Assembly (NCBI GenBank): GCA_902564785.1
Contig: CACFCI010000001.1
Location: 62,001-126,000, forward strand
Direction: 5' to 3'
DNA: 64,000 nt
Source of the DNA: an uncultured Pelagibacteraceae bacterium
GTDB taxonomy: Bacteria > Pseudomonadota > Alphaproteobacteria > Pelagibacterales > Pelagibacteraceae
Within the stretch, counting starts at the first letter, position 1. Each line of letters opens with the position of its first letter. Below the pieces are notes generated by a model that searched no databases, was not told the DNA's origin, and saw nothing but the letters and a program-made list of their open reading frames with translations. Positions 1-64,000 of this stretch are shown here, in pieces. The translations under genes were made by a program, and so were the position numbers.

Positions 1-2
1 AG

Positions 3-452
3 CTAGCTGGAATAGACTCTCCTGCATTTAATAAATATAAATTGAAAAATAATATAAACGATTGCAATTTAGTATCTGAAAAAAACAATATTGAATTCAA
101 ATGGAATTCTAATTTTCCGATAAATTCTTTAAATATTATGAGAGGGTATATTAGCGTTAGTAAGAATAAACAAAACGATTACTTAAATTGTTTTTTTGAC
201 GCGTATTGGAAAGATAATTATGACTTATCTAATGTTGAAAATATTTCTAAATTAATTAGGGAATTAAAAATTGATAGTGAAGATTTTTTTCAATCTATAA
301 AAGAACAATCTGTTAAAGATAAATTGATTAAATTAACTACAGATGCTTTTCAAAAAGAAGTTTTTGGGACTCCAACATTTATTGTTAATAATAAAATTTT
401 TTGGGGACAAGATAGACTTGAATATGCTTTAGAAGAGATAAATAATAATTAA
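3..452 (+). CDS. 2-hydroxychromene-2-carboxylate isomerase / DsbA-family thioredoxin-fold protein, 5'-truncated by window edge
   Basis: Reading frame is open upstream of the listed TTG start (LAGIDSPAFNKYK...) to the window edge; C-terminal FGTPTFIVNNKIFWGQDRLEYALEE is typical of HCCA isomerase/DsbA family. Confidence 0.8.
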   Translation, partial: LAGIDSPAFNKYKLKNNINDCNLVSEKNNIEFKWNSNFPINSLNIMRGYISVSKNKQNDYLNCFFDAYWKDNYDLSNVENISKLIRELKIDSEDFFQSIKEQSVKDKLIKLTTDAFQKEVFGTPTFIVNNKIFWGQDRLEYALEEINNN

Positions 453-832
453 ACAATCTTAAAACTACTGTTGCTCATTGCTGCAAATCCACCATCAATA
501 TGTGAAGTTTTTTTATATCCCATTTCTTTTAATGATTTTACTGCCAAAGCAGATCTCACACCTCCAGCACAAAATAAAACAAATTCCTTATTTTTGTCAA
601 TTTGTCCACTCTGGAAGATCGGACTATTTGGATCTAAATAAACCTCAAGCATCCCCCTTGGAATATGGTTTGCCCCATCAACTCTTCCTGTATTTTCTAA
701 CTCAGTTATCTCCCTAATATCAATTAAATTACAATTATTATCTTTTGTCATTTGATAAGCTTCATTTACATCTATAGTTTTAATTTCACTCATGGCATCT
801 GAAACTAAATTTTGAATTGATTTTATATTCAT
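449..832 (-). CDS. Rhodanese-like domain protein
   Basis: NLIDIRE...HIPRGMLE...FCAGGVRSALAVKSLKEMGY...GGFAAM rhodanese pattern with CAGGVRS active-site loop. Confidence 0.9.
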   Translation of the reverse strand: MNIKSIQNLVSDAMSEIKTIDVNEAYQMTKDNNCNLIDIREITELENTGRVDGANHIPRGMLEVYLDPNSPIFQSGQIDKNKEFVLFCAGGVRSALAVKSLKEMGYKKTSHIDGGFAAMSNSSFKIV

Positions 833-871
833 GTATTTAATATATAATAAATAATTTAAAAATATATAGTT

Positions 872-1651
872 GTGCTTCCAAAATATTTAAAACCATTTCA
901 TGTAGATAAATCTAATCTTATAAGAATAGGTCCTAAAACAGATGGTGGATATATTATTGATAAACGAATTTTACGAAAAAATAATATTTTAATTACATGT
1001 GGTTTAAATGATGACTGGGAATTTGAGAAACAATTTATAAAAATAAATGGAGATGTACCGATTATTGCTTTTGATCACACTGTAAATAATGATTTTTGGA
1101 TTAAAAGGTTTAAAAAAGATTTAATTTCACTTTTATTGTTAAAAAAATTAAAAATAAACAAAATATTAGATGTATTTAAGTATATTGATTATCGTTTATT
1201 TTTTAAAAAAAATAAAATTCATTATAAAAAAAAAATAGTATCTAAATCAAAAAATAAGTATCAAATATCAATCCCTGAGATACTAAAATCTTTAAAAAGT
1301 GTTGTTTTAAAAGTAGATATCGAAGGTGATGAGTATAAAATTTTAAACGATATTAAAAAAAACTCAAAAAAAATTATTTTTCTAATAATTGAACTGCATA
1401 ATGTTAATAAAAATTTAAATAAAATTAAAAATTTCTTAAAAAATTTAGATCTTAAGGTTATTCATATACATGCTAACAATTATGGCGGTATAGACGAAAA
1501 AAATAATCCCAAAGTAATTGAATTATCTCTTATAAATTCAAAAATAATTAAAATAAAAAATATTTATAGTAAAAAGAAATATCCAATACTTAATTTAGAT
1601 TATAAAAACTTTAAAAGAAGAGATGATATCAAAATCAAATTTAACAAATAA
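872..1651 (+). CDS. FkbM-like methyltransferase family protein
   Basis: IGPKTDGGYIID, LITCGLNDDWEFEKQF, VVLKVDIEGDEYKIL motifs; GTG start. Confidence 0.6.
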   Translation: MLPKYLKPFHVDKSNLIRIGPKTDGGYIIDKRILRKNNILITCGLNDDWEFEKQFIKINGDVPIIAFDHTVNNDFWIKRFKKDLISLLLLKKLKINKILDVFKYIDYRLFFKKNKIHYKKKIVSKSKNKYQISIPEILKSLKSVVLKVDIEGDEYKILNDIKKNSKKIIFLIIELHNVNKNLNKIKNFLKNLDLKVIHIHANNYGGIDEKNNPKVIELSLINSKIIKIKNIYSKKKYPILNLDYKNFKRRDDIKIKFNK

Positions 1652-2648
1652 AAATATTTGTGTGGTTTACACGCATCATAAATTAGGAGATTTAATTTGG
1701 CAACTTCCTTATATAAAAGCTATTAGCGAACATCATAATAGTAAAGTTAATTTAATTTTGAGAAAAAAAACTCAAGCTAAAAATATACTAAAAGATCTTA
1801 ATCATATTGAAAATATTTTTTATAACGAATTTAGAAAAGGTATTTATTATTGGATAGATGTGTTCAAATTAATTAAATTATTTAAAAGCAAAAATTTTAC
1901 TTATGTTTATATTTTAGATAAAGTTAATAAACCTGCAATTGCAGCAAAACTTAGTGGGGTTCCAAATATAATCGGACCGGGAATTGGTAATCAAAAAAAA
2001 TGGCTTACTACAAAAAATATTTTAGATAATTCTGACTGGAAATTAAGTTATTCTGAACAATCGCAGAAATTATTAAAACTAAATGGAATAAGTTTAAATA
2101 ATGTTTTTCCAGAAATAAAAATAGATCTGCAAAGTTTCAATAATCAAAATCAAGATATATTAAAAAACGGTAGAAAGATAGCTTTTGGTGTAGATTCATT
2201 TGAGGACTATAAAATGTGGTTTGAAGAAAATTTTGTTGAGTTAGCAGATTTACTTTATAAAAAAAAATTATGTAATTATATCTATTTGATTTGTGGCCCT
2301 GATAAAGGCTACATTTCAAAAAAAATAATTTCTTTATCTAGTGAAAAATATTTTATTGATTGTTCTAATAAAGATCTAACAGGTGTCATAACAGCTATTA
2401 AAAATTCAGATTTTTTTGTTGGAAATAATTCTGGACCATTAAATTTAGCCTCAGCATTGGGTGTAAAGAGTTTTGGTTTAATTGCCAATGATGCTATAAG
2501 TGAATTAAAATTCAGCAAAATCAATTTTATAGTTCCTGACGGATATCAAGATAACAAATGGATTAGAGATAGAAATAATATGAAAACTTTAACTACAGAA
2601 AAAGTCTTTAAAACATTAATAGAAAGTTTAGAAAATGAAAGCAAATAA
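1623..2648 (+). CDS. Glycosyltransferase family 9 / heptosyltransferase-like protein
   Basis: GDLIWQLPYIKAI N-terminus and FVGNNSGPLNLASALGVKSFGL C-terminal GT9 motif. Confidence 0.75.
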   Translation: MISKSNLTNKNICVVYTHHKLGDLIWQLPYIKAISEHHNSKVNLILRKKTQAKNILKDLNHIENIFYNEFRKGIYYWIDVFKLIKLFKSKNFTYVYILDKVNKPAIAAKLSGVPNIIGPGIGNQKKWLTTKNILDNSDWKLSYSEQSQKLLKLNGISLNNVFPEIKIDLQSFNNQNQDILKNGRKIAFGVDSFEDYKMWFEENFVELADLLYKKKLCNYIYLICGPDKGYISKKIISLSSEKYFIDCSNKDLTGVITAIKNSDFFVGNNSGPLNLASALGVKSFGLIANDAISELKFSKINFIVPDGYQDNKWIRDRNNMKTLTTEKVFKTLIESLENESK

Positions 2649-3090
2649 TTTTACACTTCCCTCTACGAATAAAAGTAATTACTCACTAAGAAATTCAATT
2701 GGGAATTATGTTGTTATTTATTTTTATCCAAAAGACGATACACCAGGATGCACAATTGAAACGAATGATTTTAATAAATTATACTTAAAATTTAAAAAAT
2801 TAAATTGTGAAATTTATGGAATTTCTAAAGATAGTATCAAAAGTCATGATAAATTTAGGAATAAATACAATATTAAATTTAATTTGTTAGCAGATGAAGA
2901 TTTAAAAGTACTTAAAAAATATAAAGTTTGGGGTAAGAAAAAATTTATGGGTCGAGAATTTATGGGAATAATAAGAACAACTTTTTTAATTGATAAAAAG
3001 GGCAAAATATTAAAAGTTTGGGATAACGTAAAAGTAAAAGATCATGCAAAAGAAGTCTTAGAAACTCTACAAAATATTGTAAAAAAGTAA
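2635..3090 (+). CDS. bcp: Thioredoxin-dependent peroxiredoxin (BCP family)
   Basis: VVIYFYPKDDTPGCTIETNDF catalytic motif, FNLLADED, FLIDKKGKI. Confidence 0.92.
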   Translation: MKANNFTLPSTNKSNYSLRNSIGNYVVIYFYPKDDTPGCTIETNDFNKLYLKFKKLNCEIYGISKDSIKSHDKFRNKYNIKFNLLADEDLKVLKKYKVWGKKKFMGREFMGIIRTTFLIDKKGKILKVWDNVKVKDHAKEVLETLQNIVKK

Positions 3091-3092
3091 AA

Positions 3093-3123
3093 AAAAAGAC
3101 CCCTTATTTCTAAGGGGTCTTTA
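3093..3123 (-). terminator. Rho-independent terminator between convergent bcp and amt; T-run best placed for the minus strand
   Basis: aagaccccttatttctaaggggtctt perfect stem; the 5' A-run on + reads as a T-run after the hairpin on -. Confidence 0.85.
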
Positions 3124-3165
3124 GTTAACTAACTAGAGAGAGATTTAAGTTAATTCTTGTTTTAC

Positions 3166-3210
3166 AGAGGCTCTTCAATGAGATAACGACATGGAGATCG
3201 AAGAGCCTCT
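3166..3210 (-). other. Long inverted repeat in amt 3' UTR
   Basis: agaggctcttc (3166-3176) / gaagagcctct (3200-3210), 11 bp perfect arms. Confidence 0.7.
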
Positions 3211-3228
3211 ATATTGCATTACATGCAA

Positions 3229-4530
3229 TTAGTCACGTATTGCGTACGCTATTACTCCTGTTTCTGTAACATCAGTACCTTTGGTTTCAGCTTCTTTACT
3301 CAATCTAATTCCAAATGTAGCTTTCATTATTGACCAGATTACATAAGACACAGCAAACACAAAAATGTTAATTGAAAGTACACCAACTAATTGTGCACTA
3401 AACGATGCATCAGCGTTTGTTATTGGCACTGCTAATGTTCCCCATATACCAGCAAACATGTGAGCTGGAATTGCGCCTACAACATCGTCAAGTTTGAAAC
3501 TGAATAATAATTTAGTTCCAAATACTACGATCAGTCCACCTACAGCTCCAATGAAAATTGCTGCTAAAGGTGATGGCGCTAATGGTTCCGCCGTAACAGC
3601 TACTAGACCACCAATTGCTCCATTTAACATTTGAATTACATCTGTTTTACCAAACATTAATCTTGTGATTATTGCAGCGGCCATAACACCACCACAAGCA
3701 GCAAGATTAGTATTAATAAATATACTTGAGACAGCAACTGCATCATCAAATGTTCCAATAGCTAGTTGAGATCCACCATTGAATCCAAACCAACCTAACC
3801 ACAATATAAATACTCCAACAGTTACTAATGGAATTGAAGAAGCAGCAAAAGGTTTAATTGCTCTCGCCTCACCTTTGCTATCAAATCTTCCATATCTAGC
3901 ACCTAACAACATGATACCTGCTAAAGCGGCTGCACCACCAGTTGAGTGTACTAATGTAGAGCCAGCAAAATCAGAGAAACCTAGTTCTGCTAACCAGCCT
4001 CCACCCCATTGCCAACCCATGACGATTGGATAAATTATTCCAGCTAAAATAGCTGCAAACAAGAAAAACGGCCATAGCTTAATTCTTTCAGCCATAGCAC
4101 CTGAACAAATTGAAACTGTTGTTGCACAGAATACCATTTGAAAGAACCAGTCTGACCCATCTGCATAACCTGTATCAACTGCACTTGCGTCTGACCAAGG
4201 TGTAAATGTTCCAATATATCCTCCTTCAGGAATTCCGTAAGCTAAATTATATCCGAATAGCCAAAACATAATTCCGGCAATTGAATATAGACCTATATTT
4301 TTAGCACATATTACTGATACACTTTTTGAAGTTACCATACCAGATTCTAGCATTGCAAAACCAGCTGCCATGAACATGACAAGGAAACCACAAATTAAAA
4401 ATAGAAGCGAGTTAAATATCGCTTGAACTTCTCCAGAGACTGTTGTCTCTGCCATACCTGCACTACTCATGTTTAATAAAAATATTAAACTAAGAAGCGG
4501 TGCTGATATTTTTTTTATTATTTTAGTCAT
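3229..4530 (-). CDS. amt: Ammonium transporter
   Basis: AmtB-like: FWLFGYNLAYG, VFCATTVSICSGAMAERIKLW, LVHSTGGAAALAG, GAIPAHMFAGIWGTLAVP; signal peptide; GGAGG upstream of ATG. Confidence 0.95.
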   Translation of the reverse strand: MTKIIKKISAPLLSLIFLLNMSSAGMAETTVSGEVQAIFNSLLFLICGFLVMFMAAGFAMLESGMVTSKSVSVICAKNIGLYSIAGIMFWLFGYNLAYGIPEGGYIGTFTPWSDASAVDTGYADGSDWFFQMVFCATTVSICSGAMAERIKLWPFFLFAAILAGIIYPIVMGWQWGGGWLAELGFSDFAGSTLVHSTGGAAALAGIMLLGARYGRFDSKGEARAIKPFAASSIPLVTVGVFILWLGWFGFNGGSQLAIGTFDDAVAVSSIFINTNLAACGGVMAAAIITRLMFGKTDVIQMLNGAIGGLVAVTAEPLAPSPLAAIFIGAVGGLIVVFGTKLLFSFKLDDVVGAIPAHMFAGIWGTLAVPITNADASFSAQLVGVLSINIFVFAVSYVIWSIMKATFGIRLSKEAETKGTDVTETGVIAYAIRD

Positions 4531-4605
4531 TAGTCCTCCACTTGTTTAAATGGTGTCTTATAATTTCTATTTATTTTAAAACTAACGCTGATTAAGAAAA
4601 GTGGG

Positions 4606-4664
4606 TATGCAGTTTTTGCATATAGTAACAGCCCTGAACGTTGTTATTAATCGTTAGGGCTGTT
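4606..4664 (-). promoter_or_regulatory. Candidate structured 5' leader of amt (two consecutive hairpins)
   Basis: aacagccct(4627-4635)/agggctgtt(4656-4664) with inner aacg/cgtt pairing, and tatgca(4606-4611)/tgcata(4617-4622). Confidence 0.5.
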
Positions 4665-4675
4665 AAAAAAAAATA

Positions 4676-4951
4676 TTATCTGTTAAATACTTCTTTTAAA
4701 GCTTTAGCTGGTAAGAATTTTACCTTTTGAGAAGCAGCAATTTGAATCTGCTCACCAGTTCTTGGGTTTCTTCCAACTCTTGCTTTTCTCTTTGCGACTT
4801 TGTACGTGCCAAACCCAGCAATTTTAACTGAGTCATCCCCTTTTAAAGCATCTAAAATAGTGTTGGTAATAGTATCAAAAGTTCGCTCAGCATCTGCCTT
4901 ACTCAAATTTAATGAGCCAGAAAGCTTAGCAATTAGTTGTTTTTTGTTCAT
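4676..4951 (-). CDS. hupB: HU family DNA-binding protein
   Basis: MNKKQLIAKL...KIAGFGTYKVAKRKARVGRNPRTGEQIQIAASQKVKFLPAKALKE. Confidence 0.95.
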   Translation of the reverse strand: MNKKQLIAKLSGSLNLSKADAERTFDTITNTILDALKGDDSVKIAGFGTYKVAKRKARVGRNPRTGEQIQIAASQKVKFLPAKALKEVFNR

Positions 4952-5108
4952 TTTAGCTCCGGTTTTGTTGGTTAATATTTATACTTGCCATAAACGTTGA
5001 TAAATCAAGCTTTTTTTTAGTGTTTGGTTTTTTTAAACACACAATATCTTGTAAAAACATAAATAAATGTCGAATTTATTGACTTTTTTTAACTTTTTAA
5101 AATGTGAA

Positions 5109-6221
5109 TTATCTAAATAAACCTAAGTCTTTTAGATCATTAAATGTGGTGAAAAACATCAATGATAGCAACAAAAACAATCCGATTCGAAAAAAACCTT
5201 CTTGAGTTTTTTGAGATAATGGTCGGCCTAAAACTTTTTCAAATGCATAAAACATTAAATGTCCTCCATCTAACATTGGAATTGGAAATAGATTAATAAG
5301 TCCTAAACTTATTGAAATATAAGCCATCATACTAATGAAAGCCAACACTCCAAACGTTGCAACTTGTCCAGAAATTTTAGCAATTCTAATTGGGCCTCCC
5401 AATTGGGAAGTATCAGCTTTACCTAAAATCATTCCACCTATGTATTTAAGTGAAGAAACGCTTACAAAATAAACTTCATAACCAGCATAATATAAAGCCT
5501 GAGCAGGTCCTAGTTTGACATGATTAACTTTATTATTATAAGCACCAAGTTTAATACCAACCATTCTTTTGTTAATTTTATTTCCCAAACCGTCATCACC
5601 CTCAACTGTGTTTGGCTTAATTTTTAGAATTAATTCATCAGATGAACGCTTTACTTTAAAGTCTATAAAGTCACCTGTAGACAAGGTGATAAATTTGGAA
5701 ACTTCCATAATGCTTTTAACTTCATTTCCGTCTATTTCTAAAATTATATCTTCAGCTTTAAGTCCTCCTATCATTGCTGGACTATCTTGCTGAACTTCGT
5801 TTATAACAGCCGGAGTAAAATCCTTACCAATAAATGTATATATTGAAAAAAATATTACTAATGCCAATAAAAAATTGGCCAAAGGACCACCAAATACAAT
5901 TAAAACTCTTTGATATAAGGGCTTTAGTATAAATAATTTTTCTCTTTCCTCTTCGTTATATTTTTCTAAAATTTCCTGATGATCAGATTGTGAATATACA
6001 TTCCTATCGCCAAAAAACTTTACATATCCACCTAAAGGAATTGCACATATTTTCCATCTAGTTCCATGTTTGTCATTCCAGCCAAATAGTTCTTTTCCGA
6101 ATCCAATAGAAAAATCAGTTACACCTACACCATATTTTCGTGCAAAATAATAATGTCCATATTCATGAATAAAAACAACGATTAAAATTAATATAAGGAA
6201 GGGTATTATATAACTTAACAT
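5109..6221 (-). CDS. rseP: Site-2 intramembrane metalloprotease RseP (single PDZ-like domain visible)
   Basis: HEYGHYYFARKYGVGVTDFSIGFG (HExxH), PDZ-like region, NLFPIPMLDGGHLMFY. Confidence 0.92.
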   Translation of the reverse strand: MLSYIIPFLILILIVVFIHEYGHYYFARKYGVGVTDFSIGFGKELFGWNDKHGTRWKICAIPLGGYVKFFGDRNVYSQSDHQEILEKYNEEEREKLFILKPLYQRVLIVFGGPLANFLLALVIFFSIYTFIGKDFTPAVINEVQQDSPAMIGGLKAEDIILEIDGNEVKSIMEVSKFITLSTGDFIDFKVKRSSDELILKIKPNTVEGDDGLGNKINKRMVGIKLGAYNNKVNHVKLGPAQALYYAGYEVYFVSVSSLKYIGGMILGKADTSQLGGPIRIAKISGQVATFGVLAFISMMAYISISLGLINLFPIPMLDGGHLMFYAFEKVLGRPLSQKTQEGFFRIGLFLLLSLMFFTTFNDLKDLGLFR

Positions 6222-6298
6222 TATTATTTATATTTTATTTGAATCTAATACTTTAACAACAATAAATATTTGATAATTTGACGCTATATTTATCAATT

Positions 6299-7222
6299 TT
6301 AATTTAAAATTTTCTTTTTTGCTTTTTCAAATTCAACTTCATTAAGAACTCCACTCTTATATAAATCGTTTAGCTTTTTTAATTGTTCAATTATATCATT
6401 TGATTGATCTGAATTTAAACTTGCACCTGATGAAATAATTGTGTTTAAATTAAGCAAATGTCTTTCCTTAGCCCTAACACTTTTTTCAAATTTTAAATGA
6501 CGATTAGCTGATATTGATACCCATTTTTTCATTGATCTTTCGTGTTCTGGAAAATTTTTTATCTTATTTTTATGATACTCAGAAGTTTCCTCTATAAAAA
6601 AAGAATTTTTTGGAGCATTAATGGTACTTGGATCAGCATAATAATGCATATGATACATCGTACCTTTAACTAGTCTTGAAAAGTACCAGTGACTACTCCA
6701 AAATCCTATTTTAGGTAAATCAATTGAATTATTCTTTAACCATTTTTTTAATTGTGAAAAAACATTTCTTAATTCTGGATCCCTTGGATCGTAAACTCTT
6801 TTATTAATATCCCTATGACCAATTCTTAAACAATTAACTGTAGTTCCTTTTCTATAAAAATTGAGATAATAATATTCTGGTCTCTCATAACAACCGTCGT
6901 ATTTATTTTTATAAACAATTTTTATAATTGCATCATTTACAATATATTCATACACTCCAGCTGTTTTAATTTGTTCAAATGTAATTGCCTCAGCAAATTT
7001 ACCATTTTCTAATCTTATAAGAATATAAGATTTCCATCTTAATCCGTAAAAAGCGTCATTAGCCGATTGTGTAACAATCCACTCACCAGGTGGAAGGTCT
7101 ATTTTAAACTCCCTAACAGGTTCAAAAATATTTTTTACTTTGTTTCCAACTTTATATCCTGCAGCATTTGAATTACAAATTAAATAAAATGAAATACAAA
7201 TTATAAAAAATACATTTTTCAT
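6299..7222 (-). CDS. Secreted protein with C-terminal SHOCT-like segment
   Basis: Signal peptide; C-terminus IIEQLKKLNDLYKSGVLNEVEFEKAKKKILN matches SHOCT pattern. Confidence 0.6.
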   Translation of the reverse strand: MKNVFFIICISFYLICNSNAAGYKVGNKVKNIFEPVREFKIDLPPGEWIVTQSANDAFYGLRWKSYILIRLENGKFAEAITFEQIKTAGVYEYIVNDAIIKIVYKNKYDGCYERPEYYYLNFYRKGTTVNCLRIGHRDINKRVYDPRDPELRNVFSQLKKWLKNNSIDLPKIGFWSSHWYFSRLVKGTMYHMHYYADPSTINAPKNSFFIEETSEYHKNKIKNFPEHERSMKKWVSISANRHLKFEKSVRAKERHLLNLNTIISSGASLNSDQSNDIIEQLKKLNDLYKSGVLNEVEFEKAKKKILN

Positions 7223-7232
7223 ATAATCAATG

Positions 7233-7856
7233 TTATTTTATTGTTTGAATTAAAGAAATACTATTATTAGTTGGTTTATTAACTTCCTTTGAAACTATAT
7301 GATATTTTAAATTTGGTATTTGTCTCTCTTTTAAAAAAGAGGAGCCTTGTAGTTCAAGATTTAAATAACGATTCACATCTGTTTGATTGAGGATTACTGG
7401 TTGACGATGATGAATTGCTTTAATGTTTTCTTTTGCGTCTTCTGTGATTAAACAGAACTGATCTTTTTCAAAGATACCAGCAAAATAAATAGTATTAGTA
7501 TCTTCACGAGTAAAATAATGCGGAGTTTTTTCTTGCTCTTCTCTCTTCCACTCATAAAAACCATCAGCAATTGCAACACATCTATAATTTTTAATCAATT
7601 TCTTAAAAGAAACTTTTTCATCAATAGTCTCTAATCTTGCATTTATTAAAGCTTTAAAATCTTTATTTTTTGCCCAACTAGGAACTAAACCCCACTGAAG
7701 ATTTTCCAAAGTATTTCCATTTTTATATTTTTTTATCACAGGAAGTTTTTGATATGGGTGAGCATTATAGTTTTCAGTATCCTCAACCTGAATTGCGGAT
7801 TTAACTAATTTATTCGTTTTAGTAACAGGATTGTTTACTACGTATCTTCCACACAT
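7233..7856 (-). CDS. SOS response-associated peptidase (SRAP/YedK/HMCES family)
   Basis: MCGRYVV N-terminus with Cys2, WGLVPSWAK, NARLETI, CVAIADGFYEWKR, HHRQPVIL. Confidence 0.95.
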   Translation of the reverse strand: MCGRYVVNNPVTKTNKLVKSAIQVEDTENYNAHPYQKLPVIKKYKNGNTLENLQWGLVPSWAKNKDFKALINARLETIDEKVSFKKLIKNYRCVAIADGFYEWKREEQEKTPHYFTREDTNTIYFAGIFEKDQFCLITEDAKENIKAIHHRQPVILNQTDVNRYLNLELQGSSFLKERQIPNLKYHIVSKEVNKPTNNSISLIQTIK

Positions 7857-8404
7857 TATATTGTTTGCTCTTTAATTAATTCCTCTATTTGTTTAATCAT
7901 TATTTTTGGTGATCTCATTGAAGGATAAATTTCTTGCGCTTTTTCGTAGCTTCTAATAGCTTTCTCATAATTTTTAAGTTGAATATTCACCAAACCTTGT
8001 CCTGCTAAAGCTCCAAAATGTCTTGGTTCTAAAGCCAAAACTTTATCAATGTCATCTTGAGATTTTTGAAATTCTCCTAACAAATAAAGAACAGTTGCTC
8101 TTTTATTCCATGCCTCGGCCCAACTTTGATCAAGATTAATAACCTCGGTAAAAATATCTTTTGCTTTTATATATTGTTGATCTCTTACTAGCTGAGACCC
8201 CTCCTCTAATCTTGCTGTGAGGTTTTCATTAGTGGGATGTTTGCTCCATAAAGCCCATATTTCTTGTTCAATTATTATTGCTATTTTTGATTTATTTACT
8301 TTTAACTCATTAAACAATTGGTTGAGTCTTGTATCTTTTTCATTTGCTAAAGTAATAACTTGTGAAAATAAAAAAAATAAAATTACAAAGAATAATTTCT
8401 TCAT
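7856..8404 (-). CDS. Secreted/periplasmic tetratricopeptide repeat protein
   Basis: Signal peptide; AWNKRATVLYLLGEFQKSQDDIDKVLALEPRHFGALAGQGLVNIQLKNYEKAIRSYEKAQEIYP TPR units. Confidence 0.85.
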   Translation of the reverse strand: MKKLFFVILFFLFSQVITLANEKDTRLNQLFNELKVNKSKIAIIIEQEIWALWSKHPTNENLTARLEEGSQLVRDQQYIKAKDIFTEVINLDQSWAEAWNKRATVLYLLGEFQKSQDDIDKVLALEPRHFGALAGQGLVNIQLKNYEKAIRSYEKAQEIYPSMRSPKIMIKQIEELIKEQTI

Positions 8405-8444
8405 AATTAAATATTATCAAATATTAGAATTAAAGTCTTGGGTC

Positions 8445-8897
8445 TTAAGTGTCTTGATTGTTATTTTTACAACTATAAAAAGAAATATCTTTTTCTTTTT
8501 CCTCTTGTTTTATATTTATTGTAATTTCATGAATAAGTTCACCCGTTTTTTTTGTAAAAACTGCAGACTCTGAGTAATTTCTTTCCTCATCAAATGCTTG
8601 GATTAAAACAATATCTTTATTGGAAATTTTTACTTCTAAATCAATTTTATCAATAAATTCTGATAAATTTTTTACATTTAATATGTTGGGAATTTTTGAC
8701 TCTATTATTAATTTATTAATATCTTCTCTGTTAACTTGGTTATTAGAAAAAGTTTCGAAATTGTGATCTGGATTTTTTAAAATTACTTTTTCAAACTTAC
8801 AAGTCAAATTTAAATCTGAGTCTATAGTAACATTTGTGTTTTGCGCATTTGTATAACTAAACCAAAATAAACTTATAACTATGATTAGTTTTTTCAT
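8445..8897 (-). CDS. Hypothetical secreted protein
   Basis: Intact ORF with signal peptide MKKLIIVISLFWFSYTNA; no family recognised. Confidence 0.6.
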   Translation of the reverse strand: MKKLIIVISLFWFSYTNAQNTNVTIDSDLNLTCKFEKVILKNPDHNFETFSNNQVNREDINKLIIESKIPNILNVKNLSEFIDKIDLEVKISNKDIVLIQAFDEERNYSESAVFTKKTGELIHEITINIKQEEKEKDISFYSCKNNNQDT

Positions 8898-8906
8898 ATT
8901 TAGTTC

Positions 8907-9596
8907 TTATAGTTTTTTCTGGTTGATTACTACGTCCACTAATATCGCAATTAGCAAATTAAGCATAGTAATGCCACATATAATTATAAAACTGAAAAAA
9001 TAAATCCAGGCCCACCAGTAAATATCTTGTAGAGGCAACATCACTTGTTCCCAGCTTGAGAGTGTTAAGACTTGAAAGAGTGTTATCATTGCAACCCCAA
9101 CATCATTCCATCTTTCTGGAATATCTGAACTAAATAAAATCGATCCTATAGTTGCATAAATATATAGAATTATAAATAACAATAACCCAACATAAAAAAC
9201 TCTTTTTACAGAAGTAAGTAATGCTTCAATAATTTTTTTTAATTCTGGCACAACTGATATTATTCTTAGTACTCTAAATACTCTTAACAACCTTAATAGC
9301 AAGAAACTAGAATTGTTTGGTATTGGAATTAAGGAAATTAAAACAATTAAAGTATCAAAAACATTCCATCCACTTTTAAAAAACTCTAACTTTTTAGATT
9401 CTCCTACAAAACGAATTATAATTTCAATGACAAAAAATATAGTGATAGAATAATCTAAGTAATTAATTGTTTGTTTTGTAAATTCATTTAAATCATATGT
9501 GTTAACTCCAATTGTTATTGCATTTAATATAATTATTGAAATTACAATAAATTGGAAAATTCTACTTTCTTTAAGATTATATAAAAATTTATTCAT
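8907..9596 (-). CDS. Single-domain (6TM) voltage-gated cation channel, BacNav-like, with atypical filter
   Basis: S4 LLRLLRVFRVLRIISVVPELKK with spaced arginines; pore LFQVLTLSSWEQVMLPL; S6 MLNLLIAILVDVV. Confidence 0.85.
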   Translation of the reverse strand: MNKFLYNLKESRIFQFIVISIIILNAITIGVNTYDLNEFTKQTINYLDYSITIFFVIEIIIRFVGESKKLEFFKSGWNVFDTLIVLISLIPIPNNSSFLLLRLLRVFRVLRIISVVPELKKIIEALLTSVKRVFYVGLLLFIILYIYATIGSILFSSDIPERWNDVGVAMITLFQVLTLSSWEQVMLPLQDIYWWAWIYFFSFIIICGITMLNLLIAILVDVVINQKKL

Positions 9597-10208
9597 TTAA
9601 TTTAAAACATTAATAATACTTTTTTTAATATTTTCACTTACTTTAATAGTTCCTTCTTTATTTGGATGAATTCCATCTTGTTGATTTAAAATTGGATTAA
9701 GTGCTACACCCTCGAGAAGAAATGGAATTAATGCTAAATTATATTTATTTGATAATCTTGGATAAATAGCATCAAATTCTTTTTTATATTGAGCTCCATA
9801 TGTATCTGGTGCAACCATACCTGCTAAGATAATTTTAATATTTTTATTATTTGCAACATTTATTATTTGTTCTAAATTTCTCTCTGTTTCATCTGGCTGA
9901 ATTCCTCTAAGCATATCATTAGCTCCCAAACCTAAAATTATTAAATCTATTCCTGGTTCAGATAAGGTCCAATCAGCCCTATTTAATCCACTTGAAGACG
10001 TACTTCCAGATACACTTCCATTAATAACTTTAATATCTAGTCCGGCTTTCTTAAGATGGTTTTCTAAAACTATTGATAAATGATGTTCTTTAGGTAATCC
10101 GTATCCAGCCATCAAACTGTCGCCAAATAAAACTAGCTTTTCTATTGCACTTGCTTTTATGTGCACTAGAAAGATTATCAAAATTTTTATAAATATACAT
10201 TTATTCAT
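9597..10208 (-). CDS. tesA: SGNH/GDSL arylesterase-lysophospholipase (TesA-like)
   Basis: LVLFGDSLMAGYGLP, GLGANDMLRG, DGIHPNKEG; signal peptide from the ATG at 10208. Confidence 0.88.
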   Translation of the reverse strand: MNKCIFIKILIIFLVHIKASAIEKLVLFGDSLMAGYGLPKEHHLSIVLENHLKKAGLDIKVINGSVSGSTSSSGLNRADWTLSEPGIDLIILGLGANDMLRGIQPDETERNLEQIINVANNKNIKIILAGMVAPDTYGAQYKKEFDAIYPRLSNKYNLALIPFLLEGVALNPILNQQDGIHPNKEGTIKVSENIKKSIINVLN

Positions 10209-10872
10209 GAACACTCTTCTTAAATTAAAAAAAATAAATCTCAAATACCAAACTGGTAAAGAAAATATTAGTGTTTTAAAGAATATAGATTTAATTATTA
10301 AGAAAAAAGAAACAGTTTCTGTTGTTGGTGAAAGTGGTTCTGGAAAAACAAGTTTAATAATGTTAATTGGAGGTTTGGAAAAACCTACATCTGGTAGAAT
10401 AATTTTCCAAAATCACGAATTTAATAGACTTAATGAAGATGAAATATCTGAGATCAGAAAGAAAAATATTGGTATAATTTTTCAATCATTTTATTTAATT
10501 CCTAATTATACAGCCACCGAAAATGTTGCGCTTACACTCGAACTAAACAATTTTAAAAATCCTGAAAAGAAAGCTAAAATTTTATTAGATCGATTTGGTT
10601 TGAAACATCGTTTTAATAATCTTCCAAGTCAATTGTCAGGTGGTGAACAACAAAGAGTTGCTATAGCTAGAGCAATTGCGATGAAACCACAATTAATTTT
10701 AGCTGATGAACCGACGGGAAACTTAGATACAGAAAATTCTTTAATGATTGCAAATATTTTGTTTAATTATGTAAAAGAGGAAGGCTCATCATTAATGATG
10801 GTAACTCATGATCCTAAGCTAGCAGATAAAGCAAAAAGAAAAATAAAAATTAAAGATGGAAAAATTAAATAA
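10207..10872 (+). CDS. ABC transporter ATP-binding protein (YbbA/LolD-like)
   Basis: VVGESGSGKTS, GGLEKPTSGRI, LSGGEQQRVAIARA, LILADEPTGNLD. Confidence 0.92.
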   Translation: MNTLLKLKKINLKYQTGKENISVLKNIDLIIKKKETVSVVGESGSGKTSLIMLIGGLEKPTSGRIIFQNHEFNRLNEDEISEIRKKNIGIIFQSFYLIPNYTATENVALTLELNNFKNPEKKAKILLDRFGLKHRFNNLPSQLSGGEQQRVAIARAIAMKPQLILADEPTGNLDTENSLMIANILFNYVKEEGSSLMMVTHDPKLADKAKRKIKIKDGKIK

Positions 10873-13390
10873 CCCCTCAGAATTAAGTTTAATTTTTAAA
10901 TATGCCTTAAAAGATTTAAGTAGAAATTATCACAAAATTTCTAGTATCATCGTTACACTTTTTATAAGTCTTTTTATCTTAAGCGCTATTTTTACAATTG
11001 AAGATAGTCTAAAAAAAGAACTTAATGATAATGCTAAAGCATTATTAGGTGGAGATTTAGAAATTGATTATAATCGTAATCAAGGAAATTCAAATTTAGT
11101 TGAGCAAGTAAAAGAGTTTGCAACTGTTTCACAAATGATTGAGTTCAGTACTATGCTTTCAACAACTGACAGAAAAAAAAATAAATCATTATTTACAAGA
11201 ATTAAAACTGTTGATGAAAAATATCCTTTATATGGAAATATTGATTATGAGCCAAATGGTGCTTATGAAAGAATGCAAAAAGAACCTAACACTATCCTAA
11301 TAAATGAAAGTTTATCAAAAACACTTGATATAAAAATAAATGAACAGGTAAAAGTTCAAGATCAAAACTTTACAGTAATCGGAATTATAAAATCAGTACC
11401 TGATGTTAGTGGATTTGTTGCATTTGGAGATTGGGCTTTGGCAGGAAAACAGACTTTAGAAATTTTAAAACTAAATGGAATAGGAAGTTTTTTAAACTAT
11501 GAATATAAAGTTAAATTTAATGAGAATGATAGGCCAGAAGAAATCGAACAACGAATTGAAGATATTTTTAAAAACGATAAAAAGGTAAAACTCAGATATC
11601 CTAAAAATTCTGCAAGTGGTATAAAGAGAATTATTAATAATTTTTCTCAATTTTTGTCTCTTGTTTCTATCAGTGCAATGTTGATTGCAGGTATTGGAAT
11701 TGCAAATACTTTGCTTTCTTTTATTAACCAAAACAATATGTCAATTGCTGTACGCAAAGCGGTTGGCTTTTATTCAGGTAATATCAAAACATTATATTAT
11801 CTTCAATTATTTATACTTTTATTTATCATCACTGTAGTTGCTTACGGATCGAGTTTTTTAATAGTACCAATAGCAGACAAATATTTATCTGATGGATTGG
11901 GATTAAATATTTATCCAGTATTTTCATTTCTTAATTTTTTAAAAATATTTTTAGTTGGATTTTTGGTTCTTGTAATTTTTTCTATTCCAACAATCAGTTC
12001 TATTGACCAAGTAAAAGCATCTAATTTATTTAGAAATGTATTTCAAAATCTTCAATTTTATTATTCTAAGAGATCAGTTTTTCTTAGTCTTGTTTTACTA
12101 TCTGCATTAATTTTATTATTCACTATCGGATCAGAACAACCTTATTATAGCTTGGGTTACTTTGCTGCTTTTTTTGTATGTTTAATTGTATTTTTTTTAT
12201 TTTCAAAATTAATCATTTTTTTTCTAAAAAAATTGAAATCAAGTCCAATAATTTCTTTAAAAGTTTCAATTAAAAATATTACCCACACAAAAAGTGTAAC
12301 TCCTATAACGGTTATGTCTCTTGGTTTAGGAGTTACTTTGTTATTAACTCTAGCCTTAGTTGGTACAAACTTTCAAAGAGAAATTTCTAAATCTATTCCT
12401 GATATTGCTCCTGATTATTTTTTTGTAGGTATCCAAAAAGGAGAAAGAGAGAAATTTGAACAAGGTATTTTAAATATGGATCCAAAAGCATCTATTGAAA
12501 TTGTACCAATGATTTCCTCTGGAATTGTTAAAATTAATGGTGTTAATCCTAATACTTATATAAAACCAGATAATGATAGTTATTGGGTTATTGGTAGTGA
12601 AAGAAGATCTTCTTGGTTAGAAAATGTACCAGAGGATAATCCTATTTTAGAAGGTGAATGGTGGGATTTATCAAACCCTAACCAGCTTCAAATATCTTTA
12701 GATGCTAAAGTTGCTAAAGATTTTAACATTCAGTTAGGTGATATTTTTACTTTAAATATTTATGGAAGAGAAATTGAAGGAAAGGTCGTTAATTTCAGAG
12801 AAGTAGATTATCGAGATTTAAGCATCAACTTTGCAATGTTGTTTAACCCTCAATTTGCAAAAAATATTCCACATGAATATTTGGCGACTGCAAAATTTAA
12901 TTCAAACAAATTTGATGAAACTAAAATGCTTGAAATCATGCCGAGTTTATCAATGATAAAAATTGCAGATTACCTGTCAAAAGTTACAGCTGTTTTAAAT
13001 AAAGTATTTGTTGCAGTTACTTTAATCTCAGCTGTTACCATTGTTATAGGTTTAATCGTAATTTCAAGTGCAATTATGGTTCAAGGAAAAGTTAAAGAAT
13101 ATCAAAATTTAGTCTTTAAAATTTTAGGTTTTTCAAAAAAGCAAATTATTTTTTCATCATTAATTGAATTTATTATTATTTTTAAATCTGTCATTTTAAT
13201 TGCAATATTTTTCTCTGTAATTGGTTCAAAATTTATTATGGAAAATATTTTTGAATTAGTGTGGATGATTAACTTTAAAGTATTAATTTATTTAGGATTT
13301 TCAATTGGTTTGGTTACTTTGATCTTGATAATGTTAACAAACCTAAAATATCTAAATCCCAAGGTTTACCCTTTAATAAGAAATCAATAA
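10856..13390 (+). CDS. FtsX-like ABC transporter permease (YbbP-like)
   Basis: 844 aa, two FtsX-like membrane regions, MacB-PCD-like periplasmic segments, adjacent to YbbA-like ATPase and TesA. Confidence 0.9.
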   Translation: MEKLNNPSELSLIFKYALKDLSRNYHKISSIIVTLFISLFILSAIFTIEDSLKKELNDNAKALLGGDLEIDYNRNQGNSNLVEQVKEFATVSQMIEFSTMLSTTDRKKNKSLFTRIKTVDEKYPLYGNIDYEPNGAYERMQKEPNTILINESLSKTLDIKINEQVKVQDQNFTVIGIIKSVPDVSGFVAFGDWALAGKQTLEILKLNGIGSFLNYEYKVKFNENDRPEEIEQRIEDIFKNDKKVKLRYPKNSASGIKRIINNFSQFLSLVSISAMLIAGIGIANTLLSFINQNNMSIAVRKAVGFYSGNIKTLYYLQLFILLFIITVVAYGSSFLIVPIADKYLSDGLGLNIYPVFSFLNFLKIFLVGFLVLVIFSIPTISSIDQVKASNLFRNVFQNLQFYYSKRSVFLSLVLLSALILLFTIGSEQPYYSLGYFAAFFVCLIVFFLFSKLIIFFLKKLKSSPIISLKVSIKNITHTKSVTPITVMSLGLGVTLLLTLALVGTNFQREISKSIPDIAPDYFFVGIQKGEREKFEQGILNMDPKASIEIVPMISSGIVKINGVNPNTYIKPDNDSYWVIGSERRSSWLENVPEDNPILEGEWWDLSNPNQLQISLDAKVAKDFNIQLGDIFTLNIYGREIEGKVVNFREVDYRDLSINFAMLFNPQFAKNIPHEYLATAKFNSNKFDETKMLEIMPSLSMIKIADYLSKVTAVLNKVFVAVTLISAVTIVIGLIVISSAIMVQGKVKEYQNLVFKILGFSKKQIIFSSLIEFIIIFKSVILIAIFFSVIGSKFIMENIFELVWMINFKVLIYLGFSIGLVTLILIMLTNLKYLNPKVYPLIRNQ

Positions 13391-13802
13391 TTAGAATTTA
13401 GTAATTTTACTATCTAAAGAAATTAGGTTTAATTCTACTTTTAATTTTGGAAATCTTTTTTTTATTTGTTTTTTAATTTTAGAGGATGATTCTTTATGAA
13501 TTTTTTTTTCATTTACTAGACTAAATTCTTTTTTTTTATTAACTATTTTAGCTACAGCACAATCTTTATGGTTAATTACAATTAATTTTTCTATTTTATG
13601 TAATTGAATAGAGGTTGCTAAATTATCATAGAATACTTTATGCCATTGCTTAAATTGATTGTGAGTAACACCAACAGCTGCACCTGCAATTGTAAAAGCA
13701 CTATATTTTCCTATTAATTTTTTTTTTTAAATGATTATGAACTAAATATTGAAATCTTGGATCTATACAAGATAAGACCATCGCTTTAAATTTTGATTTC
13801 AT
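13391..13802 (-). pseudogene. Beta-carbonic-anhydrase-like protein interrupted by a single frameshift in an A11 tract (T11 at 13718-13728 on +)
   Basis: MKSKFKAMVLSCIDPRFQYLVHNHLKKK then out of frame; with 10 A the frame continues LIGKYSAFTIAGAAVGVTHNQFKQWHKVFYDNLATSIQLHKIEKLIVINHKDCAVAKIV...FPKLKVELNLISLDSKITKF; CxDxR and HxxC motifs; length minus 1 = 411 nt. Confidence 0.75.
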
Positions 13803-14368
13803 CAGTTTAATTTTATTTTAAACATTGCTTCATTTCTTCTATTCATTGGTAGTGTAAATGGACTATCATAAGTTGCTCTTATAGGTTGGCTTATAATTGC
13901 TATGTTGTCTTTTTTTAACTCTTTTTCTAAAATTTCTTTATGTTTTAAGAAATTTCTGTCTGAAGCTCGTCCAGAATATCTTAATACTGCATAGTATCCT
14001 GCTTCGATATTAACTAATTTGACATCATGCCTAATTGGATTTGGGGCATTGTCGAAATTAAATTTTGAGGGTAAATAAAATTGCATACTCATATTTCCAT
14101 TTTTCTCTAATTGAATAACTGGTGTAGTCATTTTAATTTTTTCTTGAGCATCGTTTTCGCCTGAAATGTAGTTAAATAATTTTCTAAAATTACCACCCAT
14201 ACCTGAAGTCACTGTTTCCACTGCTAATCGATCAGAATATTTTCTAATCTCATATACATCATTTTTATCAACTACTTTATAATTTGGTTCTTCGTAAGCC
14301 ATAACTGTAGAATATTTTAGAATAAATAAATTTAAGAGTACTATAATATATACTTTCAAAATTCTCAT
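13802..14368 (-). CDS. SOUL family heme-binding-like protein
   Basis: YKVVDKNDVYEIRKYSDRLAVETV, KIKMTTPVIQ, MQFYLPSKF, YAVLRYSGRASD. Confidence 0.9.
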   Translation of the reverse strand: MRILKVYIIVLLNLFILKYSTVMAYEEPNYKVVDKNDVYEIRKYSDRLAVETVTSGMGGNFRKLFNYISGENDAQEKIKMTTPVIQLEKNGNMSMQFYLPSKFNFDNAPNPIRHDVKLVNIEAGYYAVLRYSGRASDRNFLKHKEILEKELKKDNIAIISQPIRATYDSPFTLPMNRRNEAMFKIKLN

Positions 14369-14371
14369 AGT

Positions 14372-14926
14372 TTACATAACTTTATACTCAAAATTCTGAG
14401 TGGTTTCATTAATTTGAATTAATTTAGCACCATTTCTTTCATGAAAATTAGTTGCCATTTCGGTTAAAGGCGAAAGTGTAACCAGCCTATTTAAATGATT
14501 AGATTTTTTAATCTTTTTAAATACCTCTTTGACAATCAATTTTCCTCCACCTTTTTTTTTTGACCAGACGGTATAAGCAATAGCAATTTGACCACCGGTT
14601 TGATCTCTCATCGCTGTTTGAAGAAACGCATCAGTGCTAAGCTTTTCTAATTCTTCAACGTTTTTTGGAACTTTATTTGTATAAGCAAAACACATAACAG
14701 CATGAATTTCTCCTTGATATTCAACTCCATAAATTTTTCTACCAAATCCAGTTCTAAATTTATTATCTAATTCTGGCCTTACTGGATCTTCTTGTGGATT
14801 ACATTTTTTAAGCTCAATAAGTTTTGCACCTTTAACCCAGCCAAAAAAATTATCTATATTTTTGGTTAATACTTGTCTGTTTTTTCTAAATCTAGCTTTT
14901 ATTCTTGGATTAAATTTTTTTTTCAT
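14372..14926 (-). CDS. Hypothetical protein, possibly GNAT-like
   Basis: Intact ORF; VCF-like FAYTNKVPKN and LSPLTEMATNFHERNGAKLI; weak acetyltransferase resemblance. Confidence 0.45.
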   Translation of the reverse strand: MKKKFNPRIKARFRKNRQVLTKNIDNFFGWVKGAKLIELKKCNPQEDPVRPELDNKFRTGFGRKIYGVEYQGEIHAVMCFAYTNKVPKNVEELEKLSTDAFLQTAMRDQTGGQIAIAYTVWSKKKGGGKLIVKEVFKKIKKSNHLNRLVTLSPLTEMATNFHERNGAKLIQINETTQNFEYKVM

Positions 14927-14980
14927 ATCTCTATTAAAATATATTTAACATTTATTTAAAAATTATGATGTGCGAATAAA

Positions 14981-15727
14981 TCATATCAGGTAATCATACA
15001 AAAGTTTTGAACTCGTTATAAAAATTAAAGCATATATGATGTTATAAAACAATTTTTCATTAATAATTTTTAGTAACTTATATCCAATTAAAATTCCTAG
15101 CAGAGCAACTGGAAATAATATTGCTGAATTTTTAAAGGTTTCAAGATTTGTCATAGATAAATTAATATATATAGGAAGTTTAATTAAATTTACAAAAGTA
15201 AAGAAAAATATTCTAGTACCTACATAAATTTCTTTTTTCATTCTAAGTGGAAGAAGATAAAGACTAGTAGGTGTTCCTCCAGCATGCACACAAAAACTTG
15301 TAAAACCTGCTAAAATCGAACATATTCCACCTTTAAATAAATTTTTTTCAGCTTTTTGTTCTTTATTTTTTCTAAAAAAAAAATAATGGCCAGCAAACAA
15401 AAAGCCCATCACTCCAATTATAAATTTTAATAACTCTTCTGAAAAAAATGAAAAAGTAAAAGATCCAATAAATATTCCAATAGCAGCGAATGGAACCATT
15501 AATTTCAAAGTTCCTAAATCAAAATCCTTTCTATATTTATAAACTGCAATAAAATCTGAAAATATTAAGATTGGTAAAATGATACCTAATACTTGATTTA
15601 ATGGCATTACTACTGTCATTAATGGAACTGATATTAATGTCATCGAACCACCTAACCCTGATTTTGCGATTCCATATAAAATTATTGCGGGAAAAACTGT
15701 AATAAAAAATAAAAAATTTATTTCCAT
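14981..15727 (-). CDS. TSUP family membrane transporter (TauE/SafE-like)
   Basis: GLGGSMTLISVPLM, GFTSFCVHAGGTPTSLYLLP, repeated TM organisation. Confidence 0.85.
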   Translation of the reverse strand: MEINFLFFITVFPAIILYGIAKSGLGGSMTLISVPLMTVVMPLNQVLGIILPILIFSDFIAVYKYRKDFDLGTLKLMVPFAAIGIFIGSFTFSFFSEELLKFIIGVMGFLFAGHYFFFRKNKEQKAEKNLFKGGICSILAGFTSFCVHAGGTPTSLYLLPLRMKKEIYVGTRIFFFTFVNLIKLPIYINLSMTNLETFKNSAILFPVALLGILIGYKLLKIINEKLFYNIIYALIFITSSKLLYDYLI

Positions 15728-15987
15728 TTATTTAATGAATTTAATAACTTTAATCCCAACGGACTGATTGGTTCTTGAAGAATTATTTCTTTGTTTGTTT
15801 TTTGTTTTACTAATTTTAATAATTTAGTTGCTAATCCTTGTTTTCTAAAAGTTGGATTAACAAATATATATTCAACTTCACCTTTGTTGTTAAAGCGGAC
15901 AAAGCCTAATGTTGTATTTTTATTTTTAAACATAAAAATACCATCAGCTTCTATTACTTTAAAATTAAAGATGTCAAAATTATTCAT
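15718..15987 (-). CDS. Small GNAT-like N-acetyltransferase
   Basis: EVEYIFVNPTFRKQGLATKLLKLV acetyl-CoA binding motif. Confidence 0.7.
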   Translation of the reverse strand: MNNFDIFNFKVIEADGIFMFKNKNTTLGFVRFNNKGEVEYIFVNPTFRKQGLATKLLKLVKQKTNKEIILQEPISPLGLKLLNSLNKWK

Positions 15988-15992
15988 AAATC

Positions 15993-16157
15993 CTAATAAT
16001 TTAGGAGCAAAAGAATAATCGCAATCATAGCTACAACTGATGTAATAACAATAAAATTTAGTTTAATATTAAATTTTTTTTCAACAAATTCTGTAATTTT
16101 TTCCCAAAACAAAACTATAAGGAATATAATTATTGCTGGAATTATATATTTGATCAT
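15993..16157 (-). CDS. 54-aa predicted membrane protein (not in supplied ORF track)
   Basis: MIKYIIPAIIIFLIVLFWEKITEFVEKKFNIKLNFIVITSVVAMIAIILLLLNY; fills the gap between flanking minus-strand genes. Confidence 0.45.
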   Translation of the reverse strand: MIKYIIPAIIIFLIVLFWEKITEFVEKKFNIKLNFIVITSVVAMIAIILLLLNY

Positions 16158-17077
16158 TTTTTTACCAATCTTGTTAAAAATCTAAATTTCCATAATAAAA
16201 TCTTAAAATATTTAATCATATAGAAATTATCTTTAATTTCTTTTTGATTTTTTGTCTCAGATACTATTTCATTCAGATTAAATTTACATACTCCTCTTAT
16301 GTCATTTAAGTTTTTTTTATTTTCATCTTGATACTTATTAAAATAATTATTTGTTATGTGTTCAATAAAACAATCAGGATCTGGTTTGAAATTAATTTCA
16401 GGTATCAATGTTGCTTTAAAATAATTACAACTTATTGCATGAAGTCCCAATGCAGATCTTTCAGTAATTCCATAATTATGTCGAAAATTAGTTAATTTTT
16501 TTTCAAAAGACCAAAACTTAGTATTTAAAAAATTATTAAATATTTTTTTATTATATAACCAAAAACAACAATAATTTTCAAAATCATTTATAAAATATTT
16601 TTGATTTTCTATTTTTAAAAATTTATCAAATTGTTTTGCTACATGGATACAGTAGTTAAGATTGTCTTTATTATTTTTTTCGTATATCAAAAAACCTAAA
16701 TGAAATTTATGTTTACTCAAGTTTTGTTGATGCTTTAAATAATATTGCAAATTTTTTTCAGAAAATTTAATATCATGCTCCAAGTACATGAAGTGATCAT
16801 AATCATTTTTTTGTTTTTGCATTATTGGTCTTGATAACCAAGTCAAATGTCCCTTTTCTAAATCATTTTCACTTATTTCATGATTAATAATTTCTGCCTC
16901 TAAATTTTTATCATCTAAAAAATTATTATGTGTATGAATAAAGATATCATTTCTAATCGATAATTTTTTAAGATTTTCAATATTTTCTTTTAAAAATTCG
17001 TATCTCGTTAACTGTCTATAACCTTCTTTTTTTTGAGGATTTGGATTGTAAAAAGGTATATGTATCGATATAGACAT
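16154..17077 (-). CDS. Putative glycosyltransferase-like protein
   Basis: MSISIHIPFYNPNP, FMYLEHDIKFS (DxD-like), adjacent to nucleotide-sugar genes. Confidence 0.45.
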   Translation of the reverse strand: MSISIHIPFYNPNPQKKEGYRQLTRYEFLKENIENLKKLSIRNDIFIHTHNNFLDDKNLEAEIINHEISENDLEKGHLTWLSRPIMQKQKNDYDHFMYLEHDIKFSEKNLQYYLKHQQNLSKHKFHLGFLIYEKNNKDNLNYCIHVAKQFDKFLKIENQKYFINDFENYCCFWLYNKKIFNNFLNTKFWSFEKKLTNFRHNYGITERSALGLHAISCNYFKATLIPEINFKPDPDCFIEHITNNYFNKYQDENKKNLNDIRGVCKFNLNEIVSETKNQKEIKDNFYMIKYFKILLWKFRFLTRLVKK

Positions 17078-17118
17078 TTAAATTATAAGAATTTTGAAAT
17101 ATTTATCATAATTTTAAT

Positions 17119-18072
17119 ATGAAAAAAATTTTAATTACTGGTGGTACTGGTTATTTAGGAAGAAATTTAGCTTTATTTTATAGAAAAAAATATAAAGTAT
17201 TTTTAGGTGCAAGAAATAATAAACAAAATTTTTTAGTTAAAAACCTTACAAATTGTGAGGTTGTACCCCTTGATGTGTCTAACCTAAATTCTGTCAATGA
17301 TTGTTTAAATTATATTAAGCCTGCAATTGTGATCCATGCAGCTGCAACAAAGTTTGTTGATCTTTCTGAAAAATTTCCATTTGAATGTATAGATACAAAT
17401 ATTGTTGGTTCTACAAATGTTGCAAGAGCTTGTTTAAATAAAAAAGTTCCAACAGTGATTGGAGTATCAACAGACAAAGCTTCCCCTCCAATAAAAAATA
17501 TTTATGGTTTAAGCAAATCTTGTATGGAAAGACTTTTTTGTTCCAGTGAGCCTTATGGTAAAACAAAATTTGTATGTGTCAGGTATGGGAATGTTACATG
17601 GTCAACAGGATCTGTATTACCAATTTGGAAACAAATGTTCAATAAAGATGGCTTGATATTAACTACAGGTCCACAAATGAGAAGATATTTTTTTTCAGTT
17701 GATCAGGCTGTAAGCTTAGTTGATCAAGCTTTGAGATTAAAAGATAGATTAAATGGAAAAATTCTTTCTGTTGAAATGAAGTCAGCTAAAATGATAGATA
17801 TTTTAAAAACCTGGATAAAAAAATATGGAGGAAAATACAAAGTAATTAATACTAGAAAGGGTGATAGACTTGACGAATATTTAATTGGTGAGGATGAATT
17901 AAAATATACTCAAGAATTAAAAATTAAAAATAATAAATATTATATTATTGATTTTAATAAACTTTCGAAAAAACCATTAAAAAAAGTTGTTTCTTCGGCA
18001 AATGCAAAAAGGTTATCTGATTCTGAAATTGAAAAAATAATTCAATTTGGAATTAATAGTAATGATCTCTAA
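17119..18072 (+). CDS. NAD-dependent epimerase/dehydratase, polysaccharide biosynthesis SDR
   Basis: ILITGGTGYLGRNLALFYRKKYKV, VIHAAATKFVDL, GVSTDKASPPIKNIYGLSKSCMERL. Confidence 0.88.
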   Translation: MKKILITGGTGYLGRNLALFYRKKYKVFLGARNNKQNFLVKNLTNCEVVPLDVSNLNSVNDCLNYIKPAIVIHAAATKFVDLSEKFPFECIDTNIVGSTNVARACLNKKVPTVIGVSTDKASPPIKNIYGLSKSCMERLFCSSEPYGKTKFVCVRYGNVTWSTGSVLPIWKQMFNKDGLILTTGPQMRRYFFSVDQAVSLVDQALRLKDRLNGKILSVEMKSAKMIDILKTWIKKYGGKYKVINTRKGDRLDEYLIGEDELKYTQELKIKNNKYYIIDFNKLSKKPLKKVVSSANAKRLSDSEIEKIIQFGINSNDL

Positions 18073-18745
18073 AAAAATAGATCACGCTTTTATAATGGCG
18101 GCAGGAAGAGGTACAAGATTAATGCCTCTCACAAAAAAAATACCAAAAGGATTAATTAAATTCAAACAAAGTTCTTTGATTGCAAACGGAATAAAAAAAT
18201 TAAAACAATATATTAAACATATTCATATATCAGTGGGTTATAAGGGCCCCATCCTTGCAAAACATTTAATTGAACAAAAAGTAACCTCTATTATTAATAC
18301 AGACAATAAAGGAAACTCGTGGTGGGTATTTAATTCAATTTTTAAAAACTTTGACGGTCCTTTGTTTGTTTTAACTTGTGATAACGTAACTAATATAAAT
18401 TTTAAAAAAATTTCAGAAGATTATTATAATAAAAAGCAACCACTTTGTATGGTTATCCCTACCCAACCTGTTGAAGGATTGTCTGGAGACTATATTTTTA
18501 GGACTAAAAACAATATGGTTTACAAACTATCTAGAGAAAAAAAAAGTGATATTTATTGCACTGGTATACAGGTTTTAAATCCTAAGAAAATTAATGATAA
18601 AATAAAAAAAACTAATGATTTTAATGTTCTATGGAAAAGATTAATTAAGGAAAAACAACTGTATGTATCAGATATTAAACCAAAAAGATGGTTTACTGTA
18701 GATAATATCGAGAACTATAAAAATCTTAAGAAAAAATATAAATAA
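18062..18745 (+). CDS. Sugar-phosphate nucleotidyltransferase-like protein
   Basis: AFIMAAGRGTRLMPLTKKIPKGLIKF and LFVLTCDNVT; start reassigned to ATG 18062. Confidence 0.85.
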   Translation: MISKKIDHAFIMAAGRGTRLMPLTKKIPKGLIKFKQSSLIANGIKKLKQYIKHIHISVGYKGPILAKHLIEQKVTSIINTDNKGNSWWVFNSIFKNFDGPLFVLTCDNVTNINFKKISEDYYNKKQPLCMVIPTQPVEGLSGDYIFRTKNNMVYKLSREKKSDIYCTGIQVLNPKKINDKIKKTNDFNVLWKRLIKEKQLYVSDIKPKRWFTVDNIENYKNLKKKYK

Positions 18746-18904
18746 TATTAATTTTTATTAAAATATATACTGAAATACATATAGAGTTTAATTCAATGTC
18801 AAACATTTAATCAGTAAAGGATAAGACAAAAATATTTAATCTATAGGACTTAGCTACTATACAAGATATGTAAAAAATTTTAATATACTAAAAATATAAA
18901 TATT

Positions 18905-19294
18905 AATGATAAATTGACTAAAATTATAAATGTTGTTTCTTACAGAACTTATGACAGTTTAGATGACTTGCAAAGAGCTTGACCAAATCGTGAAATAACT
19001 TTTTCATTTGTTATTGTAATATAAACGTGTTTTGAGAAATCATTCATTGTACTTACAGCTGATTGAATAACTCTTGATCTTGTAAAAATAAAATAAACAT
19101 TTCCTCATGGAAAGTCTGAGTAGCCTAGAATTCAACAACAAAAATTTACTATTAAGAAAGATAGATATCCAAGTATCAAAAATCACAGAAAAATTTTTAC
19201 ATCCTATTTTGATTCTGTTTTAAATATTATTGGTACTGGTCAAAGTTCAAATCCAGCAATGACGGTTTCAATTGAGACTAGACTACATAGTTAA
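18905..19294 (+). pseudogene. Decayed coding region with at least five in-frame stops
   Basis: One frame reads KIINVVSYRTYDSLDDLQRA*PNREITFSFVIVI*TCFEK...*...SYFDSVLNIIGTGQSSNPAMTVSIETRLHS*; no intact ORF in 18746-19341. Confidence 0.4.
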
Positions 19295-19296
19295 AA

Positions 19297-19325
19297 AAAA
19301 AGGCCTCCGAAGAGGCCTTTTTAAA
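19297..19325 (-). terminator. Rho-independent terminator downstream of the OmpW-like gene (potentially bidirectional)
   Basis: aaaggcctc cgaa gaggccttt with A9 upstream (T9 on -) and T5 on +. Confidence 0.88.
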
Positions 19326-19341
19326 TTAAGTTTAAATCTTA

Positions 19342-19965
19342 TTAGAATGATTTCGCTATACCGATTGTAAATGTAATCTGTTCAGCTTCTCCTGATCTTG
19401 TATCAGCGTCAGATTCTCCTGAACCTGTTGAAGTTGAGTCGATTGTCATTTTACCATAATCTGTGTACGTAGCTTCTAATCTAACTACATCTAAAAATGG
19501 AATTGGTGACTCTATCTGAGCACCTATACCAACCATAGGACCTTCAACTGCATCTGGAGCTGAATTAATTGTAGTAGTCGTATAATTAGCTTTAACAGTT
19601 GCGTCTGCGTGAGAATAACCAGCTTTAGCATAAAGTGGTGTATCACCTATTGGAACTAAAACATAAACAGTTTTGTGATTTTCAATAGTTGCATGTGAGT
19701 CTGCAGTTGTAGTTGATTTTGTGTCGATTATAGCTTGCATTGGTATATATTCGACACCAACAGATATTAAATCTGTTACTTCGAATTCAGCGAATATAGC
19801 ACCGTATTCATGATCTACACTTCCTGAAGCAAGACCATGGTCAGCATCAATTGTTCTTTCACCATCCAACGTACCATAACCAGCTTTAATACCGATCATT
19901 CCACCCGCGTAAGCAGAAGTCATTAGAAAGACAGAAGAAAATATTATCGATAGTATTTTTTTCAT
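19342..19965 (-). CDS. Outer-membrane beta-barrel protein (OmpW/opacity-like)
   Basis: Signal peptide, GGMIGIKAGYG, alternating barrel strands, terminal ITFTIGIAKSF with C-terminal Phe. Confidence 0.8.
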   Translation of the reverse strand: MKKILSIIFSSVFLMTSAYAGGMIGIKAGYGTLDGERTIDADHGLASGSVDHEYGAIFAEFEVTDLISVGVEYIPMQAIIDTKSTTTADSHATIENHKTVYVLVPIGDTPLYAKAGYSHADATVKANYTTTTINSAPDAVEGPMVGIGAQIESPIPFLDVVRLEATYTDYGKMTIDSTSTGSGESDADTRSGEAEQITFTIGIAKSF

Positions 19966-20210
19966 AAATTCACCTTCTTAATTTAAATTTGATTAATTAA
20001 TCAGAACTTTAATATAATAATCAAAGTTATAATGAAAATAAATAATGATCAAAAAATTAAGAAATTCCTATATGTTGCAATATAGCAACACAAAAAATGG
20101 CTAATTTATTGGACTTTTTACCTTTAATTAAATTTTTATACTTTTATTTTTGATTAAATTAAATTCTATTAAAAGTTGAAAAATTATTTTGCTTAAAATC
20201 CATAATAACA

Positions 20211-20978
20211 TTACGATTTTAAATTATATCCCTTTTTTAACAAAATAGAAACTAGTGTAATGCACCCCAATAAAAAAATTATCATGGATGAAATACTTAT
20301 CCATATATTAAAATCTGAAACTCCATAAAAAGAAAATCTTAAACCATTAATTAAGTAAACTACTGGATTAAAATAAGTAACCGTTTGCCAAAACTCAGGA
20401 AGCATATCTAAAGAATACAAACTTCCTCCCAAAAACACCATCGGAGTAATTACAAGAGTTGGTATAATTGACATTTGTTCAAAATTAGAACTCATTAATC
20501 CTATTAAGAATCCAAATAAAGCGAATGTGAAAGAAACTAGGACTAACAAAAATATCATTAATAAAGGATATTTTACATCTACTTCTACAAAAAAAGTTGC
20601 TGTGATAAAAATAACCAAACCCACTATCAAAGTTTTTGTTGCTCCAGCTCCTACAAAAGCAAGAACAATTTCTAATGTTGATATTGGTGCTGCTAAAATT
20701 TCATAAATTGTTCCATTAAATTTAGGAAAAAAAATACCAAAAGATGTATTACTTATTGACTGAGTTAATAGAGTAAGCATTAATAAACCTGGAACAATGT
20801 ATGATCCATAACTGATACCATCTATATTTTCTACATATCCTCCAATTACAGATCCAAAAACAATAAAATATAAAGAGGTAGACAAAACTGGAGATAATAA
20901 CGATTGCATAAGTGTTCTCTTAAATCTATCCATCTCATGTAGATAAATTGCTTTGAGAGCATAATAATTAAATCTCAT
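20211..20978 (-). CDS. ABC-2 type transporter permease
   Basis: [56 protein letters not shown]. Confidence 0.9.
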
Positions 20979-21903
20979 TATTTTCCTTTACTAAGCTGAC
21001 AAATATTTTTTCTAATGTACTTTGCTCTGTTTTTAAATCTTTTAGTTTTAATCCTGCATCTTTTAAATCCTGAAGTAAATTTGTAATTCCTGTTTGTTTT
21101 GCTTGAACATTATAAGTATAATCAATTGATAATTTATCTTTTCCAATTTCAAGATTATATTTTTCTAAACTTCTTGGTAATTCTTTTACTTCTTCCTGTA
21201 AGTCCACTGTAAGTTTTTTATGGCCCATTTTCTTTAGTAGTTCTTTTGTTTCATCAACTACTATGATTTCTCCTTGATTTATTACTCCTACTCTATCTGC
21301 AATAGCTTCTGCTTCTTCTATATAATGTGTTGTCAAAATTATTGTGACACCAGTTTTTCTCAAACTTTCAACAACCTTCCACATGTCTTGTCTTAGCTCA
21401 ACATCTACACCAGCTGTTGGTTCATCTAAAAATAGAATAGTTGGTTCATGAGATAAGGCTTTTGCAATCAAAACCCTTCTTTTCATACCACCAGATAATT
21501 GTCTGAGACCTAGATCTTTTTTTTCCCATAGACTTAAATCTTTTAAAACTTTCTCAATATGTTTTGGGTCTGGTTTTTTTCCGTACAAACCTCTTGAATA
21601 AGAAACATTATTAAATACGGTTTCAAATTGCTCTAAAGTTAATTCTTGAGGAACTAGTCCGATTTTAGATCTTGTTTCTCTATAATCTTTAACTATATCA
21701 AAATTGTCAACTGTTACATTTCCAGACGATGGCCTCACAATTCCGCAAATAATACTAATAAGTGTTGTTTTTCCTGCACCATTAGGTCCTAACATCGCAA
21801 AGATTTCACCTTTTTTAATGTTTAAGTTTACGTTTTTTAGAGCTTCAAAACCGTTATCATAAATTTTAGATAGGTTTTTTATATTAATTTGATTACTAGA
21901 CAT
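20968..21903 (-). CDS. ABC-2 type transporter ATP-binding protein
   Basis: [47 protein letters not shown]; start reassigned to [11 protein letters not shown]. Confidence 0.92.
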
Positions 21904-21975
21904 TTGGTATATGCATATATAGGGGCAATTTGTTGTATTACAATAAATTAAAATTTGCTCTAACAATAAATAATT

Positions 21976-22344
21976 ATGAAAAAAATTTTAGTATTTATTT
22001 GTTTTCTATTGTTATTTTATTCCAATGCAATAGGTAAAGAAACTACTTACAGTAAAGAGTTATTTGATAAAGCGCTATCAGATGGAAAAGTTGTAGTAGT
22101 TAGTTCTTGGATTAAATATTGCACTTCATGTGCAAGTCAAATGAAATTATTAAATAAAGCAAAAAACGATTTTGATAATATTGAATATTTTGCATTTGAT
22201 GTAACAAACGTAGAAATCGCAAAATTTTTTAATGTACAATATCAAACAACACTTATAATTTTTAAAGATAATAAAGAAGTTTATAGAAGTATTGGTGAAA
22301 CTACTAAAGAACTCATTTATAATGCTTTGAAGTCCTATATCTAA
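21976..22344 (+). CDS. Secreted thioredoxin-like protein (DsbD C-terminal-domain-like)
   Basis: Signal peptide; [23 protein letters not shown] with Cxx[18 protein letters not shown]. Confidence 0.75.
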
Positions 22345-23785
22345 ACTTAATTTTGTAAATTTTTAAAATTATTGCAGGCAAAAAAGTTGCAATAAAAAAA
22401 GATAAAAATAATAAAGATTGAGCTATTAAAGGAGAAAAAAATTCTTTAGGAAGAAATACTCCCACTAATAAACTTTTGGAAAAATTTGGAAATGGAAACA
22501 TTAAAATTCCGGCAACCAAACCAATTATAATTGAAATATAAGCAGTTTTTTCATTCACTTTATTATAAAAGCTATAAAAAACAGTCACTACAAATGCACA
22601 ACAAAATAAATCTGCTAGTAAAAATAAATATAAAATATCAAATCCTTTTGAGGCTACAGCAAAAGTAATTAATGATATAAAGATAATAAAATATTTAGAT
22701 ATTTTTAAATAATCAGTTTTTTTATTTAAATTAAAGGTTGCCTTACCATCGACTACGAATAAACTTGAAATTGCATTAACTAAAGTATCCACAGTTGAAA
22801 TTGTTAATGCAAGACCAAGAATGATAATCATTAAAGACAATATCTCAGTTTGATCTTTTAATAATAAATTAAAAAATCCTAAATCAGGTCTAACAGATGA
22901 ATCAATTGAAAATGAAACCATTCCAATAAAACCCATTAAGAAAACTATTGGAATAATAATAAAGAAAGCAATTATCAAACTTTTTTTTAATGTTTGATAA
23001 TTTTTTGCAGCATATACTCTTTGCCAATTTCCTTGATGGAATAAATTTGTTGCTGCAACTGCTATAAAAAAAGTTAATCCAGCAGTGTATCCTGGAATAT
23101 AATTTGAGCTTAATAATTGAGGATTTTTCTCATTTATCAAAGTAAAAGAAAAATTATTTCCGGAAGATGAATTAATAATTGTAATCAAAATAAATAATAA
23201 AATACCAATCACAATCATTTGAATATTATCGGTAAATATAGACGCTCTTAATCCCCCATAAAGTGTATAGCTTAAAGTAGCTACTAATACTACAAATGCT
23301 GTAATCCATAATTCAGTTCCAGAAATATAATTAAGTAACACGGCAACTGCAGTTACTTCTGCACAAAGAAAAATTAACATATAAAAAATTGTCATTAACA
23401 AAATTAACTTAAATAAACTTTTGCCAAATTTCTTTCTCATAAACTCAACTAAAGAAGATCCTTTTGGAAATTCGTTTCTAATTTTTTTTCCTAAAAAAAT
23501 TAAGAAAATCATTGGAAAAGCTGTGCCTAATGCATAACCAATAACAGCGCCAACTCCACCCCACGTTGCGGCAGCAACAGGTCCAAACAAAATCCAAGCA
23601 CCTAAGGCTGATGCTACAAGACTTGTTGTAAGTGAAAATAAGCCAATATTTCTATTTGCAGTTAAGTAATTACTTATACCTTTAAATTTTTTAGAATGAA
23701 AAATTCCTAAAAAAACAAATATTAAACAAATTAAAATTACTAATGCTAATGACGTTGATTGATTTAAAAAATATATTTTATCCAT
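22313..23785 (-). CDS. thiV: Sodium:solute symporter, ThiV-type candidate thiamin-precursor transporter
   Basis: SSS-family multi-TM protein; directly preceded by a TPP riboswitch. Confidence 0.8.
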   Translation of the reverse strand: MDKIYFLNQSTSLALVILICLIFVFLGIFHSKKFKGISNYLTANRNIGLFSLTTSLVASALGAWILFGPVAAATWGGVGAVIGYALGTAFPMIFLIFLGKKIRNEFPKGSSLVEFMRKKFGKSLFKLILLMTIFYMLIFLCAEVTAVAVLLNYISGTELWITAFVVLVATLSYTLYGGLRASIFTDNIQMIVIGILLFILITIINSSSGNNFSFTLINEKNPQLLSSNYIPGYTAGLTFFIAVAATNLFHQGNWQRVYAAKNYQTLKKSLIIAFFIIIPIVFLMGFIGMVSFSIDSSVRPDLGFFNLLLKDQTEILSLMIIILGLALTISTVDTLVNAISSLFVVDGKATFNLNKKTDYLKISKYFIIFISLITFAVASKGFDILYLFLLADLFCCAFVVTVFYSFYNKVNEKTAYISIIIGLVAGILMFPFPNFSKSLLVGVFLPKEFFSPLIAQSLLFLSFFIATFLPAIILKIYKIKFRYRTSKHYK

Positions 23786-23787
23786 TT

Positions 23788-23853
23788 TATCCCTTTCTGA
23801 ATTACCGGACAGGTTCTTAGAGTATAATCTCAGTCTGTTAAGACACCCCTTAA
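23788..23853 (-). promoter_or_regulatory. TPP (THI-element) riboswitch
   Basis: Minus strand aaggggtgtcttaacagactgagattatactctaagaacctgtccggtaattcagaaagggat: CTGAGA, GAACCTG, GGTAATTC and terminal AAAGGGA conserved elements; the purine-rich end abuts the ATG. Confidence 0.9.
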
Positions 23854-23904
23854 ATTTATACTTAATATATTTTATTAATTATTTAAAGTCTTATTATGTT
23901 TTTG

Positions 23905-24198
23905 TTATTTTTGACTTTTATGATTCATTATTTCGATCATACATTGTGTAGCGTACTCTCTCCATTCAGAAGAATTTTTACCCTTTAGGCTATTAAGGTG
24001 GTTTCTATTACTTTGTATATCATCCTTGTGCTTAATGTAATCTGCTCCATTTAAATTTGCCTCCATACTAGACAAATTTGTTTCCATTGCTTTTATCCAT
24101 TCTTTACCTAGCGCAAGACATTTTAGATCATCTTTTTCATCACAAATTTGTTTGAAAAAATTAAAAATAACATCATCAGTATTGACTGAAGTATTCAT
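23905..24198 (-). CDS. Hypothetical protein
   Basis: Intact 97-aa ORF ending close to the pentapeptide-repeat gene; no recognised family. Confidence 0.5.
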   Translation of the reverse strand: MNTSVNTDDVIFNFFKQICDEKDDLKCLALGKEWIKAMETNLSSMEANLNGADYIKHKDDIQSNRNHLNSLKGKNSSEWREYATQCMIEIMNHKSQK

Positions 24199-24201
24199 TA
24201 A

Positions 24202-24726
24202 TTATTGTTTGCAAGTACCAATCGACTCTGGGCCACAAGTTTGACCATTGGTCCATGTAGCTCCAGTCAAATTAGCTCCATCAAAATTAGCATTAATGAT
24301 GTTAGAGGATGTAAAGTTAGCTTCCATTAGATTAGAGTTTTGGAAATTTGCCTCTATTAGTGTTGCACCCATAAAATCAACTCTAGTTAAGTTAGCTCCA
24401 GTAAAATTTGTTTTTTCAAAATTTGCACCGATAGAGATAGATTCATAAAGATTAGCTCTTACAAATGTAGACTCAGGAAAAGTTCCAAATGATAGATTTG
24501 AAGTCATCATAATACTTTTATCAAAATTCACTTGAATAAAGCTTGCAAATGAAAGATTTGAATTGGGAAGATAACTTCCTTGTAAATCTTGAGAATCTGA
24601 AAACCTACAATTAGAATAATCAACACCTTCTGTTAAAGGATCATCACATGCCGCATTTGAATTAGTGAAAAATAACAAACCAAATAATGCAACTAAGATT
24701 ATTTTTTTCATAAGAAAAGTTAACAA
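24202..24726 (-). CDS. Secreted pentapeptide-repeat protein
   Basis: Signal peptide plus repeated A(N/D)(L/F)xx units: ANLTRVDFMGATLIEANFQNSNLMEANFTSSNIINANFDGANLTGA. Confidence 0.88.
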   Translation of the reverse strand: MLTFLMKKIILVALFGLLFFTNSNAACDDPLTEGVDYSNCRFSDSQDLQGSYLPNSNLSFASFIQVNFDKSIMMTSNLSFGTFPESTFVRANLYESISIGANFEKTNFTGANLTRVDFMGATLIEANFQNSNLMEANFTSSNIINANFDGANLTGATWTNGQTCGPESIGTCKQ

Positions 24727-24772
24727 ATAAAATATGTCAAAACAATGAATGATTTAAAGTTTAATATTATTT

Positions 24773-25810
24773 TTATATTCTTACTTTCTTGCCGTTTCTT
24801 GCACTTTTGGTTATAGCTGCAAAAATTTTTAGAGAAATTAAACCATCATTACCATTCACTTTTGGCCTAACTTTTTTGGTAACCACATCAGCAAAATGAT
24901 CAATTTGATTTACTAATGTATTATCATCTTTTTTGTTTTTATTTTCGTTTACAAAAATCTTGTTCCACCAGCTTCGTTCTTTTTTATAGAACCAATATTT
25001 AAGATTAGGAAACTGTAAAGAACCCTTAGTACCTCCAATCATATATGCTGATTGGTTAGTAATTGGATAGGCAGGATTTTCACCTGCGGTCAGCTCATAA
25101 CTCCAAGGTGCAACAATTGTATCTGATAAATTTAAGGTACAAAGTGCTCCTGAATTAAAGATCAAACTTATAGTGGCTGTATCCTCTACTTGAAATTTTC
25201 TTGTTTTGTTTGATGTAAATGCTTGAACATATTTTATTGAACCCAATAAATAACAAATCATATCAATATCATGAACTAAATTGATACCTAAAGGGCCACC
25301 TCCTTTACTTACTCTCCATTTTTCCTTGAAATAATCTTTGTGTTTATACAGCCAACTTAAAATATTTGCAGAAACGATACTACCCAATTTACCTTTTTTA
25401 ATGATATCTTTTACTTTAGAGACTATTGAATTGTGTCTACGATGATATCCAATTAATAATGGTGTTTTGTTTATATTGGCACTGCTAATAATTTTTTTTG
25501 CAGATTGGATATTATCTGAAATAGGTTTTTCTAGCAAAACAGGTATTTTATTTTTTAAAAAACTGACTGTATGCTTTTCATGTAATTGATTAGGTGTAGC
25601 AACTATCACAGCATCAAGTTTTTTTGAATTTAAAAGCTGTGATACATTTGAATACAATGGAATTTTATATTTTTTTGATAAATTTTTAGCATTATTACTA
25701 ATGTCTACTATTGAATGAAGATTTGCTTTCTTAGATTTTTGAATAGCTTTAATATGTTGCAAACCCATTAACCCTGTTCCTACTATCGAAATATTAATTT
25801 TTTTACCCAT
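24773..25810 (-). CDS. Gfo/Idh/MocA family oxidoreductase
   Basis: ISIVGTGLMGLQHIKAI, VLLEKPISDN, GGGPLGINLVHDID. Confidence 0.9.
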   Translation of the reverse strand: MGKKINISIVGTGLMGLQHIKAIQKSKKANLHSIVDISNNAKNLSKKYKIPLYSNVSQLLNSKKLDAVIVATPNQLHEKHTVSFLKNKIPVLLEKPISDNIQSAKKIISSANINKTPLLIGYHRRHNSIVSKVKDIIKKGKLGSIVSANILSWLYKHKDYFKEKWRVSKGGGPLGINLVHDIDMICYLLGSIKYVQAFTSNKTRKFQVEDTATISLIFNSGALCTLNLSDTIVAPWSYELTAGENPAYPITNQSAYMIGGTKGSLQFPNLKYWFYKKERSWWNKIFVNENKNKKDDNTLVNQIDHFADVVTKKVRPKVNGNDGLISLKIFAAITKSARNGKKVRI

Positions 25811-25813
25811 AAG

Positions 25814-26782
25814 TTAATTAATTTTAATTTTTGTAAAGCATGTATACCTTTTATTAGGTTTAATTAAAGTCCTTGGAAAATTTTTTTTATTAGGTGCATC
25901 AGGAAAATATTGTGTTTCTAAACAAATGCCTTGATAAGGAAATAATTTTTTTTTGTAATTCAGATTTTGTGCTGAATAAAGTTGAACACCAGGTAAGTTT
26001 GAAAAAAAATCAACTTTAATATTGGTATTATTATTTTTTAAAGTTCCAACATAATTTCTTGTATTTTTCTTCACAACAAAAGTGGTATCAAAACCCTTAA
26101 ATTTAATTTTGATCTTTTTATTTTTAAAATAGTTTAATTTTTTTTGAATATTTTCAAAATTTAAAAAATCGTAAACAGATTTTTTTACATTTTTAAATCT
26201 ACCCGTTGGGATTAAGTTTTTATTTATTTGAAGATATTTAGATGAATTTAATTTTAACTCATGATCATAAATCATAACTTTTTTATTTTTTTCAAGATTC
26301 CAATAACTATGATTAGTTAAATTAACATGAGTACTTTTATTAGATTTATATTCATACTTAATTATCAGAAATTTATTGTTTAATTGATAGGTACAATTGA
26401 CAACTATATTTCCTGGAAAGCCTTGATCTTTATCAATTGAATTAAGTTGAAATACTATTTTATCTTTTGTTTGTTTTATTTTTTTCCAAGGAAGAATGGA
26501 AAAACCAATTTTTCCACCATGAAGTGTATTTTTTCCCTCATTTGCGTTTAAAATAAATTTTTTTTTACCTATTTTAAATTTTGAATTGGAAATTCTACCT
26601 GCATATCTTCCACAAGTTGATCCTACGCTTGGGTGTTTATATCGATAGTTTTCTTTTGATCCTAAATTTAGAATTAAATTTATTTTCTTTTTTTTGTGAA
26701 AAACTTCAAAAAGACTAGCACCATAATTAAGAGCTTGAACTCTTAGAAATTTATTTTGAATTATAGAACTTTCAACTTTCAC
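25814..26782 (-). CDS. galM: Aldose 1-epimerase
   Basis: GSTCGRYAGRISNSKF, NEGKNTLHGG, NLTNHSYWNL, PGVQLYSAQNL. Confidence 0.9.
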   Translation of the reverse strand: MKVESSIIQNKFLRVQALNYGASLFEVFHKKKKINLILNLGSKENYRYKHPSVGSTCGRYAGRISNSKFKIGKKKFILNANEGKNTLHGGKIGFSILPWKKIKQTKDKIVFQLNSIDKDQGFPGNIVVNCTYQLNNKFLIIKYEYKSNKSTHVNLTNHSYWNLEKNKKVMIYDHELKLNSSKYLQINKNLIPTGRFKNVKKSVYDFLNFENIQKKLNYFKNKKIKIKFKGFDTTFVVKKNTRNYVGTLKNNNTNIKVDFFSNLPGVQLYSAQNLNYKKKLFPYQGICLETQYFPDAPNKKNFPRTLIKPNKRYTCFTKIKIN

Positions 26783-26787
26783 CTAGA

Positions 26788-27549
26788 TCAAGTTATACCA
26801 CCATCAACAATAAAGCTTTGTTTAGTGCATCCAGAAGATTGATCTGATGCTAAAAACAATACTAATTGTGCAACATCATTTGGTTTTAATTGTCTTTTTA
26901 AAGCCTGACTATCTAAAATAAGCTTTTTGTACTTAGGTGTTAACCAATGTTTTATTTGTCGTTCTGTTGCAATCGATCCAGGTACTACTGAATTGGTTCT
27001 GATATTATATTTTCCATACTCTTGAGCAAAAGATCTAGTTAACCCAACCACAGCTGATTTTGCTGTTTCATAAACAACTTTATCACCTTCACCTAACATC
27101 CAGGAAACTGAACTTAAATTTACAATCGATCCAACTTTCATTTTTTTCATAGATGTTACTATAGCTTTAGCTGCAAAAAAATAATGTTTTAAGTTAATTG
27201 CCATTCTATTTTCCCAATATTTTTCATCCACCTGATCTGTGGTGTGCCTATCATCATTAGCTGCATTATTAACTAAAGCATGTATTGGCCCTTTTTTTGC
27301 AATAATATTTTTAATAGTTTTTTCTAATTTATTGATATCTAACAAATTACATTCAATGAAAGTTGGTGTTCTAAATTTATTTTTCTTAATTTTTTTTAAA
27401 AGTTTTTTTGTTTCTTTTAAATTAATATCTACAAAATAAACTTCACTTCCCTGTTCACAAAAATGCTCAACGATTGAAGCACCAATCCCTGAGCCACCAC
27501 CTGTAATAAATACTCTTTTATTTTTTAGATCAAAATATTTTACTTTCAT
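26788..27549 (-). CDS. SDR family oxidoreductase (sugar dehydrogenase-like)
   Basis: VFITGGGSGIGASIVEHF, ALVNNAAND, YETAKSAVVGLTRSFAQEYGKYNIRTNSVVPG; start reassigned to MKVKYFDL. Confidence 0.88.
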   Translation of the reverse strand: MKVKYFDLKNKRVFITGGGSGIGASIVEHFCEQGSEVYFVDINLKETKKLLKKIKKNKFRTPTFIECNLLDINKLEKTIKNIIAKKGPIHALVNNAANDDRHTTDQVDEKYWENRMAINLKHYFFAAKAIVTSMKKMKVGSIVNLSSVSWMLGEGDKVVYETAKSAVVGLTRSFAQEYGKYNIRTNSVVPGSIATERQIKHWLTPKYKKLILDSQALKRQLKPNDVAQLVLFLASDQSSGCTKQSFIVDGGIT

Positions 27550-27550
27550 T

Positions 27551-28645
27551 TTATATTCTTTCCTCAATTTGAGCATCAAATAATGATGTTTGAGTTAAAT
27601 CAAAATATAACTTCGTTTCTTTTGCTAATTCAATTTTTACGGTTGAAGGAAATTTAGCTAGTATTTCTTGATTAGCATAATCAAAAGTCATTATCTGTTC
27701 GTGACCGATATACTCACTTAAATCTGCTCTTAAATTGATTTCAAAATCACTTTCATTTGATTTCTTAAAGTAAATATGCTCTGGCCTTAAACCAAAGTAA
27801 ACTTCTTTATTATTTAAATTAGATTTATCTTTAAATTCATAATCTTTAATTGGAATTTCAACATTCGAACCACTTGCTGTAAAAGATATTTCGCCCGAAG
27901 TTTCTTTTAAAGTTCCCTTAATTAAATTCATAGATGGTGATCCAATAAAGTCAGCTACAAATGTATTGCTTGGTTTATTGTAAATATTTTCAGGTGTATC
28001 ATTTTGTTGAATAACACCATGGTTCATGATCGCTATTCTTGTTCCTAAACTCATTGCTTCAGTTTGATCATGAGTTACATATACGACTGTTGTTTTCAGT
28101 TGTTGGTGGAGTTTTTTGATCTCTCTTCTCATCTCAACCCTTAATTTTGCATCTAAATTAGATAAAGGTTCATCAAATAAAAATATTCTTGGCTCCCTTA
28201 CAAGAGCTCTACCAATTGCAACACGTTGTCTTTGACCACCAGATAATTGTGAAGGTTTTCTCTCTAATAATTGATCAACTTGTAAAAATTTAGATACTTT
28301 TTCTAATTGTTCCTCTATTTTTTCCTTAGATGTTTTTGCCTGCTTAAGACCAAAAATCATATTTTCTCTAACGTTCATTGATGGATATAAAGCGTAAGAT
28401 TGAAAAACCATCGCAATATTACGGTCTTTTGGCTCAACTTTACTTACATTGTAGTCGTCAATAAAAACATTTCCCTCATTTATAGTCTCTAAACCAGCGA
28501 TAATATTAAGTAATGTTGATTTTCCACAACCAGAAGGTCCTAATAGAACCAAAAAATTGCCTTCATCTATCTCTAAATTAATTTTTCTTAAAACCTCAGT
28601 TGATCCAAAGTTTTTTGATAATTCTTCAATTTTTAACGTTTTCAT
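27551..28645 (-). CDS. Sugar ABC transporter ATP-binding protein (MsmK/UgpC-like)
   Basis: LLGPSGCGKSTLLNIIAGLE, LSGGQRQRVAIGRALVREP, FLFDEPLSNLDAKLR, C-terminal TOBE-like region. Confidence 0.95.
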   Translation of the reverse strand: MKTLKIEELSKNFGSTEVLRKINLEIDEGNFLVLLGPSGCGKSTLLNIIAGLETINEGNVFIDDYNVSKVEPKDRNIAMVFQSYALYPSMNVRENMIFGLKQAKTSKEKIEEQLEKVSKFLQVDQLLERKPSQLSGGQRQRVAIGRALVREPRIFLFDEPLSNLDAKLRVEMRREIKKLHQQLKTTVVYVTHDQTEAMSLGTRIAIMNHGVIQQNDTPENIYNKPSNTFVADFIGSPSMNLIKGTLKETSGEISFTASGSNVEIPIKDYEFKDKSNLNNKEVYFGLRPEHIYFKKSNESDFEINLRADLSEYIGHEQIMTFDYANQEILAKFPSTVKIELAKETKLYFDLTQTSLFDAQIEERI

Positions 28646-28647
28646 TG

Positions 28648-29553
28648 TTATCCTTTCACTGCTCCTGAAGTTAATCCTCTAATAAAATATTTGCCTGCTA
28701 ATACATAAACAATAAGTGTTGGAATCCCGGCTATAATAGCTGAAGCCATATCAACATTATATTCTTTAACGCTTGTGCTTGATAAAACCATATTATTTAA
28801 AGCGACTTGTATAGGTGCCGCTTCACCAAAAGAGAAAGTTGATCCAAATAAAAAATCGTTCCATATTTGTGTGAATTGCCAAATTACTGTTACAACAATT
28901 ATCGGTGCAGATATTGGAAGTAAAATTTTAAAAAATATTTTAAAAAACCCAGCACCGTCTATTCTTGCAGCTTTAACTAATTCTGTTGGGACAGAAACAT
29001 AATAATTTCTAAAAAATAATGTCGTAAAAGGTATTCCATAAACTGTATGGACTAAAACTAATCCAACTACTGAATTTGAAATTCCTAATACTCCAAGAGT
29101 TCTTGCCATTGGAAGCAATATTGCTTGAAATGGTATGAAGCACCCAAATAATAAAAAAAGAAAAACCCATTGATCTCCTTTGAATCTCCACTTTGTTAAA
29201 ACATAGCCTGTCATCGCTCCAATGAATGTTGAAAAAAATACTGCTGGTACAACCATCTTTATTGAATTCCAAAAATATGGTCTCAAAAAAGTATCACCAG
29301 CTCCATAACCTCGACCTCCCCATGCTACAGCCCAAGATTCCAAATTTATTCCACTTGGCCAACTTAAAAGTGTTCCTTGTCGAATCTCTTCCATTGTTTT
29401 TAAAGAAGTAACAACCATTACGTATAGTGGAAAAATAAAATAAGAAGCAAAAAGAATTAAAGTAAAATATAAAAACCATCTCAAAAACATATTTGTATAT
29501 TTAGATTTTTGCTCTAACTGCTGATAAGATGATGATTTCAAACTATCTTGCAT
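28648..29553 (-). CDS. Sugar ABC transporter permease (MalG type)
   Basis: LVKAARIDGAGFFKIFFKILLPISAPIIVV EAA-type loop. Confidence 0.92.
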   Translation of the reverse strand: MQDSLKSSSYQQLEQKSKYTNMFLRWFLYFTLILFASYFIFPLYVMVVTSLKTMEEIRQGTLLSWPSGINLESWAVAWGGRGYGAGDTFLRPYFWNSIKMVVPAVFFSTFIGAMTGYVLTKWRFKGDQWVFLFLLFGCFIPFQAILLPMARTLGVLGISNSVVGLVLVHTVYGIPFTTLFFRNYYVSVPTELVKAARIDGAGFFKIFFKILLPISAPIIVVTVIWQFTQIWNDFLFGSTFSFGEAAPIQVALNNMVLSSTSVKEYNVDMASAIIAGIPTLIVYVLAGKYFIRGLTSGAVKG

Positions 29554-30418
29554 TTTCTCTCCTTAGCTCTGAATATAAATATGGGATAATCACAGCTGCA
29601 ACTGCCATAAACATCATCATTGCACTCGCTGCAGATAAACCAACCTGGCTTTTGTGAAATGCAGTTTGAGTCATATATAAAGCAGGCATAGTTGTTGATA
29701 TACCTGGGCCTCCCTGTGTCAGCGCTACGATGAGATCATAACTTTTTATGGATATATGAACTAAAATTACAAAACTTGTAAAAAATACAGGTCTCATCAT
29801 TGGAAGTAAAATCTTCCAGTAAACAGTAAATAAACTTGCGCCATCTATTTTTGCTGCCTTAACAATTTCATCTTCGACTGACCTTAATCCAGCTAAAAAT
29901 AAAGCCATAACAAAGCCTGCAGATTGCCAGACACCAGCAATTACTATGGTATAAATGGCCATTTCCCTATCTACTAACCAATCAAAGGTAAAGTTCTCAA
30001 AACCCCAGTCTCTAAACATTTTTTGGATGCCTAAAGTTGGATTTAATATCCATTTCCAAGCAGTTCCTGTCACAATAAAAGATAACGCCATTGGATATAA
30101 ATAAATTGTTCTTAACAAACCTTCAGCTCTGATTTTTTGGTCTAAAAAAATTGCAAGAATTATTCCTATAACAACACAAAAGATTAAAAATAATGCTGTA
30201 AAAATAAGCAAGTTATCTACTGCAATAAGCCATTTTCTTGATGCCCAAAGTTTTTCATATTGTCCAAATCCCCAAAGTTCATACTTTGGTAAAATTTTAG
30301 AATTAGTAAAAGATATATATAAAGTCCATAGTACAAAACCATAAACAAACCAACCAATCAAACCAACAGCTGGGGCCATTACAATTTTAGGTAAATTTTT
30401 TTCTAACCACTTGAACAT
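29543..30418 (-). CDS. Sugar ABC transporter permease (MalF type)
   Basis: IVKAAKIDGASLFTVYWKILLPMMRP EAA-type loop; GGPGISTTMPALYM. Confidence 0.92.
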   Translation of the reverse strand: MFKWLEKNLPKIVMAPAVGLIGWFVYGFVLWTLYISFTNSKILPKYELWGFGQYEKLWASRKWLIAVDNLLIFTALFLIFCVVIGIILAIFLDQKIRAEGLLRTIYLYPMALSFIVTGTAWKWILNPTLGIQKMFRDWGFENFTFDWLVDREMAIYTIVIAGVWQSAGFVMALFLAGLRSVEDEIVKAAKIDGASLFTVYWKILLPMMRPVFFTSFVILVHISIKSYDLIVALTQGGPGISTTMPALYMTQTAFHKSQVGLSAASAMMMFMAVAAVIIPYLYSELRRENAR

Positions 30419-30445
30419 TATAAATATTTTTTTATTTTTAGATTT

Positions 30446-30483
30446 AAAAAAAAGGCCACTTAATCAAAAGTGGCCTTTTAATT
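30446..30483 (-). terminator. Rho-independent terminator/attenuator between binding-protein and permease genes
   Basis: aaaaggccact/agtggcctttt 11-bp arms with T-run on -. Confidence 0.88.
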
Positions 30484-30491
30484 TTTAATTA

Positions 30492-31748
30492 CTACATATT
30501 AGCTAAAACTGAGTCAGCTAAAGCGTTTGCGGCATCTACAGATGACATATCAGAGTTAAAGTGCTCTGTTATAATATCTTGTAGGGCAGCTTTCATAGTA
30601 TTACCTTGGGCCATACCGTGAGCAAAACTTGGAACTAATCCACCGCTTGCTCCAGCAGTTTTAATATCAGAGTTTGAAGTTTTTGCACATTTATCAAACT
30701 CATCCATTGGAACATCTAGTCTAGCTGGGATTGAACCTTTGTATAGGTTAAATACTTTTTGGAAGTTTTTACCCATCATTAATTTCGCTAGTAGCTTTTG
30801 ACCTTCTTGTTTTTCTGGATCGCTAGTTTTGTAAAATATAAAACTATCTACGTTATATAAGTATCCATTATTTGATGGAGTAGGAGCACAGTAATAATCT
30901 ACACCTGGAACTTTTCCAGCAGCTGTAAATTCACCTTTTGCCCAGTCACCCATAATTTGGAAACCAGCTTTTCCTTCAATTACCATACCGGTAGCAACGT
31001 TCCAGTCTCTTCCTGGACTACCTTCATCAGTATAGCTTTGAAGTTTTCTCATTTGATCAAAAACTTTAACTGTTGTCTCACTTCTTAAACAGCTTTCTTT
31101 AAGATCAACGTAACAATTTTTGTAGTAGTTATTTCCACCAATACCCATAGCAACTGCTTCAAATACTGTAGCATCTTGCCAAGCTTGACCACCGTGAGCG
31201 AATGGAATTATTCCTGCAGCTTTTAATTTTTCTGCAGCAGCATTTACTTCGTCCCAAGTTGTTGGAACTGAAATACCATTAGCATCGAATACAGCTTTGT
31301 TTGCCCACATCCAGTCAATTCTATGAATGTTAACTGGTGCAGCACAATATGGTCCACTATTGTTTTCACATTTATGGACAGCAGCAATCATTGGATCTAA
31401 AAGTTTATCCCAACCTTCAGATTGAGCAATTGCATCAATATTATACGGAGCCACAACACCTTCTTGGTCATACTCTTGTATTGTAGGTCCTTTGATTTGA
31501 GATGCAGATGGAGGATCTCCAGCCACAATTCTTGCTTTTAATGCAACGTTAGCAGCGTCTCCACCACCACCTGTTACAGGCATATCCATCCATTCACCAC
31601 CATTTGCAGCGAAATCATCTTTTAATACTTTAAGTGCAGCAGCTTCACCACCAGATGTCCACCAGTGCAGCACCTCTATCTTTGGTCCTGCAATCGATGA
31701 AGTAGATGTGAAAGCTAATGTAATTAAAGCGATAAGTATTTTTTTCAT
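30492..31748 (-). CDS. Sugar ABC transporter substrate-binding protein
   Basis: Signal peptide; IEVLHWWTSGGEAAALKVLKDDF; family-1 SBP features. Confidence 0.93.
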   Translation of the reverse strand: MKKILIALITLAFTSTSSIAGPKIEVLHWWTSGGEAAALKVLKDDFAANGGEWMDMPVTGGGGDAANVALKARIVAGDPPSASQIKGPTIQEYDQEGVVAPYNIDAIAQSEGWDKLLDPMIAAVHKCENNSGPYCAAPVNIHRIDWMWANKAVFDANGISVPTTWDEVNAAAEKLKAAGIIPFAHGGQAWQDATVFEAVAMGIGGNNYYKNCYVDLKESCLRSETTVKVFDQMRKLQSYTDEGSPGRDWNVATGMVIEGKAGFQIMGDWAKGEFTAAGKVPGVDYYCAPTPSNNGYLYNVDSFIFYKTSDPEKQEGQKLLAKLMMGKNFQKVFNLYKGSIPARLDVPMDEFDKCAKTSNSDIKTAGASGGLVPSFAHGMAQGNTMKAALQDIITEHFNSDMSSVDAANALADSVLANM

Positions 31749-31939
31749 ATTTTCTCTTCCTCTTTTTATTTAATTAACTATTTTTAAAAAAAGAAACTAT
31801 AAGTAGAATAATAAGTAATTGATAATTAAAAAAACTTAATACAACTAAAAGGAGATATTGTATTTTTTTGTTTATTTTGAATGTTTTTTTGAATTAAAAA
31901 AAAATTCTTTTTTTTTAATTTCTATTAAGAGTTGAATTT

Positions 31940-32842
31940 CTAATATGTCGCGCTTCTTCCTAATCTTGCGGCTCCACGAACACCACTAGCATCACCAAAT
32001 TTTGGTTTTAAAAAGACACCTTCGTATTCCCTACCAATTACAAATTTTCTTACCAATGAATCTACTTCATGTAAAAAATCTATTTCATTTGAAACGCCGC
32101 CACCAAAAACAAAAGCATCTGGATCTAAAATATTTATAATACTTGAAAGTGACATTGCTAAATTAACTTTAAAATCATCAATAAATCTTTCTGCATCTAA
32201 ATCATGTTTTCTATTTAATTCAAAAATTTCATTTGTTTTTAAATTTTTTCCATAAATTTTATTAAATCTTTTAGCTAATCCCAAACCTGATAAAAAACTT
32301 TCGATCTCTGCTTCACGCGCATTACTAGAATCAAATTTTTCTTTCTTAGCAGCAAAATATGGTATTTGATTATGCCCCCATTCTCCTGCTACACCGTTGG
32401 GGCCACTTACAATTTTCTTATCTATTACTAATCCACCTCCAACTCCTGATCCTAAAATTATTCCATAAACAATTTTATAATGTTTTCCTGATCCATCGAT
32501 AGATTCTGATAAAGCAAAGCAATTTGCATCGTTTTCACAAAAAACTTCTTTTCCAAGGGCTTTACGTAAATCATTTTGGAAAGGTTTTTTTTCTAACCAC
32601 GTTATGTTTGGGGCATTTTTTACTAATCCAGTTTGAGGAGAATGTACTCCAGGATGACATACTCCAATTGGAAGCTCTTTTTTAAATTCTTGTTCTAATT
32701 TTTTATGAATGTCTCTTATTGCAGTTACAATTTGAGTATAATCTTTTGGACAGGATATTCTAGATCTATGTTTTTCTTGTCCGTCTTCTTCAAGGACTAC
32801 ACTCTCAATTTTAGTAGCTCCAACATCAATACCTACTTGCAT
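31940..32842 (-). CDS. ROK family sugar kinase
   Basis: GIDVGATKIESVVLEEDG, GVGGGLVIDKKIVSG, GEWGHNQIP, VFGGGVSNE. Confidence 0.9.
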   Translation of the reverse strand: MQVGIDVGATKIESVVLEEDGQEKHRSRISCPKDYTQIVTAIRDIHKKLEQEFKKELPIGVCHPGVHSPQTGLVKNAPNITWLEKKPFQNDLRKALGKEVFCENDANCFALSESIDGSGKHYKIVYGIILGSGVGGGLVIDKKIVSGPNGVAGEWGHNQIPYFAAKKEKFDSSNAREAEIESFLSGLGLAKRFNKIYGKNLKTNEIFELNRKHDLDAERFIDDFKVNLAMSLSSIINILDPDAFVFGGGVSNEIDFLHEVDSLVRKFVIGREYEGVFLKPKFGDASGVRGAARLGRSATY

Positions 32843-32843
32843 G

Positions 32844-33593
32844 TTAATAAGTTGCCCTTCCGCCGCTCAAATCAAAAACAGCTGCTGTAGAGAATGAATT
32901 TTCTTCACTAGCTAACCAAGTTACTAACGAAGATAACTCTTCAACTTTTGCAAATTTATTTCTAGGAATTTTTGATAACATATAATTAATATGCTCTTCT
33001 GTCATTTGGTCAAAAATTCTTGTTTTTGCTGCTGCTGGAGTTACACAATTTACAGCTATATTTTTTTGTGCAAGTTCTTTACCCAAAGATTTTGTTAAAC
33101 CTATAACGCCTGCCTTTGAAGTACTATATGCACTTGCATTTGGATTTCCTTCTTTTCCTGCAATAGATGCAATATTTACTATTCTTCCATAGTCATTCTT
33201 TAACATGAAAGGAACAACCGCTTTACAACAATAAAAAACAGAATTTAAATTTAAGTTCATTACTTTTTTCCATTCATCTAGAGGATACTCTGCTACAGTA
33301 GTATTCAATCCTGCAATACCTGCGTTATTAACAAAAATATCTATTTTTCCATGTTTTTGTTCTACCTCTGCTAAATTTTTATTTACTATTTCAAAATTAG
33401 TTACGTCTACTATCTGATGACTTAGGTGTTCTGATTTTACTTTATCAATAGCTTCTTTAGCAGCATTTTCATCAATATCCCAAATCACAACTGTAGCACC
33501 AGACTCGATAAATCTTTCAGTTATTGCTAAACCAAATCCTTGAGCTCCACCAGTAACAATCGCCACTCGATTATTTAAATCATAGTTAATCAT
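32844..33593 (-). CDS. SDR family oxidoreductase (FabG-like)
   Basis: AIVTGGAQGFGLAITERF, NNAGIAG, YSTSKAGVIGLTKSLGKELA. Confidence 0.92.
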   Translation of the reverse strand: MINYDLNNRVAIVTGGAQGFGLAITERFIESGATVVIWDIDENAAKEAIDKVKSEHLSHQIVDVTNFEIVNKNLAEVEQKHGKIDIFVNNAGIAGLNTTVAEYPLDEWKKVMNLNLNSVFYCCKAVVPFMLKNDYGRIVNIASIAGKEGNPNASAYSTSKAGVIGLTKSLGKELAQKNIAVNCVTPAAAKTRIFDQMTEEHINYMLSKIPRNKFAKVEELSSLVTWLASEENSFSTAAVFDLSGGRATY

Positions 33594-35067
33594 TATTTCT
33601 TTTAATTTTTCTTGATCTTATTAAAGGAAAAGCCAAAGCAATTAAAGATAAAATAAAAAATGTTAATGCAATTGGTCTTGTGAAAAACATTAGCCAATTA
33701 CCATCGAATATAACTAGAGATTGTCTTAAAGTTCCTTCAACTAACTCACCCAAAATTAATCCAATAATAACTGGTACTACTGAAAAGCCATATCTTCTCA
33801 TAAAGAAACCTAGCACTCCAAAAAATAACATTATCCAAACATCTATTATGGATTGATTTAAAGAATAAGTTCCACATACTGAAACTGCAAATATCATTGG
33901 CCATAAGATTTTGTTAGGAACTAAAGTTATTCTTGCAAATATTTTAGCTCCAAAAAATCCAAAAATAAAAAAGAGAATATTGGCAATCAACATAGCGCCA
34001 AAAATTCCATATAAGAAATCTGGCTGCTCTCTAAACAAATCTGGTCCAGGTCTAACACCATGGATAATCAATCCCGTAAGTATAACCGCTGTTGTTGCGC
34101 TACCAGGAATACCTAGCGCTAAAGTTGGAACCATCGCGCCGCCTGTTGCTGCGTTATTTGCAGCCTCAGCACCAGCAATGCCTTCAATAGATCCTTTTCC
34201 AAATTCTTCTGGATTTTTTGAAAATCTCTTAGCCTCAGAATAACCAATTAAAGATGCAACTGTTCCACCTTCTGCAGGAAGAACTCCAATAAATGATCCT
34301 ATCCCACTTGATCGTAGTATTGTTTTCCAAGTTTTCTTATAATCATCTTTGCTAGGAAGCTTAATTGCTTTTAAAGCTATTCTGTTAAACACTTGATTGA
34401 TTAAAGTTGATTGAGTTAACATTTCACTCATTGCAAAAAGTCCAACTACTACTGGTATAAATCCTATTCCTTCAGTTAATTCATTGATCCCAAAAGTAAA
34501 ACGATCAATTGAAGTCATAAAATCTTTACCAACTGTAGATATCAATATTCCAAATGCACCTGCGATTAAATTTTTAATTGGACTACCCTCACCTATTGAA
34601 GCAAGCATTGTTAAGCCAAATATTGCTAATGCAAAATATTCTGGCTGACCAAACTCATAAGCAAGTTGCGCTAATATAGGAGCAAAGAAAACTAATATAA
34701 CGACGCTAAAAATACCTCCAACAGTACTTGAGACTGTTGCCATACCTAAAGCTCTTCCAGCCTCGCCTTTTTGTGCTAAAGGATAGCCATCTAAACAAGT
34801 GGCTGCAGCTGCTGGGGTCCCTGGTGTATTAATAAGTACAGCAGTTATTGCACCACCATAGGTTCCTGCACAATAAATAGATGTTAATAAAACAATTGCA
34901 GATAATGGATCTAGAGTCATTGTGAAAGGTAAGATCAATGCTCCACCTGTTGTTGGTCCTAACCCGGGCAACACACCTAATATCAAACCAAATAAAGTTC
35001 CAAAAAATAAAACTAATAATAGTTTAGAACTAAAAAGTGGTGCCAGCATTAATAATAAATTATCCAT
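33586..35067 (-). CDS. tctA: Tripartite tricarboxylate transporter large membrane subunit TctA
   Basis: GVLPGLGPTTGGALILPFT, YGGAITAVLINTPGTPAAAATCLDGYPLAQKGEAGRALG. Confidence 0.95.
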   Translation of the reverse strand: MDNLLLMLAPLFSSKLLLVLFFGTLFGLILGVLPGLGPTTGGALILPFTMTLDPLSAIVLLTSIYCAGTYGGAITAVLINTPGTPAAAATCLDGYPLAQKGEAGRALGMATVSSTVGGIFSVVILVFFAPILAQLAYEFGQPEYFALAIFGLTMLASIGEGSPIKNLIAGAFGILISTVGKDFMTSIDRFTFGINELTEGIGFIPVVVGLFAMSEMLTQSTLINQVFNRIALKAIKLPSKDDYKKTWKTILRSSGIGSFIGVLPAEGGTVASLIGYSEAKRFSKNPEEFGKGSIEGIAGAEAANNAATGGAMVPTLALGIPGSATTAVILTGLIIHGVRPGPDLFREQPDFLYGIFGAMLIANILFFIFGFFGAKIFARITLVPNKILWPMIFAVSVCGTYSLNQSIIDVWIMLFFGVLGFFMRRYGFSVVPVIIGLILGELVEGTLRQSLVIFDGNWLMFFTRPIALTFFILSLIALAFPLIRSRKIKRNND

Positions 35068-35574
35068 TTAACTATAGTAAATGTTAGTGATTATTCCTGG
35101 AGGAAATCTTAAACCTAAAATAGTTTCAAAAAATATAAAAACAATAATTGGGAAAATAATCCCAACTAGTAATAAATAAAATAATCTATTTTCTCCCCAA
35201 CAATAAGAAACAAAGATAGATAAAGCTGAGATTGCTAAAAAGAAATCAAGTGTTTTAGAAACTACTACAAAAATAACAAAACTTGATAAAGTTAGAAAGA
35301 ATGATCTTGGTAATTTTTTTTCAACTTTCCAGGGATTTTTAGTTGCCAAATAATAGATTAACAATGTCATTACTATTATTAAGACTAAAAGTGCTTTTGG
35401 AAATGTTGCTGGCTGTATTCCTCTATTTAAAATTGGAGGAACAATATCAAAAGTAAAAGTTGTGATTAATAATGCTACTGATATTAAAATAATTACAAGA
35501 GAAACTCTAAACTCATCTCTAAAAAAAAAGGGCAAACTTTTGTTTGCCCTTTTTTGTTTTTGTACATTTTTCAT
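35068..35574 (-). CDS. tctB: Tripartite tricarboxylate transporter small membrane subunit TctB
   Basis: Four-TM small subunit between tctC and tctA; ATG at 35574 preferred over TTG at 35580. Confidence 0.85.
   Translation of the reverse strand: MKNVQKQKRANKSLPFFFRDEFRVSLVIILISVALLITTFTFDIVPPILNRGIQPATFPKALLVLIIVMTLLIYYLATKNPWKVEKKLPRSFFLTLSSFVIFVVVSKTLDFFLAISALSIFVSYCWGENRLFYLLLVGIIFPIIVFIFFETILGLRFPPGIITNIYYS
35521..35555 (-). terminator. Rho-independent terminator located inside the 5' coding region of tctB
   Basis: Minus strand gggcaaac aaaa gtttgccc followed by T9; 8-bp perfect stem downstream of the tctC stop. Confidence 0.88.
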
Positions 35575-35597
35575 ATTCAAATGTACTTTTAATTAGA

Positions 35598-36572
35598 TTA
35601 GTTAATGTAACCTAAAGCTTTAAGCTGTGCAGTCATCTCAGCAAGCATTTCTTCCATTTGCTTACCCCATTCATCTGCACCTACAACACTTGTCTCATCA
35701 AGACCAATTTCTGTTAAGAAATTTTTGTAGTAATTGTGGCTCATAGCTTTCATCATTCCAGCTTCTAATTGTTTTACTCTGTCTGCTGGAGCACCTTTTT
35801 TAGTTACGAAACCTCTAACAGTAGATAAAGAAACAGGTATACCTAATTCTTTTGCTGTTGGAGAGTCTCCAATTTTAGCCATTCTATTATTTGCTAATAC
35901 AACTGAAACACAAAGTTTTCCTTCATTAATTTCAGTCAATGCCTCACCTAAGTTTAAAACACCTACATCAATATCTCCTTTGATAAGGTTAGTTTTAATT
36001 GGTGCAACACCTTTGTAAGCGACGATAGTTGGATCTTTTAATCCACCTTTTTTTGTAAATGCAATTGCACTAACATCGTCAATACCACCAGTATGAGTAG
36101 TTCCATATTTTAGTGATTTTGATTTTTGAGTACTAATAAATTTTTTAGCATCTTTGATGTCGTTTTTACAATTTACAACAAATAACTGAGGGTCATCTGT
36201 TCCTCTAGCAAGTGGTTGCATATCACTTAACTTAACTTTAGTTTTTCCTAAAGCCATAGACACTGCATGACCTGTTGTCCAAGTTAAAGTGTGATTTCCA
36301 TCAGCTGGTAAAGACATCATATAATCCATAGATGCGGCCCCACCACCACCTTTTTTGTTTACTAATTGCATGTCTTGCTTAAGGACTCTTCTTGCTCTTA
36401 ATAACATCATTCTAGTAGTAACGTCAGTTCCACCACCAAAACCAGCGTGTGTAATTGCTTGTATTGGGTGACCATCAGCTTTAGCTGATGTGATCATTAA
36501 TGGAAGAGCTACAACAAAAAATTCAGTTACTAGAAAAGCAGCTGCTAAAAATAGTTTAAAGCTTTTTTTCAT
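35598..36572 (-). CDS. tctC: Tripartite tricarboxylate transporter substrate-binding protein TctC
   Basis: Signal peptide; ITHAGFGGGTDVTTRMML, NKKGGGGAASMDYM, LPADGNHTLTW. Confidence 0.92.
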   Translation of the reverse strand: MKKSFKLFLAAAFLVTEFFVVALPLMITSAKADGHPIQAITHAGFGGGTDVTTRMMLLRARRVLKQDMQLVNKKGGGGAASMDYMMSLPADGNHTLTWTTGHAVSMALGKTKVKLSDMQPLARGTDDPQLFVVNCKNDIKDAKKFISTQKSKSLKYGTTHTGGIDDVSAIAFTKKGGLKDPTIVAYKGVAPIKTNLIKGDIDVGVLNLGEALTEINEGKLCVSVVLANNRMAKIGDSPTAKELGIPVSLSTVRGFVTKKGAPADRVKQLEAGMMKAMSHNYYKNFLTEIGLDETSVVGADEWGKQMEEMLAEMTAQLKALGYIN

Positions 36573-36641
36573 TATTTCCCTCTTTAGTTAATTTATATTT
36601 AATAATTTAAACATAATCTGCTACAAGACGTAAAGAAAAAA

Positions 36642-37637
36642 ATGACTGAAAATAAATCTAACATTGCTCTTCTACTTGGTGATCCAGCTGGGATTGGACC
36701 AGAATTAATTTCAAAGCTTTTAAATGATGAGATGACAAAAAAAGCAAACATTGTCATAATTGGTGAAAAGCAAGTATTTGAAAGTGGAAATAATATTACA
36801 GGAATTTCACATAATATAGATGTTGTAGAAAATTTTGATGAGGTAAATTTTGATAAAGCAAATAGATTTTTATTAGATATTTCTAAAGGAAAAAATCATA
36901 AATATAAATTAGCGGAACCATCAAAAGAATCTGGAGAAAGCGTACTACAAGCTTTGGATTTAGCTTTAACTCTTGCTAAGGAAAAAAAAATAGATGCAAT
37001 TAATTTTGCGCCAATGAATAAGACAAGTTTAAAACTTGGAGGCAACAAACATTCAGATGAATTACAGTTAATGGCTGAAAAACTTGAAGTAAATAGTTTT
37101 TGTTGTGAGTTTAATGTAATAGATAATTTTTGGACGGCAAGAGTAACATCTCATATTCCAATTAAAGAAGTTGCTCAACACATTACTAAAGAAAATATCA
37201 TGAAGCCTATAAAATTAATAAATGAGGTTATGGAGTTAAATGGTGTAAAGAATCCTAGAATTGCCATTCAAGCTCTTAATCCTCACGCAGAGTTTGGTAC
37301 AGAAGAAAAAGACGAAATCATTCCTGCAATTGAGGATGCAAAAAAACTTGGCTACAATGTTGATGGGCCATTGCCATGCGATACCTCTTTTGTCGTAGCC
37401 TACAAAAATAAAAACCATGATTGTATGGTTGGCATGTATCATGACGCGTTACAATCTGGTCTTAAAGCATTTGGTTTCGATAGAGGAGTAACAGTTCAGG
37501 GTGGATTAACAGTACCAGTAACTACTACTGCTCATGGGTCTGCATTTGCTATTGCAGGAAAAAATGAGGCTAACTTAGATCCAATTTTAAACTCTTTTAA
37601 AATTGCTTTATCAATGTCGCAAAATAAGAAAAACTAA
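36642..37637 (+). CDS. PdxA-family 4-hydroxythreonine-4-phosphate dehydrogenase-like protein (PdxA/PdxA2)
   Basis: LLLGDPAGIGPELISKLL, VTSHIPIKEV, ALNPHAEFGTEEKDEIIPAI, YHDALQSGLKAFGFDRGVTV, TTAHGSAFAIAGK. Confidence 0.9.
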   Translation: MTENKSNIALLLGDPAGIGPELISKLLNDEMTKKANIVIIGEKQVFESGNNITGISHNIDVVENFDEVNFDKANRFLLDISKGKNHKYKLAEPSKESGESVLQALDLALTLAKEKKIDAINFAPMNKTSLKLGGNKHSDELQLMAEKLEVNSFCCEFNVIDNFWTARVTSHIPIKEVAQHITKENIMKPIKLINEVMELNGVKNPRIAIQALNPHAEFGTEEKDEIIPAIEDAKKLGYNVDGPLPCDTSFVVAYKNKNHDCMVGMYHDALQSGLKAFGFDRGVTVQGGLTVPVTTTAHGSAFAIAGKNEANLDPILNSFKIALSMSQNKKN

Positions 37638-38395
37638 ATTAATCCTGCGTCCACTGTAAAGTTTTGTTTTGTACATCCTGATGAAACATCAGATGCTAAA
37701 AATAAAACCATTTTTGAAACATCTTCAGGTAATAATTGTTTTTTTAAAGCCTGATTTTTTAATATTTCCTTTTTAAATTTTGGATTAAGCCACAATTTGG
37801 ATTGTCTAGCTGTTGCGATTGAACCAGGTGCAATTGAGTTAATTCTTATATTATGTTTTCCTAAATCTCTTGCTAAAGATCTTGTCAATCCATGAATTCC
37901 TGCTTTTGCAGTACTATATGCTGGAAACATTACTGCACCCCTAACCCAACTGACAGAACCTAAATTTATTATTGATCCACCTTTGTTTTTTATCATGCTT
38001 TTTTTAACTGATTGTATTGCAAACAAATAATGCTTTAAATTAATCGCCATTCTATCATCCCAATATTTTTCTGTAATTTTCTCTAAACTATGTCTTTGGT
38101 CGTTAGAGGCATTATTAACTAAAATGTCAATAGGACCCTGTTTTTTGATAATGTTTAAAATTGATGATTTATATTTTTTAATATTTTTAATATTACATTC
38201 TACAAATGAAGGGGTTTTAAATTTTTTCTTTTTAATTTTATTTATAGTTTTTTTTGCCTCATTTTTATTAATATCAAAAAAATATACTTCAACTCCTTGC
38301 TCACAAAGATGTTCAACAATTGATGATCCTATACCCGAAGCTCCACCTGAAACTAAAGCTCTTTTATTTTTAAGATCAAAATATTCAGTTTTCAT
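37634..38395 (-). CDS. SDR family oxidoreductase, close paralogue of 26788-27549
   Basis: ALVSGGASGIGSSIVEHLCEQG, YSTAKAGIHGLTRSLARDLGKHNIRINSIAPGSIATARQ. Confidence 0.9.
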   Translation of the reverse strand: MKTEYFDLKNKRALVSGGASGIGSSIVEHLCEQGVEVYFFDINKNEAKKTINKIKKKKFKTPSFVECNIKNIKKYKSSILNIIKKQGPIDILVNNASNDQRHSLEKITEKYWDDRMAINLKHYLFAIQSVKKSMIKNKGGSIINLGSVSWVRGAVMFPAYSTAKAGIHGLTRSLARDLGKHNIRINSIAPGSIATARQSKLWLNPKFKKEILKNQALKKQLLPEDVSKMVLFLASDVSSGCTKQNFTVDAGLI

Positions 38396-38409
38396 TTTTG
38401 GAAATAGTA

Positions 38410-39324
38410 TTAATAATTATTTAAATCTTCCATTGACGGCATTGAGGCTGCTGCGCCTTGTTTTGTAGTTGAAATTGCTCCTACCTTATTCGCAAAAGTG
38501 AGTGCTTCTTTAATATCTAAATCTTTTGATAACCCAACAGCTAAAGCACCGTTGAAAGCATCTCCTGCACCAGTAGTATCAACGACTGGTTCTTTAAGTT
38601 TAAATGCATTCATGAAAAAATTTTCTTTATCATTTGCAAAATAACATCCTTTTTCACCTAAAGTTATAACTATGTTTTTAATACCTTTTTTTAAAAATTC
38701 CTCTGAGGCAATTTTTATATCTTTTTCAGTTTCAATTTTTTTATTTAAATAAAATTCAGCCTCAGTTTCATTAGGTGTAAAAAAATCAATTAATTTAAAA
38801 TCATCATCATTAATTTGGCATGCAGGTGCTGGATTTAATATTGTGGTCAATTTATTTTCTTTAGCTTTCTTCAATGCATATTTCGTAACATCATATGGTG
38901 TTTCCAGTTGTGTTAAAAATATTTCTGTATTTGCAATAAAATTTAAATTTTTTTCAATATCATCATTGATTAGTGTTCCAGCAGCACCTGGTATAATATT
39001 TATTGCGTTGTCTCCTGTTTTTTCATTGACCATTATTCCTGCAACTCCAGTTGAGTGATTTTTATCTTGAATAATAGAAGCAGTATCCATGCCCAATGAT
39101 TTGTATAAATTTAAAGCCATCTCACCATTTTTGTCATTACCTATTTTTGTTATAAAATTTACTTTCCCGTTTAATTTAGCTGCAGCTATTGCTTGATTTG
39201 ATCCTTTTCCACCTGGTCCAACAATGTGTTGTGAACCTAGAATTGTTTGACCTTTTTCAGGGATCGCATTAGCTATAAAGCAAAGGTCTGCTACGAATAC
39301 ACCAAATACTGATATGGTTTTCAT
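38410..39324 (-). CDS. rbsK: Ribokinase-like PfkB carbohydrate kinase
   Basis: GPGGKGSNQAIAAAKL, NPAPA, TPNETEAEFYL, VVDTTGAGDAFNGALAVGL. Confidence 0.9.
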   Translation of the reverse strand: MKTISVFGVFVADLCFIANAIPEKGQTILGSQHIVGPGGKGSNQAIAAAKLNGKVNFITKIGNDKNGEMALNLYKSLGMDTASIIQDKNHSTGVAGIMVNEKTGDNAINIIPGAAGTLINDDIEKNLNFIANTEIFLTQLETPYDVTKYALKKAKENKLTTILNPAPACQINDDDFKLIDFFTPNETEAEFYLNKKIETEKDIKIASEEFLKKGIKNIVITLGEKGCYFANDKENFFMNAFKLKEPVVDTTGAGDAFNGALAVGLSKDLDIKEALTFANKVGAISTTKQGAAASMPSMEDLNNY

Positions 39325-39327
39325 TTT

Positions 39328-39789
39328 TTAAGTCCAAACGTTTCCGTCAGGTAAAATGACTCCTTTGGTAAGTATAAAACAACCAAACGGTCTTGCATCT
39401 GTTGTGGTAACTATACAATAAGCTTTCTTGGCCTCTTGATAAAATTTTTGTCTTGAAATTGATCCTACATTCCAATTTTCGCCAGAGACTTTTTTTACAA
39501 TATCAATAAATTCTTTATGAGTTTCAGTTAACTCTTCAGGTTTATCATCTACTTCCATCCTTAAAGCTGGAGACCCTCCTTTTGAATTAATAAAACTATC
39601 AAGTGGAAAAACTGAAAGTATGGCAGAGGCTGCTTCTTTAATCCCTACTCCATCTAATCTTATTACTTTTTCATTTGTTGTATTTGCAGGAAAATTCGCA
39701 TCAGCTAATATTAATTTTTCTCCATGACCCATAGATCTTAAATGAAAAAGCAAATCAGGGCTTAAAACTGGATCAATTTTAATAAGCAT
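39328..39789 (-). CDS. RbsD/FucU family sugar mutarotase
   Basis: DPVLSPDLLFHLRSMGHGEKLILADANFPA; GDGV-like LDGVGIKEAASAILSVFPLD. Confidence 0.92.
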   Translation of the reverse strand: MLIKIDPVLSPDLLFHLRSMGHGEKLILADANFPANTTNEKVIRLDGVGIKEAASAILSVFPLDSFINSKGGSPALRMEVDDKPEELTETHKEFIDIVKKVSGENWNVGSISRQKFYQEAKKAYCIVTTTDARPFGCFILTKGVILPDGNVWT

Positions 39790-39806
39790 AAATTATTATA
39801 TTACAT

Positions 39807-39843
39807 AAAAAAAAAGGGTGGAATTAAATTCCACCCTTTTTTT
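39807..39843 (-). terminator. Rho-independent terminator between rbsB-like and rbsD/fucU-like genes
   Basis: aaagggtggaatt aaattccaccctttttt with long A-run (T-run on -). Confidence 0.9.
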
Positions 39844-39861
39844 AAAGTATATATCTATCGA

Positions 39862-40785
39862 TTATTTAAAATCGTTAGCGTTTTCTTTTGTTACTAATTG
39901 TGTTCCTGTATCAATGTTTGGATCAATACTTCCACCATTAGCTAATTCTAGAGCATATTTAACTCCATATGCACCCATGTTGTAAGAAAACTGTGCGATT
40001 GTTGCTGTCATTTCTCCTTTTAAGATACTCGTAGCTGCATCTGGAGTAGCATCAAAACCTACAACAATAACATTATTCATATCTGCATCTTTTAGAGCTT
40101 GCATAGCGCCTAAGCCCATATTATCGTTTGATGCAAATATTGCTTTGATGTTTGGATTTTTTAAGATGATTGACTCCGTTACAGATCTTCCTTTTGCAGT
40201 ATCCCACTCAGCAGTTTGAGTTGCTACAATATTTAGACCACAATTTTTGAAACCTTTAATTGCACCATCTCTTCTAAGCAAAGCTGTAGATTGAGATTCA
40301 ATACCAGTTAAAATTGCAACATCTGAACCTTTTGGAGTTTTGTCACAAATAAATTTAGCAGCTAACTCTGCACCATTCATGTTGTTCGTTCCAATAAAAG
40401 TTACTCCTTCATTAATTCCTTTTGTATCCACGAATACAACTGGAACACCACTTTTAATAGCATCATCTACGATTGGAGCAAAAGCATTTGGATCTCCTGG
40501 CGCTAAAGCTATTGCATCAACACCTTTTGCAAGTTGATCCTCTACTTGGTTAATCTGAGCTTGTACATCACCTTCTTGCGGTGGTGCAACCAAAACTAAA
40601 TCAACACCTAATTTTGCTGCTTCTTCTTTAGCTCCTTTTTCTACAGATGCCCAAAAAGGATTACCTGATCCAGGTCCTTTAATGCTGAATAATATTTTTT
40701 TTCCAGCAAATGCCCCTGTTGAAAAACTTGCTAATAGAAAAACAGAAGTAATAATTACACTAATTATTTTTATTAAGTTTTTCAT
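39862..40785 (-). CDS. rbsB: Ribose-type sugar ABC transporter substrate-binding protein
   Basis: Signal peptide; FSIKGPGSGNPFWASVEKGAKEEAAKLGVDL, ALAPGDPNAF, ASNDNMGLGAMQAL. Confidence 0.92.
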   Translation of the reverse strand: MKNLIKIISVIITSVFLLASFSTGAFAGKKILFSIKGPGSGNPFWASVEKGAKEEAAKLGVDLVLVAPPQEGDVQAQINQVEDQLAKGVDAIALAPGDPNAFAPIVDDAIKSGVPVVFVDTKGINEGVTFIGTNNMNGAELAAKFICDKTPKGSDVAILTGIESQSTALLRRDGAIKGFKNCGLNIVATQTAEWDTAKGRSVTESIILKNPNIKAIFASNDNMGLGAMQALKDADMNNVIVVGFDATPDAATSILKGEMTATIAQFSYNMGAYGVKYALELANGGSIDPNIDTGTQLVTKENANDFK

Positions 40786-40896
40786 ATATTTCCCCTTAGT
40801 TATTTTTTAAAATTAAATTTAATCGAAATTTTAAAAAAAATTCAACTGTTAATAAGAACAGTTCTAAATAAGATTAAAACAACTAATACGTGTAAA

Positions 40897-41910
40897 TTAT
40901 TTTCTTGTTCCAATATCTCTTCTTAGTACATCAATATAAACAGCTAAAACTATAATTGAGCCAATTAACACTTGTTGCCAAAATGAACTTACATCCATTA
41001 AGTTTAATCCATTACGAAGAATACCCATAATCATAACTCCAGCAAAAACTCCAAGCACAGTTCCTCTTCCTCCAAAAAAACTTGCTCCACCAATAATACA
41101 AGCAGCAATCGCATCGAGTTCTGACTGAAGACCAGCATTTGGATATCCTGAGTCAGTTCTTCCAGCTAAAATCAAAGCGCCAATACCAGATAAAAAACCA
41201 CACAAAGAATAAACAATAATCAAAATTTTATTTACATTTATTCCTGAAGCTCTAGCTGCATTTGGATTTCCTCCAATTGCATAGATCCATTTACCAGTTT
41301 TGCTCTTATTTAAAAAAATCCAAAAAATTATATAAACAATTGCAATTAATACTAAACTTACAGGTAAATATTGAGATTTTTCTAACCCTAACCATTGAAG
41401 ATCAATTCTTCCATGTCCCAAATATCTAACTTCATCTGTAAAACCACTAATAGGAGTACCACCTGAAATTAAATTTCCTGCACCTCTAAATATATAAAGT
41501 GTACCCAAAGTCATTATAAAAGGATGAGGCATCCGTAATAAAGTAATGCCTAAACCATTAAATAACCCACATAAAAAACCTGCAATCAATGGTGTAAGCA
41601 CCACAATGAACCAGGGGGCTCCTGCTTTAGCAACGACAGCTAAAATCATAAGAGACAACATCATTATAGAGCCAACAGAAAGATCAATTCCTGCAGTTAC
41701 AATTACCATAAATACTCCTAGAGCTAGCATTGATTGCCAGGATATTTGTTTAAAAACATTGGTTACATTTCTCCAAGAAAGAAACACATCTGGTTGTAAA
41801 ATATGCATTACCAGAATCATAAGAACTAACAAAAGAAGTATTCCATACTTTTCAAAGTATGGAATTAATTTTAAGTGCAAACTTTCTATTTTTTTATCTT
41901 TATCTTCCAT
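40897..41910 (-). CDS. rbsC: Ribose-type sugar ABC transporter permease
   Basis: GIDLSVGSIMMLSLMI, GNPNAARASGINVNKILIIVYSLCGFLSGIGALILAGRTDSGYPNAG; start reassigned to MEDKDKK. Confidence 0.92.
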   Translation of the reverse strand: MEDKDKKIESLHLKLIPYFEKYGILLLLVLMILVMHILQPDVFLSWRNVTNVFKQISWQSMLALGVFMVIVTAGIDLSVGSIMMLSLMILAVVAKAGAPWFIVVLTPLIAGFLCGLFNGLGITLLRMPHPFIMTLGTLYIFRGAGNLISGGTPISGFTDEVRYLGHGRIDLQWLGLEKSQYLPVSLVLIAIVYIIFWIFLNKSKTGKWIYAIGGNPNAARASGINVNKILIIVYSLCGFLSGIGALILAGRTDSGYPNAGLQSELDAIAACIIGGASFFGGRGTVLGVFAGVMIMGILRNGLNLMDVSSFWQQVLIGSIIVLAVYIDVLRRDIGTRK

Positions 41911-41911
41911 A

Positions 41912-42661
41912 TTATTTTTTACCCATGATCCATCCAATAACTTCGTCTCTTGAAGTATTTGAAAGGCTAGCTTCTGCAAAATTAGTTCCTTGGAATAAAG
42001 CCATAACACGATCACAAACTGTAAAAATATCGTCCATTCTATGACTTATTACAATCACTCCAACACCTGTTTTTTTTAAACTATTAATAAGATCTAAAAC
42101 TTTACCTACTTCTTTTATTGCTAATGCTGCAGTTGGTTCATCCATAATTACTACCTTAGCATTAAAGGCTGTTGATCTTGCGATTGCCACAGCTTGTCTT
42201 TGACCACCTGAAAGTTCCTCTACTTTTTGATCGGCACTTTTTACATTTATTTTTAACTTATCTAAATGAGCATTAGTTAACTCTTTAATTTTATTAAAAT
42301 CTAATAGTTTTAAAAATCCTAAATTTTTTGTTGGCTCTCTTCCTAAAAAAATATTTTCACCAATAGGTAAATTACCTGCTAAAGCAAGATCTTGATAAAC
42401 CATTTCTAAACCTAAATTTTGAGAGTCTCTTGGACTTTCTAATATTTCTTCTTTGCCTTGGAAAAATAAAGACCCTGCGCTTGGTTTATAAAGTCCCGAC
42501 AAAACTTTCATTAAAGTTGATTTTCCTGCTCCGTTATCTCCAACTACACCCAAACATTCTCCAGCATGAACCTTTAGGTTAACATTTTCTAATGCAGTAA
42601 TAGTTCCAAAATATTTTGTTATTCCTTTAGCTTCTAAGAGTGGATTGCTAGCTGACGACAT
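41912..42661 (-). CDS. Sugar ABC transporter ATP-binding protein (single ABC domain, RbsA-related)
   Basis: VVGDNGAGKSTLMKVLSG, VEELSGGQRQAVAIARSTAF, VIMDEPTAALA. Confidence 0.93.
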   Translation of the reverse strand: MSSASNPLLEAKGITKYFGTITALENVNLKVHAGECLGVVGDNGAGKSTLMKVLSGLYKPSAGSLFFQGKEEILESPRDSQNLGLEMVYQDLALAGNLPIGENIFLGREPTKNLGFLKLLDFNKIKELTNAHLDKLKINVKSADQKVEELSGGQRQAVAIARSTAFNAKVVIMDEPTAALAIKEVGKVLDLINSLKKTGVGVIVISHRMDDIFTVCDRVMALFQGTNFAEASLSNTSRDEVIGWIMGKK

Positions 42662-42683
42662 AATTTATAAAATTATTAAAATA

Positions 42684-43706
42684 TCAATTAATTGCAACTG
42701 GTTTTGAGGCCAATAACCCTACTGTTTTCAATTGAGCTTGTTTGCAAAATTTTGGTTTTAAATTTTTTGAAATTAGATGCATGTCCTTTAAAACTATATC
42801 CCCCATACTATAAAAGGCCTCTGTCAAAGCTCCTGCTCTGTGCGCAGAAAACAAAATGTTTTTAACTTTCCTAATTGGGTCATTTTTTCTCACCGGTTCT
42901 TCAGGAAATACATCCGTAGCTACATATATATCTCCCTTTTTAACTCTCTTGATTAAATCTTTAAAATTTACAACTGCTGCTCGACTCATCAATATGAATA
43001 ATGAGTTAGGTTTCATTTTGTTAATTAAATTTTTATTTACTAAATTTTTATTCTTAGTTGTTACAGCTGCTAAAATATAAATAATTTCACATGTTTTAAA
43101 CATTTGATTTAAATTAACAGGTTTAAATCCGAAACTTTTGATTTTATTATTTGATAACCAGGGGTCATAAACATTTATATCTTTAGTAAATGGTAGTAAC
43201 ATTGGATATAAAGATTTAGCTAAATCACCAAAACCCAGTAATCCAATTTTTTTTCCTGATAATAACGATGCATTTAAATTACTTTCTAATCCATATTTTT
43301 CCAAACCTTTTACAAAATCAAAATGAGCATTGTGAATATTCCTTAATAGAGAAAGTGTCATTCCTAATGCAATTTCAGCGACAGGCTTTGAAAATACTGG
43401 AGAAGTTGCAATAACATGTATTCCCTTTTTAGCACAATAAACATAATCAACGTTATTCATAAAATTACTTTCAACATTGATTATAGCTTTTAATTTTTTT
43501 GCTTTTGACAAAATTTTTTTATCTAAATCTGGCTGACCCATAATAAAAGTAACATTATCAATATATTTTTCATAAAATTGTCTTTTGTTTTTGTTGGGTG
43601 CTATTAAAACCTTATATTTTGATTTTAATTCTTTTAATTTTTTTTTAGTAAAAATAAGATCTAATGTTCTTGGGAAAGGATCAGATATAACAATTGGTTT
43701 TTTCAT
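42684..43706 (-). CDS. D-2-hydroxyacid dehydrogenase family protein
   Basis: KKIGLLGFGDLAKSLYPML, LMSRAAVVNFKDLIKRVKKGDIYVATDVFPEEP, FSAHRAG. Confidence 0.85.
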   Translation of the reverse strand: MKKPIVISDPFPRTLDLIFTKKKLKELKSKYKVLIAPNKNKRQFYEKYIDNVTFIMGQPDLDKKILSKAKKLKAIINVESNFMNNVDYVYCAKKGIHVIATSPVFSKPVAEIALGMTLSLLRNIHNAHFDFVKGLEKYGLESNLNASLLSGKKIGLLGFGDLAKSLYPMLLPFTKDINVYDPWLSNNKIKSFGFKPVNLNQMFKTCEIIYILAAVTTKNKNLVNKNLINKMKPNSLFILMSRAAVVNFKDLIKRVKKGDIYVATDVFPEEPVRKNDPIRKVKNILFSAHRAGALTEAFYSMGDIVLKDMHLISKNLKPKFCKQAQLKTVGLLASKPVAIN

Positions 43707-43725
43707 TAATTGTATAACAAACTTA

Positions 43726-44883
43726 TTAATTCATAATTTTTTTAATTTCTTCTAACGTAAATGGTTTTGGTTTCTTACATGTTGTTTTTATTTCTTGTGG
43801 GATACCAGTTTGTGAAGCTCTCATAGTAGAATCAATTATATCTAAAACATGAAGAGATAGCTCTCCATTACATCTGTGCTCTAAATTATTTTCAATTGCA
43901 TAAGCCATTTCTGACAAACCAGCACCTCTATAATTTGCGTTAGTAGGTGACTCATTTGCCCTAGAGCTTTGACTCTTTATATTAATCTTTCCTAAAGGCA
44001 TCATATCTGTTTTATGTTCTCCCCAATTACCACCAGTAGTCACTGAAACAAAAGCTGATCCACCAAACATATTTGGATCTGGAACAATTATTGACCCTTT
44101 GTTTCCATAAAGTTCAATATGATTTCTTTGATGAGCTACAACATCAAAAGATAAAGTTATTTGAATGATACAATCATTTTCAAATTGTATAGTTGCTAGG
44201 TAAGTTGTTGGTGTTTCAACTTTAAATTTTTGACCTTTTTTTGGACCAATTCCAATTTCTCTTTCTTCAAAAACTTTTGTACACCTTCCTTGAACCTGTT
44301 TTGCTGGACCAATTAAATTTACTAGTGCTGTCAAATAGTATGGCCCCATATCAATAACTGGTCCACCTTCATTTTCCGCAAACCAAGACTCTGGATTTGG
44401 ATGATAAGATTGTACACCTGGAAAAGCAAATATAGCATTACCTAATTTAATATCCCCAATGACACCATTATCAATTAGCTCTCTAGTTTTTTGAATACCA
44501 CCACCTAAAAAGGTATCTGGCGCGTTTCCTATGTAAAGATTTTTTTTATTAGCAAGTTCAACTAATTTTTTTCCATCTTCAAAATTGACTGCTAATGGTT
44601 TTTCAGCATAAGAATGTTTTCCATTTTCAAGAGCCAATTTAGAAACTTGATAATGTGCACTTGGTATTGTTAAATTTAAGATTATTTCAATTTCTTTATC
44701 TTTTAAAAGCTCATCAACTGTTACAGCCTCAATGTTGAAGTGAATTGCACATTTTTTAGCAGCATCCATGTTTATATCTGCACATTTAACTATTCTGATA
44801 TTATTAAAATACTCCTGGGCTCTAAAATAAGTTTCAGAAATATGACCACAGCCAATCAGACCGACTTTAAAAATTTTACTCAT
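43726..44883 (-). CDS. Gfo/Idh/MocA family oxidoreductase
   Basis: KVGLIGCGHISETYFRAQ, HSYAEKPLAVNFEDGKKL, GGPVIDMGPYYLTALVNL. Confidence 0.9.
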   Translation of the reverse strand: MSKIFKVGLIGCGHISETYFRAQEYFNNIRIVKCADINMDAAKKCAIHFNIEAVTVDELLKDKEIEIILNLTIPSAHYQVSKLALENGKHSYAEKPLAVNFEDGKKLVELANKKNLYIGNAPDTFLGGGIQKTRELIDNGVIGDIKLGNAIFAFPGVQSYHPNPESWFAENEGGPVIDMGPYYLTALVNLIGPAKQVQGRCTKVFEEREIGIGPKKGQKFKVETPTTYLATIQFENDCIIQITLSFDVVAHQRNHIELYGNKGSIIVPDPNMFGGSAFVSVTTGGNWGEHKTDMMPLGKINIKSQSSRANESPTNANYRGAGLSEMAYAIENNLEHRCNGELSLHVLDIIDSTMRASQTGIPQEIKTTCKKPKPFTLEEIKKIMN

Positions 44884-44889
44884 AAAGGT

Positions 44890-46734
44890 TTATACACCTT
44901 GTCTTTGTTTGCCTTTTCCTTCTTTATAAAGTTTTAAAGCCTCTTTATTTTCTTTAGTTTTAGGAATTTCAAGTGTTGGGCTGTCCCAAAAAGCAGAACC
45001 CTCAACCCACTTATACGCATGAGTTTTTATTGAAATAACGTATGTTACTTTAGATGCTTTTGCTCTCTTAAATGCAGCTTCAAGATCTGAAATCGAATTA
45101 ACATGTTCAGATTTAGCTCCCATACTTTCTGCATGTTTTGCAAAATCAACATCAACTAATCCAGGAGTATTAGAGCTCTTTAATAAGTTATTATATTCTT
45201 TACCACCTTTAAATAGTTGAAGTCGATTGATAACTGCAAACCCGCCATTATCGCAAACTATAATTATCAATTTGTTTTTTGTAATAACTGATGAATAAAT
45301 ATCTGTATTATTTAGAAGATAAGAACCATCTCCTACAAAAGAAATTACTTCTTTATCAGGATTAGCCATTTTTATTCCAAGTGCTCCTGAAATTTCATAA
45401 CTCATACAACTAAAACCCCACTCTGTTTCATGAGTATTTAATTCTCTAGGTCTCCAAACTTGAACAACTTCACCAACCAAACCTCCTGCTGCAGTAACAG
45501 CTATATCTGTTGGGTCAGAGTTTCTATAAATTGCACCAATTACCTGAACATAACTTGGAACTTCTTGATTTGACGGCGCACTCTCTTTATCTATATGTTC
45601 ATTCCAAGATTTGAGTTCAGTTTGAGATTTTTTATTCCATTCTTCTCCAGCTTTCCAACTACCTAATGCTTGTGAAAGCTCTGTTAATGAAACTTTAGCA
45701 TCTCCAATGACAGCTTGTGCTAAATGTTTGTTAGCATCAAATCTTGATACATTTATTGAAACTAGTTTAAAATCTTTGTTTTCAAAGTTTGCCCATGATC
45801 CAGTTGTAAAATCTGCAAGTTTAGTTCCAACTGCAATTGCTAAATCTGTTTCTTTTGCTAATGTATTTGTATTTTTTCCACCTAAACCGCCAATCTGGCC
45901 TGCAAAATGAGAATGATCTCTTTTCATTGTAGAATATCCCATTACAGTTTGAGTGACTGGTATATTATGTTTAATTGCAAATTGACCTAACTCATCCATT
46001 GCATCTGAGTAAAAAACTCCAGCACCAGAAATTATAATTGGATTTTTTGATAACTTAATTTTTTCTGCTGCCTCTTTGATTTGAAATTCATCTGGTCTTG
46101 GTCTTCTGATTGCGTGGACTCTTTCCTTAAAAAATTCTTCAGGATAATCAAAAGTTTGACCTTGTATATCTTGACTTAAAGCGATGCATGCAGGACCACA
46201 ATCTGCAGGATCTAACATTGTTTGAACTGCTGCCGGGAATGATTGAATAATCTGCTCTGGTCTGGTTATTCGATCAAAATATCTTGTAACTGGTTTAAAT
46301 GCATCATTAGCTGTAATACCAGGGTTATTAAAATGCTCAACTTGTTGCAATACTGGGTCTGGCATTCTATTTGCATAAGTGTCTCCAGGTAAAAATAAAA
46401 TTGGTAATCTGTTACTCATAGCAACTGCAGCAGCTGTAACCATATTTGTTGCCCCCGGTCCTACAGAGGATGTTGCTACAAATATTTGTTGTCTTCTTTT
46501 TGCTCTAGCATAACCAATTCCTGTAAGAGCCATATTTTGTTCATGGTGCCCTCTATATGTTGGAAGTTCTTTTTGATTTTCCTCTAGTGCTTGACCTAGA
46601 CAAGCTACATTTCCATGTCCAAAAATTCCGAAGACACCTGGAAATAAAGGTTCTTTTTTGCCGTTAATTAATATTTTCTGAGCAATTAAATATTTAACTA
46701 TCGCATGAGCACATGTGAGTGTAATTTTCTTCAT
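44890..46734 (-). CDS. iolD: ThDP-dependent 3D-(3,5/4)-trihydroxycyclohexane-1,2-dione acylhydrolase homologue
   Basis: PLFPGVFGIFGHGNVACLGQALEE, YRGHHEQNMA, GPGATNMVTAAAVA, SFVGDGSYLLNNTDIYSSV. Confidence 0.88.
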   Translation of the reverse strand: MKKITLTCAHAIVKYLIAQKILINGKKEPLFPGVFGIFGHGNVACLGQALEENQKELPTYRGHHEQNMALTGIGYARAKRRQQIFVATSSVGPGATNMVTAAAVAMSNRLPILFLPGDTYANRMPDPVLQQVEHFNNPGITANDAFKPVTRYFDRITRPEQIIQSFPAAVQTMLDPADCGPACIALSQDIQGQTFDYPEEFFKERVHAIRRPRPDEFQIKEAAEKIKLSKNPIIISGAGVFYSDAMDELGQFAIKHNIPVTQTVMGYSTMKRDHSHFAGQIGGLGGKNTNTLAKETDLAIAVGTKLADFTTGSWANFENKDFKLVSINVSRFDANKHLAQAVIGDAKVSLTELSQALGSWKAGEEWNKKSQTELKSWNEHIDKESAPSNQEVPSYVQVIGAIYRNSDPTDIAVTAAGGLVGEVVQVWRPRELNTHETEWGFSCMSYEISGALGIKMANPDKEVISFVGDGSYLLNNTDIYSSVITKNKLIIIVCDNGGFAVINRLQLFKGGKEYNNLLKSSNTPGLVDVDFAKHAESMGAKSEHVNSISDLEAAFKRAKASKVTYVISIKTHAYKWVEGSAFWDSPTLEIPKTKENKEALKLYKEGKGKQRQGV

Positions 46735-46826
46735 TAATATGTTTATCTTTTAATATGTATAGTGTTTATATATAATTCTATTTATAAAATAAAAAACCTA
46801 ACTAAGTAAACTTAAAAATAAATTCT

Positions 46827-48269
46827 ATGTACGAAAAATTTGGACAATTCATTGATGGTAAGTGGCAACAAGCCGAAAAAAAAGAAACCTATGATGTAAT
46901 TAACCCTGCAACTGAAGAAGTGATTGGAAAAGCTTCAAAAGCTTCGTCTATTGAAGTACAAAAAGCATTAAAGTCAGCAGAAAAAGGTTTAGAAGTTTGG
47001 AAAAATACTGCACCATGGCAAAGAGCATATGTGCTTCGAAAAATTGCTGATTTGATGAGAGAAAAAAAAGATGTCATTGCAAAATGGTTAACTCTTGAAG
47101 TTGGAAAACCTCTTACAGAAGCAGTTGGTGAAGTTGGAGGTGGAGCTGACATTTTTGAGTGGAATGCTGAAGAAACAAAAAGAATTTATGGTCAAACTCA
47201 ACAAAGTAGATTTCCAGATACAAGGGTTCATGTTTATTATCAGCCTGTTGGCGTTGTAGCAGCTTTAGTCCCATGGAATTTCCCAATAGTTTTGGCATCT
47301 AGAAAAATTTCTACTGCTTTAGCAGCAGGATGTTCTGTAATTTGTAAACCAGATGTAATTACACCTGGTGCTGTAATGGAATTAGTAAATATTTGTAAAG
47401 AAGCTGGAGTACCTGATGGTGTGGTTAGTCTGTTGTCTGGCGATCCTGCCGAAATATCAAATGAATTAATGGAATCTGATATAATTAAAAAAGTTTCAGT
47501 CACAGGATCAACTAGAGTTGGTAAAATTATTTTAAAAAAAGCAGCTGATAAGGTTCAAAGAGTTACTATGGAACTAAGTGGGCACTCACCGTTTATTGTA
47601 TGTGAAGATGTTGATATGAATAAAGTGGCTGATATAGCAATAACAGGTAAATTTAGAAATAATGGACAAGTCTGTATATCACCGAATAGATTTTATATTC
47701 AAGAAAATAGAAAGGACGAGTTTGTTAATGCTTTTATAGAAAGAGCAAAAAAATTAAAAATCGGTAACGGTATGGACGAAGGTGTTGATTTAGGACCTTT
47801 AACTACAGCTAAGAGATTGGAAGAAATAGAAAAACTGGTTGAAACTACTAAAAAAGAGGGAGCAAAAGTATTAATGGGTGGACAAAAACCTTCTGGTTTC
47901 AATAAAGGATATTATTATGAACCAACAGTTTTTGATGACGTAAAAGATAATTTTACAATAATGAAAGAAGAGCCTTTTGGTCCGCTTGTTCCGATTTTAA
48001 CTTTTAAAACTTTTGATGAAGTCATTGAAAGAGCAAATGACAATGATTTAGGATTGTGTAGTTATTTGTATACTAACTCTATGGATAAAGCTCATATTGG
48101 ATCTGAAAAATTAGAATCTGGTTGTGTGGCAGTTAATACTGGTGTTGTCGCAATTGCAGAAGCACCATTTGGAGGAATAAAACAAACTGGTTACGGGCGT
48201 GAGGGCGGATCAGGCGCAATAAAAGACTATTTAAATGTGAAATATACTCACATGGGCTTAAAAATCTAA
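46827..48269 (+). CDS. NAD(P)-dependent aldehyde dehydrogenase family protein
   Basis: VVAALVPWNFPIVLASRKISTALAAG, VTMELSGHSPFIV, NNGQVCISPNRF, EEPFGPLVPI. Confidence 0.95.
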   Translation: MYEKFGQFIDGKWQQAEKKETYDVINPATEEVIGKASKASSIEVQKALKSAEKGLEVWKNTAPWQRAYVLRKIADLMREKKDVIAKWLTLEVGKPLTEAVGEVGGGADIFEWNAEETKRIYGQTQQSRFPDTRVHVYYQPVGVVAALVPWNFPIVLASRKISTALAAGCSVICKPDVITPGAVMELVNICKEAGVPDGVVSLLSGDPAEISNELMESDIIKKVSVTGSTRVGKIILKKAADKVQRVTMELSGHSPFIVCEDVDMNKVADIAITGKFRNNGQVCISPNRFYIQENRKDEFVNAFIERAKKLKIGNGMDEGVDLGPLTTAKRLEEIEKLVETTKKEGAKVLMGGQKPSGFNKGYYYEPTVFDDVKDNFTIMKEEPFGPLVPILTFKTFDEVIERANDNDLGLCSYLYTNSMDKAHIGSEKLESGCVAVNTGVVAIAEAPFGGIKQTGYGREGGSGAIKDYLNVKYTHMGLKI

Positions 48270-48273
48270 ATTA

Positions 48274-49068
48274 ATGAGAAAAAATAAAGTTAAACAAATG
48301 ATGAAAGATGGTAAACCCGTCATCAATGGTTGGTGTGCAATTCCTAGCACAATTTCTGCTGAAGCAATGGCTCATCAAGGTTGGGACTCTCTAACTGTAG
48401 ATATGCAACATGGTTTAGTTGATTACAGTAATGCACTACCAATGATGCAAACAATATCAACAACAGAAGTAACTCCTTTAGCAAGAGTAAACTGGAATGA
48501 ACCAGGTCAAATAATGAAAATATTAGATGCTGGGTGTTATGGAATTATATGCCCGATGGTAAGTAACAAAAAAGAGGCTGAAAAATTTGTTCAAGCATGC
48601 ATGTATCCACCCGATGGCTATAGAAGTTTTGGTCCCATTAGAGGTTTGATTTACGGTGGAACTGATTATGCAGATCACGCTAATGATGAAATACTAAAAT
48701 TAGCAATGATAGAAACAAAAGAATCCCTTGAAAATCTTGATGAAATTATGTCAACACCAGGTGTCGACGGGATTTATATTGGACCAGCAGATTTAAGTTT
48801 AGCTATAGGTGAAAAACCTGGTTTTGACAGACCCGAGTCTACAAAAGCTTACTCAGAAATTTTAAGAATTTTAGAACATGCCAAAAAAAATAATATTTTT
48901 GCAGGAATTCATAATGGTTCTACAGAATATGCAGCTAAGATGATTGAAAAAGGTTTTAATTTTGTAACTATAGCATCTGATTTAAGAGCCCTAAGTGCTG
49001 GTGCTAAAGCTACAGTTGATAAAATGAAAGGTTCTTTGTCAAAAAAAGACGATAACGCTACTTACTAA
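48274..49068 (+). CDS. HpcH/HpaI family aldolase
   Basis: VTMQ-like LTVDMQHGLVDYSNALPMM, GCYGIICPMVSNKKEAEKFVQACMYPPDGYRSFGPIRG, MIETKESLENLDEI, IYIGPADLSLA. Confidence 0.93.
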   Translation: MRKNKVKQMMKDGKPVINGWCAIPSTISAEAMAHQGWDSLTVDMQHGLVDYSNALPMMQTISTTEVTPLARVNWNEPGQIMKILDAGCYGIICPMVSNKKEAEKFVQACMYPPDGYRSFGPIRGLIYGGTDYADHANDEILKLAMIETKESLENLDEIMSTPGVDGIYIGPADLSLAIGEKPGFDRPESTKAYSEILRILEHAKKNNIFAGIHNGSTEYAAKMIEKGFNFVTIASDLRALSAGAKATVDKMKGSLSKKDDNATY

Positions 49069-49880
49069 TCTAGTTGATCTAAAAATTTCTCAAATTGTTT
49101 TTTTTCTAAATTAGATGATTGTTTTTTTCCAGGAAATTTACCAGTCATTGAGTCCTTTTTAAAGGCTTTAAGAGCTTTTACTCTTTCAATTTTAATTTCA
49201 TGTCTTAGTCTTAACAAATTTCCGTATGCTTTAGAATGTCGTGGAGGATTTTCAGTATCACCACAAATATCTTCCATAAATAAATACATTACATCAGCAT
49301 TTTTTCCTGAACCTAATGAAACAGTAACGATATTTGTGCGCTTTGAAATTTCACCCATTACATTTTCAGGTATAACCTCACACTCTGCAGAAAAAGCACC
49401 TGCCTCTTCTAATCTTTTAAACTTTTGAAATAGATCATATGCTTCATCTGCAGTTTTGCCTACTGCTCTCAAGCCGCCGATCCAAGTAGATTTTCTTGGA
49501 ACCAAACCTAAATGCCCCATTACTGGAACATCTTCCTTAGCTAGCATTTCAACTACATCTAAACTTCTAGGAGTCATAATTGCATCTGCACCATTTTCTA
49601 ACGCTTTAAAAGCACCACGCATAATATCATCTGCTGTTACAAACTCATTTAATACTAAAGCTGATGTTAAGAATAAATTTTTTGAACCTTCTCTCACAGG
49701 AATTACATTTTTTGCGTTTGATATAATCATATCAAAACCTGCCTTTTCAGCTGCTTCAGCTTCTTCAATACTATTTGCCGTAACTTGTGTAAATTTTCTT
49801 TTTCCTTTAGCTGCTTTTAAATCTGCTACAGTCAAAGTTCGCTTTGCTGGTTTGGCAGCCCATGTGTAAATATTCTTCAT
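49065..49880 (-). CDS. Ketopantoate hydroxymethyltransferase (PanB)-like protein
   Basis: TVADLKAAKGKRKFTQVTA, GADAIMTPRS, VPVMGHLGLVPRKSTWIGGLRAVGKTADEAYDLFQKFKRLEEAGAFSAECEVIP, VTVSLGSG. Confidence 0.8.
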   Translation of the reverse strand: MKNIYTWAAKPAKRTLTVADLKAAKGKRKFTQVTANSIEEAEAAEKAGFDMIISNAKNVIPVREGSKNLFLTSALVLNEFVTADDIMRGAFKALENGADAIMTPRSLDVVEMLAKEDVPVMGHLGLVPRKSTWIGGLRAVGKTADEAYDLFQKFKRLEEAGAFSAECEVIPENVMGEISKRTNIVTVSLGSGKNADVMYLFMEDICGDTENPPRHSKAYGNLLRLRHEIKIERVKALKAFKKDSMTGKFPGKKQSSNLEKKQFEKFLDQLD

Positions 49881-50293
49881 TTAATTCCTTTATAAAGAAT
49901 ATCTCTCCTATCAATAAATTCCTCAAAGGTTTTAATAGTAATTACTGAAGGTAAAATAAAAATAGATCTTTTATCTCTCTCATTTCTTATAATTCTAAAA
50001 TAGCCTTTTTTAATTGCTGTATCGATATAAACGTTTGATGTTAAATATGATTTCTCAATTACTTTAAGTAATTGATTTTTGGTAATTGATTTATTTTTGT
50101 AATAAGCAAGCATAACCATATGTAACATTATCCAATGTTGTGGGGTTAAAGAAAACCAATTCAATAATTCATTGGCTAATCTTCCTTCAAAATCTCCAAG
50201 TGATATTTCTGCTAATTGAATTCTTTTTTGGGTAAGTTTTGGAATTTTTTTTTGTTCCTCAAAGTGCTTTGGATACTTGAACTGTCTTTTCAT
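49877..50293 (-). CDS. MarR-like transcriptional regulator
   Basis: LTPQHWIMLHMVML, ITKNQLLKVIEKSYLTSNVYIDTAIKKGYFRIIRNERDKRSIFILPS winged-helix pattern. Confidence 0.65.
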   Translation of the reverse strand: MKRQFKYPKHFEEQKKIPKLTQKRIQLAEISLGDFEGRLANELLNWFSLTPQHWIMLHMVMLAYYKNKSITKNQLLKVIEKSYLTSNVYIDTAIKKGYFRIIRNERDKRSIFILPSVITIKTFEEFIDRRDILYKGIK

Positions 50294-50321
50294 TTAAATA
50301 AATTTAAACTCATTGAGTTTT

Positions 50322-51299
50322 CTATTCAATACTATTTTTATTTAATAGTTCTTTATAAATATTATTTACTCTATGTACTTCTGTTGCAGTATTAAAATAA
50401 CCTTCATATTCTATTTCTTCAGGTGTCACATCAAAATGATAATGACCAGCATCTCTATCATGCTCGTAAGAATGAAAGTGTGTATGCTCACCTGACTCTC
50501 TTAGATTTAATTCTCCTCCTGTTGGGTCACCAGTCCAAAGAACTGTATAACACTGCAATTTTGGTCCAACCGGTTCATAGAATTGAAGAAAATCCTTAAC
50601 ACATTTCATTTGTTTTGGATCGTAATACTCATGTTTTATATCTTTATAATCAGGCTGAACATGTGATCTTATTTTTCCATCTAACACTCTAAATACTCCA
50701 GAGAGTGACATATGCTCGTTATTTTTAATATTTAAATTTTTTGACAAAGAAGACCTCATTGCTTGAGGTAAAGAACCTTGTTCTCCATTTCTACCTTTGA
50801 TTTTTATTTTAATTACTTTTCCTTGTTTACCATCTGTGTAATAAATGTTTCCAAGTCCACCGTGTTTTTTTGCAGAATACTTTTCAACAATACATTTTTT
50901 GTCTGGGCTTACTCTTGCTATTATTGACTTAGACTCATCAGTAATTAAATTTTCATTTATAACTAATTCTCCGCAGTGACCATCTAAACATGACATTGCG
51001 CCTGATCCAGCTCCTAAGGCATAGGATTTTTCAGAGTCAATCATTTTAGATATTTCTTGATAATCAAACTCTGCGCCAATAAATTTTGGATCATGCATAT
51101 AAGGCTCTCCACCAACGTCTATTATTTTTTGATTTCCACTTATTCCTTCTGATGGACAATCCCAATCTCTAAGGTTAGGACAATCTACCACTTCTACTTC
51201 AACATTTTTGAAATTTTCAGACAATCCTTTTCTTAATGCATCTGAAATATCTTCCAATGAGTAATCTTTAAAAGTTCCTTTTTCTATTTTTAATTGCAT
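50322..51299 (-). CDS. DUF1907 family protein (C11orf54/ester-hydrolase-like)
   Basis: VVDCPNLRDWDCPSEGISGNQKIIDVGGEPYMHDPKF, GAGSGAMSCLDGHCGELVIN, HTHFHSYEHDRDAGHYHFDVTPEEIEYEGYF metal-ligand-like His cluster. Confidence 0.78.
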   Translation of the reverse strand: MQLKIEKGTFKDYSLEDISDALRKGLSENFKNVEVEVVDCPNLRDWDCPSEGISGNQKIIDVGGEPYMHDPKFIGAEFDYQEISKMIDSEKSYALGAGSGAMSCLDGHCGELVINENLITDESKSIIARVSPDKKCIVEKYSAKKHGGLGNIYYTDGKQGKVIKIKIKGRNGEQGSLPQAMRSSLSKNLNIKNNEHMSLSGVFRVLDGKIRSHVQPDYKDIKHEYYDPKQMKCVKDFLQFYEPVGPKLQCYTVLWTGDPTGGELNLRESGEHTHFHSYEHDRDAGHYHFDVTPEEIEYEGYFNTATEVHRVNNIYKELLNKNSIE

Positions 51300-51387
51300 G
51301 GTGTTAATAAGCTATAATTTATTTTGTATAATGTCTATAGATAATATATATAATTTCTATACATAAATAATTTTAAATAAGGTAACG

Positions 51388-52332
51388 ATGATTAATAAAG
51401 ATTTGAAAGTAGCTGTTCTTGGTGCAGGAGCAATGGGTTCCTTGTTTGGTGGTTTGCTTGCTGAAAAAGGTTTGAATGTAATTTTAATTGATGTTTGGAA
51501 AGAACATGTAGATGCAATTAATAAAGATGGTTTGAAAATGGATGGACATGGTGGTGATCGAGTAATCAAAGTTAAAGCCACTTCAGATCCATCGTCTTTA
51601 GATAAAGTAGACGCTATAATAGTTATGTGTAAAGCTACAGCTTTAGAGCCAGCATTAAACAGTATTAAAAATATCATAGGGGATAAAACAGTATTCATGT
51701 CTTTTCAAAATGGTATTGGTCATGAAGCAATTATTCAAGGTATTGTGGGTAATGAAAAAGTAATTGGTGGAACAACTACTCAAGCTTCAAACATTTTAGG
51801 ACCAGGTCGTATAATGAATCATGGTTCGTTACCATCATGGATTGGTGAGTACGAGGGAGGAATTACCGATAGAATTAAAGAAATAGCAGATACTTTTACA
51901 GCACATAATCTTGAAATGATTGCTGCAGAAGATGTAAAGAAAAGAAAATGGATGAAGCTTTTTGCTTTAACAGCAATTGGACCATTATCTGCAATTTTCG
52001 ATCTTCATCATACTGATTTATATATAAACAACAAAGCAAACGAAGTATCTCGAAGTTTAGGTAAAGAAATAATTTTAGAAACTAGAGAAGTTGCGCTCGC
52101 AGATGGAGTTAATGTTTCAGAAGATGAATGCTTATTTATGTTTAATAAAATTGTAGATTCAATGCAAACTAACAAATCATCAATGGCTTTTGATGTTCAA
52201 TATAAAAGAAAAACTGAAATAGACTTTATTAGTGGTGCAGTTTCAAAAATAGGTAAAAAACATGGTGTTAAAACACCATTAAATGATCTTATGTATAAAA
52301 TGATCAAAGTGAAAGAAGGTATGTACAGCTAA
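51388..52332 (+). CDS. Ketopantoate reductase (PanE/ApbA)-family protein
   Basis: VAVLGAGAMGSLFGGLLAEKGLNVILID, FQNGIGHEAII, GGTTTQASNILGPGRIMNHG. Confidence 0.88.
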   Translation: MINKDLKVAVLGAGAMGSLFGGLLAEKGLNVILIDVWKEHVDAINKDGLKMDGHGGDRVIKVKATSDPSSLDKVDAIIVMCKATALEPALNSIKNIIGDKTVFMSFQNGIGHEAIIQGIVGNEKVIGGTTTQASNILGPGRIMNHGSLPSWIGEYEGGITDRIKEIADTFTAHNLEMIAAEDVKKRKWMKLFALTAIGPLSAIFDLHHTDLYINNKANEVSRSLGKEIILETREVALADGVNVSEDECLFMFNKIVDSMQTNKSSMAFDVQYKRKTEIDFISGAVSKIGKKHGVKTPLNDLMYKMIKVKEGMYS

Positions 52333-53202
52333 ATGCTAAGTACAAATAGATTAAAAAAAATCAAAAGTAACTTTCCTGTTTTAGTTGGAGATAACGTTGT
52401 TTCAAAAAATATCTGTAATTTATTAATTAAAGAGATAAGTAAATCAAAATCGTTTGATGATATGATTATGGGGGGTAGAAGCAGGATTAATAAAGGTTCA
52501 AAAAATTTTAATTTATATATTAAAAATTCAATAAACTCTGCAAAGCTTTTTAAGCTGTTTAATAGTAAGTCTTTTTACAAAAAAATTGAAAATCTTTTTA
52601 CAAAAAATTTTAAGGATGGATCATGGGTAAATTTACATAAACCAAAATCATTTAATCCTAAAAAGTTCACTATTAAAAAAAAATTAAATTCTAGTGAATT
52701 AAAAAAAATATTGGGTAACAATTACACTAATCCTAAAGTAAATTTAGATATGGACTTTTCAGTGTCAAAAGGAGGATATAGATTACGACCTCACAGAGAT
52801 GATATAACTAGATTATACAATTTCTTAATTTATTTAACCGACATACCAAAAAAAAATGGTGGCTCTCTTACTATCTACAGAAAAAAAGTAAAAAAAAATT
52901 TAAGAAAGAGTTTTAGAAGATTTCCAAAAATAACTGAACTCGAAATAGTTAAGTCTTTTAAGCCAAAAAAAGGAACTGTCGTTTTTTTTCAATCTACTCC
53001 AAATTCTTATCATGGAGTAAATAGGTTTATAGAAAGAAATTGTCCAAAACGTTTTTTTATTTATGGCAGTTATGCGTTAAATAAACCGGTAATATGGAAT
53101 TACAAAGGGATCTCATATTATCCACATATAGTTAGCAATAAAAAAAGAATGCTTACTTCTTTTCATGACGCGAACTATTTAACCACACCACCAAACCATT
53201 GA
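52333..53202 (+). CDS. Fe(II)/2-oxoglutarate-dependent oxygenase-like protein
   Basis: GGYRLRPHRDDITRLYNFLIYLTDIPKKNGGSLTIYR ... GTVVFFQSTPNSYHGVNRF gives HxD...H facial triad. Confidence 0.75.
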   Translation: MLSTNRLKKIKSNFPVLVGDNVVSKNICNLLIKEISKSKSFDDMIMGGRSRINKGSKNFNLYIKNSINSAKLFKLFNSKSFYKKIENLFTKNFKDGSWVNLHKPKSFNPKKFTIKKKLNSSELKKILGNNYTNPKVNLDMDFSVSKGGYRLRPHRDDITRLYNFLIYLTDIPKKNGGSLTIYRKKVKKNLRKSFRRFPKITELEIVKSFKPKKGTVVFFQSTPNSYHGVNRFIERNCPKRFFIYGSYALNKPVIWNYKGISYYPHIVSNKKRMLTSFHDANYLTTPPNH

Positions 53203-53233
53203 AATTATTTGAATGATAAAATAAATTTTAATA

Positions 53234-54214
53234 ATGAAAAATACTTTTCAAAAAAAATTATATGAGAATGGTTATTTAATTATAAAAAATGTACTTAATT
53301 TTGAGAGAGACTTAAAACCAGTTCTTAATGATATGGAATTTGTAATGGATTGTCTCATACAAAAATACACTAAGAGAAAAGAGATTAAAAAAGTTCTTAA
53401 CCTCGATTTTAGAAAAAAATATTCTTTCATTTCTAAACTTAATATCTATGATTTGGATCAATATTTTAATACAAGATTACCGAGAGACCACGTAAAAAAA
53501 GATAGCGATTATTTTGCTACACAATCATTGTGGAATTTAATTACTAATAAAAAAATTTTAGATGTTGTAGAAAAAATTTTGGGGAAAGAAATAATGTCAA
53601 ATCCGGTTCAAAATACTAGAATTAAACAACCTGAAAAAAAATTACCAAAAGGATCAATTCATGATGGTTTAAGTGGAAGAACACCTTGGCATCAAGATGC
53701 TGCTGTTTTAAATTCTCGGGGACAAAAATTAACAGATATGATCACAGTTTGGATTCCTTTTACTAAAACAACGAAGAAGAATGGATGCATGATTACAGTA
53801 AAAAAAATTAATAAAATGGGATTATTAAATCATATATCTGGATACAGGGGGCAAGTGGAATTAAAAAATAGTGAATTACTTGATAATATGGAGCATATTT
53901 ATTTGGAAGCAAATATTGGTGATGTAATATTGTTGCACAAACACTCTATACATTGTTCTTTACCAAATAGATCTGATGACTTTAGAATAAGTGCTGACCT
54001 AAGATATAATATAGCTGGACAACCTTCTGGTAGAGAACCTCTTCCAAATTTCTATGTGAGAAGTAAAAATAAAAAAAATATTCAAATAAAAAATTTCAAA
54101 CAGTGGTTGGCTCTTTGGGAAAAAGCCAAAGAAAGTCGTGTTGGGAAATATGCTTTTAAATATCCACTCCCAACTTATAAAACAAATAAAAGAGACTTAT
54201 CAAAATTAATTTAA
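53234..54214 (+). CDS. Phytanoyl-CoA dioxygenase (PhyH)-like protein
   Basis: NGYLIIKNVLN, GRTPWHQDAAVLNSRGQKLTDMITVWIPFTKTTKKNGCM, GDVILLHKHSIHCSLPNRSDDFRISADLRY. Confidence 0.85.
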   Translation: MKNTFQKKLYENGYLIIKNVLNFERDLKPVLNDMEFVMDCLIQKYTKRKEIKKVLNLDFRKKYSFISKLNIYDLDQYFNTRLPRDHVKKDSDYFATQSLWNLITNKKILDVVEKILGKEIMSNPVQNTRIKQPEKKLPKGSIHDGLSGRTPWHQDAAVLNSRGQKLTDMITVWIPFTKTTKKNGCMITVKKINKMGLLNHISGYRGQVELKNSELLDNMEHIYLEANIGDVILLHKHSIHCSLPNRSDDFRISADLRYNIAGQPSGREPLPNFYVRSKNKKNIQIKNFKQWLALWEKAKESRVGKYAFKYPLPTYKTNKRDLSKLI

Positions 54215-54216
54215 TT

Positions 54217-55368
54217 TTATTTATTAAACTGAATCCATTTACTATTGTTTTTGCTTGAGTCTAAAACAGTCTCTATAAACTTCATCCCTTCGACTCCATC
54301 ATAAATAGTTGGGTAACAGTCATCTAACTCGTCATATTTTTCATTATTTATTTGAGCATTTAATCTTTTAGAAACATCAGTATAAATATTTGCAAAACCT
54401 TCCAAATATCCCTCAGGATGACCTGGTGGAATTCTTGTAACATCGTTAGCTTCTTTGCTAGCACTGCCACTACCTCTTGTTATTTTTTCAGTAGGTTTCC
54501 CAAATTTTGTATAATACAAATAATTTGGATCTTCCTGTTTCCACTCTAATCCACCATTTTCACCATACACTCTTATTTTAAGATTATTTTCATTACCAAC
54601 TGCAACTTGACTAGACCATATTGCGCCTTTAGCACCACTTTTAAATCTAAGCATGATTTGTGCATTGTCATCTAGTTTTCGACCCTTCACAAAAGTATGA
54701 ATGTCAGCTGATAGCTCATCCAATTCTAACTCAGTTATAAATCTAATAAGATTAAATGCATGAGTTCCTATATCTCCTATGCAACCTCCTCCTCCAGATC
54801 TTTTAGGATCAGTTCTCCACTCAGCTTGTTTTAAACCAGTATCCTCAGCTTTTGTAGTTAACCAATCTTGAGGGTATTCTGCTTGTATAACTCTTATTTT
54901 ACCAAGATCACCTTCTTTAACCATAGATCTTGCATGTCTTACCATTGGATATCCAGTATAATTATGTGTTAAAGCAAAAATTATCTTTTTATTTTCTATA
55001 ATATCTTTAAGGGAGTTTGCTTCTTCACTTGAAAGAGCAAGAGGTTTATCACAAATAATATGAATGCCTTTTTCTGCAAAAATTTTTGCTACAGGCACAT
55101 GAAGATGATTAGGAGTTACGATAGAAACAACATCTATCCCATCTGAAAGTGTAAACTCTTTTTCTGCCATCTCTTGATAAGTTTCATAGACACGTTCTTG
55201 CGATAATCCAAGTTTTCTTCCAGTTTTTTTTGAGTTGTCAAAATTAGATGAAAAGCATCCTGCTACTAATTCGTAATGACCATCAAGTCTTAAGGCTATT
55301 CTGTGAACTCCTCCAATAAAAGCGCCTTCTCCTCCACCGACCATTCCAATACGGATTTTTCTTTGCAC
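54217..55368 (-). CDS. Gfo/Idh/MocA family oxidoreductase
   Basis: RIGMVGGGEGAFIGGVHRIALRLDG, HIICDKPLALS, GGGGCIGDIGTHAFNLIRF. Confidence 0.92.
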   Translation of the reverse strand: MQRKIRIGMVGGGEGAFIGGVHRIALRLDGHYELVAGCFSSNFDNSKKTGRKLGLSQERVYETYQEMAEKEFTLSDGIDVVSIVTPNHLHVPVAKIFAEKGIHIICDKPLALSSEEANSLKDIIENKKIIFALTHNYTGYPMVRHARSMVKEGDLGKIRVIQAEYPQDWLTTKAEDTGLKQAEWRTDPKRSGGGGCIGDIGTHAFNLIRFITELELDELSADIHTFVKGRKLDDNAQIMLRFKSGAKGAIWSSQVAVGNENNLKIRVYGENGGLEWKQEDPNYLYYTKFGKPTEKITRGSGSASKEANDVTRIPPGHPEGYLEGFANIYTDVSKRLNAQINNEKYDELDDCYPTIYDGVEGMKFIETVLDSSKNNSKWIQFNK

Positions 55369-56423
55369 TAATTTATACCCAACATTTTTTTATTAGCTTC
55401 AATATCAGCACCACTCCCTGCAAAATCATCAAATGCTTTTTCTGTGGTATTAATAATATGATTTTTAATAAATTCAGCTCCTTCTCTTGCTCCATCTTCT
55501 GGATGCTTCAGACAGCACTCCCATTCTAGAACTGCCCAACCATCGTAACCATAAGTGGTAAACTTTGAAAAGATTGATTTAAAATCTACTTGTCCATCAC
55601 CAAGGGATCTAAATCTACCTGCTCTGTTAACCCAAGATTGAAAACCACCGTACACTCCTTGTTTTCCAGAAGGATTTAACTCTGCATCTTTAACATGAAA
55701 CATTTTTATTTTTTCATGATAAATATCTATATGAGCCAAGTAATCTAAATTCTGTAAGACATAATGACTAGGATCATAAAGCATATTGCATCTTTTATGG
55801 TTACCAACTTTTTCTAAAAACATTTCAAATGTAATACCATCATGAAGATCTTCTCCTGGATGTATCTCATAACAGAGATCAACTCCATTTTGATCGAATT
55901 GATTAAGAATTGGTTTCCATCGATTAGAAAGTTCATTAAATGCATTTTCGATTAGTCCTTCTGGTCTTTGTGGCCAAGGATAAACATAAGGCCAAGCTAG
56001 TGCTCCAGAAAAAGTAACATGCCTATCTAGTCCAAGATTTTTTGAGGCCTTAGCTGCCATCATTAATTGATTTACAGCCCACTCTTGTCTTGCTTTTGGA
56101 TTACCTCTAACTTCAGGTGTGGCAAATCCATCAAATGCTGTGTCGTATGCTGGATGTACTGCAACCAATTGTCCTTGAAGATGTGTTGATAGTTCTGTGA
56201 TCTCAAGATTATGTTTTTTTATTATGCCTTTGATTTCATCACAATAATTTTTGCTTTCAGATGCTTTTTTTAGATCAATTAATCTACTATCCCAACTTGG
56301 AATTTGAACACCTTTATAACCTAATGAAGATACCCACTTACAAATATTATCTAATGAATTAAATGGCGCATCTTCACCTACAAATTGTGCTAGGAAAATT
56401 GCAGGACCTTTTATATTGTTCAT
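55368..56423 (-). CDS. Sugar phosphate isomerase/epimerase (xylose-isomerase-like TIM barrel)
   Basis: GVDLCYEIHPGEDLHDG, CNMLYDPSHYVLQNLD, MFHVKDAELN, VDFKSIFSKFTTYGYDGWAVLEWE. Confidence 0.92.
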   Translation of the reverse strand: MNNIKGPAIFLAQFVGEDAPFNSLDNICKWVSSLGYKGVQIPSWDSRLIDLKKASESKNYCDEIKGIIKKHNLEITELSTHLQGQLVAVHPAYDTAFDGFATPEVRGNPKARQEWAVNQLMMAAKASKNLGLDRHVTFSGALAWPYVYPWPQRPEGLIENAFNELSNRWKPILNQFDQNGVDLCYEIHPGEDLHDGITFEMFLEKVGNHKRCNMLYDPSHYVLQNLDYLAHIDIYHEKIKMFHVKDAELNPSGKQGVYGGFQSWVNRAGRFRSLGDGQVDFKSIFSKFTTYGYDGWAVLEWECCLKHPEDGAREGAEFIKNHIINTTEKAFDDFAGSGADIEANKKMLGIN

Positions 56424-56540
56424 AATCTCCCCCTTCTCTTTAAATTTATTAACATTTTTTTTTGTATAAAAAAAATACTAGCAGCCACAACTCATCTTGG
56501 ATAGACTATTCTAAAGAAAAATAAACTAAGAGGAGATAAA

Positions 56541-57845
56541 ATGAAAAAAATAATGATTTTATTGTTTGTTTCTCTATTTTCATTCTCTGTAAATTCAAAC
56601 GCTAAATCTATCACTTTAGGATGGGCTGCTTGGGACCCTGCTAATGCTTTGCAAGAATTAACTAAAGAATTTACTGCAGAAACTGGAATAGAGGTAAATT
56701 TTGAGTTTGTGCCTTGGCCAAATTTTGCCGACCGTATGTTAAATGAACTTAACAACAAAGGTAAAACATTTGACCTTTTAATAGGTGACTCTCAGTGGAT
56801 TGGTGCTGGTGCAGTATATGGACATTACGTTAAATTGAACGACTTCTTTGATAAAGAAGGAATTTCAATGAGTGATTTCTCACCAGCTACTGTTTATGCC
56901 TACTCAACTTGGCCTAAAGGTAGTGAAAACTATTATGCATTACCTGCTATGGGAGATGCATTAGCTTGGGCTTATAGAAAAGACTGGTTTGATAGACCAG
57001 AACTTAGATCTGAGTTTAAAAAGAAACACGGTTATGATCTAGGTGTGCCTGCTAACTGGAATCAATTGCATGATATGTGTAGTTTTTTCCAAGGAAGAGA
57101 AATTGATGGTCAAAAAAGATATGGGGCTGCAATTAACACAGAACGTGGATCAGAAGGTATAACAATGGGTGTTACAGCTGCTATGTATGCGTGGGGTATG
57201 GAATATGAAAATCCTAACAAACCATATGATATGGAAGGATATTTCAATTCACCACAAGCTGTAGAAGCGGTTGAGTTTTATAGAAAGTTATATGAAGATT
57301 GCGCACCTCCAGGACACTCTGATGCTTACATGGTTGCAAACTTAGATGCTTACAAATCAGGGCAAGTTGCATTTCAAATGAACTGGTATGCTTTCTGGCC
57401 TGGTGTTTCTAAAGAAGACAGTGGCGGAAGAGTTAGTGGCTTCTTTGCAAATCCAAAACAAAATGTTGCAGCTGCAACATTAGGTGGACAAGGGATATCT
57501 GTTGTTAAATACTCAGACAAACAAGATCTTGCTCTTGAATACATTAAGTGGTTTGCAAGACCAGATGTACAGCAAAAATGGTGGGATCTAGGTGGGTACT
57601 CATGTCATAATGATGTTTTAAATTCACCATCATTTCCAACATCTACTGTTTATGCACAAGGATTCTTGGACTCAATGGGAATTGTCAAAGATTTTTGGCA
57701 AGAACCAACATTCGTTGAGTTAATGCTTCCTATGCAAGAAGCAATTCATGACTATGTTGTTAATGGAAAAGGAACTGCTAAAGGCGCTCTAGATAAAATT
57801 ATCGAGGAGTGGGTTGAAGTGTTCGAAGCAGACGGAAAACTTTAA
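56541..57845 (+). CDS. Polyol/sugar ABC transporter substrate-binding protein
   Basis: Signal peptide; LTKEFTAETGIEVNFEFVPWPNFADRMLNELNNKGKTFDLLIGDSQWIG; GGQGISVVKYSDKQDLALEYIKWF. Confidence 0.92.
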   Translation: MKKIMILLFVSLFSFSVNSNAKSITLGWAAWDPANALQELTKEFTAETGIEVNFEFVPWPNFADRMLNELNNKGKTFDLLIGDSQWIGAGAVYGHYVKLNDFFDKEGISMSDFSPATVYAYSTWPKGSENYYALPAMGDALAWAYRKDWFDRPELRSEFKKKHGYDLGVPANWNQLHDMCSFFQGREIDGQKRYGAAINTERGSEGITMGVTAAMYAWGMEYENPNKPYDMEGYFNSPQAVEAVEFYRKLYEDCAPPGHSDAYMVANLDAYKSGQVAFQMNWYAFWPGVSKEDSGGRVSGFFANPKQNVAAATLGGQGISVVKYSDKQDLALEYIKWFARPDVQQKWWDLGGYSCHNDVLNSPSFPTSTVYAQGFLDSMGIVKDFWQEPTFVELMLPMQEAIHDYVVNGKGTAKGALDKIIEEWVEVFEADGKL

Positions 57846-57871
57846 CATTAATAGTTAAGAAATTAAAAATT

Positions 57872-57898
57872 AGGGGGGGTTAAACCTCCCCTTTTTTT
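57872..57898 (+). terminator. Rho-independent terminator/attenuator after the binding-protein gene
   Basis: aggggggg ttaaa cctcccct ttttttt. Confidence 0.82.
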
Positions 57899-57912
57899 AT
57901 TAAAAAATTCAT

Positions 57913-58812
57913 ATGAGCGTAAAAAAAAAATTCAAGGGACTTTCTGATAAAGCTGTAGGTTGGCTTTTTATTGGACCAACTGTACTTCTGCTACTGGCCA
58001 TAAATATTTATCCATTGGTCTATGCAATCAAAATGTCTTTTACAAATTTTTACGCAAATAAAATTGGAAGAGAACCTCAATTTGTTGGTTTAAAAAATTA
58101 TATTAAAGTTCTTAACAAAGAAGCCATATGGGAAAAAATGCAAGTTACAGCAAGCTTTATGTTTTGGACCTTATTGCTCCAAGCAATTATAGGTTTGGGT
58201 TTGGCTTTACTTCTTAACAGGAAATTTAAAGGTAATGAACTACTAACCACATTAATTGTTTTACCCATGATGTTATCACCTGCAGTAGTAGGGGTATTTT
58301 GGACTTATCTTTATAATCCTCAAGTAGGTCTATTTAATTATGTTGTTAATTTTTTCTATGATTTAGGAAGCTTTGATATGATTGGCTCAAGTACGCTTGC
58401 TCCTTGGGCTATTGTTATTGTTGATACATGGATGTGGACACCTTTTACGATGTTAATTTGCTTGGCAGGTCTTAGATCTGTTCCAAATTATTTATATGAA
58501 GCTGCAGAGGTTGATAGAGCCAGTAAATGGCAGCAATTCATATATATTACTTTACCTTCCGTTTTGCCATTTTTATTACTAGCTTTGCTTTTTAGAGGGA
58601 TTGAGAATTTCAAAATGTTTGACATGGTTGTTGAGCTCACCTCTGGTGGACCCGGCTCTGCTACAGAGCTTGCTTCAATTAACTTAAAAAGAGAAGCATT
58701 TGAAAAATGGAAAACAGGTTACAGCTCAGCATTTGCTGTTATTCTTTTTGTTACAATATTTGGTTTTGGAAATGTCTACGTAAAAGTAATGAATAAAATA
58801 AAGGAACGCTGA
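57913..58812 (+). CDS. ABC transporter permease (MalF type)
   Basis: YLYEAAEVDRASKWQQFIYITLPSVLPFL EAA-type loop; GGPGSATELASINL. Confidence 0.93.
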   Translation: MSVKKKFKGLSDKAVGWLFIGPTVLLLLAINIYPLVYAIKMSFTNFYANKIGREPQFVGLKNYIKVLNKEAIWEKMQVTASFMFWTLLLQAIIGLGLALLLNRKFKGNELLTTLIVLPMMLSPAVVGVFWTYLYNPQVGLFNYVVNFFYDLGSFDMIGSSTLAPWAIVIVDTWMWTPFTMLICLAGLRSVPNYLYEAAEVDRASKWQQFIYITLPSVLPFLLLALLFRGIENFKMFDMVVELTSGGPGSATELASINLKREAFEKWKTGYSSAFAVILFVTIFGFGNVYVKVMNKIKER

Positions 58813-59756
58813 TGGATACCTCTAGATCATATTTGGAACCTTCATCTTTTTCAAAAAAAATAGCTGCTGCTATTATCATAGTTTACGCTGTAATAACTTT
58901 GATACCAATATCTTGGATGGTCATGACAAGTTTTAAAAATGTTGATAGTGCTATCTCATATCCACCAGAAGTATTGTTTGAACCTTCACTAGAGGGATAT
59001 GTTAATTTATTTACTAATAGGTCAAGACAATCACAAGAATATCTTGATTCATTACCTCCCCCAGAAAATTGGTATGAAGAACTAGTTAGAAGCAGAGAGA
59101 TGGTTATAACAGGACCATCTAAATTTTTGGGTAGATACTCTAATTCAATGATAATTGGATTTGGTTCAACTTTTGCATCTGTATTTTTAGGAGCATTAGC
59201 TGCATATGCATTTTCAAGGTTTAGGGTTCCTTTAAAAGATGACTTATTATTTTTTATTCTTTCGACCAGGATGTTTCCCCCAATAGCAGTGGCTGTTCCT
59301 ATATTTATTATGTACAGAAAATTAGGTCTTGGGGATACTCACCTTGGAATGATCATATTATATACCGTTGTAAACTTAAGTTTAGCAGTATGGTTATTAA
59401 AAGGATTTATGGATGAAATTCCTAAAGAATATGAAGAAGCAGCTATGATCGATGGATATTCTAGACTTCAAGCTTTCTTTAAAGTTGTTCTTCCACAAGC
59501 AATGACTGGTATAGCGGCAACTGCAATTTTTTGTATGATTTTTTCATGGAATGAATACGCTTTTGCTGTTTTGCTAACTCAATTCAATGCACAAACAGCC
59601 CCACCATTTATTCCTACAATCATTGGTGAAGGTGGTCTTGATTGGCCTGCAATTGGAGCAGGAACAACTTTATTTCTATTACCTGTTATGATTTTCACAA
59701 TAATTTTAAGAAAACATCTTTTAAGAGGTATCACCTTTGGAGCAGTAAGAAAATAA
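58812..59756 (+). CDS. ABC transporter permease (MalG type)
   Basis: EYEEAAMIDGYSRLQAFFKVVLPQAMTGIAAT EAA-type loop. Confidence 0.93.
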   Translation: MDTSRSYLEPSSFSKKIAAAIIIVYAVITLIPISWMVMTSFKNVDSAISYPPEVLFEPSLEGYVNLFTNRSRQSQEYLDSLPPPENWYEELVRSREMVITGPSKFLGRYSNSMIIGFGSTFASVFLGALAAYAFSRFRVPLKDDLLFFILSTRMFPPIAVAVPIFIMYRKLGLGDTHLGMIILYTVVNLSLAVWLLKGFMDEIPKEYEEAAMIDGYSRLQAFFKVVLPQAMTGIAATAIFCMIFSWNEYAFAVLLTQFNAQTAPPFIPTIIGEGGLDWPAIGAGTTLFLLPVMIFTIILRKHLLRGITFGAVRK

Positions 59757-59947
59757 TGCAAGAAGAAAAGTCATTAATGCGAAAAATATTTAGAAGAGTT
59801 TACTGGGAAAACTTATCGACGATACTAATTTTAATTGGAGTTTTCATGTTGTTGCAACCATTTGCAATGTGGATGTTTACTTATTCTTTTATTGTAATTT
59901 TAGTAGGAACTATAGGTTTCATAATCACAAGCCACTTTCCAGATTAA
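59756..59947 (+). CDS. 63-aa two-TM membrane protein embedded in the polyol ABC operon
   Basis: TAATG start/stop overlap with the upstream permease; MQEEKSLMRKIFRRVYWENLSTILILIGVFMLLQPFAMWMFTYSFIVILVGTIGFIITSHFPD. Confidence 0.8.
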   Translation: MQEEKSLMRKIFRRVYWENLSTILILIGVFMLLQPFAMWMFTYSFIVILVGTIGFIITSHFPD

Positions 59948-59948
59948 T

Positions 59949-61031
59949 ATGTCTCAAATTAAAATAGTAAATTTACAAAAATCATTTGGAGATTTTACTG
60001 CAGTTAAAAATTCTAATTTAACGATTAATGATAAAGAGTTCTTTGTTTTACTTGGACCATCTGGTTGTGGAAAAACTACAACACTTCGAATGATTGCAGG
60101 ATTAGAATTACCTACTTCTGGTGAGATATATCTTGGAGATGAAGAGGTTGGAATGTTGAGAGCATCAGAGAGAGATATTGCTTTTGTTTTTCAATTGTTT
60201 GCTCTCTACCCACACATGAATGTCAGAAACAACTTATCATTTCCTCTCAAAATGCAGGGTTATAAAAAAAGTGATATCAAAAATCGAGTTGAAGAAGCAG
60301 CAAAACTTTTAAGAATTGATCACATTTTAAATTCTAACATTTCCTCTCTTTCGGGTGGAGACAGACAACGGGTAGCTTTAGGTAGAGCACTAGTTAGAAG
60401 ACCAAAAGCATTTTTAATGGACGAACCATTGGGAACTTTGGATGCTGAATTTAGAGAATTAATGTGTTTAGAATTAAAAAAACTACATTTAGATATTGGA
60501 GCAACTACAGTTTATGTAACTCATGATCAGTTAGAAGCAATGTCATTAGCTGATCGAATTGCAGTTATGGATGGTGGTGAAATATTACAAGCTGATGAAC
60601 CTAATATTATTTACAATAAACCTAAAACTAAATTTGTAGCCTCATTTATAGGATCTCCAGGTATGAACTTTTTTGAAGTTAATGAAGGAATTTCTAAAGA
60701 TCAATCATTTGTAAATATCGAAGGCGCTAAATTTCATATTCCCAAACAACTTGAGGAGTCAAAAGGAAGTAAAAATTTCTTTGGCATACGACCAGAAAAT
60801 TTAACACTAAATAATAATGAAGGTCTAAAAGGTTCAGTTTTTGGAGTAGAGTATTTAGGATCAAGAAAAATTATTACAGTTAAAACAAGTTTAGGTGAAA
60901 TTAAAGTTAAAACAGACATTTCTGTTGACGTTAAATTGAATGAAAATGTTCAGGTTAAACCTTCAAATAATAATATTATTATTTTTGATGGTGAGACAGA
61001 CAAATCTTTAAACAGCGAGTTTATAAAATAA
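59949..61031 (+). CDS. ABC transporter ATP-binding protein 1
   Basis: LLGPSGCGKTTTLRMIAGLE, LSGGDRQRVALGRALVRRP, FLMDEPLGTLDAEFR. Confidence 0.94.
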   Translation: MSQIKIVNLQKSFGDFTAVKNSNLTINDKEFFVLLGPSGCGKTTTLRMIAGLELPTSGEIYLGDEEVGMLRASERDIAFVFQLFALYPHMNVRNNLSFPLKMQGYKKSDIKNRVEEAAKLLRIDHILNSNISSLSGGDRQRVALGRALVRRPKAFLMDEPLGTLDAEFRELMCLELKKLHLDIGATTVYVTHDQLEAMSLADRIAVMDGGEILQADEPNIIYNKPKTKFVASFIGSPGMNFFEVNEGISKDQSFVNIEGAKFHIPKQLEESKGSKNFFGIRPENLTLNNNEGLKGSVFGVEYLGSRKIITVKTSLGEIKVKTDISVDVKLNENVQVKPSNNNIIIFDGETDKSLNSEFIK

Positions 61032-62041
61032 TGGCAAAAGTAGAATTAAAAAAATTATTTAAAACCTATAACAAAAAAATTAAAGCTTTGGAGGATATAA
61101 ATCTTACAATTGAAGATGGTCAATTTTTTGTATTACTGGGTCCATCTGGTGCCGGAAAAACTACAACACTTAGATGTATAGCTGGTTTAGAAAAAATTGA
61201 TTCTGGAGATGTATTATTCAATGATGAAAATATAACTCACGACCAACCTGCTTCAAGAGATGTATCTTTTGTTTTTCAACAATACTCTCTTTATCCTCAT
61301 TATACTGTTTATGAAAATCTTGCTTTTCCTTTGAGGTCTCCAATGAGAAAACTAGCTGAGGAAGAAATAAAAAATAAAGTAGAGAAAATTGCTGAAATGC
61401 TCAAAATTACAAGCAAATTAAAAAATAAAGCAACTGAACTTTCTGGTGGAGAAATGCAAAGGGTAGCTATTGGTAGAGCTCTAGTTCGTGAACCAAATAT
61501 TTATTTAATGGATGAGCCACTTTCCTCATTAGATGCTAAACTAAGAGAAGCCCTTAGAGTTGAATTAAAAAATATTCAATTAAATCTAAATGCTACTATA
61601 CTGTATGTTACACATGATCAGGCTGAAGCAACAACATTGGCAGATAAAATTGGAGTTTTAAAAGAAGGTAAAATTGTTCAAATTGGAACTCCAGAGGAAA
61701 TTTATGAAAATCCAAATTCAATTTATGTATCCCAAAGATTGGGGTCACCAAAAATAAATATTTTACCTGGTTCTTTATTTAAACTAGATAACAGCGTACC
61801 AAAAATTGGACTTAGACCAGAAAATATAGAGTTAGGTGATGGACCATACGAAGGAAGAGTTATTTCTATAGAAAATTTAGGTTCAGAGACTGTGGTAGCT
61901 ATTAATTTTCAAGACAATGAAATATTAGCTTCAATTCAGGGTAGCTATAAGTCATCAATTAATGAAAAAATTAATTTTGACATTAATACGAATAAAGTTT
62001 TAAAATTTGATAATGGAGATCAAAGGATACATGAGCGTTAA
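61031..62041 (+). CDS. ABC transporter ATP-binding protein 2
   Basis: LLGPSGAGKTTTLRCIAGLE, LSGGEMQRVAIGRALVREP, YLMDEPLSSLDAKLR. Confidence 0.94.
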   Translation: MAKVELKKLFKTYNKKIKALEDINLTIEDGQFFVLLGPSGAGKTTTLRCIAGLEKIDSGDVLFNDENITHDQPASRDVSFVFQQYSLYPHYTVYENLAFPLRSPMRKLAEEEIKNKVEKIAEMLKITSKLKNKATELSGGEMQRVAIGRALVREPNIYLMDEPLSSLDAKLREALRVELKNIQLNLNATILYVTHDQAEATTLADKIGVLKEGKIVQIGTPEEIYENPNSIYVSQRLGSPKINILPGSLFKLDNSVPKIGLRPENIELGDGPYEGRVISIENLGSETVVAINFQDNEILASIQGSYKSSINEKINFDINTNKVLKFDNGDQRIHER

Positions 62042-62660
62042 TTTTTTAATTTCTCAAGCAAAAAGTATTCAAATAGTTATTGATGAAAATGCAGCAGAAA
62101 TTGAAGCACTAGATCAAAATATTGGAGATGGGGATCACATATTTAATGTGCAAAGAGGTCTTAAGCTAGTAGTTGAGCTTGAAGATGATATTAAAAACCT
62201 ACCTTTGCAAAAAGGTTTAAATATGATTGCTATGAAAGTCTTGTCAGGTATTGGTGGCTCTTCTGGAGCTTTGTTTGGAACTTTCTTTATGTCTATGGCT
62301 AAAACACCAGATCTTGATAAAGATATAGATTTTAAAAAAGCATGTGAAATGGTTATAACAGGAATTAATGCAATGAAGGAGAGAGGTAAAGCTGATGTTG
62401 GAGAAAAAACAATGATGGATGTTTTAATTCCAGTATCAGAGAAACTTAATGAATTAAAAAGTGGTAATACGGATATCAAAGAAGGGTTAAGTGAGATAAT
62501 AAAAATTGCTGAAGATAGAATGTTAGGAACAAAAGACATGCTTGCTACTAAAGGTAGAGCTTCATTTTTAGGAGAACGTGCCAAAGGTCATATAGATCCA
62601 GGGGCTCGTTCATCACAACTTATAATCGATACAATATGCAAATCACTAATTAATAAATAG
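62031..62660 (+). CDS. dhaL: Dihydroxyacetone kinase DhaL-like (nucleotide-binding) subunit
   Basis: QNIGDGDHIFNVQRGL, GIGGSSGALFGTFF, GEKTMMDVLIPV, TKGRASFLGERAKGHIDPGARSSQLI; start reassigned to MSVNFL. Confidence 0.92.
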   Translation: MSVNFLISQAKSIQIVIDENAAEIEALDQNIGDGDHIFNVQRGLKLVVELEDDIKNLPLQKGLNMIAMKVLSGIGGSSGALFGTFFMSMAKTPDLDKDIDFKKACEMVITGINAMKERGKADVGEKTMMDVLIPVSEKLNELKSGNTDIKEGLSEIIKIAEDRMLGTKDMLATKGRASFLGERAKGHIDPGARSSQLIIDTICKSLINK

Positions 62661-62668
62661 GAGGAAAT

Positions 62669-63661
62669 ATGAAAAAATTTATAAATAATGTTGATGATTT
62701 TTTAAAAGAAAGTCTTAATGGATTTGGTAAAGCGCATAGTGATATAATTAAAGTAAATTTTGATCCAAACTTCATTTCTAGAAAGACAAAAACCAAAGAA
62801 GGAAAAGTATCTTTAATTTCAGGTGGAGGAAGTGGACATGAACCGATGCACGGTGGTTTTGTTGGTCATGGAATGCTAGATGCAGCATGTCCAGGTTTTG
62901 TTTTTTCAGCACCTACTCCAGATCAAATGCAAGCTGCTGCTGAACATGTGGATAGCGGAGCTGGTGTTTTGTTCATAGTTAAAAATTATTCTGGGGATAT
63001 TATGAATTTTCAAATGGGTGCAGAAATGTACTCAGGTAAAAATGATAGTATCATTACTAACGACGATGTGGCTGTTGAAGACTCTACGTTCACAACTGGT
63101 AGAAGAGGTGTAGCTGCAACAGTTTTGGTCGAAAAGATTGTTGGATCACTAGCTGAGAATGGAGGTTCGCTAGAGGAATGTAAAAGACTTGGGGAAAAAA
63201 TAAATAAAAACTCAGGAAGTATGGGTGTTGCTTTTACTAGTTGCACAGTTCCTGCTGCAGGCAAACCAACTTTTGATATTGGAAATGATGAAATGGAATT
63301 TGGAGTAGGTATTCACGGTGAACCTGGAAGAAAAAGAGAAAAAATTCAACCATCAAAAACAATAGTAAATAACATGTTGGAAGCTATACTTGATGATTTA
63401 AAACCACAAAAAAATGAAAAAACACTTCTATTTGTAAATGGTATGGGTGGAACTCCTCTTACTGAATTATATTTAGTATACGACGATGCTTGTGAAATTT
63501 TAAAATCTAAAGGTATTGAAATTACAAGAAGTTTAGTTGGTAATTATTGTACGTCACTAGAAATGCAAGGAGCATCTATAACACTCCTGAAATGTGATGA
63601 TGAGACTTTAAAAAATTGGGACGCGCCTGTTCATACTGCGGCTATGCGTTGGGGTATGTAG
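62669..63661 (+). CDS. dhaK: Dihydroxyacetone kinase DhaK-like (substrate-binding) subunit
   Basis: LISGGGSGHEPMHGGFVGHGMLDAACPGFVFSAPTPDQMQAA, VKNYSGDIMNF, GVGIHGEPGRKREKI with covalent-His motif. Confidence 0.95.
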   Translation: MKKFINNVDDFLKESLNGFGKAHSDIIKVNFDPNFISRKTKTKEGKVSLISGGGSGHEPMHGGFVGHGMLDAACPGFVFSAPTPDQMQAAAEHVDSGAGVLFIVKNYSGDIMNFQMGAEMYSGKNDSIITNDDVAVEDSTFTTGRRGVAATVLVEKIVGSLAENGGSLEECKRLGEKINKNSGSMGVAFTSCTVPAAGKPTFDIGNDEMEFGVGIHGEPGRKREKIQPSKTIVNNMLEAILDDLKPQKNEKTLLFVNGMGGTPLTELYLVYDDACEILKSKGIEITRSLVGNYCTSLEMQGASITLLKCDDETLKNWDAPVHTAAMRWGM

Positions 63662-63716
63662 AAATTATTTTTGTTTTTGTTTATATTTATATTAAAAGAT
63701 TTAATTAAATAGGAAT

Positions 63717-64000
63717 ATGAATAATAAAAAAATCTTAATAACAGAATTTATCAATCAAAATAGTTTAGACAATTTAAGTAAAAAATTTGATGTAATTTAT
63801 GATGAAAAATTATGCGAAAATAAAAAAGAATTAAAAAAAATAGTTAAAGACTATGATGGTCTAATTATAAGAAATAAAACTCAGTTAAATTCAGATGTTT
63901 TAAAAAATGCACTTAAATTAAAATTTATTGGAAGATTGGGAGTTGGTTTAGACAATATTGATACAGAATATTGTAAAAATAAAAATATTCATGTTCAACC
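63717..64000 (+). CDS. D-isomer 2-hydroxyacid / phosphoglycerate dehydrogenase-like protein, truncated by window end
   Basis: MNNKKILITEFINQNSLDNLSKKFDVIYDEK...DYDGLIIRNKTQLNSDVLKNALKLKFIGRLGVGLDNIDTEYCKNKNIHV; not in ORF track. Confidence 0.8.
   Translation, partial: MNNKKILITEFINQNSLDNLSKKFDVIYDEKLCENKKELKKIVKDYDGLIIRNKTQLNSDVLKNALKLKFIGRLGVGLDNIDTEYCKNKNIHVQ

Follow-up and report, generated by a model that had tools for sequence, protein, structure and literature searches.

A conserved terminator-like hairpin behind the binding-protein gene tctC lies within the tctB reading frame in SAR11 bacteria

Introduction

Partial intrinsic terminators within operons consist of a stem-loop and a U-tract placed between abundant upstream and scarcer downstream products, and they are usually intergenic. 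In E. coli, the mRNAs of binding proteins such as malE are selectively stabilized by 3' hairpins and kept in excess (Dar and Sorek 2018, PMC5927463). Experimentally mapped 3' ends internal to E. coli open reading frames (ORFs) mark short RNAs inside coding sequences, sponge RNAs included (PMC7815308). In Cand. Pelagibacter ubique, the rhtB element is a SAR11 hairpin followed by a U-tract in about half of the examples (PMC2704228).

The locus that we describe is the junction between tctC and tctB in a 64,000-nucleotide stretch of Pelagibacteraceae DNA, hereafter the window. It resembles the malE-malF intercistronic hairpin and the differential-decay operons of E. coli in carrying a strong hairpin after a binding-protein gene and before membrane-subunit genes, and the inferred purpose, excess binding protein, is the same (PMC5927463). 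Unlike malE-malF, the tct hairpin has a terminator U-tract and lies within the reading frame of the gene that follows, and it belongs to a transporter of the tripartite tricarboxylate rather than the ABC type. It also departs from the usual partial terminators within operons, since the start codon of the downstream gene, tctB, lies upstream of the terminator. With the ORF-internal 3' ends of E. coli it shares frozen wobble positions, seen there in one case (ftsO), but the tct element would end the message of the preceding gene and is a prediction (PMC7815308). The rhtB element has another genomic context and, in the part of its description used here, is neither placed inside a coding frame nor tied to tct genes (PMC2704228). 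Judged by comparison across genomes, the tct element is real, conserved and RNA-level; it joins the known class of hairpins behind binding-protein genes, and its new feature is the overlap with the next gene.

SAR11 bacteria rank among the ocean's most abundant cells. Modelling indicates that their nanomolar nutrient affinities could be reached with binding proteins far more numerous than transport units, and it argues that SAR11-type oligotrophs need a high ratio of the two (PMC8168909). The tct junction bears on the means by which the ratio of binding protein to transporter is set in a genome where intergenic DNA is so scarce. The rule to which our results point is that a strong hairpin stands behind nearly all recognized binding-protein genes (in 1.2 Mb of a related genome, G020) and that tct operons often accommodate it within the gene downstream. 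At this locus, RNA structure also holds the synonymous sites of a coding region fixed, a point of consequence for the annotation of start sites.

Results

A predicted intrinsic terminator overlaps the start of tctB

The features of the operon and of its tctC-tctB junction, all on the minus strand, are as follows.

35598-36572, minus: tctC, periplasmic substrate-binding receptor of a tripartite tricarboxylate transporter (Pfam PF03401, E 7e-19)
35600-35598, minus: tctC stop codon (sequence)
35562-35586, minus: hairpin 1, -7.3 kcal/mol, arms GTACATTT (35586-35579) and AAATGTAC (35569-35562), with the tctB ATG in its loop
35572-35574, minus: probable tctB start ATG, invariant in the aligned orthologues
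35068-35574, minus: tctB, small membrane subunit (Pfam PF07331, E 2e-11)
35524-35555, minus: hairpin 2, terminator stem-loop of 14 bp inside the tctB frame, -18.2 kcal/mol
35555-35550, minus: A-run (A6) of hairpin 2 (sequence)
35549-35542, minus: 5' GC-core arm of hairpin 2, GGGCAAAC (sequence)
35541-35538, minus: loop of hairpin 2, AAAA (sequence)
35537-35530, minus: 3' GC-core arm of hairpin 2, GTTTGCCC (sequence)
35521-35529, minus: terminator U-tract (T9), doubling as Phe-Phe-Phe codons of tctB (sequence)
33586-35067, minus: tctA, large membrane subunit, directly downstream of tctB in the operon (Pfam PF01970, E 5e-160)

The Pfam matches bear out the identities that an earlier note, made from the letters of this DNA, had assigned to tctC, tctB and tctA, and its coordinates for the tctC stop, the two in-frame upstream candidates for the tctB start (TTG 35580 and ATG 35574), the stem and the T9 are correct. 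The tctC stop is 23 nt from ATG 35574; counted from this ATG, the stem begins after 19 nt and the U-tract extends to 53 nt. The PF07331 match covers residues 26-160 of the TTG-start tctB ORF, and the N-terminal tail encoded by the hairpin precedes it.

Hairpin 2 has the GC-rich stem and short loop of an intrinsic (Rho-independent) terminator (five G-C pairs in an 8-bp core, loop of 4), with T9 directly after the stem and T8-T9 in nearly all orthologues. It stands after a binding-protein gene and before the membrane-subunit genes, its stem about 42-48 nt past the tctC stop, and in the window as in its orthologues it falls within the tctB frame and not between genes, tctB codons continuing through both stem and U-tract. 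A 111-nt fold over the junction reaches -28.9 kcal/mol (z = -5.5; 0 of 200 shuffles as good), and the minimum-energy fold consists of two independent hairpins with no competing antiterminator. A simple scan ranked hairpin 2 among the strongest hairpins nearby; under a stricter scan it was the sole sense-strand terminator inside an ORF in the window, one of nine. The claim that a canonical terminator lies inside the tctB frame is upheld: by its sequence, hairpin 2 is a canonical intrinsic terminator, and its conservation (below) shows that it is not a product of chance.

A search of the window against Rfam gave no match to any curated family at gathering scores. Two other identities were rejected. 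In the gene set used, more than 13 kb separate the hairpin from the end of the nearest upstream plus-strand gene, which excludes a bidirectional terminator for converging genes, and the hairpin pattern occurs once in the whole assembly, which excludes a repeat family or mobile element.

The hairpin is conserved as RNA

The comparison drew on 80 SAR11 loci identified through similarity to TctB, on further loci obtained by surveying 297 genomes of the order, and on 40 chosen regions. Both hairpins are present in 134 of the 149 SAR11 tctC-tctB loci examined (some genomes occur in two collections), so that the in-frame hairpin whose conservation the earlier note had wished to see checked by alignment is indeed conserved across SAR11 junctions.

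Such conservation might reflect the peptide KRANKSLPFFF, which is similar among close orthologues, and not the RNA. The synonymous sites argue otherwise. Among 75 equal-length orthologues, pairwise synonymous diversity is 0.007 over tctB codons 7-19 versus 0.27 over the other 146 degenerate codons, and the lowest value in any other 13-codon window of tctB is 0.155. Amino acids, in contrast, vary normally, with a diversity of 0.09 inside and 0.10 outside the hairpin codons. Compensatory change affects four stem pairs, with 11 cells changed on both sides among 39 distinct sequences, a result reached by 0 of 500 shuffles; examples are GGGCAAGT/ACTTGCCC in L112 and GGGACAAAC/GTTTGTCCC in L123. Frame and peptide also differ in L123, and the orthologues L131-L133, about 47% identical, carry a hairpin that differs in sequence and frame yet remains inside the tctB ORF. 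The frozen synonymous sites, the compensatory pairs and the frame switch of L131-L133 show that selection acts on the RNA hairpin. Synonymous sites and covariation rule out conservation driven by the peptide, and we regard the idea that the hairpin is kept only for KRANKSLPFFF as next to inconceivable.

The probable tctB start codon lies within a second hairpin

The earlier note had found no usable in-frame start after the hairpin. Taken literally this does not hold, as an in-frame TTG at 35535-35533 would keep the first membrane segment whole. If tctB truly began at this TTG or later, the hairpin would merely be intergenic and the upstream frame fortuitous. The TTG, however, is buried in the 3' arm of stable hairpin 2, and the L131 and L133 orthologues have no in-frame start between the hairpin and the first membrane segment, which makes the upstream ATG the likely start of tctB. 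Moreover, the frame from this ATG is intact in all 75 equal-length orthologues used, and a 1-nt insertion in L053 is matched by another in-frame ATG. A late start is thus very improbable.

In L053 (and L108, probably the same genome), the insertion is an extra A in the A-run before the terminator stem. It shifts the tctB frame, but the shifted frame has an ATG of its own within the 3' arm of hairpin 1, and tctB remains open; the extra A could be a sequencing error. In L130 (G131:C10:15314-15815), tctB is frameshifted and has an internal stop, yet both junction hairpins are intact.

Hairpin 1 is absent from the earlier note. In an alignment of 40 sequences, its inner arms (GTACAT/ATGTAC) are invariant and its loop varies in length. 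With every pair of the helix invariant, covariation gives no support to hairpin 1. The variable spacing of its arms favours a hairpin in the RNA over a DNA dyad bound by a protein.

Hairpins follow binding-protein genes genome-wide

Our preferred reading, to which we assign a probability of roughly 0.75, is that hairpin 2 serves tctC both as a partial terminator and as the hairpin at the 3' end of its mRNA, holding TctC in excess over TctBA, in a compact form that falls within the first 18 codons of tctB. When RNA polymerase has moved past tctC, the hairpin would form and transcription would frequently stop in the U-tract, yielding abundant, 3'-protected tctC mRNA. The fraction that reads through would supply tctB-tctA mRNA, and the outcome would be soluble binding protein in excess of the membrane subunits. 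Usable tctB message would come essentially only from readthrough, because the terminator lies downstream of the tctB start; an internal promoter could serve tctA only. From the hairpin, its conservation, the frame and the genome-wide pattern described below, we infer that transcription terminates here and that mRNA and protein levels are skewed accordingly. Two further steps are more speculative: translation of tctB might open the hairpin and raise readthrough, and the start-codon hairpin might keep ribosomes off terminated tctB stubs. As terminated transcripts would carry the tctB start without a stop codon, burying this start in a hairpin may avoid stalled ribosomes.

In the window, U-tract terminators follow all four of the binding-protein genes found. 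The three besides that of tctC, located by scan, are intergenic.

30454-30475, minus: terminator between an ABC binding-protein gene (30492-31748) and a permease gene (29543-30418)
39816-39836, minus: terminator behind a binding-protein gene (39862-40785)
57873-57891, plus: terminator between a binding-protein gene (56541-57845) and a permease gene (57913-58812)

We then turned to G020, a related SAR11 genome, in which 1.2 Mb of a 1.44-Mb contig was scanned. Hairpins of -15 kcal/mol or better occur at 23 of 889 same-strand junctions, and about 0.03% of random 90-nt coding windows reach this energy. A solute-binding-protein gene lies upstream at 16 of the 23; 15 of these were confirmed by Pfam, and one (at 399104, a partial sequence) was judged by its sequence and its counterpart at 39862-40785 in the window. 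The other upstream genes include those for a proteorhodopsin, an OmpA-family protein and a rubrerythrin by Pfam, and for GroEL, a symporter and RecA by sequence alone. A search for further binding proteins in G020, seeded by the hairpin-bearing proteins and passed through a crude signal-peptide filter so that completeness is not assured, gave one clear case, a second TctC with a hairpin of its own (group IV below), and one doubtful case below the Pfam cut-off. This setting behind binding-protein genes fits a role in keeping TctC above TctBA, and the high TctC:TctAB ratio suggested by the earlier note remains a likely function of the tctC terminator.

The same stretch of G020 holds 21 strong terminators, of which one, that of tctB, is inside a sense ORF; this count refers to unbulged stems, as a perfect-stem scan is blind to bulged hairpins such as that of the second tctB of G020. 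One more case emerged from a wider scan: a dctQ-like ORF whose predicted start lies 5 nt after the beginning of a hairpin, probably a start-site artefact as a later ATG exists. The strong hairpins at the 23 same-strand junctions of G020 (L152-L211) were seen mostly after binding-protein genes and other probably highly expressed genes, the latter including those for proteorhodopsin, GroEL, Pal, a porin and AmtB.

Paralogous tct operons share a junction hairpin and vary in the U-tract

We also examined paralogous tct operons. In group II (L134, L135, L142-L144), the hairpin occupies the space between tctC and tctB, and only L134 shows a clear U-tract. The earlier note had named homologues with a downstream TctB start and no hairpin as evidence that would count against it; the orthologues do not follow this pattern, and in this one distant paralogue group the hairpin is intergenic. 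Group III (L136-L139, L145-L147) has a strong hairpin within the N-terminal tctB codons and no U-tract, a combination that points away from termination and towards protection of the mRNA or control of the start. Group IV comprises the second tctCB of G020, with 30 loci at at least 90% identity and 20 more distant. Its hairpin, AGAGCAGTGA...TCACTGCTCT-T6, contains the tctB GTG start inside the 5' arm (e.g., L153:2990-3045, plus strand; L242-L291), and synonymous diversity is 0.03 over tctB codons 2-14 versus 0.31 elsewhere; the U-tract is broken in some distant members. On these comparisons, SAR11 tctC-tctB junctions generally carry a hairpin, which frequently overlaps tctB, and the U-tract depends on the lineage.

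These operons bear on whether the element terminates transcription at all. It could instead be a decay element only, protecting tctC mRNA at its 3' end once RNase has cut within tctBA, as at malE/malF, with little termination. This mechanism is known for binding-protein mRNAs (PMC5927463) and would suit the hairpins without U-tract at paralogous junctions, as well as those in other Alphaproteobacteria, where a hairpin, in most cases with no U-tract, exceeds the local 5% background at 9 of 21 tctC-tctB-like junctions, their upstream genes called tctC by position and length alone. The window lineage, however, preserves its U-tract at T8-T9 nearly throughout, and its A6/T6 extension is like that of terminators elsewhere in the genome. 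We therefore consider decay alone an unlikely account, although mRNA protection may be the older function, as the junctions of group III and part of group II suggest.

A partial terminator, as we prefer to read hairpin 2, might also be gated by translation, as the earlier note proposed. Ribosomes loading at the tctB start, aided by termination-reinitiation from tctC, would invade the hairpin and license readthrough, so that transcription of the membrane subunits would depend on tctB translation. The geometry makes this possible: the start, which a conserved hairpin holds in its loop, precedes the GC stem by 25 nt, and a ribosome initiated at ATG 35574 would reach the stem after a few codons. 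In group IV, with the GTG inside the terminator stem, initiation and hairpin would exclude each other by geometry. The tctC terminator is also 48 nt past the stop, versus 13-29 nt (one 105 nt) for the other terminators of G020, as if it had been moved into tctB. Against this, a ribosome terminating at tctC falls short of the stem, a new one must move several codons in the short time before RNA polymerase clears the U-tract, and the overlap could be simple genome compaction. Gating thus seems to us a plausible addition that we would not bet on.

Somewhat more doubtful is a recurrent design in SAR11 tct operons in which the tctB start region and the tctC terminator form one element, with initiation and termination mutually exclusive. 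If true, this would be a ribosome-gated switch of the ratio of binding protein to channel, repeated across several paralogous operons whose hairpins are unrelated in sequence and frame.

Other genes in the window

An ORF of 307 aa at 16154-17077 (minus) has no Pfam match at E 1e-5. Divergent from tctC lies a PdxA-family gene (PF04166; 36642-37637, plus), with short-chain dehydrogenase genes nearby; this neighbourhood is perhaps a catabolic cluster served by the Tct transporter.
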